Below, in pieces: positions 1 to 64,000 of a stretch of 64,000 nt of DNA (the first letter of the stretch is position 1; the number at the start of each line of letters is the position of its first letter). The DNA comes from Lichina pygmaea (Eukaryota; Ascomycota; Lichinomycetes; Lichinales; Lichinaceae). The position numbers and the translations under genes are program-made. The DNA lies in contig OY730170.1 of NCBI GenBank assembly GCA_963422465.1, positions 4,192,379 through 4,256,378 on the forward strand. The letters run 5' to 3'. The notes under the pieces were generated by a model that did not search any database, was not told where the DNA came from, and worked only from the letters and a program-made list of their open reading frames with translations.

Positions 1-490
1 AAGTCTACTACTACAAACCAGAACTGGGAGAATTGGCCTGGCAAGTTTTCTATTCAGAGCTGGAGTTCCAGACTTTCCTACCCCTTTATGTGTCTGTGGT
101 CAAGCAGAAGAGACAGTGAAACATATCACCTCTTCATGCTCTCTTTATTCAAGTCAAAGACAGCAAGCTTCTTTTAATTCTCAAGATTTCACTTCTATTA
201 TTTCAAACCCAGAGCTTCTACAGAAGTTTCTATACTGGTTCATGTCTTTGAAAAGACTGAACCAGTTTAATCTGGCTTTCAAACTCCACTATTCACACTC
301 TAATATCTAGAAGTTTTCTTTCTACCAGTCACTACAAGATTTCCTTTTGCTACATCCTCTAGTCACCCCCAGTCTTCAGTTTTTATTCCTCTAAAGGTTT
401 TCTGAAGAAAATCACTCTTAGCTAGAAGATCTGCATGGCTGAAAAGCTACTATCAGTGTAAGAATCAAATAAAATAAAATAAAATAAAAT
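1..490 (+). mobile_element. LINE 3' end, copy A (Tad-like non-LTR retrotransposon)
   Basis: This is the last part of a LINE coding region followed by its 3' UTR. The coding part (to about position 310) shows the C-terminal Cys/His cluster CVCGQ...H...C found after the reverse transcriptase/RNase H region of fungal Tad-type LINEs. About 89% of its last 64 residues match copy B at 4433-5463. The element ends in a pentameric tail, (AAAAT)n, at 466-490 and then abuts Ty3/gypsy pol sequence directly at 491. It therefore appears to have inserted into that element. Its 5' side lies outside the window, so neither its full length nor its left target-site duplication can be seen. Confidence 0.8.
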
Positions 491-3010
491 GTGGATGACA
501 TCTTTATCTACAGTCAGACACTCAAGGAACACCAGAAGCACGTCAAGCTTGTTCTCAGTTGACTACGAGATACAAGCCTGCAAGTTGACATCTCCAAGTG
601 TGACTTTGAAGTGCATCAAGTCAAGTACCTTGGCCTCATCATTCAGTCTGCCACTGAAGACGGCCAACCCAGATCTGTGAGCATAGACCCAGCCAAGACT
701 GACGCCATCAAGGAGTGGAAGCCTCCTGCCAGTCTCAAGGAAGTGCAGAGCTTTATTGCCTTTGCAAACTTCTACCACTGGTTCATCAAAGACTTTGCCA
801 AGCTTGCATCCCCACTCACAGCTCTGACCAAGAAGAATGTTGCCTTCAAGTGGGAAACCCCAGAGCAGCACTTGTTTGAAAGTATCAAGAAAGTGTTCAG
901 CACTGCACCTATCCTGCAGCACTTTGATCTGGAGAAGGAGTGTGTTGTTGAGACTGACACTTCTGACTATGTCTCTAGTGCTGTCCTGTCACAGCCAGAC
1001 CATGAAGGAGTTCTACACCCTGTTGCCTTCTTGTCATGCCACCACCTGCCAGCAGAATGCAACTACAAGATCTACGACAAGAAGTTGCTGGCAATTGTCT
1101 GTGCCTTTGAAGAATAGCAAGCAGAGCTTGAAGGATCTCCAGAACCTGTCAAGGTGATCTCTGATCATAAGAACTTGGAGTACTTCATGTTGTCAAAGTG
1201 CTTTTCCCGCCGTCAAGCCTGTTGGAGCAAGTTCTTGTCACACTTCAATTTCAAGATCAGCTACTGTCCAGGCAGTCAGTGCAAGGCTGATACCCTCACT
1301 TGATGTTCCCAAGACCTCCTGTCAGACAGTGATCCCTGTCAAGACTTCATGGAGCAAGTCGTCCTCAAGCCCAAGAATCTTGCATATTCAGAGGTTCAAG
1401 TCAAGCCCATCCAGATCCTGAGACGTTCAGAAACTGCACCAGTTAACACTGAACCTGATGCTACACCTCTTTCAGATGTTATCCAAGCTACCTATAACAA
1501 CCTTGCTGAAAGTGATCCAGTGGCAACAGTGTCACAGATGCTAAGGGATAGTGTCAGGCACAGTCGAGAAGTGTCTCTCTCAGACTGCAGCTTGGAAAAT
1601 GACTATCTCTTCTACAAGAACTGACTCTAGATCTCTGAGAACAATAAGCTACGTCTACACCTGTTCCAAGAAGCCCATGACCAAGCAATAGCTAGCCACA
1701 CTGGGATTGCCAAGACCCACAATCTTCTGTCTTGTTGGTACTATTGGCCAAAGATGGTGAACATCATACAGCAGTACATCAGGAATTGTCATGTCTGCTC
1801 TTGAGCAAAGCCTGCCTGTGATCATCAAGGAGAGCTGCTATCTCTTCCTGTACCTCAGCAATATTGGTAGGATCTGGCTATGGATTTCATTACTGACTTG
1901 CCCAAGTCAAGAGATACCTGCTTCCCTGGTGCCAAGCACATCTGGGTCATCACTGACCATCTCACCAAAGAATGCCACTTTATGCCATGTGCTGAGATGA
2001 CAACCTCGCATCTTGTCTGGATGTTTATCTAGTTTGTTGTCTGTACCCATAGCTTACCCAGGAGCATTGTCTCAGACAGAGGAGGTCAGTTTGTCAGCTT
2101 ATTCTGGAAAGCACTCTGTGCCTATCTTGATGTCATGCTACAACTATCCTCAGGACACCACCCAGAGACAGATAGTCAGACAGAACAAGAGAATTAGGAG
2201 CTTGAACGCTACCTGAGATTCTATGTCAACTATCTCCAAGATGACTGGGTCCAATAGCTTCCTCTGGCAGAGTTCACACAGAACAACTCCCAGTCTGATT
2301 CCTCTGGCATGTCACTGTTCTTTGCCAACAAAGAGTTCTATCCACAGCTCAGCATCACACCCACAAGTGAAGCCTGCAACCAAGATGCTATAGAAATCTC
2401 TGGAGAAATAATATAGATTCTGGAACAGTTGCAAGCTGAACTCTGACTATCCCAGGAAGCTCAAGCTCACGCTGCCAATTTGCATCAAGTCCTGTCACTG
2501 TCCTATCAAACTGGAGATCTTGTTTGGCTGAATACCAAGAACATCAGGACACGCCACCCATGCAAAAAGCTTAACGACAAGTGGATTGGACTATTCAAGG
2601 TGTTGGAGACAGTCGGAAGCTGTGCCTGCCATCTGGAGCTTCCACACACTCTCAAGATCCACCCTGTCTTTCATGTTTCCCTTCTACATCTGACACCTGC
2701 TAATCCTATCCCTGGCCAATCAAATGAACACCCTGGCCCTGTCATTGGTCAAGACACAGATGAAGAGTTCCAGGTTGAAGAAATCCTTGACTCCAAGCCA
2801 GCAATGTCTTGACAGAAGTTCAAGTACCTGGTCAAATAGTCTGGATGGCCAATTGAAGATACCACTGAAGAGCCTATTGAGCATCTTGACAACACCAAAG
2901 ACGCCATCTACAACTTCCATGAGAAATACCCAAGGAAGCCACAGCCACGGAACTACACCCACGAGCGGCCTGAGGCTCACAGGAGTTCGCCATGTGAAGA
3001 AGGGGGGTAA
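491..3010 (+). mobile_element. Ty3/gypsy (chromovirus) pol remnant, broken
   Basis: Fossil LTR retrotransposon pol of the Metaviridae/Ty3-gypsy type. It starts inside the reverse transcriptase near the catalytic VDD box, where LINE copy A interrupts it. It then runs through RNase H (about 880-1300), the integrase zinc-binding region (about 1640-1800), the integrase core (about 1850-2400) and a C-terminal GPY/F-like plus chromodomain-like region (about 2480-2970). A purine-rich tract just before 3011 looks like the polypurine tract, and the LTR follows. The element is clearly broken, with about half a dozen or more interruptions, so it is old or inactive. The part upstream of the reverse transcriptase presumably lies left of the window. 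Confidence 0.85.
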
Positions 3011-3329
3011 TGTCACAGTTCTGGCCCAGTTGCATATCTGGCACAAGTCACGCACCTTGCCGGGAAGTCCCATCTGCACTGTTTGCCTGTATACTCCGCC
3101 GTTGCCGGGAAGTCCCATCTGCACTGTTTGCCTGTTTGCTCCGCTGTTGCCTGATCCCCTGACTATAAGAACTTCTCCTGCTCCCCCAGCTTCTTCTCTT
3201 CTTCTTTTCTCTTTTCCTTCCTTGTCTTTCGTCTTGTACATCAATCCAAGTCTCAAGTCTCAAGCCAAGTCAGGTCAAGGTTACCGAATCAGTTAGGCTT
3301 GAGTTCTGCTCTGCTATTGCCTTGTCACA
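3011..3329 (+). repeat. 3' LTR of the Ty3/gypsy element
   Basis: The 319-bp segment starts TGTCACAG and ends TTGTCACA. It therefore has the TG...CA ends of an LTR and lies directly after a purine-rich tract (about 2993-3008). A TATA-like ACTATAAGA lies near 3160 and a pyrimidine-rich stretch follows. A 45-bp tandem duplication sits inside it (copies starting at 3057 and 3102). The sequence right of 3329 is gag of a second element in the opposite orientation, so this LTR edge marks an insertion boundary. Confidence 0.75.
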
Positions 3330-4432
3330 TTAAGTTGCTGTTGGTACACCTTGTTCTTTGAACAACAGTCTTTCACCATGTGGCCTAGCTTGCCACAGGT
3401 ATAGTACTTTAGTACTTTCCTCTTGTGGTTGTTCCTTCCCTTCATGAACCTTCTCTTGTGGTGGACTGCATCCAGTTCCATAGGTGTATAGCTATATAGA
3501 TTATGTGGTGGTGCCTTGTTAGGCAATCTGTAGTGGTTGCTTACATGCCATGCAGGGTGGCTGTATCCTCTGTTGTGGCACTTCTCCATCACTTGCTTGA
3601 AGAGTTTGTTGTTGATGTTGATTACTTATGTGATGAGTTTGTCCAGTGTCTTAACTGCTTATCTGTTGAAGGTGATCTTATTCTTCATGTTTTCCTTGAG
3701 TCTATGTCAGTACATGAAAATTAGGGTATTGTTATCCCACTCAGTCAGTACTGAGTATTGTTTGAACTGTGTGGTGTACTCTGTGGCAGAGTGTTGTTGC
3801 TTGATGTGCTGGATTATTTGTATGGCCACTTTATCTTCATTAGATAGTCCAAGGATCTTCTTGACTTCTTCCTTGAATAGTCTCCATGTAGTCATCCATT
3901 CATCTGTGCCATCATTGCCTCTGTTTCCTGAGAGGTGTTTGTTGATGTAGGGCTTGATCCATTGATAAGTGTTACCTCTCATGTAAGTGGTTGCAAAGAG
4001 GGGCCACTTTTCTTTTGGTAGGTTTGTCTCTGGTTGGAATTGAAAGTAGACTTGGAGTTGCATAAGCCAATCATCAACTTTGTTTCTTTCACCATAGAAC
4101 AGGTCCAGCTTGGCGATGCCAATCTTTCCATCTGGGAATACGGGGTTGGTTGCTTCTGAGGTACTCATCCTTGAAGGTCTTCAAAGTGTTGCAGTCTGTA
4201 CTGTACTGTCCTACCCAAGTGTAGGATTAGGGCAAGATGTGGAAGGTGGGTTGGTTCTTGCAGGAGAGGAGTGTCAAGGAGTGTGAAGGGGTTTGGTGGA
4301 ACGTGGTGGTGATGACACCTGATCAGTGGCTTCGTACAAGACTGTAGTTTGTATTAAAGTAGATCTAGTTGTCTGGATCACAACATGAGTTGAAGACAAT
4401 CGTTCCATAAGGGAACTATCACCTGACTATAT
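3330..4432 (-). mobile_element. Ty3/gypsy gag remnant on the opposite strand, broken
   Basis: Read on the minus strand, this segment has a Ty3/gypsy-type gag (about 4168 down to 3330). A capsid-like region contains the family pattern of a tryptophan-rich stretch followed by a long helical segment. A CCHC zinc knuckle (pattern C..CGKLGHMVKDC) lies near 3370-3420. The gag stops where the LTR ending at 3329 begins. It is broken in at least one place. Sequence from about 4170 to 4432 would be its leader and part of its own LTR. It is truncated on both sides by later insertions. Confidence 0.75.
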
Positions 4433-5463
4433 TTTTTTATTTTTATTTTTATTTGATTCTTACACTGGTAGTAGCTTTACAGCCATGCAGATCTTCTAGC
4501 TAATAGTGAACTCCTTCAGAAAACCTTTGAAGGGATAAAAACTGAAGGCAGGGTGTGACTAGGGAATGTAACAAAAGGAATCTTGAAGTTTCTTGTAAGA
4601 GAAGAGAATCTAGGTATTGGATTGGGAATAGTGGAGTTTGAAAGCTAGATTAAACTGGTTCAGTCTTTTCAAAGACATAAACCAGTACAAGAACTTCTGT
4701 AGTAGCTCTGGGTTTGAAATAATAGTGGTGAAGTCTTGGGGATTAAAAGAGACTTGTTGTCTTTGTCTTGAATAAAGAGAGCATGAAGAGGTGATATGTT
4801 TTGCAGTTTCTTCTGCTTGGCCACACACACATAGTGGGGTAGGGAAGTCAGGAACTCCAGCTCTGAAAAGAAAACTTGCCAGACCAATTCTTCCAGTCCT
4901 GATTTGCAGTAGCAGACTTGCCTCAGCTTTCTGTAACTCTTTGTAGAGCTTCAGATTGTTTTTGTGTGGCTTTTGACAGAAAGTCTGCCAGCCTGGATAG
5001 CTTCTTCTTTTCTTCTCTTCCCATTGGTCTTCCCACTCTTTAGTAAAGAGCTTTTGTAGTTCTTTCTTTGAACTAGCCTGGTTAGTAGTTATTTGACTTA
5101 ACCAAGTGAATTTCCACTTAGGAGAGATAGTTGAGGATTCCTTTAAAGGTTTCTTCAAGAGAGAGGCATAGCTGGAAATAGTGGAAAAGATACTGTCAAG
5201 AAAGTATTTGAGAGGGGAGTTTTGAATAGAAGAAAGAAAACAGGCAGTGCGAAATTTAAAGTATAGGTCTAGAGGTAGAAGAAAAAGCTCACTCTCTAAT
5301 AGAAAAGAAGGAGTGGCTTTGAAGGCACCCCCAATAAGTCTTAGGCATCTGTTTTGAAATGAAACAAGAGAAGAGATATTGGAGGATTTTCTTAGAGGGT
5401 TAAACCAGATCCCCACTGCATAGCTCAGTAGAGATCTCAGTATAGCAGTGTACACCAGACGTG
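4433..5463 (-). mobile_element. LINE copy B, 5'-truncated, with 13-bp target-site duplication
   Basis: Second copy of the LINE seen at 1-490, on the minus strand. The tail (TTTTA on the + strand, 4433-4453) is at the low-coordinate end. An uninterrupted reading frame of about 280 codons runs from the truncated 5' edge to a stop at 4610. It covers the reverse-transcriptase thumb region of Tad-type elements (QNRCLRLIGGA, LPLDLYF) and the C-terminal Cys/His cluster. The same 13 bp, CACCTGACTATAT, flank it at 4420-4432 and 5464-5476. That defines the insertion exactly and identifies it as a 5'-truncated target-primed insertion. The open frame and perfect duplication suggest that it is recent. Confidence 0.88.
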
Positions 5464-5531
5464 CACCTGACTATATAGTGCTCAGTTTTCGAGCTCAGCA
5501 AGCTGTGCTCACTTTGCTCACTGTCGAGCCT

Positions 5532-5681
5532 GTCGAGCTGTGCTCAAAAGGCTCGATGCATATACATGCTGTGTCGAGCTCGTCGAGCTGTGCTCGCAAG
5601 TCTCGATGTATATGCACGCTGCGTCGAGCTGGTCAAGTTGGGCTCACCATGCTCGATGCATATGCACACTGTGTCGAGCAA
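5532..5681. repeat. 50-bp minisatellite, three copies
   Basis: Three head-to-tail copies of exactly 50 bp start at 5532, 5582 and 5632. Each runs GTCGAGCTGTGCTC..., GCTCGATGCATATGCA..., TGTGTCGAGC. A shortened, more diverged copy lies just before, from about 5483. Each unit contains TCGAGC and GCTCGA, so single strands could fold back. The array lies just right of the LINE copy B insertion. It may be part of the LTR or leader of the gag-bearing element; that link is inference. Confidence 0.8.
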
Positions 5682-5752
5682 CCCCTGGTCGGTCTCGACA
5701 GTCACGTGACTTCCTCCCGTGTCGTGCTGCTTGGTACTTCCACTCGGTATCC

Positions 5753-5814
5753 TGTCTGGTGCTCTCTTGTGAGTATATAAAGACTGTGTTCCTCCTGGGT
5801 CGTAACACCAGACA
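5753..5814. repeat. Short inverted repeat enclosing a TATA box
   Basis: Two 9-bp inverted repeats, TGTCTGGTG (5753-5761) and CACCAGACA (5806-5814), enclose a TATATAAAG (5774-5782). The ends have the TG...CA form of retroelement termini and could be an LTR edge of the gag-bearing element or simply a promoter hairpin. I cannot decide between these. A TCACGTGA-type E-box lies just upstream at about 5701-5710. Confidence 0.35.
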
Positions 5815-6787
5815 CGCCAACAACATCGACAGCCTTGGGGGGGGAGTCATCCGAAAGTCAGAAATGAAGCTCATCGCGTCGCCTGTCTTCAGAATTTGAC
5901 ATGTCAATGAAATTCGCTCGCTTTGTGTCTTGATAGCAGTGGCAAAGTCCCCGACCAACGACCATCACCGTCAAAAAACCCACACTGACCTCTGTAAACG
6001 TAGACGTACTGTACCTACAGTACACGACTCCAGGGCAGATTTCCAGCAGTGCCCGTCTCGCGGGGGTCCTCTTGTCGCAATCTCGTACAAGTCCTTCTCT
6101 TTCTTATCCTCGCGCGGCCTGCGATATCTCCTTCTTCATCTGTTGTGGAGATGAGGTGGTGCTTCAAGGTGGAGAAGGTTCTTGTGAGAGTGTGAAATAT
6201 TGTCTCTTGCATATGTGGTACTGTATGTATGGAAGTGAATCGACATGTCGATCGGGTGGGGGTTGAGGGGGGGGGGATAAGGAGAGGCAAAAGGGGGTTC
6301 GTGATCGAAGAAAAGGGAGACGGCGAAGATGCGATAGGAGAACCGAGGTGAGAGAGGAGAGAAAGTATAACTCAAAGTTCAAAGTTCAAAGTCGAGTGGG
6401 GTCAAGTGGAGTCAGTCGGAGTCAAGGAGATTCAAGTGAAGTCAAGCGGAGCAAAGGAGCAAGAAGGGAGAGAGACTGATGGATAAAACAACTAACAATG
6501 TTATTTTCTTCTTCTCTCTCGTGAACTTTTCTTCCCCTTCTCAAGTATGCTAAGTCGTATCCATGGACGCCTATCCCAATGTCATCTCTTCGCTACCTGC
6601 CCGCAGGCCCATGTGCTCACTCCTGCGATCGCCCGCGCGCTTCCTTATCCACTTTCTTCTCCACGGTCATCTCCAGCCGTCCACGCACACATGGACCCAT
6701 GCACCCATGCACCCATGCACCCATCCGCCCGCGCGCCCGCGCGTCCGTCCGTCTGGCAAGCCTCTGGGAACATACGTATCGTACAGG
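5815..6787. other. Intergenic; 3' flank of the SNF2 gene
   Basis: No gene recognised. The left part is non-coding. From about 6375 to 6440 there are irregular GTCAAG/GTTCAAA/GTCGGA repeats. Four copies of the 8-mer ACCCATGC lie at 6695-6726, probably in the 3' UTR of the minus-strand SNF2 gene. Open frames here on the + strand are in low-complexity sequence and show no domain. Confidence 0.5.
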
Positions 6788-9500
6788 CTACCGACCTTCG
6801 GTGCCGGCATGCCCATTGCCGCCGTCTGCCATGTCGACGTCGATGCCGACTGGAGCGACGTGGGTATCAACAGGCCCCCAGCGAGCCATCTTGCGCGGGT
6901 GGACCGCCGTGCCCGTGTTGGTGCCGTCCTCGTCGTCGTCGTTGTCGTCGCCGTCGGCATTGTCGAGGTCAAAGAGAGTTCTCTTCTTTGGCGATCCAGA
7001 GGATGACGGCTGTGACGTTCTCGGGACTATGATCGGGGCAAGACTGGTATTGTCGGTCCTAGAAGGGAAGTTCGTAGGCAAGTTGTTCGTGGCGATGCTG
7101 GTGCTGGTGGTGCTGCCGTCCTCCACCGCCTTTACCCCGTCGACTCGTGACTCCGGCCTGCTCCGCCAGCCCGCAGGGAGTGAGCCCACCATGGCGCGGT
7201 CCGCCGTCGAGATGGCCATCTTGTCATCGTCGTTGTCGCCATCGTCTGTGACCGCTTGATGCGGGTCGACACCCATCCGCGATGCACCGAGGTCTTCGTG
7301 TTGACCGTCGGAAAAATAACTTTCGTCGGGAGACGAGTCATCGTCCATGTACAGGTCGCCGTAGTAGTCCTTCGGAGGAGGCATGTGGACGGCTTTTCCA
7401 GGGCGCTTGGAGCTGTTGGACGGTCCCTCGCCATATTTGTTGGACTGAGTGTCATCGTACCCGCCATCGAACGAGTACCTTCGACGGAACACCGCCTTCG
7501 GCCGACGGAGCTTGGCGACTCGATCATAACCCCGTTCTTCGGCGTCGGACGTGGGCATGAACCCGACCTCCCTGAAGATGTCGTTCATCTTGCCATCGTC
7601 GAGCGGGTGCCTGGCCTCACCATGCTCTTTCCAAGACATGCCCTTTCGTCGTTCCAGCATCCGATCCTCGAACGTGCCCTTCAGAACCAGAGTCTCGACG
7701 AAGACCGGCCGCAGCTGTCCGATACGATGGGCTCGCTTTATGGCCTGTGCCTCGACGTCGGGTTGCCACTCGGGGTTGACAAAGTAGATTCTCGATGCCG
7801 ACGTCAGCGTCAGGCCTCGAGCGGCGTGACGAATGTCGATCAAGAGGACTCGATCTTTGTCCGTGTCGCTGAAGGTCTTGACGTATGCGGCCTTCAGCGC
7901 CGAGCTGAGCTTGTTTGAGTATATGAGATGGGAGATCTGGCAGACGTCAAGCGCCTGGCTTATATACCACGCCTGCCAGCAACCCCCCTGGTAAGCATCC
8001 AAACCGCACCCCCTGAAAGAGTCACGCCTTGTGGCGTCGCGAGGGAGAAAGGGGCACGGAAACATACAATGTGGTCTCCTTCGTAGAAGCAAAGTATCTT
8101 TTCATCCCGTTGGTAGCGGAGCATCTGGTCCAGGAGGTAAGAAAGTTTCCGCGAAGCCGTGCCTATCATTCTGGTGTCGACCAGCGGCGACTCCGCTGGT
8201 AGTTCCGAATCGGCCGTCGTCCGATCGGGCTTCTTCAATATCGACTTGGCCTGCGTGCTCGGGCCATCATACCTGGGGGGGTATTTCTGACCGTTGGCCA
8301 GCATTTCCGACATGGGATCGTAACCCTGACTCGCTCGAGCGGTCAGTCTGTCGCTTTCCCGACTCGGCGGACCCTTGGACCGCGCCCCTCTCCGCCCAGA
8401 TCGTCTCTCATGTTTGCTCCCCGTCTGCTCGACGGCTTGATCGAGCTTCTGTCCGGCGTCCCGGAGAACTTTCGTCAGGTCCGGTGCGTACAGCTGCGAG
8501 CGAACGCAACGCTGCGCCTTAATGAGGCCTGCCAAAGCACAGCACAGTGGATCCTCGAGGCTCTCGCTCAGGGCGTACAAAGCCCGGCTGTCATCGGGGA
8601 AGCCCTCGACGTAGCAACCCAGTTCCTGCTGCGAGCTGAAGGCCTGCCAGTCTGGCGACGCGAGCGCCCTCTCGGACGCCCGGACGGCGTCTTCCAGCAT
8701 GGTCCGGTCCTCTGCCGAGCACTTCGCATTCGCTCTTCCTAGGTACTTGTTGGCGTTCCGGATCTGCGACAGGACGTCTGAGGCGGAGAAGCCGCTCCAG
8801 AAGAAGCCCGCCTGTCGAAGGTTGCCGACCAGATGGTTGAGCGACTTGCGATTTCGCGGGTCGAACATGTAGTCCTCGCCGGTCCGTTCCGACGCCACGG
8901 CGTTCACGACCAGAACGGCGATCAACAGGTTCTGGCTGATCTTGTCAAAATACGACGGTTCCAGGTACACGATCCGGTTGCTGAGAGGCGGCAAGGTGAT
9001 GTCCTTGTCGACGTCTTCCGGCCGGTGCTTGATCAACAGGTCTGCAAGCGTACATCGAATCGGGCCGCTGAGGTGGAAGGGCCCAGGATTTCCCAAGCGC
9101 AGCATCTCCTGCCAAGAAACGAAGTGCGGGTCCTGTGAGGATAGCGACCATGGCTGCACCTTCAGGAAGCCCCGAACGATGCAGCCGAGTTTTGTGAGGT
9201 CCTTACGGTCTCTCTGATCGGCCGTCTCTTCCCGGCGCCGTTGCAGCGCCGTGTTGAACGGAGTCTCGTCCAGATCAGAAGGAGATATCGGATCGTGCTC
9301 GTGCGCGGCGATTCCAACCTCCGCCCCGACGAGGTTGCTGGTGGGCGTACCGGTGACAAGCCACCTACGTTCGACCACCAGCGACTGCGCCAGCACGACC
9401 GATTCCGAGCTTATGTTGCTCATACAGTCGCCCTGACGGAAGTGGTCAACAACAGCAGAGTCGTTCAACAGGCGCGATCCCGCCGCTGGTGTGTGGGCGG

Positions 9501-9534
<34 letters not shown>

Positions 9535-11321
9535 GAGGGGGATGTCGCTTACCTCATCCACGATGAGACGTTTCCAGTGAATGTCTAGCATGGGCGAATG
9601 ACGGGTACAGACTCGGCAACCTCGGCACGTCTCAGGGTGTGACTCAGCCTGGTCGCCTTCCAAGGGACGCTTTTGGAGGGCGGGAGTAGCGGTGCTGAGG
9701 CGCTCGCGATCGAATCTCGTGCGGGAGAAGAGGACGATGTCGTACTGCAAGAGATCTTCGGCCTCAGGCAAGAGTTGATTGTAGACGTCCATGTCCAGGA
9801 CGTTGAGGCTGCCGCTCTCGGTATGCTTGGATATCTCGGTCTTCCATTGCTGAATCAGGTTTGGCGGGCACACGATGACGGTGCCGGTCGAGACCATGAC
9901 CTTACGCGTTGGGCAGCTTGCCTTGGCTTTACGTGGGTTTCGCTGATGAGGAGGCTGCACCATGTAAGCGCGCGGGTACTTGCTGGCCGCTTTGACACAT
10001 TCCGTGTGATGTTCACCGTTTTCGCGGCCGAGGGTGTCGAAGTGCTGCTTCCAAGGGGCTCGATGCTTCGCTGCGGCTGCCGATGCCATCTCCACGAGGC
10101 TGGCAACATTTGGACGCGTCGAGGGCCAGGTGGGATGTAATCTCTCGACCGGGACTTCGGGGTAGTGGTATTTTGTGGCGAGGATGACCGCAAGGCAGAT
10201 GAGCGTTTTCCTGCGCTGCGTCAGCCAACTCGATACGACGGGACCGAGATCGGGGGAAAGACGAACCCCAGACCCATCGTCTCGGCGAGGATGCCACCTC
10301 GACATGCTGGGACTTCGGTCTTATCGAATGACAGCTGCCGGTTCTGGGTGTTGTAGTAGTACGTGCGACCGTCGGCAGCCGTCATAGGTTCCAGAGCGGG
10401 GTTGAGAAGCTGTTCCGGGTGCTCCTCGCGTTGGATCATCAAGGCAGCCGATCTTCGCTGATAAGGGTACATCTGCGTCGACAGTTCCGGCACAGGACGA
10501 TCGGTGCTGAGAACGGCCTCGATGGCGTCATTAGTCCGAGCGTGCGACAGCAGCGAGCCGCTCAGCGCAGGCGACGGGAGATGGTTGTTGTAGAAGTAGA
10601 AGAGCGACTCGGTCGGTGTCAACTGAGCTGCGGCGTTGCAACGGACTGGATCCGGCTCCTTCACGCCTTGCCATGCCGACGTGGAACAGTCAAGCCTGGA
10701 CAGCAGGGTTTCCCAGTCCGAGGGTGACAGCTTCGAATCCACTAGCTTCGAGGACGTCTTCCTGCGCCGGGATGCGTCGTTGACGCTACAGTAGTCGTCG
10801 GATTGCAAGTATATCCTGAGGAGCAGCTGGCACGGATCGTGAGGAGCGACTTTGAAGGTGATGGCAAGTCTGTTCGGAGTATCAAGCTGCGCCAGGATGC
10901 CTGTGAGCTCGTGGTCGTCGGGAACCACTTCTGTAAAACAGCCTGCCGGTGTCCAGTCATCCGATCCGCCGTCGTCGACGCCTCTGCTACGGAAGGGAAC
11001 GGCCAAGACTCCGAGAGGGATGCACTCGGCCAAGTCGGGCGGCGGGATTCTGATCGTTGGCGGTTGATCGATAGACTCCGAGGGTTCTGAAGCCTCGGGC
11101 GGAGGGCCATGCTCAGGGTCCGGCGTACGAGAGCGAGTTACCCGGATCTACGGCGGTCCACAAATCAGTCAGGGCTTGGTCAGAAGCCAGCACTTCTGGG
11201 AACGGAACACGGCTCTGAGGTTGAGCCATCTCACCTTTGGTGGAACCCTAGGGGCCGGAATGGGGGTTGTGGCCGTGAGATGTCTCGCCACCTCTCCTTG
11301 TCTGAAGAAGCGAGCTATCAT
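6788..11321 (-). CDS. SNF2-family ATPase, fungal Rad5/Rad16-like type without RING
   Basis: Predicted 1391-residue SNF2/Swi2 DNA-dependent ATPase. Exons (minus strand): 11321-11235, 11147-10267, 10210-9553, 9432-8068, 7972-6788, all in frame with GT-AG introns of 56-120 nt. Helicase motif I (GGILAETMGLGKT) spans the 10211-10266 intron. Motif Ia/Ib follow (VIVCPPNLIQQW), then motif II reads VDEGD, where Rad5/Rad16 relatives have DEGH. Motif III (WLVTGTP) is present, and the C-terminal lobe carries motif V/VI (HAARGLTLTSASRIYF, QAIKRAHRIGQ). There is no RING finger between the lobes, unlike Rad5 or Rad16. The C-terminal 250 residues are acidic and disordered. The motif II intron carries a run of 31 C on the coding strand. 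The start ATG at 11321 was chosen because a good donor after 29 codons joins in frame. The role is presumably chromatin remodelling or repair, but the exact orthologue is unclear. Confidence 0.85.
9503..9533. repeat. Poly-G run of 31 bases inside a SNF2 intron
   Basis: An uninterrupted run of 31 G on the + strand (C on the coding strand) lies within the 120-nt intron 9433-9552 of the SNF2 gene. If unspliced it would read as polyproline. Runs of this length are prone to slippage and to sequencing error, so the exact length is uncertain. Confidence 0.85.
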
Positions 11322-12870
11322 GTATATCTTGCGCCGTTCCATCGTCAGTCTGCGGCCTCACGGGCCGTTCACGCTCTCGAGAGTTGTCGCTCGGAGGATA
11401 CGGTATAGCAGTCGACTCTTCCTCGATGGACTCCAAGAAGCAGCCCTTGCACAGATATCCAAGTGGCGGACGGAGCAGCTTGGACCTGCACCTGTTATAG
11501 CTAGTCGTATGCTCTCATCCCGGGTCGGGCTGTCGTTCGAACGTGATCAGACACGGCCGGAGGTTGATACACGACGGATGCGATTGTGATTGAAATGTGA
11601 TGATTCTGTGTTGACACGCAATCAAGCTATCTGATCCTATCCTTAGTTTAACAATGTCGAGCAATCCGGGCTCGAGCCTCGCAGCGTAGCTTGTAAGATG
11701 TTGCGCGGAGGCCTGGTAGCCACTCGGGCACTCCAGATCGCAGTTGCCGACACTCGAGATGCCCGCCATCTGCTTGAGCGTTTGTACAGACAACGGCAGT
11801 GGCCAGTTGTGCTAGGTGCGTCCGGTACGTATGACAGGGCTGGCAACGACAGGATCGATCAAGGTATCACGTGATGAGGTCGTTTCTGGCAGCTGCAAGA
11901 CTCCACTCGTACGAAGCAGCGAGCGACTTCCACGACATTGACTCTCCATCTTGAAGCGATTGGAGCAACTACGATCTACACATGCCAAACTGTCATCCAC
12001 AGAGCACACCTGTCATAGGAAGGTACGAGTACCCTAGTCTCTCCAGATTCACCTGCAGATCCGCTGCCACTAGACCCCGGACCTTACGTCTCTCGCAACT
12101 ACCATGCATTTCATTGTTCAGTGGTCTTTGTGCTCTGTCTCGAAGATGCGAGACAGGAATCCAGAGACGTGACATCCGTGTCACATACTTGTGAACGGCT
12201 TTGGTCGTCGGCCACAATGCCGTCATGTCTCTTTCGACCTCATGTCACTTCAATGTCCAGGAGGGACCACACTCCAAGAACCTCGAAGACACCTTCGAGC
12301 AGCATGCTCCTCTCGACCAATGCATCCATTCTCGTAAGCGCTGTGGACCACATCATGTACTGTTCCATACCCGGCGACACGTTTCATCTTGCTTCCTTGG
12401 AAAACCCCCTTCTTAGAGCCATCTCAAGTCGCTTTACCTACAAGTTTTGAAGCGTCGTGGCAGCTGCTCTCGTCCAGAGCAATCAAAGAAGAGTCTAGAG
12501 TGAGTAGATGTATTCCATCACACTACGACCAATATTGACGTGCCCAAGAGCGGGCAGAAGAGGCTACAGCTAGGGACAGGCAACGACGTCTCAGACATGG
12601 GACCTGCCCCGGTCCGGACAAGCTCTAATCGGTCGTTGCACAGAAGGGTTGTTCTTTCACGCTTTGGTCGTACACGTACGGTACAACAGATGACAAATCG
12701 ATAGATGAGATTTATAAAGAGAGAATAAAGAAGGAAAGACCCACCCCATTCTAGCCTTCTGTTCAGCAAGACCGGAACGGGGGGCTCTTGCTGGTGCTAG
12801 CAGCTGGTTGAAGGCTCTACCAATGTATCAGAGGGTGGCCGCCACTTGGCTCGTTCTCTTGCTCGCTCGT
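11322..12870. other. Intergenic, about 1.5 kb; no gene recognised
   Basis: Upstream of the SNF2 gene and downstream of the HMG-box gene. Open frames of 60-110 codons occur on both strands, but none shows a domain, a consistent splice pattern or a biased third position. An ATCACGTGAT E-box lies near 11866. The stretch probably contains the SNF2 promoter and the 3' UTR of the HMG-box gene. Confidence 0.5.
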
Positions 12871-15197
12871 TCATTCGCTCTCCAGCTCCCCCTTGCCGAC
12901 GGCGCGCACGGTCTCAGACACCTCGAAGGCGAGTCGTCGTAGCACTCTCGCCTCGATGTCTCTCCCCTCGTCTCGGCGCACGATCAGGGCGCGAACGTCG
13001 TCGCGCACTTCGACGCCACCGCCGTTGCCGGCTCCGGTGCCGATGCCGGCGAGGCGGCCGGTATCGTCGCCGGCTCTGGCGGTAGGACCAACGCCGCCGG
13101 AGCCGATGTTGCCATGGACGTTGGCTGGGTTGTGGAGAGGCATGGCTGTCGCGTTGGTGCCACCGCTGTTGCAGTCCTTGATCCAGATGGTCAGGTCTGC
13201 GCCGACGATGCCGCGCCAGAGCGTGGCCGCCCATTGCCAGTGGTCGAGCGGTGCGTAGGCGTCGTTGATGGGGATTCGAGTCGCCGCCAGGTTCGATCGC
13301 GTCAACATGTACGCTGGGACGAGCGCGATGGGAATGATCTGCCGAGGAACGGCGGCCGTCTCTGCAGCCGGCGACGGCGCGTATGGCGACACAGTCGTCT
13401 TTGGTGGCTGTGAGTCCGCTTGTTCATCTTGTTTTTGTGGTGCTGAGGGTGGCGATTGTGACGGTGCTTTGGGTGACGGCCGCGGGTGCGGCGGCGGTGA
13501 CGGCGATGCCAAAGGTGGCATTTCCGAGGTCGAGTCGTTCTTGGCGGTCGATCGACTCGCGGCGGGACAGGGTGGCGTTGAGATGTATTGGATCACCTCC
13601 TCGGAGCGGCGATGCCAGGATGCGATGCACTGCAGATATTCAACGAAGCAAGACGCTTCGTCCCCTACCGCACCGACTGCTCCCTCGGCTGCTTGCCCTT
13701 GTTCCAAGGGTGCTCGAAAGATCTTGACCGAGTACCCTTCGTCTTTGCTCAGTTCGTCGGCGAGCCAGGCACAGACGCGTTCGATCGCGGCCGGATCGGC
13801 TCCGTCGATGGCCACAAGAGCGCCCCGGGTCTCGGAAGCGGGGCTCGTCGGACCGGGCGGCCGAAGTCGAGGGCTGATCTTGGCCAGCAGCCTGATCTTG
13901 TTAACGCACGGGATCGTCATGACCATCGCTTCGACGCTCTTGGCCTCGGGCGTCTGGAGAGGCGGCAGCGTGAGCGAAGGGTCTAGCTCCGGATGATCTC
14001 GGACTGAAAGACGGCGGGGGTGAATCGGCGGAGGTGGTGGCGGCGGCGGCGGTGGCGGCGGATCCATTCGCCCTGGGACGCTCGTCCTCCGTGACAACTG
14101 CGGTTCGTAGAGCGCAAGACCGGTAGGGCCTATTCGCCGACGTTTCGCGGCGGGTGTCAGAGGTGTCATGGCGTCGTCGTCGATCGACTCTCGCAGCGAG
14201 AGGACGCCGTCACCAAAGCCAGGAATGCTTGGTCGCCGGTGACCGAGCTGCAGCCCGGGCATTGTTGTGTTCAACGAGCCTGGCGGGCGATAGTTCACAC
14301 CGGCCGCGGCGGAGCTCATGCTCATCGCCGTCGACAAGGGCGGCAGCATGGGTGTCCTCAGACGCGGCGTGAAAGGAGTGGCTGGAGTGCCTGGTGTCAT
14401 GATGCTCCGCCGGCCACACTTGCCACACCACTCGTCGGCCGGCGAGGTGGCCGCTTCCGCGTTCATCAGCGCCGCAGGCCGCTTCCCCTTGCGGCGCGGC
14501 TGATACTTGTAGTTTGGATACTGCTGCTGGTGCCGCGCCTTCTCCCTCTATGCTCCCTGTTGGCTTCCTTCGAGCTTGTAGTAGCCGGGGAGGGCGCGAA
14601 CATACCTCGGCCAAAGCGTCCCAGCCGTCTCTTACTTCCTGCTGCTCTTCCTTCCATCTCCGTCCGATGACTTTGGAGATCTCGGGATTCGTCATGCCCG
14701 GGTTCTGAGCGACCACGGACGCTTGAAAATGCTGCCGATACAGCATGAATGCTATTGCGCAGGATATACAGCTCAGCAAGAATCGCGACGAGGAGAACGA
14801 CGGCCTCCACTGACACATTTGACTGGCGTCAAGGCTCGCAGAAGGGTGAAGAGCTCAATGAGATGGAACGCCTACCGTTTCTTGGCCGAGGAATCTTCGT
14901 GTCCGGTGGACAGAGACACATCTGTGCCATCGCGTCCGCCGAGCGAGGACCCAAGCTGGCAGAAGACAGCGGCGAAGGGTATCGTGGCAGCTCACCGTCG
15001 TCGCTGGTGATCAGTGACGCCGCCCTCTTGCGACTGACCAGAGGCTGCGGAAGGCTGGTGTGAGGCCCATCGTGATGGCCGGCGCCAGCGCCTCCGCCTC
15101 GTGGGACAAGCGCAAGGGCCGGGACGTGCTGCGAGCTCATCGCTCTAGAGATACGATCTGATGCCGGTTCCGACGAGGCAGGTGCCGGCTCGGGCAT
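12871..15197 (-). CDS. HMG-box transcription factor, Ste11/FMF-1 type
   Basis: Predicted 714-residue sequence-specific HMG-box protein. Exons (minus strand): 15197-14876, 14751-14606, 14547-12871. Two introns split the HMG box itself. Its parts read IPRPRN, then AFMLYRQHFQASVVAQNPGM, NPEISKVIGRRWK, WDALAE, then KARHQQQYPNYKYQPRRKGK (box at about residues 102-170). This layout, including the Cys-rich lead-in CLCPPDTK and the basic tail YQPRR, is that of S. pombe Ste11, Neurospora FMF-1 and Podospora HMG5, which control mating and sexual development. After the box come a CGKCGRR motif and a threonine/proline repeat (TPGTPATPFTP), then a polyproline run of about a dozen residues. The far C-terminal part is conserved in appearance but has no domain I know. 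The start at 15197 is the likeliest of several in-frame ATGs (an upstream one lies at 15620). Confidence 0.82.
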
Positions 15198-16395
15198 CGT
15201 CGTCGACTTCGAAGCGGCGTGTAGGCCGCCGTTCGTGATCCGCGCTGCGGTCCGGATCTCGTCGCAAGTTCGAGAGTGAAAGCTGAGATGACGGTGATGG
15301 TATGCTGTAAACGTTCCATCGAGATAGAGACCGCGTCTCTTGAATTCGACCAACGCCCTACAACTTCGTCCCAACCTCCTTATACTGGTTTCGGACGAGC
15401 TGAAGAGGCCGAATGAAAGGATGGAAGAATACCTGGCTGACGGACTTGATCCTTTGTCTTTACTTCGGGAGGGGTGGTGGCTGCCTCCCTGACTCGAATT
15501 CTCACGTCTTTGTTCGACCGGCGGGAAAAAAGGAGGAAGGCTGAAAGGGGGGGAAGAGGGGTTCTCATTATGCCGGCTGGGAGGATCGCTGTCATACAAG
15601 GTCGATTGCATGCAGCCCATCAAAGAAATCTTTGTTCATTGTTGTCGCATATCCCACCAAAAGCGGTGGCGACCCCTTGCTGTTCGTGGTCAGGAATGCA
15701 TGAGACTTGTCATCCGAAATTGCGCCAGAACCAAGAACAATGGGACGGGAAAAAATAGGGATCGAGATGATGGCGGAGACGATGGTGGTGATCCTGAAAG
15801 GGTGATACCCGCTGATGATCCATCGCACCAGCATCTGCATCTGCGTACAGCGCTGGAGAACAGCCACCCGCAGGCGTCTGTACAAGTTCGTGACACACGA
15901 CAGAAAGTCAGGATCAACATCCTTCATCCAGGCCGGACGGAAAGGGGCGTCGCTTCAAGAACATGCCGGAATGCAACGGACGAAGTGTCATAAGCCACAG
16001 GTCACAAGCCACGCTAGGACTTTCGACCCGGCCTCGAAGCATCTCATCGGCAAGGATGAGATGATTGTGAGAGCTGAGACGACGATCGATATACGAACAG
16101 ACAGAACGCCAGGGGATATCGTGCCCGAACAGCAATCCGCAAATCGGGCGAGGCCGTGCTCGCACTCTTATCCTCATGCAAGTCATGCCAAACGCCTTGT
16201 TCATGCTTCTTCTTGCCGCCCTAGATGCACGCTGATGATGGGAGGGAGTCGAGCTTCGAACAAGCATGTAGAGAGGGACAGAGATCTCGCTCGGGAATTC
16301 GAACGTCGTCTAGCTGGAAAGAAAGTATCCCGTGTCCAAGAGCCTCCGAGGAAATGAGGTCAGCAGCGCGGGGATGATGGCAGTTGCGAGGTCCG
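15198..16395. other. Intergenic; promoter of the HMG-box gene and 3' flank of the Utp12-domain gene
   Basis: About 1.2 kb without a recognisable gene. The frame of the HMG-box gene stays open up to an ATG at 15620, so a longer N-terminus is possible. The rest is non-coding by appearance. Confidence 0.45.
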
Positions 16396-17817
16396 TTATG
16401 GCCGAGCCGGAGCCGAACGCCTGGGCGTTCGGACTTGGGTGTCGGTGTCGCCGCCTTCGTCAAGCGACTCGCCGTCGTCGAGGTCCAGGTCATCGTCCTC
16501 GTAGTCGTCGATCTCTTCACCGGTGTCAGCATCCGTCTCTTCGGCCTCGTCGTCTAGCAGATCATCATCGTCCGAGCCCGACCCGTCGTCGCCCTCTGAA
16601 TCGCTCGCATCCGACTCGGCCTCCACGCCATTGACAGCGGTCGTCGGCATCTCGTCCGAGTCGTCGTCATCGTCGTCGGCGTTTTCGTCTCCAGCAAACG
16701 CATCCACCATGTCGACGTCGGCCCGAATCGGTTTCGGATCCGCCTCGTCGTCGGTGCTGTCGTCTTGACCCTCGACGTAGATGACCGCCTCATCGTTGGC
16801 GTCGTCGGTGGACCGGGCTTGGTCACGTGGGTCCGACATGCGCTTGCGGAGCTGCATCTGGGCGTCGAGCATGTCGAGCTTGCCTTTGAGCGACAACAAT
16901 GGCTGCAGGCCACGGGCTCGTTCGCTCAGGACATCGTGCAGGGAGCCGAGCTGACGCATGAGCTCAGGCTGGCCGGCCAGGTAGCCGCCGTGGGAGACGA
17001 GCGTCCATTGGATCCAGAGCATGAGGGGTCCCGCTCGCGCGGGACGGCGGTACATGCGTTCGGCGAGCTTGGACAACAGCGTGGCAGCAAGTGGGGGATG
17101 CATGCGCTCAACGGTGGCTCGAACGGTAGCCTTGTCAGGCGTACGCAGACACGATTCCAGCAGCTCATCGTCGTTGCTCTTTAGCGCTTGGTTGAGGACG
17201 GTGCCAAGGGAGTTGGCGGAAGGCGCTCGCGTGACCCCGAGCTCCGGCTGGGTCAGAATCGATCGGGATTGGTCTATCGTCAGGCCAAACGCTGCCTCGA
17301 CCTCGATGGGCTCGGCCGAGTGAACCGCGACGAGCTCTCCAAATGATGGCTCCGCAGCTTCGACGGGTTCGGCCGTGTCGGCCGCGGCACTCTGCAGGGT
17401 GGGTATTACGTCTGGGCGCTTGCCAGCGGCGTCGGCAGGCTCGTCTTGTTTGTCGTCGTCGTCGTCGTCATCATCCTCGTCATCATCGTCCTCCTCCTCC
17501 TCCTCCTGTGGGTCTTTAACGTTGCTATTGTCGGCGTTCGACACTTTCCGTCGTTTTGTCGCACCGTTGAGTCCAGCTAGATCTCTCGCCTCTGGGCCCG
17601 AGAGGACGGTGGCATGCGATTCCTCGACGCGATACTTGGCCGTGTCGTCCACGAGGACCTGCGACGTTTTGCCCTTTTGAGACTGCCGGCCATGTCGACT
17701 CGCTAGCTTGTTCATCCCTCTTCGTAATGCCTCTTCCGGTGTCTCTTTGAGAGGCTTGTGAGTGCTCTGCGGTGGTGACGGGCCAGCCATGGCCGATAAT
17801 GCTCTCTTGCCTGCCAT
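16396..17817 (-). CDS. Utp12-domain small-subunit processome protein (Utp5-like)
   Basis: Single-exon gene of 473 residues. From about residue 205 to 325 it has the helical Utp12 domain: LGTVLNQALKSNDDELLESC, LLSKLAERMYRRPARAG, MLWIQWTLVSHGGYLAGQP, and LSLKGKLDMLDAQMQLRKRM. This resembles the C-terminal half of yeast Utp5 (human WDR43), a t-UTP/UtpA subunit needed for 18S rRNA processing in the nucleolus. No WD40 repeats precede it; filamentous-fungal relatives of this kind are known to be short. A long run of Glu/Asp (about residues 110-145) and a very acidic Asp/Ser-rich tail (about 350-460) flank the domain. The start at 17817 (MAGKRALS) is the first in-frame ATG. A more distant Utp12-domain paralogue cannot be excluded. 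Confidence 0.78.
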   Translation of the reverse strand: MAGKRALSAMAGPSPPQSTHKPLKETPEEALRRGMNKLASRHGRQSQKGKTSQVLVDDTAKYRVEESHATVLSGPEARDLAGLNGATKRRKVSNADNSNVKDPQEEEEEDDDDEDDDDDDDDKQDEPADAAGKRPDVIPTLQSAAADTAEPVEAAEPSFGELVAVHSAEPIEVEAAFGLTIDQSRSILTQPELGVTRAPSANSLGTVLNQALKSNDDELLESCLRTPDKATVRATVERMHPPLAATLLSKLAERMYRRPARAGPLMLWIQWTLVSHGGYLAGQPELMRQLGSLHDVLSERARGLQPLLSLKGKLDMLDAQMQLRKRMSDPRDQARSTDDANDEAVIYVEGQDDSTDDEADPKPIRADVDMVDAFAGDENADDDDDDSDEMPTTAVNGVEAESDASDSEGDDGSGSDDDDLLDDEAEETDADTGEEIDDYEDDDLDLDDGESLDEGGDTDTQVRTPRRSAPARP

Positions 17818-19150
17818 TCCGCTGCGAGTGGCATACGACACCTGTTCCTGCTGATGCACTCTCTCCCTCAGATAGAGTACTATTCTGCTGGGTAAAAGTA
17901 CGTACGTAGATAATGTGTGCGACGATGCACGTCAATGTGGCTCCGACGGCAACCTGAAGGTGAAGAAGTGGATTGTGCGGACGCAGAATTTAATTTCGAG
18001 GTGGGGAAAAAAGTTTTGTGTGGATTCGAGTGGGTGATCTGCCCCTCAATAGGGATCACTGCGGGGTAGTGAGGTGTAGTTCTCACTGGGAGACCAGTCA
18101 AGAATACTTTGAGTTACTTAACCTGGCTGGGTATCAGGCTCAGGCGCCCCACGTGCCTCGTGCTATCACCTTCAAAGCTCCGTCACGGGCTACAGTGGGG
18201 GTTTGTACTGCCAAAAAACTCTTCCTCTTATAAATTTAGCACCTCTCTATCTGTTTGCCAGATAGTGTCGTAAGTCACAAGGATTCCCATTTACCAGTTA
18301 TAGACGATCTCCCCTACACTGAGGCAGACTGACTGACCTAACTGATTGACACCCCTGTACTCCGTACATACGTACATACGTACGTATCTACGGAAGTACG
18401 TGGTGTACGTATTACTTAGTGTTGGATTCGTATGAATCTACTGTAGAGCACCGATCCAATGTGACTCAGATAATGATCCCAAAAACCCCACAAGTACGTT
18501 ACGTAGACAGCGAGAGAAGAGGTCTTTCTTAGAGTGACTACGAGTACGAGTAGTCAGCTCCAGAACAATTGTTGGTTTGGCATACCCTTGCTGTAATCAG
18601 ATTCTGTGCTACGTACCTATCTTAAATTTGGTGTCCATAGTATCACAACTGTAGAAGGAGAGCCCAAGATCGCCAAGACTACGCAACAGTTACGGCTTCT
18701 GAAAACCTCGTCTCTGCTTCCTCTCTCGACTAATCAGTGGTCTACCGGACCAGGCGTGCCAGGCCACAGCTGGGTCGACGAGTTGGAAGGAGCCAATACG
18801 TATGAATCTGCTGAATCCAGCGTCCACTTGGGACTCGACAGAAACACTACCTTACGATGCTGACATAAGGTGGTTGATGAGTCAGCGTACACATCACATG
18901 ACCGTACCCGAAGATCAGAAGTGGCCAGATTGATGCGCTTTGATATACTTACACACAAACGAGTATCTGAGGGTGTTTCAAATCTCGTACGTATACGTAC
19001 CTTCGTGCGCTCAATCACTTGTGCCTCTGCTAGCTAATTCCCCTAGTCTATATTCGGCTAGACCGAGGACGGAGCCCCATAATCTCACCCAATCAACGCG
19101 GCGAAAAAATGCAACAGAGAGCTATCGGCACGCCTGAAGCTCCCCGGGTT

Positions 19151-19164
19151 AACCCTAACCCTAG
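19151..19164. promoter_or_regulatory. Interstitial telomere-like element (telobox)
   Basis: AACCCTAACCCTAG is two and a bit units of the fungal telomere repeat (CCCTAA), here internal and preceded by GGTT. In fungi and plants such teloboxes are bound by Myb/TRF-like factors in promoters of translation and chromatin genes. The site lies about 1.25 kb upstream of the bdf1 ATG and about 1.3 kb upstream of the Utp12-domain gene. A functional role is inference. Confidence 0.45.
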
Positions 19165-19896
19165 CGGAGGTCGCTACTGCGGCAAGCTCTCTCAGGAATA
19201 CAGAGAGCTACACCAAGCAGGGTGGCGGTGGTGTCGTTGCTGCAAGACAGGCAGGGGAGGAGCTGTAGCTTGTCGTCTTTGCTTTTTCGACCGCGCTTCT
19301 ATTGGTGCGGCGGGCGGCCCACTGAGTACAAAAGGGCATTTCTACTCCGGCCAATCTCTCCTTCCTTCCGTTTTTCTTCGATTTGGTGTGTTCGAAGCTC
19401 TGCCTAAAAGCGCACCCCGCCGCCTTCCCTGCTTCTCCTTCCGCGGCCCCCCCCCCTCCACACACACCACTACCAAAATTCCTGGGGGTCTGACAGCGCT
19501 CTGACAGCCCGAATATAAATACACCTGCCATTTTCTTTCGCCCCACCAACAAGTTCGACCGAACGATTTCTCTCGCCGACCCGGTCGCATTAATGATCAC
19601 GTGACCTTCCCGGCCGCGACAGACCGTCCAGCATCTTCCACCCAAAATAATAAGAGTCGCTCCAGATTCCATCCCGAGCATCATGCCATAACGGTCAGGC
19701 GGATCCGGTACATTTTTTTGTTCTTGTCGGCCGAGAGAGCTCACGGTCCCTGGACAGCTGGTGCTTTTGGCGGCTCGCGACTGGCCGTTGTTTGAAGGTC
19801 GGCGCTTAGTCATCAGGCTTGCGAGCGCCAGGGAAACAACACGAACCACACAATTTCAACCTCAAAACCGTTGCATTCTCTTCTTCACTCATTGTC

Positions 19897-19903
19897 TATA
19901 AAA
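19897..19903 (+). promoter_or_regulatory. TATA box, probable bdf1 promoter
   Basis: TATAAAA precedes a pyrimidine-rich stretch with several TTC/CTT runs, and the bdf1 start codon follows about 500 bp downstream. That would give bdf1 a long 5' leader. Confidence 0.4.
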
Positions 19904-20400
19904 GCTCACTCGAGGGCCAGATTTCTTTCGGACCTTCTTTCCTTCTTCCTCAACCAACCCATCGCCCTACCTCATATTCCGTCATCCCGTCCGACCTTCC
20001 AGCTCCGGTGATAGTGTCAAGTCTTCTGCAGCATAGGACGTCGTCATCGTCAAATCCCGTTGTCGCCGCTACCGCGTTTAAGATCGCGCATGCTGCCGCG
20101 CGCATCGTGCTGGGCCTTGAAACTGCCCGCTCGAGTCGCATGTACCAGCTCCCTCAAGCTGTCCTCGCGCATCGCTCTCGCGACTGTGGGTGTCAACAAT
20201 CTGTTGGCGGCGGGGGCCGTCGGTGACTCAGGTGTTGTTGGCCTTTCAGTCGCTCGTCTTCGTTGCCGTCCGCAGATATCACACCCATCGCATCCACACA
20301 TCATCGCCAGCTTGGTCGACAACGACAACAACAACAACACACACTGACGCAACAGACACTGCCTCATAGAGATCTCTTATTCGCCCAGACCACCCCGCCT

Positions 20401-23400
20401 ATGGCCGTCATGGATACTCAAGTCCCGCACGCATCGGAAACCGAGCAGCAGGCATCTCTCATGCCGTCACCAGACGAGACGGCCCCCGCTGCTCGTGTCA
20501 ACGGGTCAGTTTCGACCCAAATCCGCCACTCTACGCGCACGCGCGTGCGAATCGCGGCTAAGGTGTATGTGAACAGAGCTAAACCTCATGCCGATGGAGG
20601 CGCTCGAACGCCCGACCCGGAAGCAATCCCCACCACAGACGATGCGATGCAGGCCGTAACCTTCGCCGAAAGCGACTCGGTGCCGCCAGCTGTCAACGGG
20701 GACCTGGATCATTCCCCTGGCCCTAACGGGGACTCGATGGAACCACTTGCGGTTGCACCGCCTGAGACGGCCGACGAGGCCCCGGTGTCGGGTGGTCCTT
20801 TTTCCGCGCTCTCTCTGCACGAAAAGGCCTTGGCGGAAGAGACGACTGTGGTGGAGCGAGATGTTACGGTCGAGGCTTCGACGGTGCAGGTTGAAAGCCA
20901 TCTAGAGGGTCCGCCAAGTGGGAGCCATGTCGAGGTCGTGGAGGAGACGTTCGCGCTGAAGAGCGTTCAAGAGAGCTCGGGTGTGCCACCTGAGCTTGCT
21001 TCGGTGGAACTGCTGCCAGCTACTGAATCACACGATGCCGCCGCCTCCATCGCTCCTGCGGCCGAATCCTGCCGAGCGGACGCCCTTGCGACCGATGCGA
21101 CGGAAGCGATAGACGCCCTTACGGCGGATCCGATGGACACTACCGTCGACAACGGCCCGACGCCCGACGAACCAACGGCACCCACAACCGCTGTGGATCC
21201 CTCGCAGACTGAACCTTCGACGCAGGCGCCGACCGAGGCGCCGGAGGCACCCCCGACCCAGACACAAGATGCCCAGCCTCCTGAAGATCAAGAGATGACG
21301 GACGTAAGATCTCCGCAGCCGAAGGTGGCCAGGGATCGGGAGGACGACGTCGAAGACGCACCGGCGGCCAAGCGGACACGGACGGACCCGGAGAGCTCGA
21401 GAGCGCACGATTTCAAGGTGCCGGACCTGCCCCGGCCGTCCGAGACGCAGCCGACCGCTGGCGATGAGGGCCGTGCTGCCTCGGAGGCGGCCGAGCGTCC
21501 GGGCGGCCTGACGAAGGTGCAGCACAAGTACCTCGTCGCCCAGATGCGGAGCCTCAAGGCAAGGAAGGACGCAGCAGCCTTCAGGGAGCCCGTCGACCCC
21601 GTGAAGCTGAACATCCCTTCGTACCCCAACATCATCAAGACCCCGATGGACCTCGGCACCATGGACGCCAAACTCAAGGCCGACGAGTACGCCAGCGTGG
21701 ACGATCTCGCGGCCGACTTCCTCCTCGTCGTCGAGAACTGCGTCACCTTCAACGGCCCGGACCACGTCGTGACCCAGCAGGTCAAGGGCCTGCAGGCCGC
21801 CTTCGACCGCGCCATGGCCGGCCTGCCCGCCGCGGACGCGGTCGAGCCGGCGCCGGCGGCGGCCAACAAGAAGGCCAAGAAGACTGCCTTCCCGAGGCCA
21901 CCGCCCGCGGCGCGACGCGAGTCCCGGTCGTCGGTCGGCGCGGCCCGCTCGCCGACGGCCAACAACGCTTCCTCTCCCACCACCTTCGCCTTGGCTCCTT
22001 CGGGCACGCCGCTCATCCGTCGCGACTCCGCCGCCGCCGGCGACGGCCGACCCAAGCGTGAGATTCACCCGCCACCGCCGCGCGATCTGCCGTACGCGGC
22101 CTCGAAGCCCAAGAAGAAGAAGTTCCAGGTGGAGCTCAGGTTCTGCAAGGACGTCATCGAGGAGCTCTTCAAGGCCAAGTACTCGTCCGTGGCTCACCCC
22201 TTCTACAATCCCGTCGACCCGGTCGCGCTCAACATCCCACACTACCACAAGATCATCAAGAAGCCGATGGACCTCGGCACCATCTCGTCCAAGCTCAAGA
22301 CCGGCCAGTACGAGAACGCGAAGGAGTTCGAGGCCGACGTGCGGCTCATCTTCGGCAACTGCTACCGCTTCAACCCGCCCGCGGACCCGATCCACCAGAT
22401 GGGCCGACAGCTGGAAACGTACTTCGAAGAGAAATGGGCTCAGAAGCGTCAGTGGATCGACGACAACGCGCCCGGCTCGAGCCGACAGACCCCGAGCACC
22501 TCTCCGGAGCCGGAGGAAGACGACGACGACGATGACGATGACGATGACGACGACGAAGATGACGACGATGACGACGACGAACAGTCGACGCTCAAAGCCC
22601 TGCAGAAGCAGATCGCCGGCCTCTCCAAACAGGTCGAGCTGATCCAGAAGAAGAAGCAATCGCCACCGGCGACAGCCTCGAAGAAGAAGGGCAAGGGAGG
22701 CAAGTCGGACAAGAAGCCGACCAAGAAGAAGGGTAGTCAATCAAAGGGGGCCGCTTCGTCGAGCAAAGACGTCGCGGCAGACAAGAAGAAGAAGAAGAGG
22801 AAGAGGCAGCCCGCGAGCAAGTCAACGGCGGCGGCGACGTCGTCAACGAAGAAGAAAAAGAAGAAGGCGGAGCGCGCCCCGTACGTCACATACGAGCAGA
22901 AGCAGGAGATCTCGAACCGCATCAACACTTTGCCGCCGTTGAGGATGTCGACGGCGCTCAAGATCATCCGCGACAATATGCCGAACCTCAAGGTACGGCT
23001 CGGCTTGAGGGGCGGCTCCTTGGTCGGAAGGATTTCAGGAGGGGGGGTCTTCGACGTGCTGACTGCGCCGACAGGGCATCCAGGACGACGAGCTCGAACT
23101 CGACATCGACGAGCTGTCGGATGATGTTCTCCATAAGCTCTACCAATTCGTGCAGAAGTACGCTCCCGGTGGGAACGAACAAGCCGCACCCGCCAAGCCG
23201 TCTCGACCGAAGGGCAGCAATGCCAACCGCGGTGGCAGCAGCAAACCCAAGAAGAACAAGCCGATGAGCCGGACTGAACAAGAGGCTCGGATCAGCGAGT
23301 TGCAGGGTAAGCTGAGGAGCTACGAGCAAGGTGGATCTGACGACTCTGCACCGCCAGGTGAGCGACGACCCTGGTCTATCCACCATCACTTGTCGCTCGT

Positions 23401-23541
23401 CCTTTTCTCTCTTCACGACCACGTTTCTGGTGTGCCACATCAATGCTAACCTCACGTTTTGTCTCTTCAGCCAACCAGGAAGAGGAAGACGATAGCAGCG
23501 ACGACGAGGACGAGAGCGGATCCGAGAGCGAAGAGGAATAA
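20401..23541 (+). CDS. bdf1: Bdf1, BET-family double-bromodomain protein
   Basis: Predicted 981 residues; exons 20401-22992, 23075-23357, 23471-23541. Bromodomain 1 spans about residues 370-473 (IPSYPNIIKTPMDLGTM, NCVTFNGPDH) and bromodomain 2 about 575-680 (IPHYHKIIKKPMDLGTI, NCYRFNPPADP). Both keep the PMDLGT signature and the acetyl-lysine-binding Asn. A run of about twenty Asp/Glu and Lys-rich blocks follow, then the extra-terminal (ET) domain at about 828-895. The ET domain is split by the first intron after DNMPNLK and continues GIQDDELELDIDELSDDVL. The C-terminus is acidic with Ser. BET proteins bind acetylated H4 and act with TFIID and SWR1; Rvb1, encoded about 2.3 kb downstream, is also an SWR1 subunit. 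The N-terminal 360 residues are low in complexity. The ATG at 20401 (MAVMDTQ) is the first in frame. Confidence 0.95.
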
Positions 23542-25814
23542 AATTGGAAGTGATTCGCGTCGATCCGGTGCCCTTTTCTTCACTGGTGGCTTTTCTTCAC
23601 TGGCATCTTTCTCACTGCAAACGACGACGAGCGAACAAAGAAGAGGGAAGGGCATGTCTCTGCGATCACAACCTGATACAAAAGGCCACCCCCACACGGT
23701 GCATTCGTCCTATTTCCAACCCTCTCGGGGAGGCTTTGGGTGGTGCGTCGTGCTTCCTGTTCTTCTTCTTCTCCCGTGCCCCGAACCTGGTTCAAACTGG
23801 CTATGCTATGCTCTACTCTACCCTACCCTACCCCACCTCTCTTCTCTCGTGTAGTCTACTCTACAACCACTATACCTCTACTCTACCTCTTCATGACCCT
23901 ACCTCACTCTACCTCTTCTCTTCCCTTCCCTTCTATTCTCTTCTCTTCTGTTCACTTGTCTTCTTTAGTCCTCCCTCAATCTACTACCTTTCACCTACCT
24001 TACATCTGACAAGGAGAGAGTGTGCAAGTTCAAGTGCGAGTGCGAGAGACAGTATAGACAAGTAGGCAAAGAGGCGGAGCAGTAGGTGTTGCAGTTGATT
24101 CTGTTCCTTTGCTTCATGACATGACTGGTGTCACGCGCAGTCTGTCGCAAGTCGGCTACGGAGCTCTGAACCTTAAAGGGCTACTGTGGCGGGCATCTGC
24201 CCGACACCTCGTGACTCGCATATATAGGTGCGGCTGCGCGCGACCTGCTTGATCAGGGGCCACCTGTGCTAAGCGCCCGGTCGCCGACTAGCGTCTTACA
24301 ACTGGATACTTTGCTTTTGGATTACCCTCACCTGTCTTGTCTTGACTTGCCTTGTCTGCCCACCCCTCTCTTTCCTCCCAGCTTGAGTTCTGGCTTTGGC
24401 TGACTACTCTACACATTCTGTTCACTGACTATCCTGTTGTAACATCCTGTTTCACCACCATCCTCACTGTCATCCACACCATATGTACCATCCTCTTCAC
24501 CATCTTGTTCAACTTGATCACCATCCAACCCTGTTCTCTATCAAAATTCCACATATCCTGAGGACTGAGGTGTACATGTGTGGCCGTTGTACTGCTTTGG
24601 CTTTCGCTGACTCTTCTAATCTGTTCTTCCTGATCTCTCACAGCCTTTCTTTTCCTGGTCTTTCTTCCTGGGCCTCTCGGCTCATCTTGCTAGGTTTCTA
24701 ACTGAGCCTTGCGGCATTTCTTGCTGATCCTTTCTGGTCTTCTCTTCCTCGTCCGTTTCCTCTTGCTTCCTGGATGTCTGTATGACCCTATCAAAAGAAT
24801 CGTATACCGATCCAGCCAACTCTGTTTTCGGGGGGGGGGGGGGGGGGGTGGTTTCAGCCTTGGATGGCGTCAACAACCGCTTCTACTACTTGGTACTGCT
24901 TTCTTTGAACGGCTTTGGGATGATTTTCAGATAGCTTTTGGATGGTGTTCGAAAAGCCTGTGGTGAATGGCTTTCGTCGAAGGTCGATGATGATGGACGG
25001 GGCTTACGTGGGCGGCCTGGCCTCTTTCAGTGGCATACACGAGGCCGACAAACCTAGCTCATGGAAAGAGAAAAGAAGAGCTTCAACACCGAATTTTCAC
25101 GCGGTTACTTCTCTGTGGCACTATGTAGCGTACAGAGCTGTATTTTTGAACACTCATGCTTCCTCTCTGGGTGTCTGGTTCTCCTTGCCACACAGGCCTG
25201 CAGGACTAGATCTTATATTCACGTCTCCACAGGCCAGTCCCCATGGAGCTAATTGTCGACCACCGACAACTAGAGCTGGCCAGAAAAGAGCTAGACTACC
25301 CCTGGCTAGTGAGGCAACATTCATTGTGCTGCTGGAGGTAGAGCTATCTACAATCTGGTATCTCCCCTCCCTAGTCTCTTGGCCAGCAGCAACGCCAGAG
25401 TGGCTGATATACGGCACTGCCTTCAGACCAGACCGTTGCAGACATGTTGATGCCCACAAGTGTCTCATATCCAGGTTGGACTCGATATGTAGCTAGGATA
25501 TCTGAAATCAGGATACGACCTGGTCGGGTCGGAGTGAGCGCCTGTGACAGTTTCCGCACAGTTTTGGCCTTTGGCTATAGGAGTAGTTGCTGGCCATGTC
25601 AAAAGTCACATTGGCTACCGACAGGAATAATTTTAATCCGAGGCGCGCACCGAGAGAGCTCGTCAAGCGCAAGCTCCATTGTCCTTCTGTCACAGAATAC
25701 CTGCACATCAGGAGTCCCAGCCTCAAGCTTTTCGGCCAACATTGAGCAGTGATACCGAGTCGCGTATCGGACCTGATCTACTCCTTCCACCGGTCATCAA
25801 CGCCCTCCCTCAGT
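23542..25814. other. Intergenic, 2.3 kb; contains a solo LTR and a poly-G run
   Basis: No gene recognised. From about 23810 to 24000 the + strand is almost pure pyrimidine with CTACCCTAC/CTCTAC repeats. A solo LTR lies at 24129-24300. A run of 19 G lies at 24830-24848. Short open frames show no domain. The last few hundred bases should hold the rvb1 promoter. Confidence 0.5.
24129..24300. mobile_element. Solo LTR, 172 bp, with 5-bp target-site duplication
   Basis: The segment starts TGTCACGCGCAG and ends GCGTCTTACA, so it has TG...CA termini. ACTGG flanks it directly on both sides (24124-24128 and 24301-24305), the 5-bp duplication expected of Ty3/gypsy or Ty1/copia integrase. It contains CATATATAGG, a TATA-like box. 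It carries no internal coding region, so it looks like an LTR left after recombination of a complete element. Its first bases (TGTCAC) match those of the LTR at 3011, but the bodies differ. Strand cannot be fixed. Confidence 0.65.
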
Positions 25815-27468
<1,654 letters not shown>

Positions 27469-29898
27469 AGCATGTACTTGTAGCTTTATGTTATGTAGGT
27501 CGTGTACTACTTTGTGGTCTATCGGGCGTCTTAGCCCCTTTGGAAAGTATCGGTTCGTGTCGTGATCTTGGTGGAGTCGGTGCCACGGACATGGCGGCGA
27601 GAGTAATCTGTTCCCTTTCCTCCGGGCTTGATGGAACTCCTCGGCGTAGCCGCCCTCTTTCTACCTCCTCTATATCTGGTCTTCTTTCTTCTCTCTTCTC
27701 TCCTTTCTTCTTCTCTTCTTTCTTCGTTATACCCAAGTAGTCGCCCTACTCAAGTCCGAGTAGCCATCTGTAGGACAAGTACTTCCGTATACAGTAGCGT
27801 CATCATTGAGTGTCGTGCGAGGTGTCACTGTCTTGGCCGTCCCCGCCCCCTCTGTTCGACCTTCTTGTTTCCCCTCTTGTCACTCCTCATCACAACTGTA
27901 GATTAAATATCTTGTTCCCCTCAGATCTTGCATTCCAGTGGCAAGGGCTTCATGGCTCAGTGGAAAAGAAAGTCTTCCAGCATTGGTGGTTTAGTGGTAA
28001 AATCCGTCGTTGCCATCGACGGGCCCCGGGTTCGATTCCCGGTCGATGCAGAATTTCTTTTTCTTTTGCGGTTTTTTGGGGCTTTGCTTGGCCTCGGGAG
28101 GGAGTGATGCCGACTAGAATTTCAGTTGAAATTTTTGTTCGTGAATGGCGGGCTGTGTGATTCTACGACGGAAATGAAATGCTGCGTACGACAATGAAGT
28201 CTGGCTGGCTTTATCAAGCGCACTCTGTGGTTCTTACATTGGTGGCAGGCGACTTGCTGTAGCCTCTATGTTGCGGTCGCAGACAGGGCCAGGGCTGGGC
28301 CTAGCTTACTCGGTTGCCGGGGCCCATATAGGACCCGAGTCCCATCAACAGCTTCTTCTCCCCTCTCTGAGCAGGCCGATATGTCTTGTAGCTCCGGCAC
28401 TGTAGGTGACAGAACATCACATTCAAGTTGTTGCATCTGATGAGAATGGACTTGTGTTCATGAGGAAGATGTGAAGGCCTCTGTAGCCTTTTCTACAAGC
28501 GCAATAGAATAGCTGCTCCGACGATACAAGCCGGGGATAGATTCTTGTGGATCCCACTACAACGGCAGACTAGGCAATAGAAGTCGTAAGACACCCCACC
28601 CGCGTGCGTCGGTCTTGACAGAAGATACTATCACGTGACAGACTTCCTAATTTGGCCGTCCCGATCTGGAAACTCGGAAGGGACGGGTCGCATTAAAATA
28701 TTCTACAAGGTCGTTTGGGGTGCAGACTTGAGATCCCCGATACTGATCGCGATTCTGGCTTGGAAAGGCCGGTTTCGCTCAAGTCAGATTCGGTTCAGCT
28801 CGCGGTTCGGCCAATGGGTTCGGTCGTTACGTGCGGTTTGTGGATAGGATCGGGCTAGCTCACGGTATCACGCGAGACCTACTGAACCTACGAGTAGGGT
28901 ATAGATTACCGGACACACGTCGGTAGAAAGTGGATGTCCCTGACAAGACAATGCCTGACTTCCAACTTCCATACACTGCGTTCGGCGGAGTACATGTCCA
29001 GAATCTAGATACAATAACGCTTGATAGTTGAAATTTAGTTAACTACCACCATCTCGTTTAAGAAGGTCGCAACTGGTAAGGTTATCTGATAGCTCCGACA
29101 GTAGGTCTGTAAGTGTCTATTCAGATTCTAGAGTATGAGCATCAACTCGCGTCAGAGATATGATTCTCGCAAGGGTATCAACGGGGTTGTACAGTGTAGC
29201 GAGTAGTGACGACTGACAAGCGACAACAGCCCACTTACAAGTTACAACCTACAACTTACAACCCACAACCGAAGCAACAGCCCATGTCTAACGGGGCTCT
29301 AACCTCAGAACATCAAAAGCTGACACTTTTCGAAGCCCAGGAATCGTATCTAACAGGCAGTCAGCCAACAGCTTGAAGAGGCCAAGCCGGTAGGCCGGGT
29401 AATGGGTATCCTCGAGTTAGACAGCTTGAAGGTTGAGACTCAGAAATCCGCTTGGTTCAGTGATCTGTGTGCTGCCGGTCATGATCCAGGCTCGGACTCG
29501 GAGTTATCAAGTCACAGAGGCCCTGAGAGGGTCACCACTATCGAATAGGCCAAAGTTATTGACTTGTCCTCGAACGCTTTGGACGACATTGACACAAGTC
29601 AATGAATAACGAAAACAGGGTCTTTACGCTCGAACCGCCTTGTATCAGCACATACATCATGAAGCTATTGCTCACAGGTCTAATCACTAGTTGGCCTCAT
29701 GTGACGACAAACTGTACATAACCATTAACCAGCACATCTGGCAGCGAGTCCACTGTCGTCACGTCAGCCTACTACTGGTGGGATATAGACCTTCCATGCC
29801 TTCCAAGACTACGGACTACGAAAGGTCTCCTGATCTTCGAGGCAGGTCGCGATGCATTCTTTCAAGAGATGTTCCTCGTAGTGAGGAGCTGGCCCCTA
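27469..29898. other. Intergenic, 2.4 kb, with a single tRNA gene
   Basis: Apart from tRNA-Gly at 27980-28050 I see no gene. 27650-27730 is pyrimidine-rich (probable rvb1 3' flank). Around 29226-29275 there is a short repetitive stretch of ACAAC(T/C)TACAAC type. An ATCACGTGAC E-box lies near 28630. The rest has no open frame of note. Confidence 0.5.
27980..28050 (+). tRNA. tRNA-Gly (GCC)
   Basis: A 71-nt cloverleaf without intron. The acceptor GCATTGG pairs with TCGATGC (two G-U pairs), and the discriminator base is A. The A box TGGTTTAGTGG and the B box GGTTCGATTCC are intact. The anticodon stem CGTCG/CGACG encloses the loop TTGCCAT, giving anticodon GCC. A T-rich Pol III terminator (TTTCTTTTTC) follows directly. 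Confidence 0.97.
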
Positions 29899-31179
29899 TC
29901 ACTCTATTCGAACCACAACGTAGGTGTTGAGGGCTCCAGCGTGAACAGAGACAACCTTCCCAGAACACACCCCGGACGACGTACTCTTCAAGACAACCGG
30001 CATCCAGTCCTCGACGAAAGCAGTGCTTTCAGAAGAAATGACTCCCAGCTGTCCGTTTTCGTTGCGGCCCACAGCCCACAGGCGACCATCTGCCGTGAGA
30101 GCGATGACGTGGCCAGAGCCGACTGCAACGTCCACGACATCAACGCCGCCGTCAACATCGACAAGCGAAACCTCGGCGTCGTCCTCCTGGCGCCGTCCAG
30201 CGTCTGGAAGGGCCTTGATCCGGCCGTGTTCACCCGGCCGTCCGCCCCACATGTATAAGTCATTGTACACAGACACAGCCGCCGTGATCCAGCCTCCTAT
30301 GGAGAATGTTTTGACTGGGATCCCCCCTAGGTGGTCGACGAGCAAAGGCCTCGTAGATGACGCGGCCGGTGTGAGCACGCGGCCTAGGTGGCTGTGTCGA
30401 CCGTCTCCCCAGGTGTAGACTGACGCTGCCGGGCCGGAGAGTAGCGCCGCGAAACACGTTTCGCCTGCCAGTAGCTTGACAGGTGTCGATGGAAGAGTAT
30501 ACCAGGTTGAAGCACCTCCCGGGTCTTTCACCATACTCGCAAAGGAGGGATACTCAACAATGATAGACCCTAGTTGAAAACCATCATCAGCTGGAATGAC
30601 AGGCCAAAGAACACCTATGGCTGGCACGTGTACGGTGCCAGCCGCCAGCAGGAGAAACACTACAACCTACCAAAACTAGCACAGACCCTGCCGTTGCCAG
30701 CCATGGTCATATGGCACAACAGCTCATCACTACCCTCAAGCAGGGCAACTGGATGACGCCGGAGCGAGACCGACCGACGTCCTGCGTCGTCGGTCGATGT
30801 GTGCAAAAGCAGAAGCTCGCCGCTCGTAGTCACCACACCTTTTAGGCTTGACTCATCACCGAGCCCATGTACGAGCTCCGACGGTGGCACATCGCACCGG
30901 ATCGGACCAATGGAGGCGGTGGCAGATGCTCCACGCAGGACGAGTTCATTGTCCACAAGCACTGTATGGTAGATAATCAGTCCCAAGTTGTTACTGCCAC
31001 CAGCGAAAGAGATCCGACCTACGTAAGAGGTCGGCCCATCCTGCATACAAAACCCTGATCTCGTCGCGCGCCGTCAAGAGACACTGCAACTGCCTCTGGT
31101 CTCGAGGAAGTTCTTCCACACGCTCATCGGTCAATTGCCCATGAGCGTTTAAGCCACATGCATACAACGCCAGCGGCAT
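29899..31179 (-). CDS. RCC1-repeat (Ats1-like) protein
   Basis: Predicted 379 residues; exons (minus strand) 31179-31023, 30961-30671, 30590-29899, with introns of 61 and 80 nt that keep the frame. Four RCC1 signatures are visible: LYACGLNAHGQL (about residue 5), VYTWGDGRHSHLG (207), LYMWGGRPGEHG (261) and LWAVGRNENGQLG (320). Intervening beta strands show the LLAGETCFAALL and DVAVGSGHVIALTADG patterns. The size and low repeat number suit the fungal alpha-tubulin-suppressor/Ats1-like group rather than the canonical Ran exchange factor RCC1. The first intron was chosen because it alone links GWADLL to LLVDNELVLRG in frame. It lies head to head with the aminotransferase gene, 314 bp apart. Confidence 0.85.
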
Positions 31180-31493
31180 GAACTTTGCTCCGATCCCGCA
31201 TACCAAAGAACGACCTCCCTCGCGAGATCATCCAAGATACGTAGTTCGGACGGTTAGGCCAGCGAACATTATATGCACACTCGCCCGCGCCACAGCGAAG
31301 TTGCACTAGCACTACTTCCGTACGCCGGTCACGTTTGCTGTCAAGCTAATCCAAAACAAGACCGAGCTTATCTCCGGCCCCAAAAATCATTACACCCATC
31401 CATTGCAGCAAGAACAACACACTTGGACACACTATCTTTACTGCCCATTGCTGATATTATTCTCTCAACCTCTATACATCCTCTCTCGAAAGA
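31180..31493. promoter_or_regulatory. Divergent promoter between the RCC1-repeat gene and aat1
   Basis: 314 bp separate the two divergent start codons. No perfect TATA box is visible near either gene. Upstream of aat1 there is a pyrimidine-rich tract (TCTCTCAACC...CTCTCTCG) just before the ATG. Shared regulation is inference from the arrangement. Confidence 0.5.
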
Positions 31494-33248
31494 ATGATGT
31501 CCAGGGCGGCTATGATCGGCCGCCAGGCTTGCCTCGCTTCGAGGTCCGCTTCGACATGGGCCAACGTGCCGCAAGGGCCACCAGTAAGTCCGAGCGACGC
31601 CCCTCCTAATCCTTTCCGAGGTGAAGGTGTGCTAACCTCACATCTAGGACGTGAGTAGGACGTAGTGCTGTTGAAGTCGAGCGCGATTTGCCGAGCTGAC
31701 GCGCCATCGGTCTCCAGGCCATCTTAGGTCGGTCCTCTGGCTCCCCGACCGCTGCTCGAGTGATTGCTGATCTGGCATAGGGATCACCGAAGCGTTCAAG
31801 GCCGACTCGTTCGACAAGAAGATCAACCTGGGTAGGGCAATCCAAACCTCGGTCGGCAATAGCTGACCTTGCACCATCGCAGGCGTCGGCGCGTATCGAG
31901 ACGACCAAGGCAAGCCGTACGTGCTGCCATCGGTACGGAAAGCAGAGCGCACGCTCGTCGACCGCCAGCCGGACAAGGAGTATGCCGGCATCACCGGCGT
32001 CCCCGCCTTCACCAAGGCCGCCGCGCTTCTCGCATACGGCAACGACTCGGCGCCGCTGCGGGAGGATCGCGTCGCGTCGACGCAGACCATCTCCGGGACC
32101 GGTGCGCTTCGGATCGGCGGTGCTTTCCTGCAGCGATTCTACCCGGGTGCCAAGAAGATCTACATCCCGACGCCGAGCTGGGCGAACCACAACGCCGTCT
32201 TCAAGGATTCCGGCCTCGAGGTGGTCAAGTACCGCTACTACAACCCGGAGACGATAGGCCTCGACATCGATGGCCTGCTCGAGGACGTCAAGAAGGCTCC
32301 GTCCAACAGCGTCTTCCTCTTCCACGCGTGCGCGCACAACCCGACCGGCATCGACCCGACCGAGCAGCAGTGGCGCCAGATCAGCGATGCCGTCAAGTCC
32401 GGGGACCACTACGCCTTCTTCGACATGGCCTACCAAGGGTTCGCCAGCGGCGACACGGATCGCGACGCGTTTGCCGTGAGACACTTTATCGGCGAGGGCC
32501 ACCAGATCGCACTGGCGCAGAGTTTCGCAAAGAACATGGTCCGCTAACCCCCCCACCCCCGTCGTTGAGGCTGCCGGCTGGGACTTGGGGCCGACGTCGA
32601 GCTTAAACTTCTCGCAGGGCCTGTACGGCGAGCGAGTCGGTCTCTTCTCCATCGTCTGCGACAGCGTCGAGGAGAAGAAGCGGGTCGACTCGCAGATCAA
32701 GATCCTCGTGCGGCCGCTGTACTCGAACCCGCCCATCCACGGCGCGCGCATCGCGTCGGAGGTGCTCAACGACGCGGCCTTGCGCGGCCAGTGGCTGGCC
32801 GAGGTCAAGGGCATGGCCGATCGCATCATCAAGATGCGAGCCCTGCTCAAGAAGAACCTCGAGGATCTCGGCAGCAAGCACGACTGGGGCCACATTACGT
32901 CGCAGGTACGTTTTCTTGCGTTGTCGCAGATTTTTGGAAATCAGCATCGAACAGGAGAAGCTTGCTCACCAGTTTTTGCCGTCTGCAGATTGGTATGTTT
33001 GCCTACACCGGCATGAAGTCCGACCAGATGGAGAAGCTGGCTCGCGAGGTGAGATTCCGTTCACCTAGTCCGGGTCGACCCTGACAGCCGTCGGCCCGGG
33101 GAGTTGTCCCACAATCATGTTTTCAGAGGCTGACTTCGGGCCATAGCATTCCGTCTACGCCACCAAGGACGGCCGCATCTCCGTCGCCGGCATCACGAGC
33201 GGTAACGTGCGGCGACTGGCCGAGGCCATCCACAAAGTGACGTCGTAG
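31494..33248 (+). CDS. aat1: Mitochondrial aspartate aminotransferase
   Basis: Predicted 419 residues; exons 31494-31583, 31648-31650, 31718-31727, 31781-31831, 31883-32538, 32618-32905, 32989-33048, 33147-33248. It is a class I PLP enzyme converting aspartate and 2-oxoglutarate to oxaloacetate and glutamate in the malate-aspartate shuttle. The N-terminus ([20 protein letters not shown]) is an amphipathic, basic presequence. The PLP lysine is K268 in [14 protein letters not shown]. Substrate and cofactor sites [19 protein letters not shown] and FDMAYQGF are intact. The conserved N-terminal stretch VPQGPPDAILG is encoded by exon 1, a 3-nt exon (GAC, Asp) and a 10-nt exon, each with canonical splice signals (ATCTAG/GAC/GTGAGT and CTCCAG/.../GTCGGT). 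Skipping the 3-nt exon would only drop that Asp and keep the frame. Confidence 0.95.
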
Positions 33249-36200
33249 ATGGAGTCGGGCAGACGGGACTTTTACAAGGCGCAGCTATTCCAAGATAGCC
33301 AGTTCAGAACAAGGAGAAACGATGCGTCCCAAGGGGATGGACACAAAGAGGACTATTTCCGCCGAAGCCTTGGTTGGATCATTTCTCTCTCCGTATTGCC
33401 TTTTAGAGACAGTCTTCAGTGTGGGGGCACGAGGCCTCTTAGAGCCGCTGTATTGTTTATCCCTCCTGATTCTCGTCTCTTTCCCTCCCCATCTTCTTCC
33501 GCCACATGATATGAAATTTGTGTCCATGTCTACCTCACCATTTCAACAGGATCGACGGGACCGTCCAACGAGGCTGACGCCCTGACACGAAGACCCGAGG
33601 ACAGCGAGCCGATTCATCGATGCTGTTGGTGACATGACAGCCCAAGTACATCATACTTAGCCCAAGGGCACAGAGTTGCTCTGCCCTGTCCATAGTAGAG
33701 TATCTGGAACGTGGTGATTCAGCGGATGTGGACATTGTGATGTGACCGTGGTATCAGTCAAAACAAGAACCCCCAACTCAGTAACGCCGTCCAAGAGGAC
33801 CATCAGGTCGAGACCAGCACCAAGACAAGATGATCACCCATCCCAAGCCAATTATCTTCATCTGTGACAAAGATAGTCCATTTCTGGGGCCGTGCTTCTA
33901 ATACTACCCGCCTGAGCCATCCATCGTACCTGCTTCTCTCCGTGGGAGAGCCGTCTGGTCTGTTTCTCCCCTCTCTGTCTTCTATCATGAGGGGGTAGAA
34001 ATCATGTAAAGCGCGCATCTACTTGTACAGCCCCGCGTCGACGGCTTGGGCCGCTTGCCATACGCTAGGCCGAACCCATACTCGTAGGCAAAGACGTACG
34101 AATGTGGAGTAATATGCATGCGCACGTCCCGACGCTACCTGCGTCCAGTGCCTAACCTTTCTCCCTTGCAGCTGACCGATGCGGGACGACGGCGTCAGCT
34201 GTCTACTAGACCTTGCTCCCAGCACATTCTGACATGTACGGAGGCACCGTAGATCCCGATGAGCATCCCACATTGCCTGTTCCTCTCGATCGTCGGGGAC
34301 ATAGAAGACTATGATTAGATGACACCGAAGTCTGAATCCGCACCGTGCGGAGTCTGGCTAGATGCCGCATATTTCTTGATCCACTCTGGTCATGTGACCC
34401 CAACGGATGCCGGCTTGCTCGTATAGGAGAGATACTTCTACCGGCACCGAAACACAGCAGGTGTGTCGGTATTGGTGGAACGTCACACTTAGCGTCGGGC
34501 TGTTGCCGGCCCGACGTTGATCCGTTAGAGAGCCCACGGCAGGCTGGAAAAGCCACCACACCAAGCGAATCATCGAGACCCTTGTACGTACTCGGTCGGT
34601 GACGTGAGAGGCAGTGCGTATGACATCACACGGCCTTACATGACATCATCCCTTCTCTCGCCCCCCGATCATGGGCCTCGCGTCAGATTCGATCCCTCAC
34701 GATGTCGTACGTTGCATCCCGAGAGGAGACCGCATATATAAGCACGTAGACGCGACTGCTCCACAACGGTCTTCTCAGCCCTTCTTCTCTCCCCCGGTAT
34801 CTGGCGGTCGGTGCAGCTCTCCCGAAATACCTGGTTCCGGTCTGACGGAGCGCGCGTTCGAATGCTCGAGAGGCCCCAACGGAGGAGATCGGGGTTGAGG
34901 GTCGCTCTCACTCTCGCCTTCCCCGGACACGGAACCAGAGAGGCTCGAGCCGACGACGAAGTACCAGCCTCGTACCGACTACAGCGCAGGCCGGTCGTAG
35001 CCGCCGCTTTCCGGTCTGGAAGGCATTAGCGCTCTCGGGTCGACTTGGTGGTTTTGGTGTCTGTTGGGGTAGTGCTCGCGGCGGTCGAGCCCCCAGGGAT
35101 TGCTCCGCCGCGTGGGCTTCGACGTCGACGATGATCTCACCGCACGTTCTTTCGTTGAGATTTTGTCCGGTGGGCGTTTATTGTCGTCGGATGAATACGT
35201 ACATACGTACATCTCAAACATCCCGGGAATTAGACCCTAGTGCTAAAACACAACCAATGGAATATGTGGTGTCAAGTCAATGTCGGTCGATTCGATCATG
35301 TCCTGGACCTTCAAGACTGATGATGCTGATCGTCCTGCATACCACCGAGCTAACTTAGTCAGCGGTACCAAGTAGCTGGCAGCATAAGAGGGTCAACAGT
35401 CGTTGACGCGGCAGCAGCGCGATTTTCGCTGGCCACCAGCGCCTCTGGGTCCTGTTGTCGTTGACTCTGAAATATAGATATCCCGGGGCACTTGCGAATA
35501 AGCTTTCGCCTGGTCTGGCTGGTAACGACCTTCGCACAAAACCCTTGACGACATTCCCGAGTGACAACAGCACTGCGGCAACCTTCCAGCAACCTGACCA
35601 CTGTAACACCATACCACGGGCAGTAGAGCACTCGCAGGACGCCTTTCCTCCTCTCGCATGCGAGTACGCCTACCTGCAGTAGCCAGGCCGAGTGGAGGCA
35701 GACGAACGGCCGAGAGCCCCACCAGAGAAAGACAACCGGCGGCGGGCTCTCTCGAACGCCACCGTACGGGTGACTCGACGACTACATCTCAACTTCCTAC
35801 AGGAACTCCTGGATCGGGTTCCACGTCGTCATCGGCCAGTGCCTTCAGACGCACCCGCACCATTTCGGCCTGAACCCGTGCCGAACCGACACCGAATCAC
35901 GCTTCTGGGTGGCTGATTCGAGACGGACGAAAGACCGTCAGGCCGCATCCACATTCCGTCCGCGCGGGAACGCTGGGACCTCACACGACAGTGACATCGC
36001 ATATCGTACGGCGCCGGCATCGTGGAGAGATTCGTCGAAAGGTGTCTCCCAGCTCCGGTGCCTCATCCGAAGCTGTGCGAATACGTACTGGAAGCCGTAC
36101 GCGCCGGGAGGCGCGGAGCACGACATCGCGGTAGTACCTGGCTCACTCTACGATCGTCTCCACAAACTTTCGACGAGCACCGGCGCTTGACGTCTTCAGA

Positions 36201-37192
36201 TCCCCGACGAGGAGAGAGACGGAAGAGGACCGGCCAGAAGACACAAGGGCGCCACAAGGGCGCCGTTCGAGAACCGGTCGACCGAGACCTGAGTGAGTCT
36301 GACAATACCTACAGATCGAAATCAGCGGCCACGTCCGTTCATCGACGAAGTTCGGCCGAGCTGGAGAAAAATCGACAGCCGACACTCTTTACCACTTATC
36401 GTTGGACGAAACATACATAGATCCAAAGCATCTGCCCGAGTGCTCCTCGCGTTCGACATACCTTCTTGAGACCGGCTCGCTGGCCCTCTGTTACGTAGCT
36501 CAAGAAGCGACGACAAAGACATCTCCTGGTATACATGACGCTGGTCCTCTCGGGCCGCCTACAGCGAAGCAGGATCCATTTTTATCTTTTGAGCTTGGGC
36601 CGATAGCCTCATCCGGAACGGCAGTGAGCTGTGTCCCGCCTCGGCGGAAAAGCCTATTCTTTCTGCCCGGTCCGATTGTCACCAGGGGGAGACCGAGACT
36701 GGACCCTGTGACGCCGTACCCACGACGGTTGAGCTTTTCGGACACCCTCGCGCGACCCCTCCGTCCGACCCCGGCCAGGGCACAGCACTCCCACGGTCTC
36801 CGCCTGTCAGATCTCCCAGGCAGTCGAAACCGCCAACGCAACGCAGGTGGATTGAGATCTTCGAACTCGGCGGCCGGACAAATCGCTGGTCGACTGTCAA
36901 GCCCTGCTGGAGCTTTACGTGACTGGCACCGGGACCAGGGGAGCGTGCTGACGTTGCTTCCACCTCTTCGACATCAGCGTCGAAGGGAAGCGCGCGGGAC
37001 CACATCGGTATCACCCCGCAACGGATCGGCGCATTGATCATCACCTTGGGAGAAGGAAAGCGCCGAGAAACGGTTTGCCATCCTCGCTCGCACTTACACC
37101 GTACTCTAGACGCCGCGGGCGAAACCTCACGTGCACGCTCTTGGACCAAAATCCTGCATACTGCTCGGCCTGCTCGAATCGCATTCGAACAA
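33249..37192. other. Intergenic, 3.9 kb; no gene recognised
   Basis: This is the longest gene-free stretch of the window. From about 34,650 to 37,190 it is GC-rich and holds many overlapping open frames up to about 240 codons on both strands (for example 36402-37037 + and 36679-37410 -). None shows a domain, a start context or complementary splice sites that I can support. Uncertain candidates such as a long 5' leader for ypd1, a non-coding transcript or an eroded gene remain possible. Confidence 0.5.
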
Positions 37193-37988
37193 ATGACAAA
37201 CGTTTCGTCAAAGGCGACAGCGATGGAGAAGGTGAGCGTGGTCTTTGAGTATCCAGCCTCCGTGCGCGCCCCCTTGAACCCTGTGGAGCGGCTGCTTCCG
37301 CTTGCGCCGCTTCCTTCTTCTCGTCTTGGCCCCCCCCCCCCCCCCCCGAAGATACAATCACCCGGCGGGCGGAGGTGCCAGGCTGACCCATGCTTTCTAT
37401 CCACTATCATAGCCTCAGAGCGATCCTAGCGCCGGCGAGATGCTCGAGTACGGCGACGAAATCGACAAGAGCACCTTTGAGCAGATCCTCGAGATGGACG
37501 ACGATCCCGGGCAGGAATTCAGCAAGGGGATCGTCTACGGATTCTTTGAACAGGCCGACACGACGTTCAAGAAGATGGAACAGTTTCTGTGAGTTTTCTT
37601 CCCGCTCCCCCACGGGAAAAGATGACTCCTGCGGCGAAGCTGTCTGGAACGACCTCCCCTCCCTTCCCCTCCGCCCCCGCGTCCGACCCGCGTTTCTGAC
37701 ACGACTTGTCCACAAAGGGAACACCGTGACCTCGAGGAACTATCGCAGCTGGGCCACTTTCTCAAGGGTTCGTCCGCGACGCTGGGCCTAACAAAGGTCA
37801 AGGAGAGTTGCGAGAAGATTCAGAACTACGGCAAGCTCAAGGACGAATCCGGCATCGAGGAGGAGCCGGACGAGGATGTCTGTCTCGATCGGATCCGCCA
37901 GACCTTGCCCGTCCTGACCAAGGACTACCACAAGGCCGAACAGATGCTCCGAGAATACTACGAGCCTCAGAAGTCTGAACGATCCTGA
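37193..37988 (+). CDS. ypd1: Ypd1-type histidine phosphotransfer protein
   Basis: Predicted 161 residues; exons 37193-37231, 37413-37588, 37718-37988. It is an HPt four-helix-bundle protein that passes phosphate from hybrid histidine kinases to the response regulators Ssk1 and Skn7 in osmotic and oxidative stress signalling. The phosphorylated residue is H85 in LGHFLKGSSATLGL, followed by the conserved K and G. Helices before it (DEIDKSTFEQILEMDDD, FSKGIVYGFFEQADTTFKKM) and the C-terminal helix are intact, and the length is normal for fungi. The first intron (181 nt) contains a run of 19 C (37329-37347) near its 3' half. The first exon is short (13 codons), and its ATG was chosen because the donor directly after KATAMEK fits the frame. 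Confidence 0.92.
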
Positions 37989-38935
37989 CCCCGCCGTCGT
38001 CGTCCGAGCCACGTCAGACCTACGACGAACCTCGTCAATGTCACAGCTGCATCGTCGTCTGTCAATCGTTGGCGATGACCTGCTCGTTGTCGATTGTTCC
38101 TCATGCTTCACCTTCTCCCCTGCGGGACTTCCTTTGCCCACCTGCCTGCCTGCGTGCTTGTCCGTGTCTCGCGGGCGCTGGAAGACCCACCGACGCGGCC
38201 ACGGCGCACGGCGGCCTTTTGCATCTTCCGGGTTGGCATCGCGAGCAGCGCCTCGTATCGGTCGTCGTCTGCTTCGCTCGCTTTCTTCTGTTGACTCGCT
38301 TTTCTTGTTTCGGGCATATCATACCCCCTTGTCCACGACGCCGTGGACAAGACTTGTTTCTTCCCGCATATATTTTACTCTACCCTGCGATGCCCTCCTC
38401 TCTCTTCTCTCTACTTTGTGCCGCCCTCCTTTGGTTTCTCCGGATGACGTCTTCACGAAGTTCATTGTAGTATAAAAATTGCAGAAAAGATAATATTCTC
38501 CTACCATAGCTGTTCTCAAACATCTCTCCCACACTGTTCTTCTCCCTGCAGTATACTGCGGCGGATCGCACTTGATCCTGCGGCATGGTGCATAGCTCCC
38601 GATCATGTCAAGGTACAGTGACTCATCTCTCTCAATTCTCTCTCAATTCTCTTTCTCTTATCTCTCAGAGCATCTTTCCAATAGACCGTGACATTAATAC
38701 GCCGGGTAACTCGCATGAGCAGTCTTGCAGGAGCAGTCTCAGCATAGCAGTCTCAGGATAATTCGAATCTGTGCTACGTACTTCCATACATCCTGATGGA
38801 GTCACCCTGAGAGCTTTGGAAAACACTACAAGTATGAGGTGTGTGGCCACCTGGCGGGGGACGTCCAAGGGCACAGTACAAAGGTTCCGGTACCGCAATC
38901 TTGCGGGCACGCTAAAGTACAGTGCTTTCCTGGAG

Positions 38936-39034
38936 CTTCTACAAGTCCCTACAAGTCCTCACAAGCTCCTCCACAAGCTTCCTACAAGCTTCTGCAAGCT
39001 CCTACAAGCTTCCACAAGCTCCCACAAGCTCAAG
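38936..39034. repeat. Minisatellite of about 10 bp, nine or so units
   Basis: Consecutive units of 9-12 bp share the core CTYCYACAAG: CTTCTACAAGT, CCCTACAAGT, CTCCTCCACAAG, CTTCCTACAAG, CTTCTGCAAG, CTCCTACAAG, CTTCCACAAG, CTCCCACAAG. The array is unrelated to the nearby inverted repeats of the transposon at 39268. Confidence 0.8.
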
Positions 39035-39267
39035 AGTACCGTGTGACTGCTAGAAGTGGTAGTACTAAAGTACCAGTGCTCTGTACTCCTGTACAAGTAC
39101 TGTGGAGCTACGGTACTGTATCTTGTCAGAGTTGTCTCTGGTGCTGAGCACCGACTATACAAAGTACATGCCACATACCTGTCCCTGATTGTGTGACTAC
39201 AAGTACAAATGGCGGCTACTGTAGTGTGTAGGGGCCGGGGTGAACTTCTGTCGAGACTTGGGTGGTA

Positions 39268-40051
39268 CCCGTGCCGTGGGGGGGTTGATACCCCCCTCTT
39301 ACCGACCTACAGTACGTCCAGAACACCCCGTCCGCCGGATCCGGTTCAACGCCGGATTCTCGACAACTTCAAGTTTACATATCTATAGCTCTACACCACA
39401 ACGACTAAACCAAAATCTAACCGGCTCATTTGATTCCGCTACTTCTGCTCTATGATCCCTGAGATCATAGACTTCTTCTAATTTTTGTGGTGGTGCTGAG
39501 AAGTTGCGATAGTTATTACTCAAGGATAGATTTTCAACAACGTCAATTTGAAATGCCTGTAAATCTATAGAACAACGACAATATAGCAATTTGGATGTGC
39601 GCATCTGACTCCCCTGCTCTTCTAGTACAATCCCTTAAGTTGCAAGCTTTTCCTGATTTTTCTGGTGTTGCTGAGTTGCTGTCGCAGCCTGACTGGTCTG
39701 GATAGTGGCCTAGTGTCGCCTTCTCACGAGAGCTCGCTTCTCTGACTAATACACGTGTTTTCTCCTCTCAAAGTCATCGTGCTGGAACATCAAGATATTT
39801 GGCTAGCTTTGAGATAGTAGCTTTCTTATTGTTGGGGATAGAATCTATGGCCTTGATAATGCAGGCCTCAACCTCCGCGTACGATTTCACCATGTTGTTG
39901 TGGAGTTGTGGTGGATTGAAACTGACAACTATCGACAGATTTGTTAGCTGGCGTTGAACCGGATCCGGCGTTGACACCCCTCCATGGGACGGGGTGTTCT
40001 GGAGGTACCGTAGGTCGGTAAGAGGGGGGTATGCCCCCCCATTGGCACGGG
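39268..40051. mobile_element. Tc1/mariner-pogo type non-autonomous element with about 90-bp inverted repeats
   Basis: Long terminal inverted repeats (left 39268-39353, right 39950-40051) share CCCGTGCC, TACCCCCCTCTTACCGACC, CAGAACACCCCGTC and GGATCCGGTTCAACGCC in the same order. The right arm has a small extra segment. The element is flanked by TA on both sides (39266-39267 and 40052-40053), the target-site duplication of Tc1/mariner/pogo elements. Inside, on the minus strand, a frame starting at an ATG at 39893 encodes about 39 residues of a pogo/Fot1-like transposase N-terminus. It has the helix-turn-helix sequence KKATISKLAKYLDVPAR and then stops at 39774. The DDE catalytic domain is absent, so the element cannot move by itself. 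Two diverged copies of a segment (around 39475 and 39655, with TTTTTSTGGTGKTGCTGAG) lie in the interior. Confidence 0.8.
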
Positions 40052-40375
40052 TATGGTGTACGATATGAAGAGCTTATGTAATCAGAAAGCCATACGTACT
40101 ACGTACGTACATACTTACGAAAGTTACTCACCAGGTGCCCCACAATGCGTACTGCCGTACCGGTACTGGCAGGGGTTGGGTCGTGAGCTTGACCATGCGG
40201 CTTAAAATGCGGCTCAACAAAGAACACCCTTGAACAAAGGTCCTTAGGAGCAGCAACAGCAGCGCCGATAGACAGACGGACGAATCCCAATCAGCCATCC
40301 TCAAGCCCACGAGCCCACGAGCCCACGACCCAAGACAAAACAAGGTCTCTCCTTCCTTCCATCCGACGCGACACG

Positions 40376-41259
40376 ATGGCGGCCGTCGAGTTGAGCCGCA
40401 CCATACCGGTGCAGCCCACGGCCGCGAGCATGGCCATCGCGACGGCCATCGTGGCCGGGCTAGGAGGGTACTTTCTGGGCCAAGCCTCGTCGCTGGGCTT
40501 CACACGCGGTCTACTATCCAACGAAGCTCGACGCCATGATCGAAAACGTCATCATCATCGGCGGCGGACGACCTCGCCGTCGTCGTCTTCGTCTTTGTCG
40601 GCCCTGTCTGCAGCCTCAGAGTCAGGGTCAGGATCAGGGTCAGGGTCAGGTTCTCGCCTGTCAGCAGCCTCCGACGAGATCTCGACGAGCGACGACGAGA
40701 CCGACGTGCAATCTGTCGCAGACCTCAAGGACTTCAAGGACAAGAGCAAGCACGAACATAAGCTCGTGCTTGTGGCTCGCAGCGACCTGGGTATGAGCAA
40801 AGGTACGTTCAAGATCCGAAAATTTTTTTGGGGGCCAACGATGGGATGTATCGAGTGGTGAATGGCGGGCAATCGATTTGGATATATACATGTTCATGGT
40901 GATTTCTACGCGCGGAGGGAGGCTTCGTTTTTTACTCTGGGAATACAGGCAAGATCGCGGCTCAGTGCTCCCACGCTACCTTGGCCTGCTACAAGACCCT
41001 GCTCAACTCTGGCTCATCGGCAAAATCTATCCTCCGTCGTTGGGAACGTACCGGCCAAGGCAAGGTTGCGCTGCAGGTCAGAGGAGAGGACGAGCTGCTC
41101 ATGCTGCAGGCCCGCGCCATCAGCCTCGGCCTCTGTGCCCAGATCGTGCGCGACGCGGGCCGGACCCAGATCGCCGCCGGCAGTGCCACCGTCCTCGGCG
41201 TCGGCCCAGGACCAAAGGGAGTGGTGGATCAGGTCACCGGGCATCTGAAACTGCTGTGA
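40376..41259 (+). CDS. pth2: Peptidyl-tRNA hydrolase Pth2
   Basis: Predicted 245 residues; exons 40376-40802 and 40949-41259. It hydrolyses peptidyl-tRNA released from stalled ribosomes. The catalytic domain (about residues 125-245) starts HKLVLVARSDLGMSKGKIAAQCSHA, interrupted by the intron after the first base of the Gly codon of SKG. It then has LLMLQARAISLGLCAQIVRDAGRTQ and the C-terminal GPGPKGVVDQVTGHLKLL, all typical of the archaeal/eukaryotic Pth2 family. Before it comes a hydrophobic helix (about 19-42, AIATAIVAGLGGYFLGQASS), matching the mitochondrial outer-membrane anchor of fungal and animal Pth2. A Ser- and acid-rich linker with a (Ser-Gly)n run follows. The length is normal. Confidence 0.94.
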
Positions 41260-42073
41260 TCCTTGGCACGCAGCATCTTGATAGAACAGCGGAGTGGAAA
41301 AGCATTTACAGTGGCGTACGGGGAAACGATATTGATACCAATGATATTGTTGCATGTAATATTGTCTGGGGACTAAGGCGACTTGGGGTAGAGCAGATCA
41401 GCTTGCCTGTTTCACGCAAATGGTGCTCTTGCTCTTTGGCCTTTATAGCTCATCAAAAACCCCCAATAATAACCCCCAGTGTAGCCGCATGTAGGCAAGT
41501 CATGGTTTGTCCCTAACATCACCAGCCGACGGCCAGTCAGCAAAGGGAAGTGGAATATGACGCCCCGTGAAGGACTCAGCCGAAGACGAGGGAGAACAGA
41601 GAGACGAGGGAGATTGCAAAAAGCGCTCTCGGCCTCAGACACCCCGAGCCCCGGGTCCCCGGCGAGTGAACATCTCCAACGTTTCACTTCTGAGATCCGT
41701 CGACCTGGAAGATTGACACCACGAAAGTCCTGATTTTGGGATGAGCAAAAACAAAGAGAAGATGGCTCCTCGAGTGCGGTCGAATTGCTTCACGTCCAAC
41801 GAGCGAGTGACCTGGTCGTCCCCAAAGGAGAGAGAGGTACCACCGTCGGAACGAGAAACGGATCTGTGGTGGAAGAAAGAAAATAGATGTGCGAGCCCAG
41901 ATATTTAAAGGGCCGAGGAAGGCAAGTCCCGTGACGCGTTTCGGGTCAGGTAAGCACATCTTACGTAATGATAGACTTCGTGATAAGCACGTGATCAATC
42001 ACTCTTCATTGAAGACTCATCAGTCTCCCACTTGCACCTTGGTACACGCTCGAGACCCACCGGCTTCCTCACC
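41260..42073. other. Intergenic, 0.8 kb; snu66 promoter region
   Basis: No gene recognised. A CACGTGATCA E-box lies near 41988, about 85 bp before the snu66 start codon. Nothing else stands out. Confidence 0.5.
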
Positions 42074-43458
42074 ATGGACGCAATCTCAATCGAAGAGACC
42101 AACCGCATCCGGACTGCCATCGGGCTCAAGCCACTGCCCGTGCCGGGCAAGGCAGACGGGCCCAGCTTCAAGGAGCCCAGATCATCAGCCGGTAAGGGCA
42201 ATGGAGACGAGGAGCAAGGCAGCACGCTAGAGTCTCGACAGGGAGCTGCCTATGATAACTGGAAGAGCCTCCAGGACGAAGCCGCTGCCAAGGCAGCCCG
42301 CGACGTCAAGAACGAGGCGGTCAAAAAGGCCCGGGATGCATCTCGTCGGTTCGCAAAGCTGGAAGGCAAAGGTCTCGGCGAGGCGGATGAAGATGGCGAG
42401 GACGTCGATGCGCGCACGTGGCTCGTGAAGCAGAAGAAGCGGCAGAAGCAGATCGCAAAGGCGAGGAGACTCGAGCAAGAACTGGCCGAGCGCGAAGGAG
42501 CGGCGGCGGCGGCGACGGAGTACACGGCAGAGGACTTGGCCGGCGTTCAGGTGGCACATGAACTCGACGACTTCGAAGCCGGCGACGAGCAGGTCCTGAC
42601 CCTCAAAGACACGACCATCGACCAGAACGAGGATGAAGGCGACGAGCTCGAGAACGCCGAGCTCCGGGCAAAGGAGACGGTGGCGCAGCGGCTGGAGTCC
42701 AAGAAGCGGACGTTGACCTACAATCCCAACGAAGATCTCGAAGATGGCGCCAAGCCTCTCCTGGCCAAGTACGACGAGGAGATTGACGGGAAGAAGCGCA
42801 AGGCGTTCACGTTGGGTGGCCAGGGGTTGACGTCGGATGCAAAGGCGGCGATGAAGGAGGAAGCACGAGAGAGGCTCAAGACGCAGTCGCTCAGTTTGAA
42901 CGTTGGCCGTAAGCTGGTTCTGCACTCTCCTACGACAGCTTCGACGGCTGACGGGCATCCTGCAGAAGACCAAGCCCCGTCGGATTACCAAGAACCAGCC
43001 GAGGTGAAGGTACGGAAGATGAAGAAGAAGAAAAGCAAGTCGACGAAGCGCAAAGCCCTCGACGATGCAGACGACATATTTCCCGTGCCCGAGGAGGGAG
43101 CAGGAGCGAACGGTGATGATTCTGCGATGGACGTCGACTCGAGAGCCGAGGCCGTCCCGAAAGCGGCCCTGGCGAAGCGGTCCTTTGCGGAGACTTCCCT
43201 CGTCGACGATGAGGATCTACAGGCTGCGCTGGCCGTCCAGCGGCGGAACGCGCTGAAGAAGCGCAAGAAGACGGGTCCGGCCGAGCTCGCCAGGCAGATC
43301 CGCGAAGACGCCGAAGGCGGCGGGGCCGAGATGGACGTCGAAGAGGACGGCGGCCTTGTCATCGACGAGACCTCCGAGTTTGTCGCCAACATCCAGAAAC
43401 CCGAGCCTCCAGCTCGCCGAAGAAACGCTAACCCGAAGGCGCCGTATCCGCCCTCCCG

Positions 43459-43495
<37 letters not shown>

Positions 43496-44176
43496 CACCT
43501 CGACGGCGATGGCGACGTCGACATGTCCCCCAGGAACGAGGGCCTCAGCGACGAGGCTCAGCACGACCCTCACGCGCGGGCCGCCAGTCCGCCGACGGCG
43601 ACTTCGACCGGCCTCGACGCCGAGACGACACTGGACAAGGGCATCGGCTCGACGCTGGCGATGCTGACGCAGCGAGGACTGCTGAAGCAATCGTCGAGCG
43701 GCGACCTGACGGCGCTGCACCGCGAGCGGCAGCGCTTCCTGGCCGAGAAGCAGCGACGCGAGGGCGATGCCGAGCGACGGGCGCGGCTGCAGCGCGAACG
43801 GGACCGGGCGAGCGGGAAGCTCGAGCGCATGTCGGCGCGCGAGAAGGAGGCGTACGCGCAGGCGGAGAACAAGCAACGCGACCAGTACGAGTCGCGGCAG
43901 ATGGCCGAGGTCTTCAACCGCGAGTACCGGCCCGACATCGAGCTCAGCTACGTGGACGAGTTTGGCCGGCACATGAGCCAGAAGGAGGCCTTCAAGCACC
44001 TGAGCCACCAGTTCCACGGCAAGGGCAGCGGCAAGCACAAGACCGAGCGCCGGCTCAAGAAGATCGACGAGGAGAAGAAACGCGAGGCCCAGAGCGCGCT
44101 CAGCGGCAACCTCAACGACACCACCATGGGCGTCGTGTCCAAGACGGCCAAGACGCCTGGCATCCGACTGCAGTGA
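42074..44176 (+). CDS. snu66: Snu66/SART1, U4/U6.U5 tri-snRNP protein
   Basis: Single-exon gene of 700 residues, a SART-1 family protein that holds the spliceosomal tri-snRNP together. The first residues (MDAISIEETNRIRTAIGLK, then PLP) match the start of fungal Snu66 and resemble the Hub1-binding HIND element. The family blocks WLVKQKKRQKQIAKARRLEQEL (in two parts), DLAGVQVAHELDDFE and LTLKDTTI follow. The C-terminal SART-1 core includes GSTLAMLTQRGLLKQ, DIELSYVDEFGRHMSQKEAF, LSHQFHGKGSGKHKTERRLK and TMGVVSKTAKTPGIRLQ. Charged coiled coil fills the centre, with a run of Pro-Glu repeats near residue 465. The ATG at 42074 was preferred over an in-frame ATG at 42032 because the family starts there. 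Confidence 0.94.
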
Positions 44177-44945
44177 GCGTACGATACGTACTGACGGTAC
44201 TGTCCCTCGAGCAGAGCGAGCGAGCAGGACAAGCATGTTCTCAAGGCTTTTTTTGTGTCGTGAGGTGTCTAGTTACAACGGCCTTGTTGCTCGTGAATGA
44301 CCACGTCGAAATACTCCCTTCCTTCCTCCCTCTTCCCTTATCACTTGCTGTACCTACTCCACCTATTCAAACAACCAGGGAGTCTGGTCCTTTGCCGTTA
44401 CAGTCGTCTAGAGTTGACTAGGAATACTCGTCGCCCTTGAACTTGTGTAGATACTCCCCTACGGAGTACATACAGTACGAGCGTGTAGTCGTACTCTGCT
44501 GTGGTGCTCTGCCTCATGGGCGTCATGTACGTAACGTATGTGTGGTGGCTAGCCCAGCTTGCTTGATTTTTACTTGCCGACTGGTAAAAGAAGCTTTCGA
44601 GACTAATGAAATCTGTCTTTGTCATGACGGAAAACTGGCCAAGTTCTGCACGGTGATCAACTGCTAGGCGCGAAGGGGTTGGGACGGTGCTAGGACTACA
44701 GCTCCTAGAGAGCGATCTATACTGTATAGGTGCCGATAGGTCACGTGAAATACCACGTGACAACGGATACATCTCTTAGCACCTTTGACGTCTCCTCCTG
44801 CTTGTTCTAGAATATCGTAGTCACGTGACTGCTGATCTGGCCGATCTCCAGACATTGACTTAGTCATATATTACTAATACAGTACCAGATATGGTTCACC
44901 TCTGATACTCTTTGGTGTTGACTGGGCTGCTGGCTTCAACACACA
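44177..44945. other. Intergenic, 0.8 kb; bL28m promoter
   Basis: Contains the 3' flank of snu66, several GTACGTA/ACGGAGTAC motifs (about 44460-44540) and a cluster of CACGTG boxes close to the next gene. No coding sequence seen. Confidence 0.5.
44741..44828. promoter_or_regulatory. Cluster of three CACGTG E-boxes upstream of bL28m
   Basis: TCACGTGA at 44741-44748, CCACGTGAC around 44753-44761 and TCACGTGA at 44821-44828 lie 120-205 bp before the start codon of the mitochondrial ribosomal protein gene. TCACGTGA is the recognition sequence of Cbf1-type bHLH factors. In some ascomycetes these regulate ribosomal and respiratory genes. The sites are seen directly; the function is inference. Confidence 0.5.
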
Positions 44946-45626
44946 ATGGCCTCCCACTCACGATCTGTCATCTCCTTGGCAAGTCTCCGACGCGCCGGCA
45001 TTGGATCTGTAGGTCGACAGTCAGAACCGCTGTCATGCTCAGGCTCCTCGACACACCGAGCCTCGCCTCTCGAGTTCTTCCGACCATTGTCCTGCAGCTC
45101 GACCCGATTCGGCTCAGCAGATGAGAAGCTCGAGCGGATCCACCGCGCGGTTCCCGAATACCCGTACGCGCCACGGAACTGGTACAAGCAATCGAACTTC
45201 GGGCTGTACGCCGGTCGACATATTCGATTCGGCAACTCGGTGTCGGACGAGTACGAGAACAAGAACCGGCGTTGGTGGAGACCGAACGTGCAATCCAAAC
45301 GACTGTGGTCAGAGGCCCTGGGTCGCCTCATCCGCATCAGGGTCACGGCTCGTGTCCTGCGGACGATCGACAAGGTCGGCGGCCTGGACGAGTACCTGCT
45401 CGGAGAAAAGCCCGCCCGCATCAAGGAGCTCGGCATGGGAGGCTGGCTTCTGCGCTGGAGGATGATCAAGACGGCGGCCGTCGCAGAGCGGTTCGCGCAG
45501 GAGCGGCAACGGATGGGACTTCCACCGGTCGTCAGAAAGGAGAAGAGACCGAAAAGGAAGGACAAAGAGGTAGAGGGGGAGGATGAGCAAGCGCAGTCAT
45601 CGAGTGGAGGATCTCGAGAGCAATGA
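44946..45626 (+). CDS. Mitochondrial large-subunit ribosomal protein bL28m
   Basis: Single-exon gene of 226 residues. The N-terminal 55 residues are rich in Ser/Arg with few acids (SRSVISLASLRRAGIGSVG), as in a mitochondrial presequence. The core has the L28 pattern YKQSNFGLYAGRHIRFGN, then SDEYENKNRRWWRPNVQ, SKRLWSEALGRLIRIRVTAR and LRTIDKVGGLDEYLL, as in yeast Mrpl24 and bacterial L28. The C-terminal extension is lysine/arginine-rich and then acidic. It is the third + strand gene in a row after pth2 and snu66, with no overlap. Confidence 0.92.
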   Translation: MASHSRSVISLASLRRAGIGSVGRQSEPLSCSGSSTHRASPLEFFRPLSCSSTRFGSADEKLERIHRAVPEYPYAPRNWYKQSNFGLYAGRHIRFGNSVSDEYENKNRRWWRPNVQSKRLWSEALGRLIRIRVTARVLRTIDKVGGLDEYLLGEKPARIKELGMGGWLLRWRMIKTAAVAERFAQERQRMGLPPVVRKEKRPKRKDKEVEGEDEQAQSSSGGSREQ

Positions 45627-47788
45627 CCTTTGGAAGGGGACAAAGCCGCAGATCGAAAGACGACTTCATCACGGCGACTGAGTGGCTCTACGACGGGTCA
45701 TGCTTGAAGAAACGTGGCATCTATCGGGTCGAGGCGCATTGAGATCCTCGGGATGACTTGGTTCAGCGTCATGCCGTGTCGGACACAAGACTCGTGGGCA
45801 GCTTCCAGCCAGGACTGGCGTCGTCTGCGAATTTCCTTCCCTGGCGCAATGGCATGGCTGAATGGCATGGCTGCAGGTCGAGCGCACAATAACATCATCT
45901 GCTTGGCTCCAGCGCATACCGGACGCAAGGCTCGCTGATGACACTCTCTGGAGTCGCGGGTGCCGCGGATGCTCATAACGCCAAGGCAGAGCAGAGCAAG
46001 GCTCCATCGTGCCAGGCAGCGGAGCGAGGCCATCGGTGACCAGAAGCATTGCATTATCTCAGCCGGAGCTCAGCATGTCCTATACAATACCGTGTACACA
46101 TAGGCATTGTCTGCAAGACCTTGGGCAATTTTCAGCACTTCCGCGCCTCCAATGTGTTGAGCGCGCCAAGTCACTACCCTCTGCGCCGTCTTCATTTGCC
46201 AATGATCGTCCCATCTGGACGCCCACCACTGTCGAGACGACCGTATTTTGTTATCATCAATCTTTGTTCGAGTTCATTAGCCTGTTGCAGCATCGCGTGC
46301 AAAGGCCTCTCCATACCGAACCGGATAAGCTACTCAGTCTTCCAAGCTGGTACTCTAAAACAAGACTGGAATATGCGAAAGGTGAGTCGGTATGTGGGGA
46401 GATAGGCATGTACATACGTACAGTATGTGCAGGAGGCAGTTGTACGTACTGTACTGGTGGACGTGAGCGTTGTCGCAACAGTTGGCTGGGTCAGCGCTTT
46501 GCGGCAGTGGTTCGCCGGTAGACGGGCAGAGGGGCTGTGCCTGTTGTAGTAGTAGGTGCTCTAGGCTATCGTGGCTTTCTCAGGCCTACGGTACTGTATG
46601 TTACAGGTGTCCATCGCTACTCGATGGTCGGTGACGTACAGTACCGGTACGGGGTTTAGGCGCGGTAGGCTAGGACAATGCTATAAGTATACGGAGGTGC
46701 AGTGGGGTGACGACAATCTACACCCCCCCCCCTCCTTCCCTTTCCCCCATCATGAGAACCTGGCTGCTTAGCTTGCTAATTAGCAATAGTAGGGCTATGA
46801 ACAGTATCCCTGTTGTCCCACTCCTAATCATTGCTGATGAGCCGAGCGATCCGGTATTCTAGATTGTTCGATTCCGGACGCATTAGTACTGTTGCGGCCC
46901 AAGGTACAGTAGGGCCATGGCTAGGCCAAACTCAGTGACTTGGCTTAGGCCGCAGAGCTCCAGTGTCACGGTGATTGTCACAACATACGTGCTCTTAGTC
47001 TCAACGGGCATAAGCAACGCGACAAGACTGTCAGTTTCCTCCCGATAGTATCACTAAGAACTAGATGGATGTTTCCAAAGTCGACCTTGTACGAGAGCTT
47101 ACATAGACTTTTGTCGTGCTACTGTACTCGTAGTCAGCTAGCTAGGCTGAGAGGCCAGCAGGCCGTTGCCTTAATGGCTGTACCAATTACGGAGTACTAA
47201 CACCTACTTAGATCGACGTACCAAGGCGAATTTTGTATGGGGTCACACAGACTTGAGTTGTGCCACTCTATACCGGTATGGGGGGAACCCATGACGTCCA
47301 ACTCCCTGCCCAGGGGGGGTTAGTACGGTAGTAGTCACTGTACGCTCTGTACGTAACGTACTTTTACTACTGCTCTGCAATAGCCTCAGCTCAGTCTGTC
47401 AGACGACGCTGACTCGGTCTATCAAGTTCAAATACTCGAGTGCACTACTCGTAGTGTGCTCTACTCGTGCTTACTGCTTACCCGTATGATAAGCCTAACA
47501 AGCTCCCCCGCGTCATTATTATCCTCGTGCGCTCACCGGCGTTGAGCCTCTTGCTGTTAGCGACCAACGTTTTTGGCGCTTTTCCTCTTTGGCGAGCTTC
47601 CTGACGTCAGGAAGCTGAAGTGTCAATGTCCGCCTCTCTCGATCATCGTTCCTGACCTTTGAGTTGAAATAAAGACGTCAAGGAGGAGGATTGTCCGGCA
47701 CCACAGCGGTTCGAGCACCAGCAGGAAAAGCCATCGAGAAGGTCTCCAGCATTGGCCTTGAGAAAGGCGTGAGATTTCCGGACCGAGG
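45627..47788. other. Intergenic, 2.2 kb; no gene recognised
   Basis: Short open frames only. 46400-46720 is rich in TACGTAC/GTACAGTA motifs. Around 46891-46952 an imperfect inverted repeat (TGCGGCCCAAG ... CTTAGGCCGCA) is visible. 47270-47345 has G-runs and GTACG motifs. No domain or splice pattern supports a gene. Confidence 0.5.
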
Positions 47789-49209
47789 ATGATGAACGTC
47801 TCGACTATGGCGCAGGCAGGGCCTGCGGAGAGCTCTGGAGGCCTTGGGCTGAGATCCTCGGCCGTTTATTCTCTTGTTCTTGTGCTCCTGACCTATCTAC
47901 CGCTCGTGTCGTTTCTTCGTCGTCGGCGCGAGCAGCATATGCGCCTGGAGCTTGGATATACCACGAGAGACTCGCTCAAGAACATGACCAACGACGACGC
48001 CTTTGCCATCCAGAATGTCGTGGCCGAACTCGAGTTCCCTTGGGTATTCGACATGTCGCTTCAGTTTGCCCTGTTCAAAGTGCGCTACGGTACCCGCCTG
48101 CTGGAGATGGAACCGGGATGAGGGCAAGCGACTGACGGATCCCCGACAGTCTTATGGCCTCGGCACGATAGCCTCCCTGCTGGTCGACACGAGACAGCTG
48201 ACAACGGCGGAGAACGCCACGAAGCGGTACGCCGATACCGTCGTGCTCCTCAAGGAGTTCATGGCCCATGCGCCCACGTCCGAGAGGACCCTGACGGCCA
48301 TCGCGAGAATGAACTACCTCCACGGTCTCTACCAGAAGCCGGGGAAGATCCATGCGGGCGACATGCTCTACACCCTCAGCGCCTTCATCACGGAGCCCAT
48401 CGCTTGGATCAAGCTGTGCGAGTGGCGCGAGCTGAACGACATGGAGATATGTGCCATCGGGACGTTCTGGAAGGCCATCGGAGACGGCATGGGCATCGAC
48501 TACGCCGAGTTGCCGTCGTCATCGACCGGCTGGCGAGATGGACTGCAGTTCTACCACGAGATCAAGGAGTGGGCGCAACGTTACGAGCAGGCGTACATGC
48601 TGCCGAACGAGCACAGCCGGAAGGTGGCCGACCACATCACGGAAATTTTGCTGTGGCACGTGCCTCCGAGCCTCAAGAAGACCGCCGAGACAGCGTTCAC
48701 GGTTCTGATGGACGACCGGTTGCGACGGGCCATGAAGTAAGCCCGCATCTGGACGAGCCCATGCCACCTCGCATCCGCAGGGCACGCTGATACAATTTTC
48801 CCATCCCAGATATCCTCCCCCATCCAACGCATACAAGGTCGCTGTGCACGGGATCATCACCGCCCGCAAGCTGCTTCTGCGACACCTGAGTCTTCCGCGG
48901 CCAACGTTCCTCCAGGTGCACGACACAGCCGTCGAGGCCGATCCGAAGACGGGACGGTATCACCTGAAATCATGGCAAGCCCAGCCGTGGTACGTCCCGA
49001 AGACGGCACGCTGGGGCCTGCAAGGCTGGTTGACCAGGCTCCTCCCGAACGGCGTCTTGCCCGGCGATGACGGCGATCGATACGTGTCCGACGGCTATCG
49101 CATCGAGGACGTTGGGCCCCGAGCTTTTGTCGGCAAGGGTCTCGAAACGATCAAGGCCGAGAAGGAGCGGCTGAGGGGGACGCGGACGGCGGGCTGTCCT
49201 TTCGGCTGA
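47789..49209 (+). CDS. MpaB-like ER-bound oxygenase (DUF2236)
   Basis: Predicted 425 residues; exons 47789-48079, 48150-48736, 48810-49209. A single membrane helix near the N-terminus (about residues 25-45, SSAVYSLVLVLLTYLPLVSF) precedes RRRREQ, so the enzyme is probably ER-anchored with a cytosolic catalytic part. The core contains the family pattern of an Arg/His stretch, ARMNYLHGLYQ, with ITEPIAWIKLCEWRELNDME and FWKAIGDGMGI following, and a C-terminal ARKLLLRHLSLPRP. The family includes MpaB of mycophenolic acid synthesis and, more distantly, latex-clearing oxygenases, which are haem-dependent. The substrate here is unknown. No biosynthetic genes surround it, so a housekeeping or degradative role is more likely than secondary metabolism. 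Confidence 0.82.
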
Positions 49210-49837
49210 TCCGGTCCCACGCCCCGCTGTCTGATGACTAACATATGACTTGTACAAAGGCTGACTCTGTCGTCCAGTCAGCACAATGATCTGTTACGTA
49301 ATGCAATGGAGATGATTGTTGTCGGTACGTCACGTACCGTACGCGACTTTTATCCTCGGTTAGGGTGTTTAGGCTGCCGTCTGTGCCCCGTCGCAAATTG
49401 GGTTGCACGAAGCGCTAGGCAGAGAATTGTCGCGACTGTGCTCGTCTTCTTCTTCTTCTTCAGTGTCGCACCCACCATCATCATCGCTTAGACAGAACGA
49501 AGGACGTTTCAAACCAGATGATTCCATCTACGACCAATTAGCTCCATCACATAACCTCCGTACTCCGTACATAGACACATACACATACACACACACACAA
49601 TCTCTCTCTCTCCCTGAACACTAGACGACGATACCGCACGATACCCAGAACGGGTTGCGACCAGGCCGCGACACCGACAGGCAGAGACGAGACAAGAAAA
49701 GACCGCAACGTCGACGCGCAAAACGACAGGAGCGACGCATCATCATCATCATCATCTTCATCGACATTCAACTTGGTCACTTCCAGATCAGAGTCTCACG
49801 AAAGACTCCTTGGGGTTGAGCGGCGACGACGACGACG
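49210..49837. other. Intergenic, 0.6 kb
   Basis: No coding sequence. It contains a short (CA)n/(CT)n stretch at 49570-49612, an ACGTAC-rich piece near 49325-49340 and (CAT)n at 49737-49760 before the next start codon. Confidence 0.5.
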
Positions 49838-51261
49838 ATGCACATCCCACGCGCCACGCTCCTGTGCGCCGTCGCGCTCACGTCGACCTTTGCGACGGCA
49901 CCGGTGTTGGCCGAGCGCGAGCCAGCCGCGCAGAAGCCCCTTGAAGCACCAGCACCAGCGCCGGCGCCCGCGTCGGAGGAGCTGCATCAACAGGAACAAC
50001 CACAACAGCTACAACAACAACAGCTGCGACAAGAACAGCTACAGCTACAGCAGCAGCAGCAGCAGCGGCAAGACGCACAGAAGCCTCTGTTCGCATCCTG
50101 GCTCGCCAAAGTCGCGTCGTACCTCCCAGACTCGCTGTCTCGCGCGACGACCGGAGACAAGGACGATGATGGTGATGGTGATGATGATGATGGCGCCGTC
50201 CTCGTCGACGGCGACGTCGCCACGTCGGACGCCGCGTCCGTGGCCGCCGCCGCCGCCTCCGCAGTCGTCCGCATGAAGAAAGTAGACCTCCCCCGTCTGA
50301 CGCTGGACAACTGGAAGACCGTCCTTCGACCGAGCTCCACGGCCGCGACCGGGCCGGGCGAACCAGAGGAGTGGTGGATCTTGGTCACGGGGGGCAATAA
50401 GACTTGCCATGGGGACTGTGAGCCCGCTGAGACCGCTTTTAATGTACGTGACTTTTGCTCTTTCTCTGCCTCTCTCTGTCTCTCTGTCTCTCTGTCTCTC
50501 TGTCTCTCTGATTCTCCGAGCTTGTTTGGTTGTTCGTGTCCGTACCCATCCGCCGCCACGGAAAGATTGAATTGGGACTAGTCATTCGATTCCCCGGGGG
50601 GGGGGGGGGAGCTCGAATGAAAATCTGAGCTGCCCGCTAATCCTCTTCGTTTTTCGTCGCCGGAACAGGAGACCGCCAGCATCTTTTCCGCCTCCAGGGG
50701 AACGCCGCACCAGGCCATCCTGAACTGCGAGAACCAGACGGTGCTATGCTACTCGTGGGCCGCGTCGGCGCCGTCCATCTGGCACCTGCTGATCCCGCGC
50801 GCGCAAAACACGTCCATCGACGTCCGGGCCGTGCCCGTCAACGCCTCGACCGTGACCGCGGCCGGGCTCGTGCAGATGCACCTCGAGAAGTCGTGGCGCG
50901 ACGTCGACCTGTACGAGGGCGCCTTCCATCCCTTCGACGGCTGGCTCGCACAGTGGAACCTCGCCGTGCCCGTCGGACAGGCCTACGCCCTCTTCGCCCG
51001 TCTCCCGACCTGGAGCATCATGATCGCCGTTAGCTTCTTGAGCCGCGTCGTCATGTACGAAGTCCCGTCCCGGTGTTTTTGGTCTCCCTTCTCCTCTCTC
51101 ATCGGACCGACTGCCTAGACCTTGACCCGTGTTGTGTCGTGTCGTGTCGTGCTCTGCTGACGATTTTTCGCTTTGATCGTCGCAGGCGCCGTGGCTCCCA
51201 GGGCGTTCGGCAACGACGACCGGCTGCGCCCGACGCTGGCAGGCCTGCGCGCCCCCAGTAG
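49838..51261 (+). CDS. Unrecognised secretory-pathway protein with Gln-rich segment and C-terminal membrane helix
   Basis: Predicted 355 residues; exons 49838-50443, 50669-51054, 51186-51261 (introns of 225 and 131 nt). The first 25 residues (ATLLCAVALTSTFATAPVLA after MHIPR) form a clear signal peptide. A low-complexity segment with long Gln runs (about 45-80) and an acidic Asp run follow. The globular part starts near residue 150 and has WWILVTGG, then CHGDC and LNCENQTVLCYSWAASAPS. Its spaced cysteines and N-x-T/S sites (NKT, NQT, NTS, NAS) suggest a lumenal, glycosylated thioredoxin-like fold; that fold is inference. A short hydrophobic helix (TWSIMIAVSFLSRVVM) precedes a basic C-terminal tail (RRGSQGVRQRR), as in a type I membrane protein. 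I do not recognise the family. It converges with the Cnl2/Nkp2 gene, 235 bp away. Confidence 0.7.
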
Positions 51262-51496
51262 GATCTTCTTCGGCCACCACTCCACCATTCTGTCGGAACC
51301 GTACATCCTTGGTCTCATTCTTCGTTGGCTTTCATGCCCTCCCTCTTGCCCCGTCTCATTCGATGTACTATACCTGTTCACGCGCAAGAATCATGTAATT
51401 GCACCAAAACATGGGGCTCCGTCATCACCGTCATCAACTCGGATCGGGGGTTTTTTCCTCTTGTTCGGCAAAATCGTACGTTGTCGTCATTCTGAT

Positions 51497-52246
51497 TCAG
51501 CTGCCTTCTTGATCGTCGCACGCCTGCTCGAGATCCTCCAAACGGGCCAAAGCCTCTTGCACGAGCTGCCTCTTCGGGTCGTCGTCGGCGACGGCCCGTC
51601 TGCATCGTAGCTGGCCCATCTCGTGCACCGTCTGCTTGAGGTCGGCCAGCAGCGACTCGGCCTCGGCGTCCATCTCGGCAATCTCGTCCTCGATGTCGGC
51701 GCAGGCGTCCTGCATGTGCTGGGTCACGCTCTTCAGGGTATGTGGTTTTGCGGAGGCGAAATCGGAGACGGGCCCGTACAGCTTTGTAAAGCGCCGGCAG
51801 CATACGTGAGCACGCACACGACCAAGGCCCCCACAGACAGGGACTCGGGCATTGTTGTGGTGTTCGCCGACGACGACGAGACACAAGCCCAAGTAAAAGA
51901 GATTCGTAAGATGACGATAGACGAACGCACGTACCTGCACCTCCATGTCGACGTCCCGCTCGTCGACGCCTCGCTTGGCCACGTCGTCGCGCCTGCGCCG
52001 CGCCTTGGACGCGGCGAGCTGGCGCATGAGCTTCTCGCCCCGCTTCGCCTCGCCCGCGATGTTCGCAGCCACCTCGTCCAGCACGACGGCTCGTTTGTGC
52101 TCGAGCTCGCGATACAGCAGCGCCACCTGCGGGTGCGTCCGCGTCGACCGCGGGAACAGCTCGGCGAACTGCTCGAAGCTGAGCACCTCGGTCAGAGGAG
52201 CGCGCGATAGCAGAAAGTCCCGTAGGAGGATCGCTTCGGACGGCAT
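51497..52246 (-). CDS. Cnl2/Nkp2-family kinetochore protein
   Basis: Predicted 198 residues; exons (minus strand) 52246-51935 and 51781-51497, intron 153 nt. It is a small helical subunit of the inner kinetochore (CCAN/Ctf19 complex), named Nkp2 in budding yeast and Cnl2 in fission yeast. The N-terminal block SEAILLRDFLLSRAPLTEVL, then FEQFAELFPRS, PQVALLYRELEHKRA and IAGEAKRGEKLMRQL is the family signature. The second exon (LYGPVSDFASAKPHTLKSV, then DIEDEIAEMDAEAESLL and TVHEMGQLR) is a coiled coil. The acceptor at 51782 was chosen over a closer one because relatives have the HTL...DLE block preceded by LFG/LYG. It lies 1 kb from, and divergent to, eaf3. Confidence 0.88.
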   Translation of the reverse strand: MPSEAILLRDFLLSRAPLTEVLSFEQFAELFPRSTRTHPQVALLYRELEHKRAVVLDEVAANIAGEAKRGEKLMRQLAASKARRRRDDVAKRGVDERDVDMEVQVRAFVYRHLTNLFYLGLCLVVVGEHHNNARVPVCGGLGRVRAHVCCRRFTKLYGPVSDFASAKPHTLKSVTQHMQDACADIEDEIAEMDAEAESLLADLKQTVHEMGQLRCRRAVADDDPKRQLVQEALARLEDLEQACDDQEGS

Positions 52247-53269
52247 TGCTGGATTGGGGGGGATGGGGGGCAACGGGGAATAAAAGGACGGTGATTGTGA
52301 CGATACGGTGGTTCAGTGGCCACTCGATCCCTCTGACTCGTCGTTAGGTGGACTCAGGTATCTACAGTACAGTACGGTACAGTAGTCTATACGAGTATAA
52401 GAACTATGAAGCGCTATACCCGCCGATTGATCGCCCGTTTCAACGCTAACGCTTGGGCGCCTGTCCAACGGGACCTCGCAGTGAACTCCAGGCTTCCCGT
52501 AGTGACGTCCCAAGCGCGCACCCCCTCTAATTAGCGTCAGGCACGCACCCACGGCGCCGTAGCCTTAGGCCCCTGTAGTCTAGCGCGCCCTACCGTGCCT
52601 GCCACCAGACATCCGACCTCGTTCGTCTGTCCAACATCCACCCGGTTGTCTTGACCAGGTTCTACAACACAGAAAAGGTGTTGTAGGAAGCTCCTCTTTT
52701 TTCCGTCGTTGTCTCTGTCTCTCTCCCTCTAGCTATACTCATGTATCTAGAGCTAACGCCAGGTATGGAAATGTGTTTCGTTTGTGGTGTTCGCCGGCTT
52801 TCATGTGATCCATCGCACGACTCAGCAACAACAACAGCAATATCACATGAGGAGAATTTTTTTGGCCGTGGTGATATTGCACTATCACTGACCTCCCCTT
52901 AGGGTATTTATAGTGGGATCCACTCAGGCTGGTAAAATTTTCTCTCTTCTTCCTTTCTTCTCTCCTTGTCTCCAGAGCAGAGAAGAACGAAAGCACGCAC
53001 ACACATATCTTTCACACATTCAAGTCCGCTCACATATCGTCGTCCAACCTCTCTCTTCTCCATCTATTCTCTTCTCCATCTTCTCTCCTCTCCGTCTATT
53101 CGATCTCTCTGTTGAGGCACGTCAGACCTTCTGCTGCTGAGCTCACAGCTGTTGACCAAAACCGTCTCCCGTGGCCGGACTCCCCGATTCTCGGACTCTC
53201 GAGCCGTCGATTCTCACATCTACATCCATCTCCACCGTCACCCATCACCCATCACCCATCACCGTTACA
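52247..53269. other. Intergenic between the Cnl2/Nkp2 gene and eaf3 (divergent)
   Basis: About 1 kb. It contains TACAGTACAGTACGGTACAG near 52360-52384 and a long pyrimidine-rich stretch with CACCCATCACCCATC repeats (53236-53262) just before the eaf3 ATG. No coding region seen. Confidence 0.5.
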
Positions 53270-55571
53270 ATGGCTCCGGCAGCGTACGCCAAGGACGAGC
53301 GTGTCCTGTGCTTCCATCACGAGCTGCTGTACGAAGCGAAGATCCTCGAGAGCCGTCCAGTTGATGCCTCGGACAAAAAGAGCCCGCTGGAGTACCGCGT
53401 CCACTACAAGGGCTGGAAAAACACGTAAGTAAATAACACGCCTCTTCTTGTTTTCCCCCTCCTTTCTTCCTTCCTTCCTCCTCCACCTCACATCACCGCT
53501 CTTCTGAAATCTTGTCTTTCACTGTCTTGTCGACAACAAAATTCATCACACACTACATTTTCCATTCATAACACACTCTCTCCCGCTGCCTAAAATCCTC
53601 TTGTCACGCCCTTGTCATCACGTCAAGAGTCGCCGGTCGACTCGTCCGTCATTTCATCGGCTTCTGGCGGCATCGTCGGCCTGCCTCCTCTATTATATCC
53701 TACACTACATCCTCATATCTCTTCGATTGCCTACGGGCATCGAGCGTACATTCTCTTTCCGTCCGTTGCCCACGGGCAACGAACACCTCTCGACCTCCCT
53801 GTCGTCTACGGGCGTCGAACACACAACATACCCTTCTTCAAGTCGGCCACTGGCTCGACAACAGTCATTAACACACCTCACGGATATTTCCATCCGGTGC
53901 TCCACCGGAGCATATCATTTTCATCACCATACATCTCCTCCACTTAGGGCACTGCCCGCCATCCTCATTTCCCTTCGAAAAAAATTCGCGAGTCCAAGGA
54001 CACCGATAACGGCATCACTAACATACTGCCTACTTCACAGCTGGGACGACTGGGTCTCCCAAGACCGTCTGCGCAAGCTGACGGACGAGAACAAGGAGCT
54101 CGCCACGGCTCTCAAGAAAGAGCTCGACGCCCAGAGGCAGCAGACCGCGGCCACCAGCAAGAAAGGGGCCGGGGCGAAGAAGAAGAGCGCGGCAGTGGCC
54201 AGGGCTGCCTCGGACATCAGCTCGGTCCGGGGCAGCGAGGAGCCCCATTCGGCCGGCCACAGCGCCGGGGGCCCTCGAGGCCACAAGCGTGGCAGGGAGA
54301 GCGACGCAGAAAAGGTTAGCGGAGAACGCTTTCCTTCTGTCGAGTCCACGGCATCGGCCAGAGATCTCCGCGCGCAGAAGCGGCAGCGCCGGAGGGAGGC
54401 CAGCGAAGGCCCGTCGGTGGGCCCCGCCGACAAATCCTCGTTGGCGGAGCCGAGAAAGGGGCGAGGAGCCGGGAAAGGCGTTGGAAACAACGACCGAGTA
54501 CCCCCTCGACCTCTTTCTCCTATCCAAGAACAGGAGGAGGAGGCGGGGTCCCCCCGCAAGCGACCCGCGCCGTCCGGGCCGGAGGGAGGAGAAGAAGAAC
54601 GGGCCAGCAAGCGGCCGAGGCGCGAGCGGCGCATGCCCGCCAGATACACGGCGGAGCCGGCCGACGGCGCCAGCACGAAGACCGTTGCGCCCAAGGCCAA
54701 GCCGGGCGCGAAGGCTGGGCCGGCGGGGCTGGCCCCGTCCGGACCCAAGCCAGCCGCCCGGAAGGCCAGGGTCAAGGTCACGTCTGGTGGCACGTCCGGC
54801 GGCAGGAGACGGGCCGTGGGCTCGAAGGGCTCCCGGGGCTTCGATTACCGGGTAGCGGCGGGGCTGGATCCCAGCCACCCCCTACACCGGCTGGTTACTG
54901 ACCCAGGCGCGCCCGAGCCACAGGAAGACTCGTTCGTCGCGCGGCCGTCGGTGCGGATGGTCGTGCCCGACCACGTCAAGAGCATCCTGGTCGACGACTG
55001 GGAGAACGTGACGAAGAACCTGCAGCTGGTGTCGTTGCCGTGCGACCACACGGTCAACAAGATCCTCGACGCCTACTACGCGCACGAGAAGGAGAACCGT
55101 CGAGTGGGGTCGCCCGACGCCGACCTCCTCGACGAGTTCGTCCAGGGCCTGCGGGAGTACTTCGAGCTTGCCCTCGGCAAGATCCTTCTGTATCGCCTCG
55201 AGCGCGATCAGTTTTTCCAAGTGCGGGAGTGGTGGGAGAATCCGACGGCGGAGCACGAGGGCATCAAGGGCCCGGCCGACGTTTACGGCGCCGAACACCT
55301 TGCTCGACTGTTCGGTAAGTCTTTCCCCCCCCCCCCCCCCTTCTCTTTTCCCTCCTCATACGCCGTCAGTGGCCTGTCTAACACAAAGCCAAATCTAGTC
55401 AACATGCCCGAACTGATCAGCGAGACGAACATGGACCCGCAATCGGTGCGGCGCCTCCGCGAAGAGGTCGTGCACGTGACCCAGTGGCTCGCAAAGCGCT
55501 CGGACACCTACTTCGTCGCCGACTACGAACACGCCTCGGCCGAGTACATGAAGGCGATCAGAGGAGACTGA
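53270..55571 (+). CDS. eaf3: Eaf3, MRG15-like chromodomain protein of NuA4 and Rpd3S
   Basis: Predicted 533 residues; exons 53270-53424, 54041-55314, 55399-55571. The N-terminal chromo barrel (about residues 9-75: [29 protein letters not shown] joined to [12 protein letters not shown]) binds H3K36me. The C-terminal MRG domain (about 351-533) has [52 protein letters not shown] and the final [17 protein letters not shown]. The joining region of about 270 residues is disordered and basic/proline-rich, longer than usual. Intron 1 is 616 nt, unusually long for this window. Its last 440 nt stay open in the frame of exon 2. Intron 2 (84 nt) starts with 16 C after its donor region. The protein works in histone acetylation and deacetylation. 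Confidence 0.94.
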
Positions 55572-55840
55572 ACGCGGGCCGCGATCGCTGGCATACCCTC
55601 TGCGGAGGAAGTTGACGTGGTTGTCGCGCATCTCGAGAGGACGGAATCGGACGAGCCGGACAGGCAAGATCGAACAGGCGGGTGGAAGAGCTCGGATCGC
55701 TGCTTGCCAGAACGGCGGACACGCAAAGACGGACGCGCAAAGCGCAATCGGCGTTGAGTCGATCTATGGGGGAAGCGCGGTGGACGACTTGTGGCTCGGG
55801 GGTTTATCTCTTTCCCGTTGTTTGCGTCGTTTCGTCTCCA

Positions 55841-55841
<1 letters not shown>

Positions 55842-55902
<61 letters not shown>

Positions 55903-56023
55903 ACGCTCTCGCTCTCTCTCACACACATATGCTCTCGCTCTCGCTCTCTCACACACACATACGCTCTCGCTCTCTCTCTCTCTCTCACATACACACATAC
56001 TCTCTTTCTCTCTCTCACACACA

Positions 56024-56090
<67 letters not shown>

Positions 56091-56132
56091 CACACACACA
56101 TTTTCTCTCTCTCTCTCTCTCTCTCTCTTCTT
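55842..56132. repeat. Compound CT/CA microsatellite
   Basis: About 290 bp of alternating (CT)n and (CA)n blocks. The longest are a (CA)n of about 20 units (55859-55900) and a (CT)n of about 33 units (56023-56088). The + strand is almost free of purines except the A of CA. It lies in the 3' flank of eaf3. Confidence 0.95.
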
Positions 56133-56455
56133 TAAGCGATCCGAGCAGGACGCAAGGCTGTTTATCTCAAAGCCCAGGCTGTTTCGTTGTCGGCAAGTTG
56201 TTGCGTGCGATCCTTCAAAGCACAGCAGGCAAGCAGGCAAACAAATCCAATCTGCTTCTCGGGTCAGCAACCTCTAGTCTCTCTCTCTATCCAAATCCAC
56301 GAAGTCCCAAGTCTAGTACTTCCTTGCAAGACCCACTCCTTGCAAAGCCAACTCTCTGCAAAACTCTACCCTACGTCGTACGTGCACTACGATACACACT
56401 ACCGTAAATACATACCTTACAAATACTACTGTACATACATCCTACGGTACAGGGT

Positions 56456-56581
56456 CTCATCTTCAGAGCCTCAGCTTCAGAGCGACATCTTCAGAGCGCT
56501 CTGTTTAGAGCGCCGGCTCCAGAACCTCGTCTCCAGAACCTGATCCTCGGAACCTCATCTTCAGAGCACCGTCTCCAGAAC
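56456..56581. repeat. 14-bp minisatellite, nine copies
   Basis: Nine consecutive 14-bp units such as CTCATCTTCAGAGC, CTCAGCTTCAGAGC, GACATCTTCAGAGC, GCCGGCTCCAGAAC, CTCGTCTCCAGAAC, CTGATCCTCGGAAC and ACCGTCTCCAGAAC. They fall into two subtypes, ending AGAGC or AGAAC. The first unit type recurs unchanged as the eighth, so units were shuffled or duplicated. Confidence 0.85.
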
Positions 56582-57657
56582 ATCGTCTCGCTCTTCGAGA
56601 TATGTACAAGGTACGGCGCGGTACATTTTACAGCCAGCATTGTCCCACGGTTCTCCTTTCTCTTTTCTCTTTGCTCTCTCCTCTTTCCTCTTTTCTCTTC
56701 TCTCTATCTTTCTCTCTTTTCGCTCTTCTCCTTTCCCTTCCTTACAGGAGAAGAAAAGAAAGAAGCATGAAATTCTCCCTGGACGACATAGGGGGGGAGG
56801 GGGTTTGAAAGATACCTTCCATCGGATGAGATGATAGCTTTCAGTACAAATGGGGATGAGATTGAAGATTTCCAAAGGACCCGTGACCAGAGTGGGGCTT
56901 CCGTACAAACTAATCATTGAATGGACCAGGGCTTCCATGCAAGATTAGATGTACTTTGATAAGACGCTCGGAACAGGTGCCCTACCATCCATCCATTCCC
57001 AATGGAAAAATACCTAACCTCTTGTATGCATTTCAAAGGGAGGGGGGTGGAGGGGAAGGGGAATCTCGAGGAGAGATCTCAATGGATGATGTCAAGGGAA
57101 GAAAAACGACTGCTCCGTCCATACGTACGACGGACGTGCCGGGATGTAGAGAGCAAGATCGTTCTACCTGGCGTCTGTCTTCCGAGATGGGATGAGAGAG
57201 TAGTACGAAGTACGTAAGGTGTGTGCGTACTTATGTCTGGGCTTCGCTTTGGAATGGCTGGCACGGATGCTTACTCGGAGAGATGTAGTTGAGCAATCAA
57301 TTCATGATATTGGTAGGTGTGGATAGAGGGCATGATAGTCGCTCGTGCGAGTGGAGTTTATGATAGCTGCAGGTGTGAATGGAGAGCAACCTAGCTGCAG
57401 ATGCGAATGGAGGGCACGCTAAATCCGCAGGTGGTGCGAACGGAGGGGGTTCAACTGATCTTTTTTCATCCACCGAGTAGAGTACACGCCACTGCTCATC
57501 AGCTACGGTAACGATTCACCGAGAATGTGCCGTTCTATATCCACTGTCCGTCACCCAGTATCGGCCGTCCGTCATCGACCGTTGAACATTCACGATCCAC
57601 CATCTGCCATCCGCCATCCGTCGAGCTCCGTCTACCATAAGCTCCGTCTACCATGCA

Positions 57658-60189
57658 CTATCCGCCAAAGGCAAGTCTAGTCCGAACATCGCCGCCGACG
57701 ACAAGGTTCACCATCTTCTTGACAAAGACCCTCTCCTCAGCCAGCTGTTCGCGGTAAGGAGACCATTCGCCGCAACGGTCGTCGAGCACCGACGGAATGC
57801 TCAGCGAGTCGTAGTTTGTCCGTATCACCTCGATGATCTGTTTCGGGCTGAGATCTTTCTTGAGGGGTTTAATGTCGGCCTGGGCGGAGGAGGACGGGGA
57901 GGGTGAGAGGTTTGCAGAGGAGGACTTAGTGGTGGCGCTGCCGGTGGCGTTCTTTGGTGCCTTGGCTGATGAGAGCAGGTCTGTGTAGTGGTTCACTACC
58001 GAGATGAGAATTGGGATTGCGTTGCTTGGTCGGTTGCTGAGATCGTCTATGGTCCTGGTTAGCGTTGAGAGTGATCATGACTGTATGCGCTGTCGAAGAC
58101 AAGGAAGCTAGCCCGAGGAGGCTTGAAAATTCGAGAAAGACATACACAGATCACGAAACTTGACCAGAACATCACCAGTTTCGATAATCTTGTAGAACAG
58201 GTCGTCATAGTCGGCAGCGCCGGGGAGAAAGGCGTCTCCGGAGGAAAGAGCGAGGGCGACGATGTTGACGACGGTATCAAGCAGACTGTCCATCCCGGAC
58301 AGCGATTTCAAGCTCGACACGTAGCTTGTCAAGAAGCGGACGAAAGACAGGAGACTACGCCACAGTTCTGACCAGTGGTATGCTATCAAGACAATGGTCG
58401 ATTGAGTCAGCTACTTCTGAGCCACGCAAAAGACTGGACGACATACCCAGTCGAGTGCGTGACCTGCCAAGCGACGACAGCATCCGAAGTATGATCCCGA
58501 CGCAGAGGCTGACAGAGCACGGATCAGCCGAATCCACAGACTCGTCTACACAGCAGCACCCACAGATACAGATCCACATCGAGTTTCCTTTTCAGGTTGT
58601 GGTTGATCCCGTCAACGGCAATGTCAAGAATGACGCTGGCAGGCGTCCGTGCTGCTCGCACCAACGGCAGGAAAGGCTGTCGTTGTCGGCACAGCCGGAC
58701 GGGTCTTTCGCCCTCGCTCGCACAGAGCCGCTTGCACAGGGCTTGGTCCTCGACGAGAATCCTGAGAACCAAGAGATTGAGCTGAGCGTACAGGCCCGCC
58801 CGCGTCGATCGATGGGCATGGTTCACGATGTAGGATGTGAGCGAGAGGTAGGCGGCCAAGGGAGACTCGCGCTCCTTATCAGGCGGGGACTGCGATGCTA
58901 GGTTGTAGCAAAACAGCTTGTTGGCATTGGCGAAATCGTACGTCGGGAGCAGCACGGCGGCGTCATGAGGTGGTCTAGGTGGTTCGAAGACGTCACGCCG
59001 AGGGTCGGACCCATATCCATGGGGCTACTCACAATGCTGCGAACTGCGCCCTCGCCGTTTCTTCGCTGATTGTTCGAGACGCGTTCTTCTTGCCAGGTCC
59101 ATAATTCCCTAGGCCAAGATACTCCAGTGCAGCAGCCACACTCCACTCTTCCGGCGAGTCGTCTTGAATCGCTACGTACGCGTCTCTTGCCAACGCGCAT
59201 GCTCTGCCAACGCAGTCGATCACCTTCTTGATGACATTTTCGTTGACAAAATCCCCGAGTCTCACCCGATATGGATTCTGAAATTCGAATTTGTTGTAGT
59301 TTGCCAGGATTCCGAGCAGCAGAAAAGGCTCCATAACATCCTCCGGACGTTCCACATCTTGTATGTACTGCTTTCGTCAGCGCGCTGTTCTCAGCAGATA
59401 AGATGTGAATTATAAACTTACTTTGATGATGGCTGGGAATGAATCCCGATGTGTAAAATACGTCAACAAACCCGTCTTGTACGCTGCGGAGGTGATTGAA
59501 ATGGCAACATTGATTGCTTTTCTCCGCAGCTTCACTATGCAAAGTTCAGCTGGGACGTTTTCGCAGGGGTTATTTCACGTACAGCTCTGATTATGTCGAA
59601 TGAGTGTGTCGAGACAGTTTACAAAGTCTGTGAATACCGCATCGACTCGGTCGAGTCCTGCCAGAACGTTGATTACATCCGAGCTCGGATTTGTGTATTT
59701 CTTGCTCAAGATCGTCACCAAGAACACTGTCAAGGTCTACATCGTCAGTGTCACCTGCCACGCTTGATAACAGAGCACACCCACATCGAGCGCATTCTCA
59801 TCGGATGGAGATCTTCCAGCCTTTATTTCTGCTACAGCACGGGAAAATAGCGATTGCGTGTGCACCTACAATGCAGCGATGAGCATGGTCTCCTTTGATA
59901 GACCCTGGATTCACACCTGATGATCGAGGACGTTATCGGCGCTAAAATCCGTCAAGATTCTTCGCAGTTCTGCCAAGCTAGGCTGCAGAAGAAAGAATTC
60001 GCGCCAGAATCCATCTGATAGACGCGCGTCTCGTCCTTGCTGCAGCAAAGAACACGTCAATGACCATCTCCAGAGGATTTGAGCATTGGCTGAGTTGGCC
60101 CATACCCTGAACAGATTCTGATACAGCTGAACAATCTTTGGCTGGAATGACTCTGGTCTAGTCTGCTGGGTGAGAGGAGACGACTCCAT
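57658..60189 (-). CDS. ARMH3 (C10orf76/DUF1741) homologue
   Basis: Predicted 662 residues from ten exons (minus strand): 60189-60106, 60039-59917, 59865-59785, 59736-59583, 59534-59422, 59367-59033, 58974-58570, 58508-58447, 58382-58148, 58054-57658. Introns are 48-93 nt and the frame closes exactly. The start ESSPLTQQTRPESFQPKIVQ and DGFWREFFLLQP, the middle EDVMEPFLLLGILANYNKFE, and the DUF1741 block YHWSELWRSLLSFVRFLTSY with MDSLLDTVVNIVALALSSGD are diagnostic. The human relative is an armadillo-like protein that recruits PI4KB with GBF1 at the Golgi; the fungal role is not known to me. The C-terminal part carries a Ser-rich insertion. The first intron is a multiple of three and stays open, so retained-intron forms would not be truncated. 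Confidence 0.9.
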
Positions 60190-60531
60190 GCCTCATAGTG
60201 CCTGGTTGAATGTCGAACATCAAAAGTTCAGTCAAGATATGGACGGCTGGAGCGTACGAGTACTCGTAGTAGAGTTCCGGAGCGGATCATTCTACGAACC
60301 GACATGCAAAACATCTCTTGTGCAGATACGTACCGAGCACCGATTGGCCAAGCTATTTACCCGGTTATTCCCGAAACTCGATCACGTAAGCCGACGGTAC
60401 TGGAACCTGTAAGCCGAGTAGGTCCGAAGATTGGCAACGACAGACAATATCGCACAAGTCCGCAGTTCTTCACTCGCATCGATAGAAAGCCATGCATCCT
60501 ACACCGCCATAGAGTCTTAGATCTCTGTGCG
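60190..60531. promoter_or_regulatory. Divergent promoter of the ARMH3 homologue and isa1
   Basis: 342 bp between two divergent start codons. It contains GTACGAGTACTCGTAG (60254-60269), a near-palindrome of the GTAC type common in this window. No perfect TATA box was seen. Confidence 0.45.
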
Positions 60532-61362
60532 ATGTCTCTTATTCGTGGTTTCCGCTCCAAGGAGCTCTTCGTCGGCGTCGTTGCGCAAGCCACCTCAGCT
60601 GCGACAAGGTCCGCCACTCTACAATCAAATGGTCTCCCTTGGCCCACAACGTCATTAAGATGCCGTCGGACGTTCGCGACCCGCCATATGCAGACAGCGA
60701 CAGCATATCGACCTGAAAGCCTTCCCTCGGAACCTCCTCCGCCGCGAAGCGCTGGTGTTCCAGGGATCTCGATTGATGGGTCTCCACAGGCCGGCAGCAA
60801 CTTGTCTGGAGGACTGAGCAACACAGGCCCGAGAGCTTTGCCGCTCGGCGACGACGTCAGAGCGCAGGGAGAGCTGCAGCAAAGTGACCTGGCTGAGACT
60901 GCTGCATCCGCCCCGAGCCAGCCATCCTCGGCGGCCCCTAGTACGATCTTCAAGGGACAGACACGTGGCAAGCTACGGCCTCGGAAGGCTGCCATGAGCT
61001 TGACACCAACAGCGGTGGACCATCTCCGCCAGCTTTTGAATCAGCCAGATCCAAAGTTCATCCGGATTGGAGTCAAGAACCGGGGCTGCAGCGGTCTGGC
61101 GTACCACCTCGAATACGTCGACAAACCGGGGTCCTTTGACGAGGCCGTGGAACAGGATGGGGTCAAGGTCTTGGTCGACAGCAAGGCGCTCTTCAGCATC
61201 ATCGGCAGCGAGATGGACTGGGCCGAGGACAAACTGAGCAGTCGCTTCGTCTTTCGCAATCCGAACATTAGTACGTCATGCCCCTCGCGCATACCCCTCG
61301 AGTCTCTGCTCACGATTCTTGCAGAAGAGCAATGTGGATGCGGCGAGTCTTTTATGGTTTGA
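60532..61362 (+). CDS. isa1: Isa1, mitochondrial iron-sulfur assembly (A-type carrier) protein
   Basis: Predicted 258 residues; exons 60532-61270 and 61325-61362 (54-nt intron). An A-type carrier needed for maturation of [4Fe-4S] proteins such as aconitase in mitochondria. The three ligand cysteines are present: C186 in KNRGCSGLAYHLEYVD, and C250 and C252 in NIKEQCGCGESFMV. The last Cys pair lies in the short second exon. The N-terminal 150 residues hold a basic presequence (SLIRGFRSKELFVGVVAQAT) and a long Ser/Pro-rich linker, as in other filamentous fungi. The HesB/IscA fold starts at about residue 150 (MSLTPTAVDHLRQLL). The start at 60532 gives the basic presequence. Confidence 0.95.
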   Translation: MSLIRGFRSKELFVGVVAQATSAATRSATLQSNGLPWPTTSLRCRRTFATRHMQTATAYRPESLPSEPPPPRSAGVPGISIDGSPQAGSNLSGGLSNTGPRALPLGDDVRAQGELQQSDLAETAASAPSQPSSAAPSTIFKGQTRGKLRPRKAAMSLTPTAVDHLRQLLNQPDPKFIRIGVKNRGCSGLAYHLEYVDKPGSFDEAVEQDGVKVLVDSKALFSIIGSEMDWAEDKLSSRFVFRNPNISTSCPSRIPLESLLTILAEEQCGCGESFMV

Positions 61363-61613
61363 TGTCATTCATTACATTGTCCACATGGCATAGCGCGGCG
61401 TATCATCGGACAGCACGGCGCTTGTTTGCATTGAGAGGTTCGGCTGATTGGGTTTACGCTTTCTGTGGCCTTACATGGACATCTGACTGATGTACTGGAG
61501 ACTGTCCCTTCAACTGCCGGTTCTCTATTGCATGGCAGTCTACTCTCTTCATGTCTTTACGTGCTGGCGTCCGCAGACTGCCACTATATTGTCACCAAGA
61601 ATGCTTCTGCGCA

Positions 61614-62185
61614 TCAGAACACTCCAGGCGCGAAGTCGACCACCGTGACTGACTCCAGCACCGGCAGTACGCTTTTGACATAGTCCAAATGTGCCGGGTC
61701 CTCCTTTGCGTAGTAGGTACGATCCTGCTCCGTTTCGAACTCTACGACGAATGCGTGTGTGAGTCCGTTCTAAAGAAGCCGTCCCGAAGACATCAGCCCA
61801 GTAAAGCGCAGTCGACAACCTTTTCCCAAAGGTAGTCCGACAAGCCGCACAAAGCCATGTCCAAGTAAGGTGGTTGGGGTTACCTGAAGGCCCTCGACGC
61901 TGTTATCCTTGCCGCCAGCCGAGAATTTGATGTAGGTGCTGTTGGTCGTCGGGTGGATGCACTGGTTCTTGAGATCGAGAAGGCGTTGACAAACCTAGAG
62001 GGAGCAACGTGATCCCGTTTCTAGGTTGCCTCGATCAGATCCGGGGAGGAGAAGGGGGTGCGAAAGACTGATACTGTCGTAGCAGTGGTGGAAGGCTGTG
62101 ACGCGGAAACTGCACTTACGTCGGCTTTCGTCGCGCCGTCGACGCCTTCCTTGAATTTCATGAGTACGATGTGAACAATGGCCAT
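61614..62185 (-). CDS. Stress-responsive A/B-barrel (Dabb) domain protein
   Basis: Predicted 110 residues; exons (minus strand) 62185-62120, 61994-61884, 61769-61614. The first strand AIVHIVLMKFKEG, then KFSAGGKDNSVEGLQ, THAFVVEFETEQDRTYYAKE, the helix DPAHLDYVKSVLP and the last strand SVTVVDF form a single Dabb (dimeric alpha-beta barrel) domain. The conserved His of VHIVLMKF is present. Such small proteins occur in plants and fungi, some linked to stress and a few to polyketide cyclisation; none of that is indicated by the neighbours here. It is convergent with isa1 (251 bp) and divergent from dsc3 (331 bp). Confidence 0.88.
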
Positions 62186-62516
62186 GGCTTGCCAAAGAAG
62201 CTCTCCTCGCGCTGGACCTTTGGTTGCCTGCCCGGTGAAAGAACTACCGGGGATTGTAGAACGGATGAATTTCGAGTATGTAGTCTCACGGTCGAGCGAG
62301 TGTTGGTGGTGACGCTGGGAGTCCCAACGGTTTCACTGGTGCCCTCAGTGGGGGGTATGCGATCTTATCTTATCTTATCGACACGGTAGCGATCACTGGC
62401 ACCAATAGCCATCAATCCATCTTATCAGATCTCGATGAACGTAATCCCAACCCCCTCCTGCTCGCAACCCTCGGAATGAGGGAGACACTCCGTCCACCAA
62501 GGCTCGCGACTCCGGC
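62186..62516. promoter_or_regulatory. Divergent promoter of the Dabb gene and dsc3
   Basis: 331 bp between divergent start codons, with TCTTATCTTATCTTATC (GATAAG repeats on the minus strand, 62362-62379) and further GATAAG sites near 62417-62424. These match the binding sequence of fungal GATA factors; regulation by them is inference. Confidence 0.45.
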
Positions 62517-63452
62517 ATGGCAGATTTCTCAGAGGGTGGCGACGACGACGAAGCCCTGGACCTAGTGATCCGGTTCGCGACGGCCCTGCCCGATCTGCAC
62601 ACGACGATCGAGACGCCGAGCCGGACTTCGGTCGTCGGCCTGAAGTGCGAGATACGCGCTCTACTGCCCGTCGATCTTCGAGCGCGGCGTCTGCGGCTGA
62701 TCCATGCCGGAAAACTCCTCGTAGATCGCTCTGCCGTCCGCGATGCTCTGGCTGGAACATACGTCTCGCCGCCGCCGGTACGGACGCGGCTTCACGATCG
62801 AGAGCCCGACGACGACGACGGTGATGAGAGCGTCGTCACGTCGCGGAAACGCAAGGGTAAGGCTCTCATGCGGCATGCTGGGCAGACCCGCGAGGCTACA
62901 TACATCCATTGCTCTATCGGAGACGTCCTCACTCCGGATGAACTCGAGCGCGAAGCCGCGTCGGTCCGGCCACTCGACCGTTCCGTATCACCTGATATAC
63001 GAGGGCCGGGCAGTAGCAGTGGTCCGTCGTCGTCGTCGTCGACGACCGCCGCCGCCCCACGCGGTTTCGATCGTCTTCTGAGCGCCGGCTTCTCGACGCA
63101 AGAGATTGCCGTGCTACGAGCGCAGTTCCTACAACTACAGTCATACACCCACACGCCCGACACGATGCCCACAGCGGCCGAGCTGCGGCTGCTGGAAGAC
63201 CGTTGGATGGACGATTCGGCGGCGGGCTCGGCGCCGTCCGGAGCGTTCGGTGACGCCGCCGAAGCCGGTCTCGCTCCCGGCAGCGGCCTCGACGACATGC
63301 TCTGGGGCAACGTCCTCGGCTTCTTCTGGCCCCTCGGCGCCATCGTCTGGTTGCTCCGCGAAGATGGTATCTGGAGCAGACGTAGGCAGATGGCTGTCTA
63401 CACCGGTATCCTCTTTAACGTTGCTTTTAGCGTGCTGCGTGTCGCTACCTGA
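62517..63452 (+). CDS. dsc3: Dsc3, subunit of the Golgi DSC E3 ubiquitin ligase
   Basis: Single-exon gene of 311 residues. The N-terminal ubiquitin-like domain (about 15-95: LDLVIRFATALPDLHTTIE, LKCEIRALLP, RLRLIHAGKLLVD) and the C-terminal domain (about 180-311) are those of Dsc3 (DUF2407). The C-terminal part has FDRLLSAGFSTQEIAVLRAQ, then LEDRWMDDS. The two closing membrane helices are VLGFFWPLGAIVWLLRE and VYTGILFNVAFSVLRV. The complex resembles Hrd1/gp78 ligases and cleaves SREBP-type factors in fission yeast and Aspergillus, linking it to hypoxia and azole tolerance. A Ser/Ala-rich linker separates the halves. Length is normal. Confidence 0.93.
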   Translation: MADFSEGGDDDEALDLVIRFATALPDLHTTIETPSRTSVVGLKCEIRALLPVDLRARRLRLIHAGKLLVDRSAVRDALAGTYVSPPPVRTRLHDREPDDDDGDESVVTSRKRKGKALMRHAGQTREATYIHCSIGDVLTPDELEREAASVRPLDRSVSPDIRGPGSSSGPSSSSSTTAAAPRGFDRLLSAGFSTQEIAVLRAQFLQLQSYTHTPDTMPTAAELRLLEDRWMDDSAAGSAPSGAFGDAAEAGLAPGSGLDDMLWGNVLGFFWPLGAIVWLLREDGIWSRRRQMAVYTGILFNVAFSVLRVAT

Positions 63453-63682
63453 TAATGGCTGGGCAGTATCTAAGGGGCGTGTGAGGGGCTAGGTTCGTCG
63501 GACGACCTGTGGAAGCTGTCTGGTCCATCGGTCGTTGCGTATGGAGGCACTGCCGTCTTGGGCGGGGCCCCTGGGAGTCGTCGTGTGCGTGAACAGTCAA
63601 GGGTCGTATTATTATCATTGCGACTCTCGCGCCACGTATACATGTAACGCCTTTAACACCGTAATGGTACCGTCCAGCCCTC

Positions 63683-64000
63683 CTAACGGAATTTGCTGAA
63701 AATAACAGCAAAGATGAGAAGGACAAGAACGGTGATGATCGCGATGGTGATTATCCGATTCGTAGCCATTCTGTCACAGCAGAGACGAGCGTCAGTATGA
63801 TCGCTCGATACCGCTTATCCTCGTCGTTTCGCGCAAGGGAATGTTTCATTACCTACGAGACATCCCCCGCAGCGTCTTGACGCTCCTATCAACGAAGCCT
63901 TCCGACTCGAGCAGGTTGCCTCTGGCATGCTCTATAACGGACCGCTGAGAGTGTAGATCGGCGAGTGCGCCGGCGCCGATCTGCTCCGTCTCGTTCGCGA
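63683..64000 (-). CDS. vti1: Vti1-type v-SNARE, C-terminal part (runs off the window)
   Basis: Two exons seen (minus strand): from the window edge at 64000 to 63853, and 63770-63683, with an 82-nt intron. The Qb-SNARE motif appears as QIGAGALADLHSQRSVIEH, then LLESEGFVDRSVKTLRGM, ending RRMATNRIITIAIITVLV and a tail anchor (LLIFAVIFSKFR). This C-terminus is characteristic of Vti1, which acts in Golgi, endosome and vacuole fusion. The N-terminal Habc domain lies outside the window. It converges with dsc3 (230 bp). Confidence 0.9.

Follow-up and report, generated by a model that had tools for sequence, protein, structure and literature searches.

In Fusarium, the cytochrome P450 gene CYP621A contains an exon of 1 nt that is backed by 18 listed RNA reads and by 20 Fusarium orthologues (PMC12940212). 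As far as the available part of that report goes, this ultra-small exon lies in a conserved motif, was detected through a gap in the join, and is accompanied by two short tandem introns, the whole region measuring 139 nt in one Fusarium species. A 3-bp exon consisting of a single codon has been described for the Drosophila gene homothorax, where it makes up the initial 3 nt of an exon of 48 bp, is alternatively spliced, and gives isoforms whose functions have been tested (PMC7392893). The term "3-bp exon" also occurs in two papers on the ribosomal protein gene RPS24, whose microexons are alternatively spliced in human cells according to the titles and abstracts (PMC12686416, PMC11162997). In the filamentous fungus Trichoderma virens, a micro-exon of Xlr2 can be included or skipped, and this glucose-dependent switch alters a transcription factor (PMC11121469). 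The stwintrons of ascomycetes, as outlined in the available text, are two short introns packed in an apparent single long intron, with an inner intron that splits a signal of the outer one (PMC12403724).

In this study, we describe a candidate exon of 3 nt, GAC, at positions 31648-31650 of a window, which is the whole stretch of 64,000 nt that was analysed (C2:4192379-4256378, in a genome of 32.47 Mb and 8 contigs). This exon resembles that of CYP621A in occurring in a fungus, in a conserved motif, between two short tandem introns, and in having been noticed through a gap in the join. However, the CYP621A exon is not a whole codon, so that its omission breaks the frame; it belongs to a cytochrome P450 and not to a core metabolic enzyme; and it has reads and orthologues behind it, whereas the GAC exon is predicted from sequence. 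The single-codon length is shared with homothorax and the term with RPS24, although both of these are animal genes with alternatively spliced exons. Like the micro-exon of Xlr2, the GAC exon could in principle be included or skipped, but it carries no sign of regulation. Like a stwintron, the region packs two short introns into what looks like one long intron, but here a codon stands between the introns and the signals are whole.

The kind of structure is known already, and its whole-codon length in a core metabolic enzyme is the addition. No report of a microexon in a fungal aspartate aminotransferase was found in open-licence PubMed Central, which misses most subscription papers. Exons so short are often missed by automated annotation (PMC12940212, in the part available), and an annotated protein may therefore be one residue short or have a disrupted N terminus. 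Our reading, to which we assign a probability of roughly 0.88, is that GAC 31648-31650 is a real and constitutively included exon that would supply the Asp of the motif PPDAILG in a mitochondrial-type aspartate aminotransferase gene. If confirmed, this whole-codon exon of core metabolism would join the 1-nt exon of CYP621A, the one read-supported ultra-small fungal exon that we found. It would also provide a simple test of intron definition, with splice reactions 3 nt apart at the only two full-consensus introns of the gene.

Structure of the gene and identity of its product

The aminotransferase gene occupies positions 31494-33248 of the plus strand and consists of 8 exons and 7 introns; the joined exons form one open frame of 419 codons with the stop at its end. 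Exon 1 (31494-31583) encodes an Arg-rich N terminus and ends in GGG CCA CCA. It is followed by intron 1 (31584-31647; 64 nt), which has the donor GTAAGT, the branch site GCTAAC and the acceptor TAG within a terminal ATCTAG, and then by the GAC exon (Asp). Intron 2 (31651-31717; 67 nt) has the donor GTGAGT, the branch site GCTGAC and the acceptor CAG within a terminal CTCCAG. Exon 3 (31718-31727), which reads GCCATCTTAG, has only 10 nt and encodes A, I, L and the first base of the G codon, and intron 3 (31728-31780; 53 nt) has the donor GTCGGT, with 2 mismatches, the branch site GCTGAT and the acceptor TAG. The joined translation continues through exon 4 (31781-31831), exon 5 (31883-32538), exon 6 (32618-32905), exon 7 (32989-33048) and exon 8 (33147-33248, including the stop codon), all on the plus strand. 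An earlier note on this DNA had given the same coordinates and letters for the micro-exon, introns of 64 and 67 nt, and a 10-nt exon after them, and a check on the sequence returned identical values. If microexons are considered to be exons of about 30 nt or less, the GAC exon falls within this class with its 3 nt, and it has canonical signals on both sides, AG before and GT after.

The introns of this gene are short, of the GT-AG type, and have branch sites of the CTRAY type; the five introns other than 1 and 2 range from 51 to 98 nt. These features, like a match in the window to an Aspergillus fumigatus sRNA family, are compatible with an ascomycete fungus. Intron 5 (32539-32617) begins with GTCCGC, which is poor as a donor, and its branch site is weak, and splicing at this place is still demanded by the homologous protein. 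On the minus strand opposite the gene, there is an antisense open frame of 429 aa (31606-32895), which is most likely a by-product of the high GC content of the coding strand.

Among solved structures, 91 distinct sequences matched the 419-aa product at E <=0.001, and the best match, to a mitochondrial aspartate aminotransferase, covers residues 20-418 (E 7.2e-170). The product scores 457.9 bits with NCBIfam NF006719 (cut-off 377) and 304.8 bits with PF00155 (cut-off 19.7). The PF00155 match begins at residue 47, and the 3-nt exon lies N-terminal to this Pfam domain, close to the protein start. On the strength of full-length homology that exceeds the curated cut-offs, the product is predicted to be a mitochondrial-type aspartate aminotransferase, which agrees with the name that the gene had been given beforehand. 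The Arg-rich N terminus resembles a mitochondrial presequence, and import into the organelle would be a prediction from this resemblance.

Conservation of the Asp residue

In the best 5 of the 91 matches, which were aligned, the PPD of the query stands opposite PPD without a gap. The alignment with 1yaa, which we take to be the yeast enzyme, has PPDALFG at the matching place. When the N-terminal 60 aa were used as the query, the query and chain spans were equal in all 60 PDB rows listed of the 79 matched, so that there is no net gap in the N-terminal stretch of these 60. A contig scan returned 10 loci, all of them bacterial and none from a fungal relative, and the Asp is present in every one of them, in the form of PADP, PPDA, PPDS or PPDP; the length of the stretch is also kept in these loci, as judged by eye. 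The viral contigs scanned with the aminotransferase gave no locus.

The genome has a second aspartate aminotransferase, encoded on the minus strand near C2:1171763-1171975, in which PEDPLFGL lies in one open frame that reads VPQAPEDPLFGLMAAF. Compared with this second enzyme as the query, PDB rows of bacterial length have a net gap of one residue at some point in the N-terminal stretch (8-56 vs 4-51 in one example). Among the cytoplasmic chains, presumably those of pig, Val stands in the place of the Asp in the 5 of 24 matches for which alignments were shown. The match to 1ajr spans 4-58 vs 4-58, and the place of the Asp is therefore filled in this cytoplasmic chain and not deleted. Across the wider family, the Asp is not universal, which speaks against our reading. 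When the Asp was removed from the product, the NF006719 score fell from 457.9 to 450.3 bits (-7.6), and the start of the aligned profile moved from 3 to 12.

Alternative splice structures

We enumerated the splice structures that are possible between exon 1 and the AIL segment, an interval that offers 27 GT/GC donors and 13 AG acceptors. We allowed a single intron as well as pairs of introns flanking an exon of <=60 nt, with introns of at least 35 nt and with intron 3 fixed, and structures were retained if they kept AILGITEAF and had no stop ahead of it. This left 75 structures, of which 70 contain two introns and 5 a single one. PPDAILG resulted from 2 of the 75, both through a 3-nt GAC exon, either the one at 31648-31650 or an echo of it at 31659-31661 on the plus strand. 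An Asp precedes AILG in 8 of the 70 two-intron structures; in the 6 others of those 8, one or the other of these GAC exons is combined with a different first donor (GCCAAC, GTGCCG or GCCCCT), by which the preceding stretch is shortened or lengthened. One of the one-intron options gives an alternative reading but requires the donor GCCCCT. Apart from the echo, the enumeration gave no other canonical route to the Asp.

The echo GAC lies 11 nt downstream of the first and arises from a near-tandem repeat, TAGGACGTGAG / TAGGACGTAGT, at 31645-31666. The GAC at 31648-31650 is consequently not the only GAC with splice signals in this interval, as had been supposed, because a second TAG-GAC-GT is present, albeit with a poor donor. 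A structure in which the echo is the real exon, or in which both are used, would give the same mRNA and the same protein; it is the only other structure of the 75 to produce PPDAILG, and its acceptor TAG and its branch site GCTAAC, 23 nt ahead of the intron end, match the consensus. However, the echo donor GTAGTG has 3 mismatches to GTRWGY, compared with 0 for GTGAGT, and an exon running from the first acceptor to the second donor would have 14 nt and shift the frame. We regard splicing through the echo as very improbable.

The interval 31584-31717, from GTAAGT to CTCCAG, is also a legal GT-AG intron of 134 nt that keeps the frame, and it might be a single intron or a stwintron (nested twin intron) in a gene whose enzyme has no Asp at this place. 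In the Fusarium core genes, introns have a median of 57 nt and a range of 42-529 nt, and first introns have a mean of about 93 nt, according to the part of the source available (PMC5677156). The lengths of 64 and 67 nt fit both the other introns of the gene and these values, and a single first intron of 134 nt would be unusual for this gene but inside the Fusarium range. However, such an intron would forfeit the conserved Asp, and the presence inside it of a branch site, an acceptor and a donor at precisely the right codon would have to be a coincidence of the kind met once in 50,000 shuffles (see below). The stwintron was rejected because the donor, branch site and acceptor of the 134-nt unit are contiguous and unsplit by an inner intron. 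We consider it very improbable that the 134 nt contain no exon.

Splice signals and chance expectation

When compared with the Aspergillus nidulans consensus GURWGY / RYURAY / YAG (figure legend, PMC12403724), which is that of another fungus, introns 1 and 2 alone among the 7 introns show zero mismatch in donor, branch site and acceptor. The other 5 introns have 1 to 2 donor mismatches each relative to this consensus, and two of them have a branch-site mismatch. An ab initio splice-site matrix derived from 264 kb, with the aminotransferase gene masked, was discarded: its first pass gave 5 candidates and its second pass drifted to poor donors that resembled those of false introns. This discarded matrix gave the intron 1 acceptor a low score of 2.4, under the 5% quantile (2.6), and ordinary scores to the remaining sites of both introns 1 and 2. 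A predicted RNA fold of 31578-31727 was unremarkable (z 0.88), with 166 of 200 shuffles at least as stable.

The rarity of the arrangement was assessed by dinucleotide shuffles of the 134-nt region, with the outer splice sites fixed, a consensus donor, and introns of at least 42 nt. An Asp micro-exon together with a branch site in the first intron occurred in 1 of 50,000 shuffles, although this test and those that follow were designed with the exon already known and hence measure rarity, not a rate of blind discovery. The count rose to 11 of 50,000 when the branch site was not demanded, and a micro-exon of any codon with a branch site was found in 18 of 50,000. An earlier run under slightly different criteria had given 0 of 20,000 for Asp with a branch site, 3 of 20,000 for Asp without this demand, and 2 of 20,000 for any codon with a branch site and a GTRAGT donor. 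Among 14,004 pieces of 134 nt sampled from part of the genome sequence, the combination of Asp exon and branch site was absent, and 5 pieces had an Asp exon when no branch site was demanded. The pattern CTRAC-N5-20-YAG-GAY-GTRAGT has a single match in 32.47 Mb, at GAC 31648-31650, and its reversed control has none. In 264 kb, which is too little to gauge the frequency of micro-exons, full-consensus intron-exon-intron units numbered 1 for an exon of 3 nt, again GAC 31648-31650, and 0 for exons of 1, 2, 4, 5, 6, 9 or 12 nt; the reversed controls were all 0. Independent support comes from the protein, which demands an Asp codon at exactly the place of GAC 31648-31650. Protein conservation, the enumeration, the consensus signals of both flanking introns and the rarity by chance together lend good support to the 3-nt micro-exon proposed in the earlier note.

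An origin of the two introns from an introner-like element was also considered and rejected, as introns 1 and 2 each matched only themselves in a search of the genome at E <=1 in which very common words were skipped. Pairwise comparison of the seven introns gave a slight likeness between introns 1 and 2, which 3 of 200 shuffles equalled, and another between introns 2 and 4 (4 of 200), but these are 2 of 21 pairs, and the likeness is not significant once the pairs are counted.

Inclusion of the exon and a possible mechanism

The GAC exon might also be an alternative cassette, in which case transcripts with and without GAC would coexist, perhaps under regulation, and two enzymes one Asp apart would be made. 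The exon length is a multiple of 3, and the expectation that skipping removes one residue and keeps the frame is correct; moreover, a microexon switch has been described for Xlr2 of Trichoderma virens (PMC11121469, available part). Skipping would create a first intron of 134 nt, which lies inside the Fusarium core-gene range of 42-529 nt, and because first introns in Fusarium run long (up to 529 nt), an intron of this size is not forbidden (PMC5677156, available part). However, it would exceed the 51-98 nt of the other five introns of the gene, both flanking introns have full-consensus signals, and the region has no special RNA fold. The length of the protein stretch is also kept in the 5 alignments shown, in the 60 PDB rows listed of 79, and, by eye, in the 10 bacterial loci. 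The suggestion of two proteins differing by one Asp is disfavored by this constant length and by the 134-nt intron that skipping needs, and we judge the cassette to be very unlikely. A more speculative idea, to which we give very little credence, is that a single-codon exon serves as a metabolic tuning point: conditional partial skipping would give an enzyme that lacks one conserved Asp of the N-terminal arm, and the echo would stand in for a missed first GAC so that the Asp is retained.

If the GAC exon is constitutively included, as we favor, this most likely happens by intron definition with sequential splicing. Under intron definition, splice sites are paired across the intron, independently of exon length (review PMC8624252, available part). 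The objection that such an exon is hard for exon definition is therefore a weak one in an organism with short introns. Introns 1 and 2 would each be recognized separately. U1 at the second donor would be only 3 nt from U2AF/U2 at the first acceptor; they probably could not bind jointly, and this crowding of the early complexes suggests that the two introns are removed sequentially. Once either intron is removed, the remaining splice site would adjoin an ordinary exon. The absence of an exonic enhancer is probably compensated by the full consensus in the signals of both introns, 1 and 2, and the restriction of such strong signals to these two introns would fit the need of sequential splicing.

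Other features of the window

Three further features were recorded in the window. A tRNA gene lies at 27980-28050 on the plus strand (Rfam, 53.8 bits). Rfam family RF01512 (Afu_309, an Aspergillus fumigatus sRNA family) matches 41487-41882 on the minus strand with 96.7 bits, and because this match has 396 bases compared with the 322 positions of the model, about 74 bases are extra. At 4610-5455 on the minus strand, an open frame of 281 aa has a putative resemblance to the C terminus of a reverse transcriptase protein of the LINE type.
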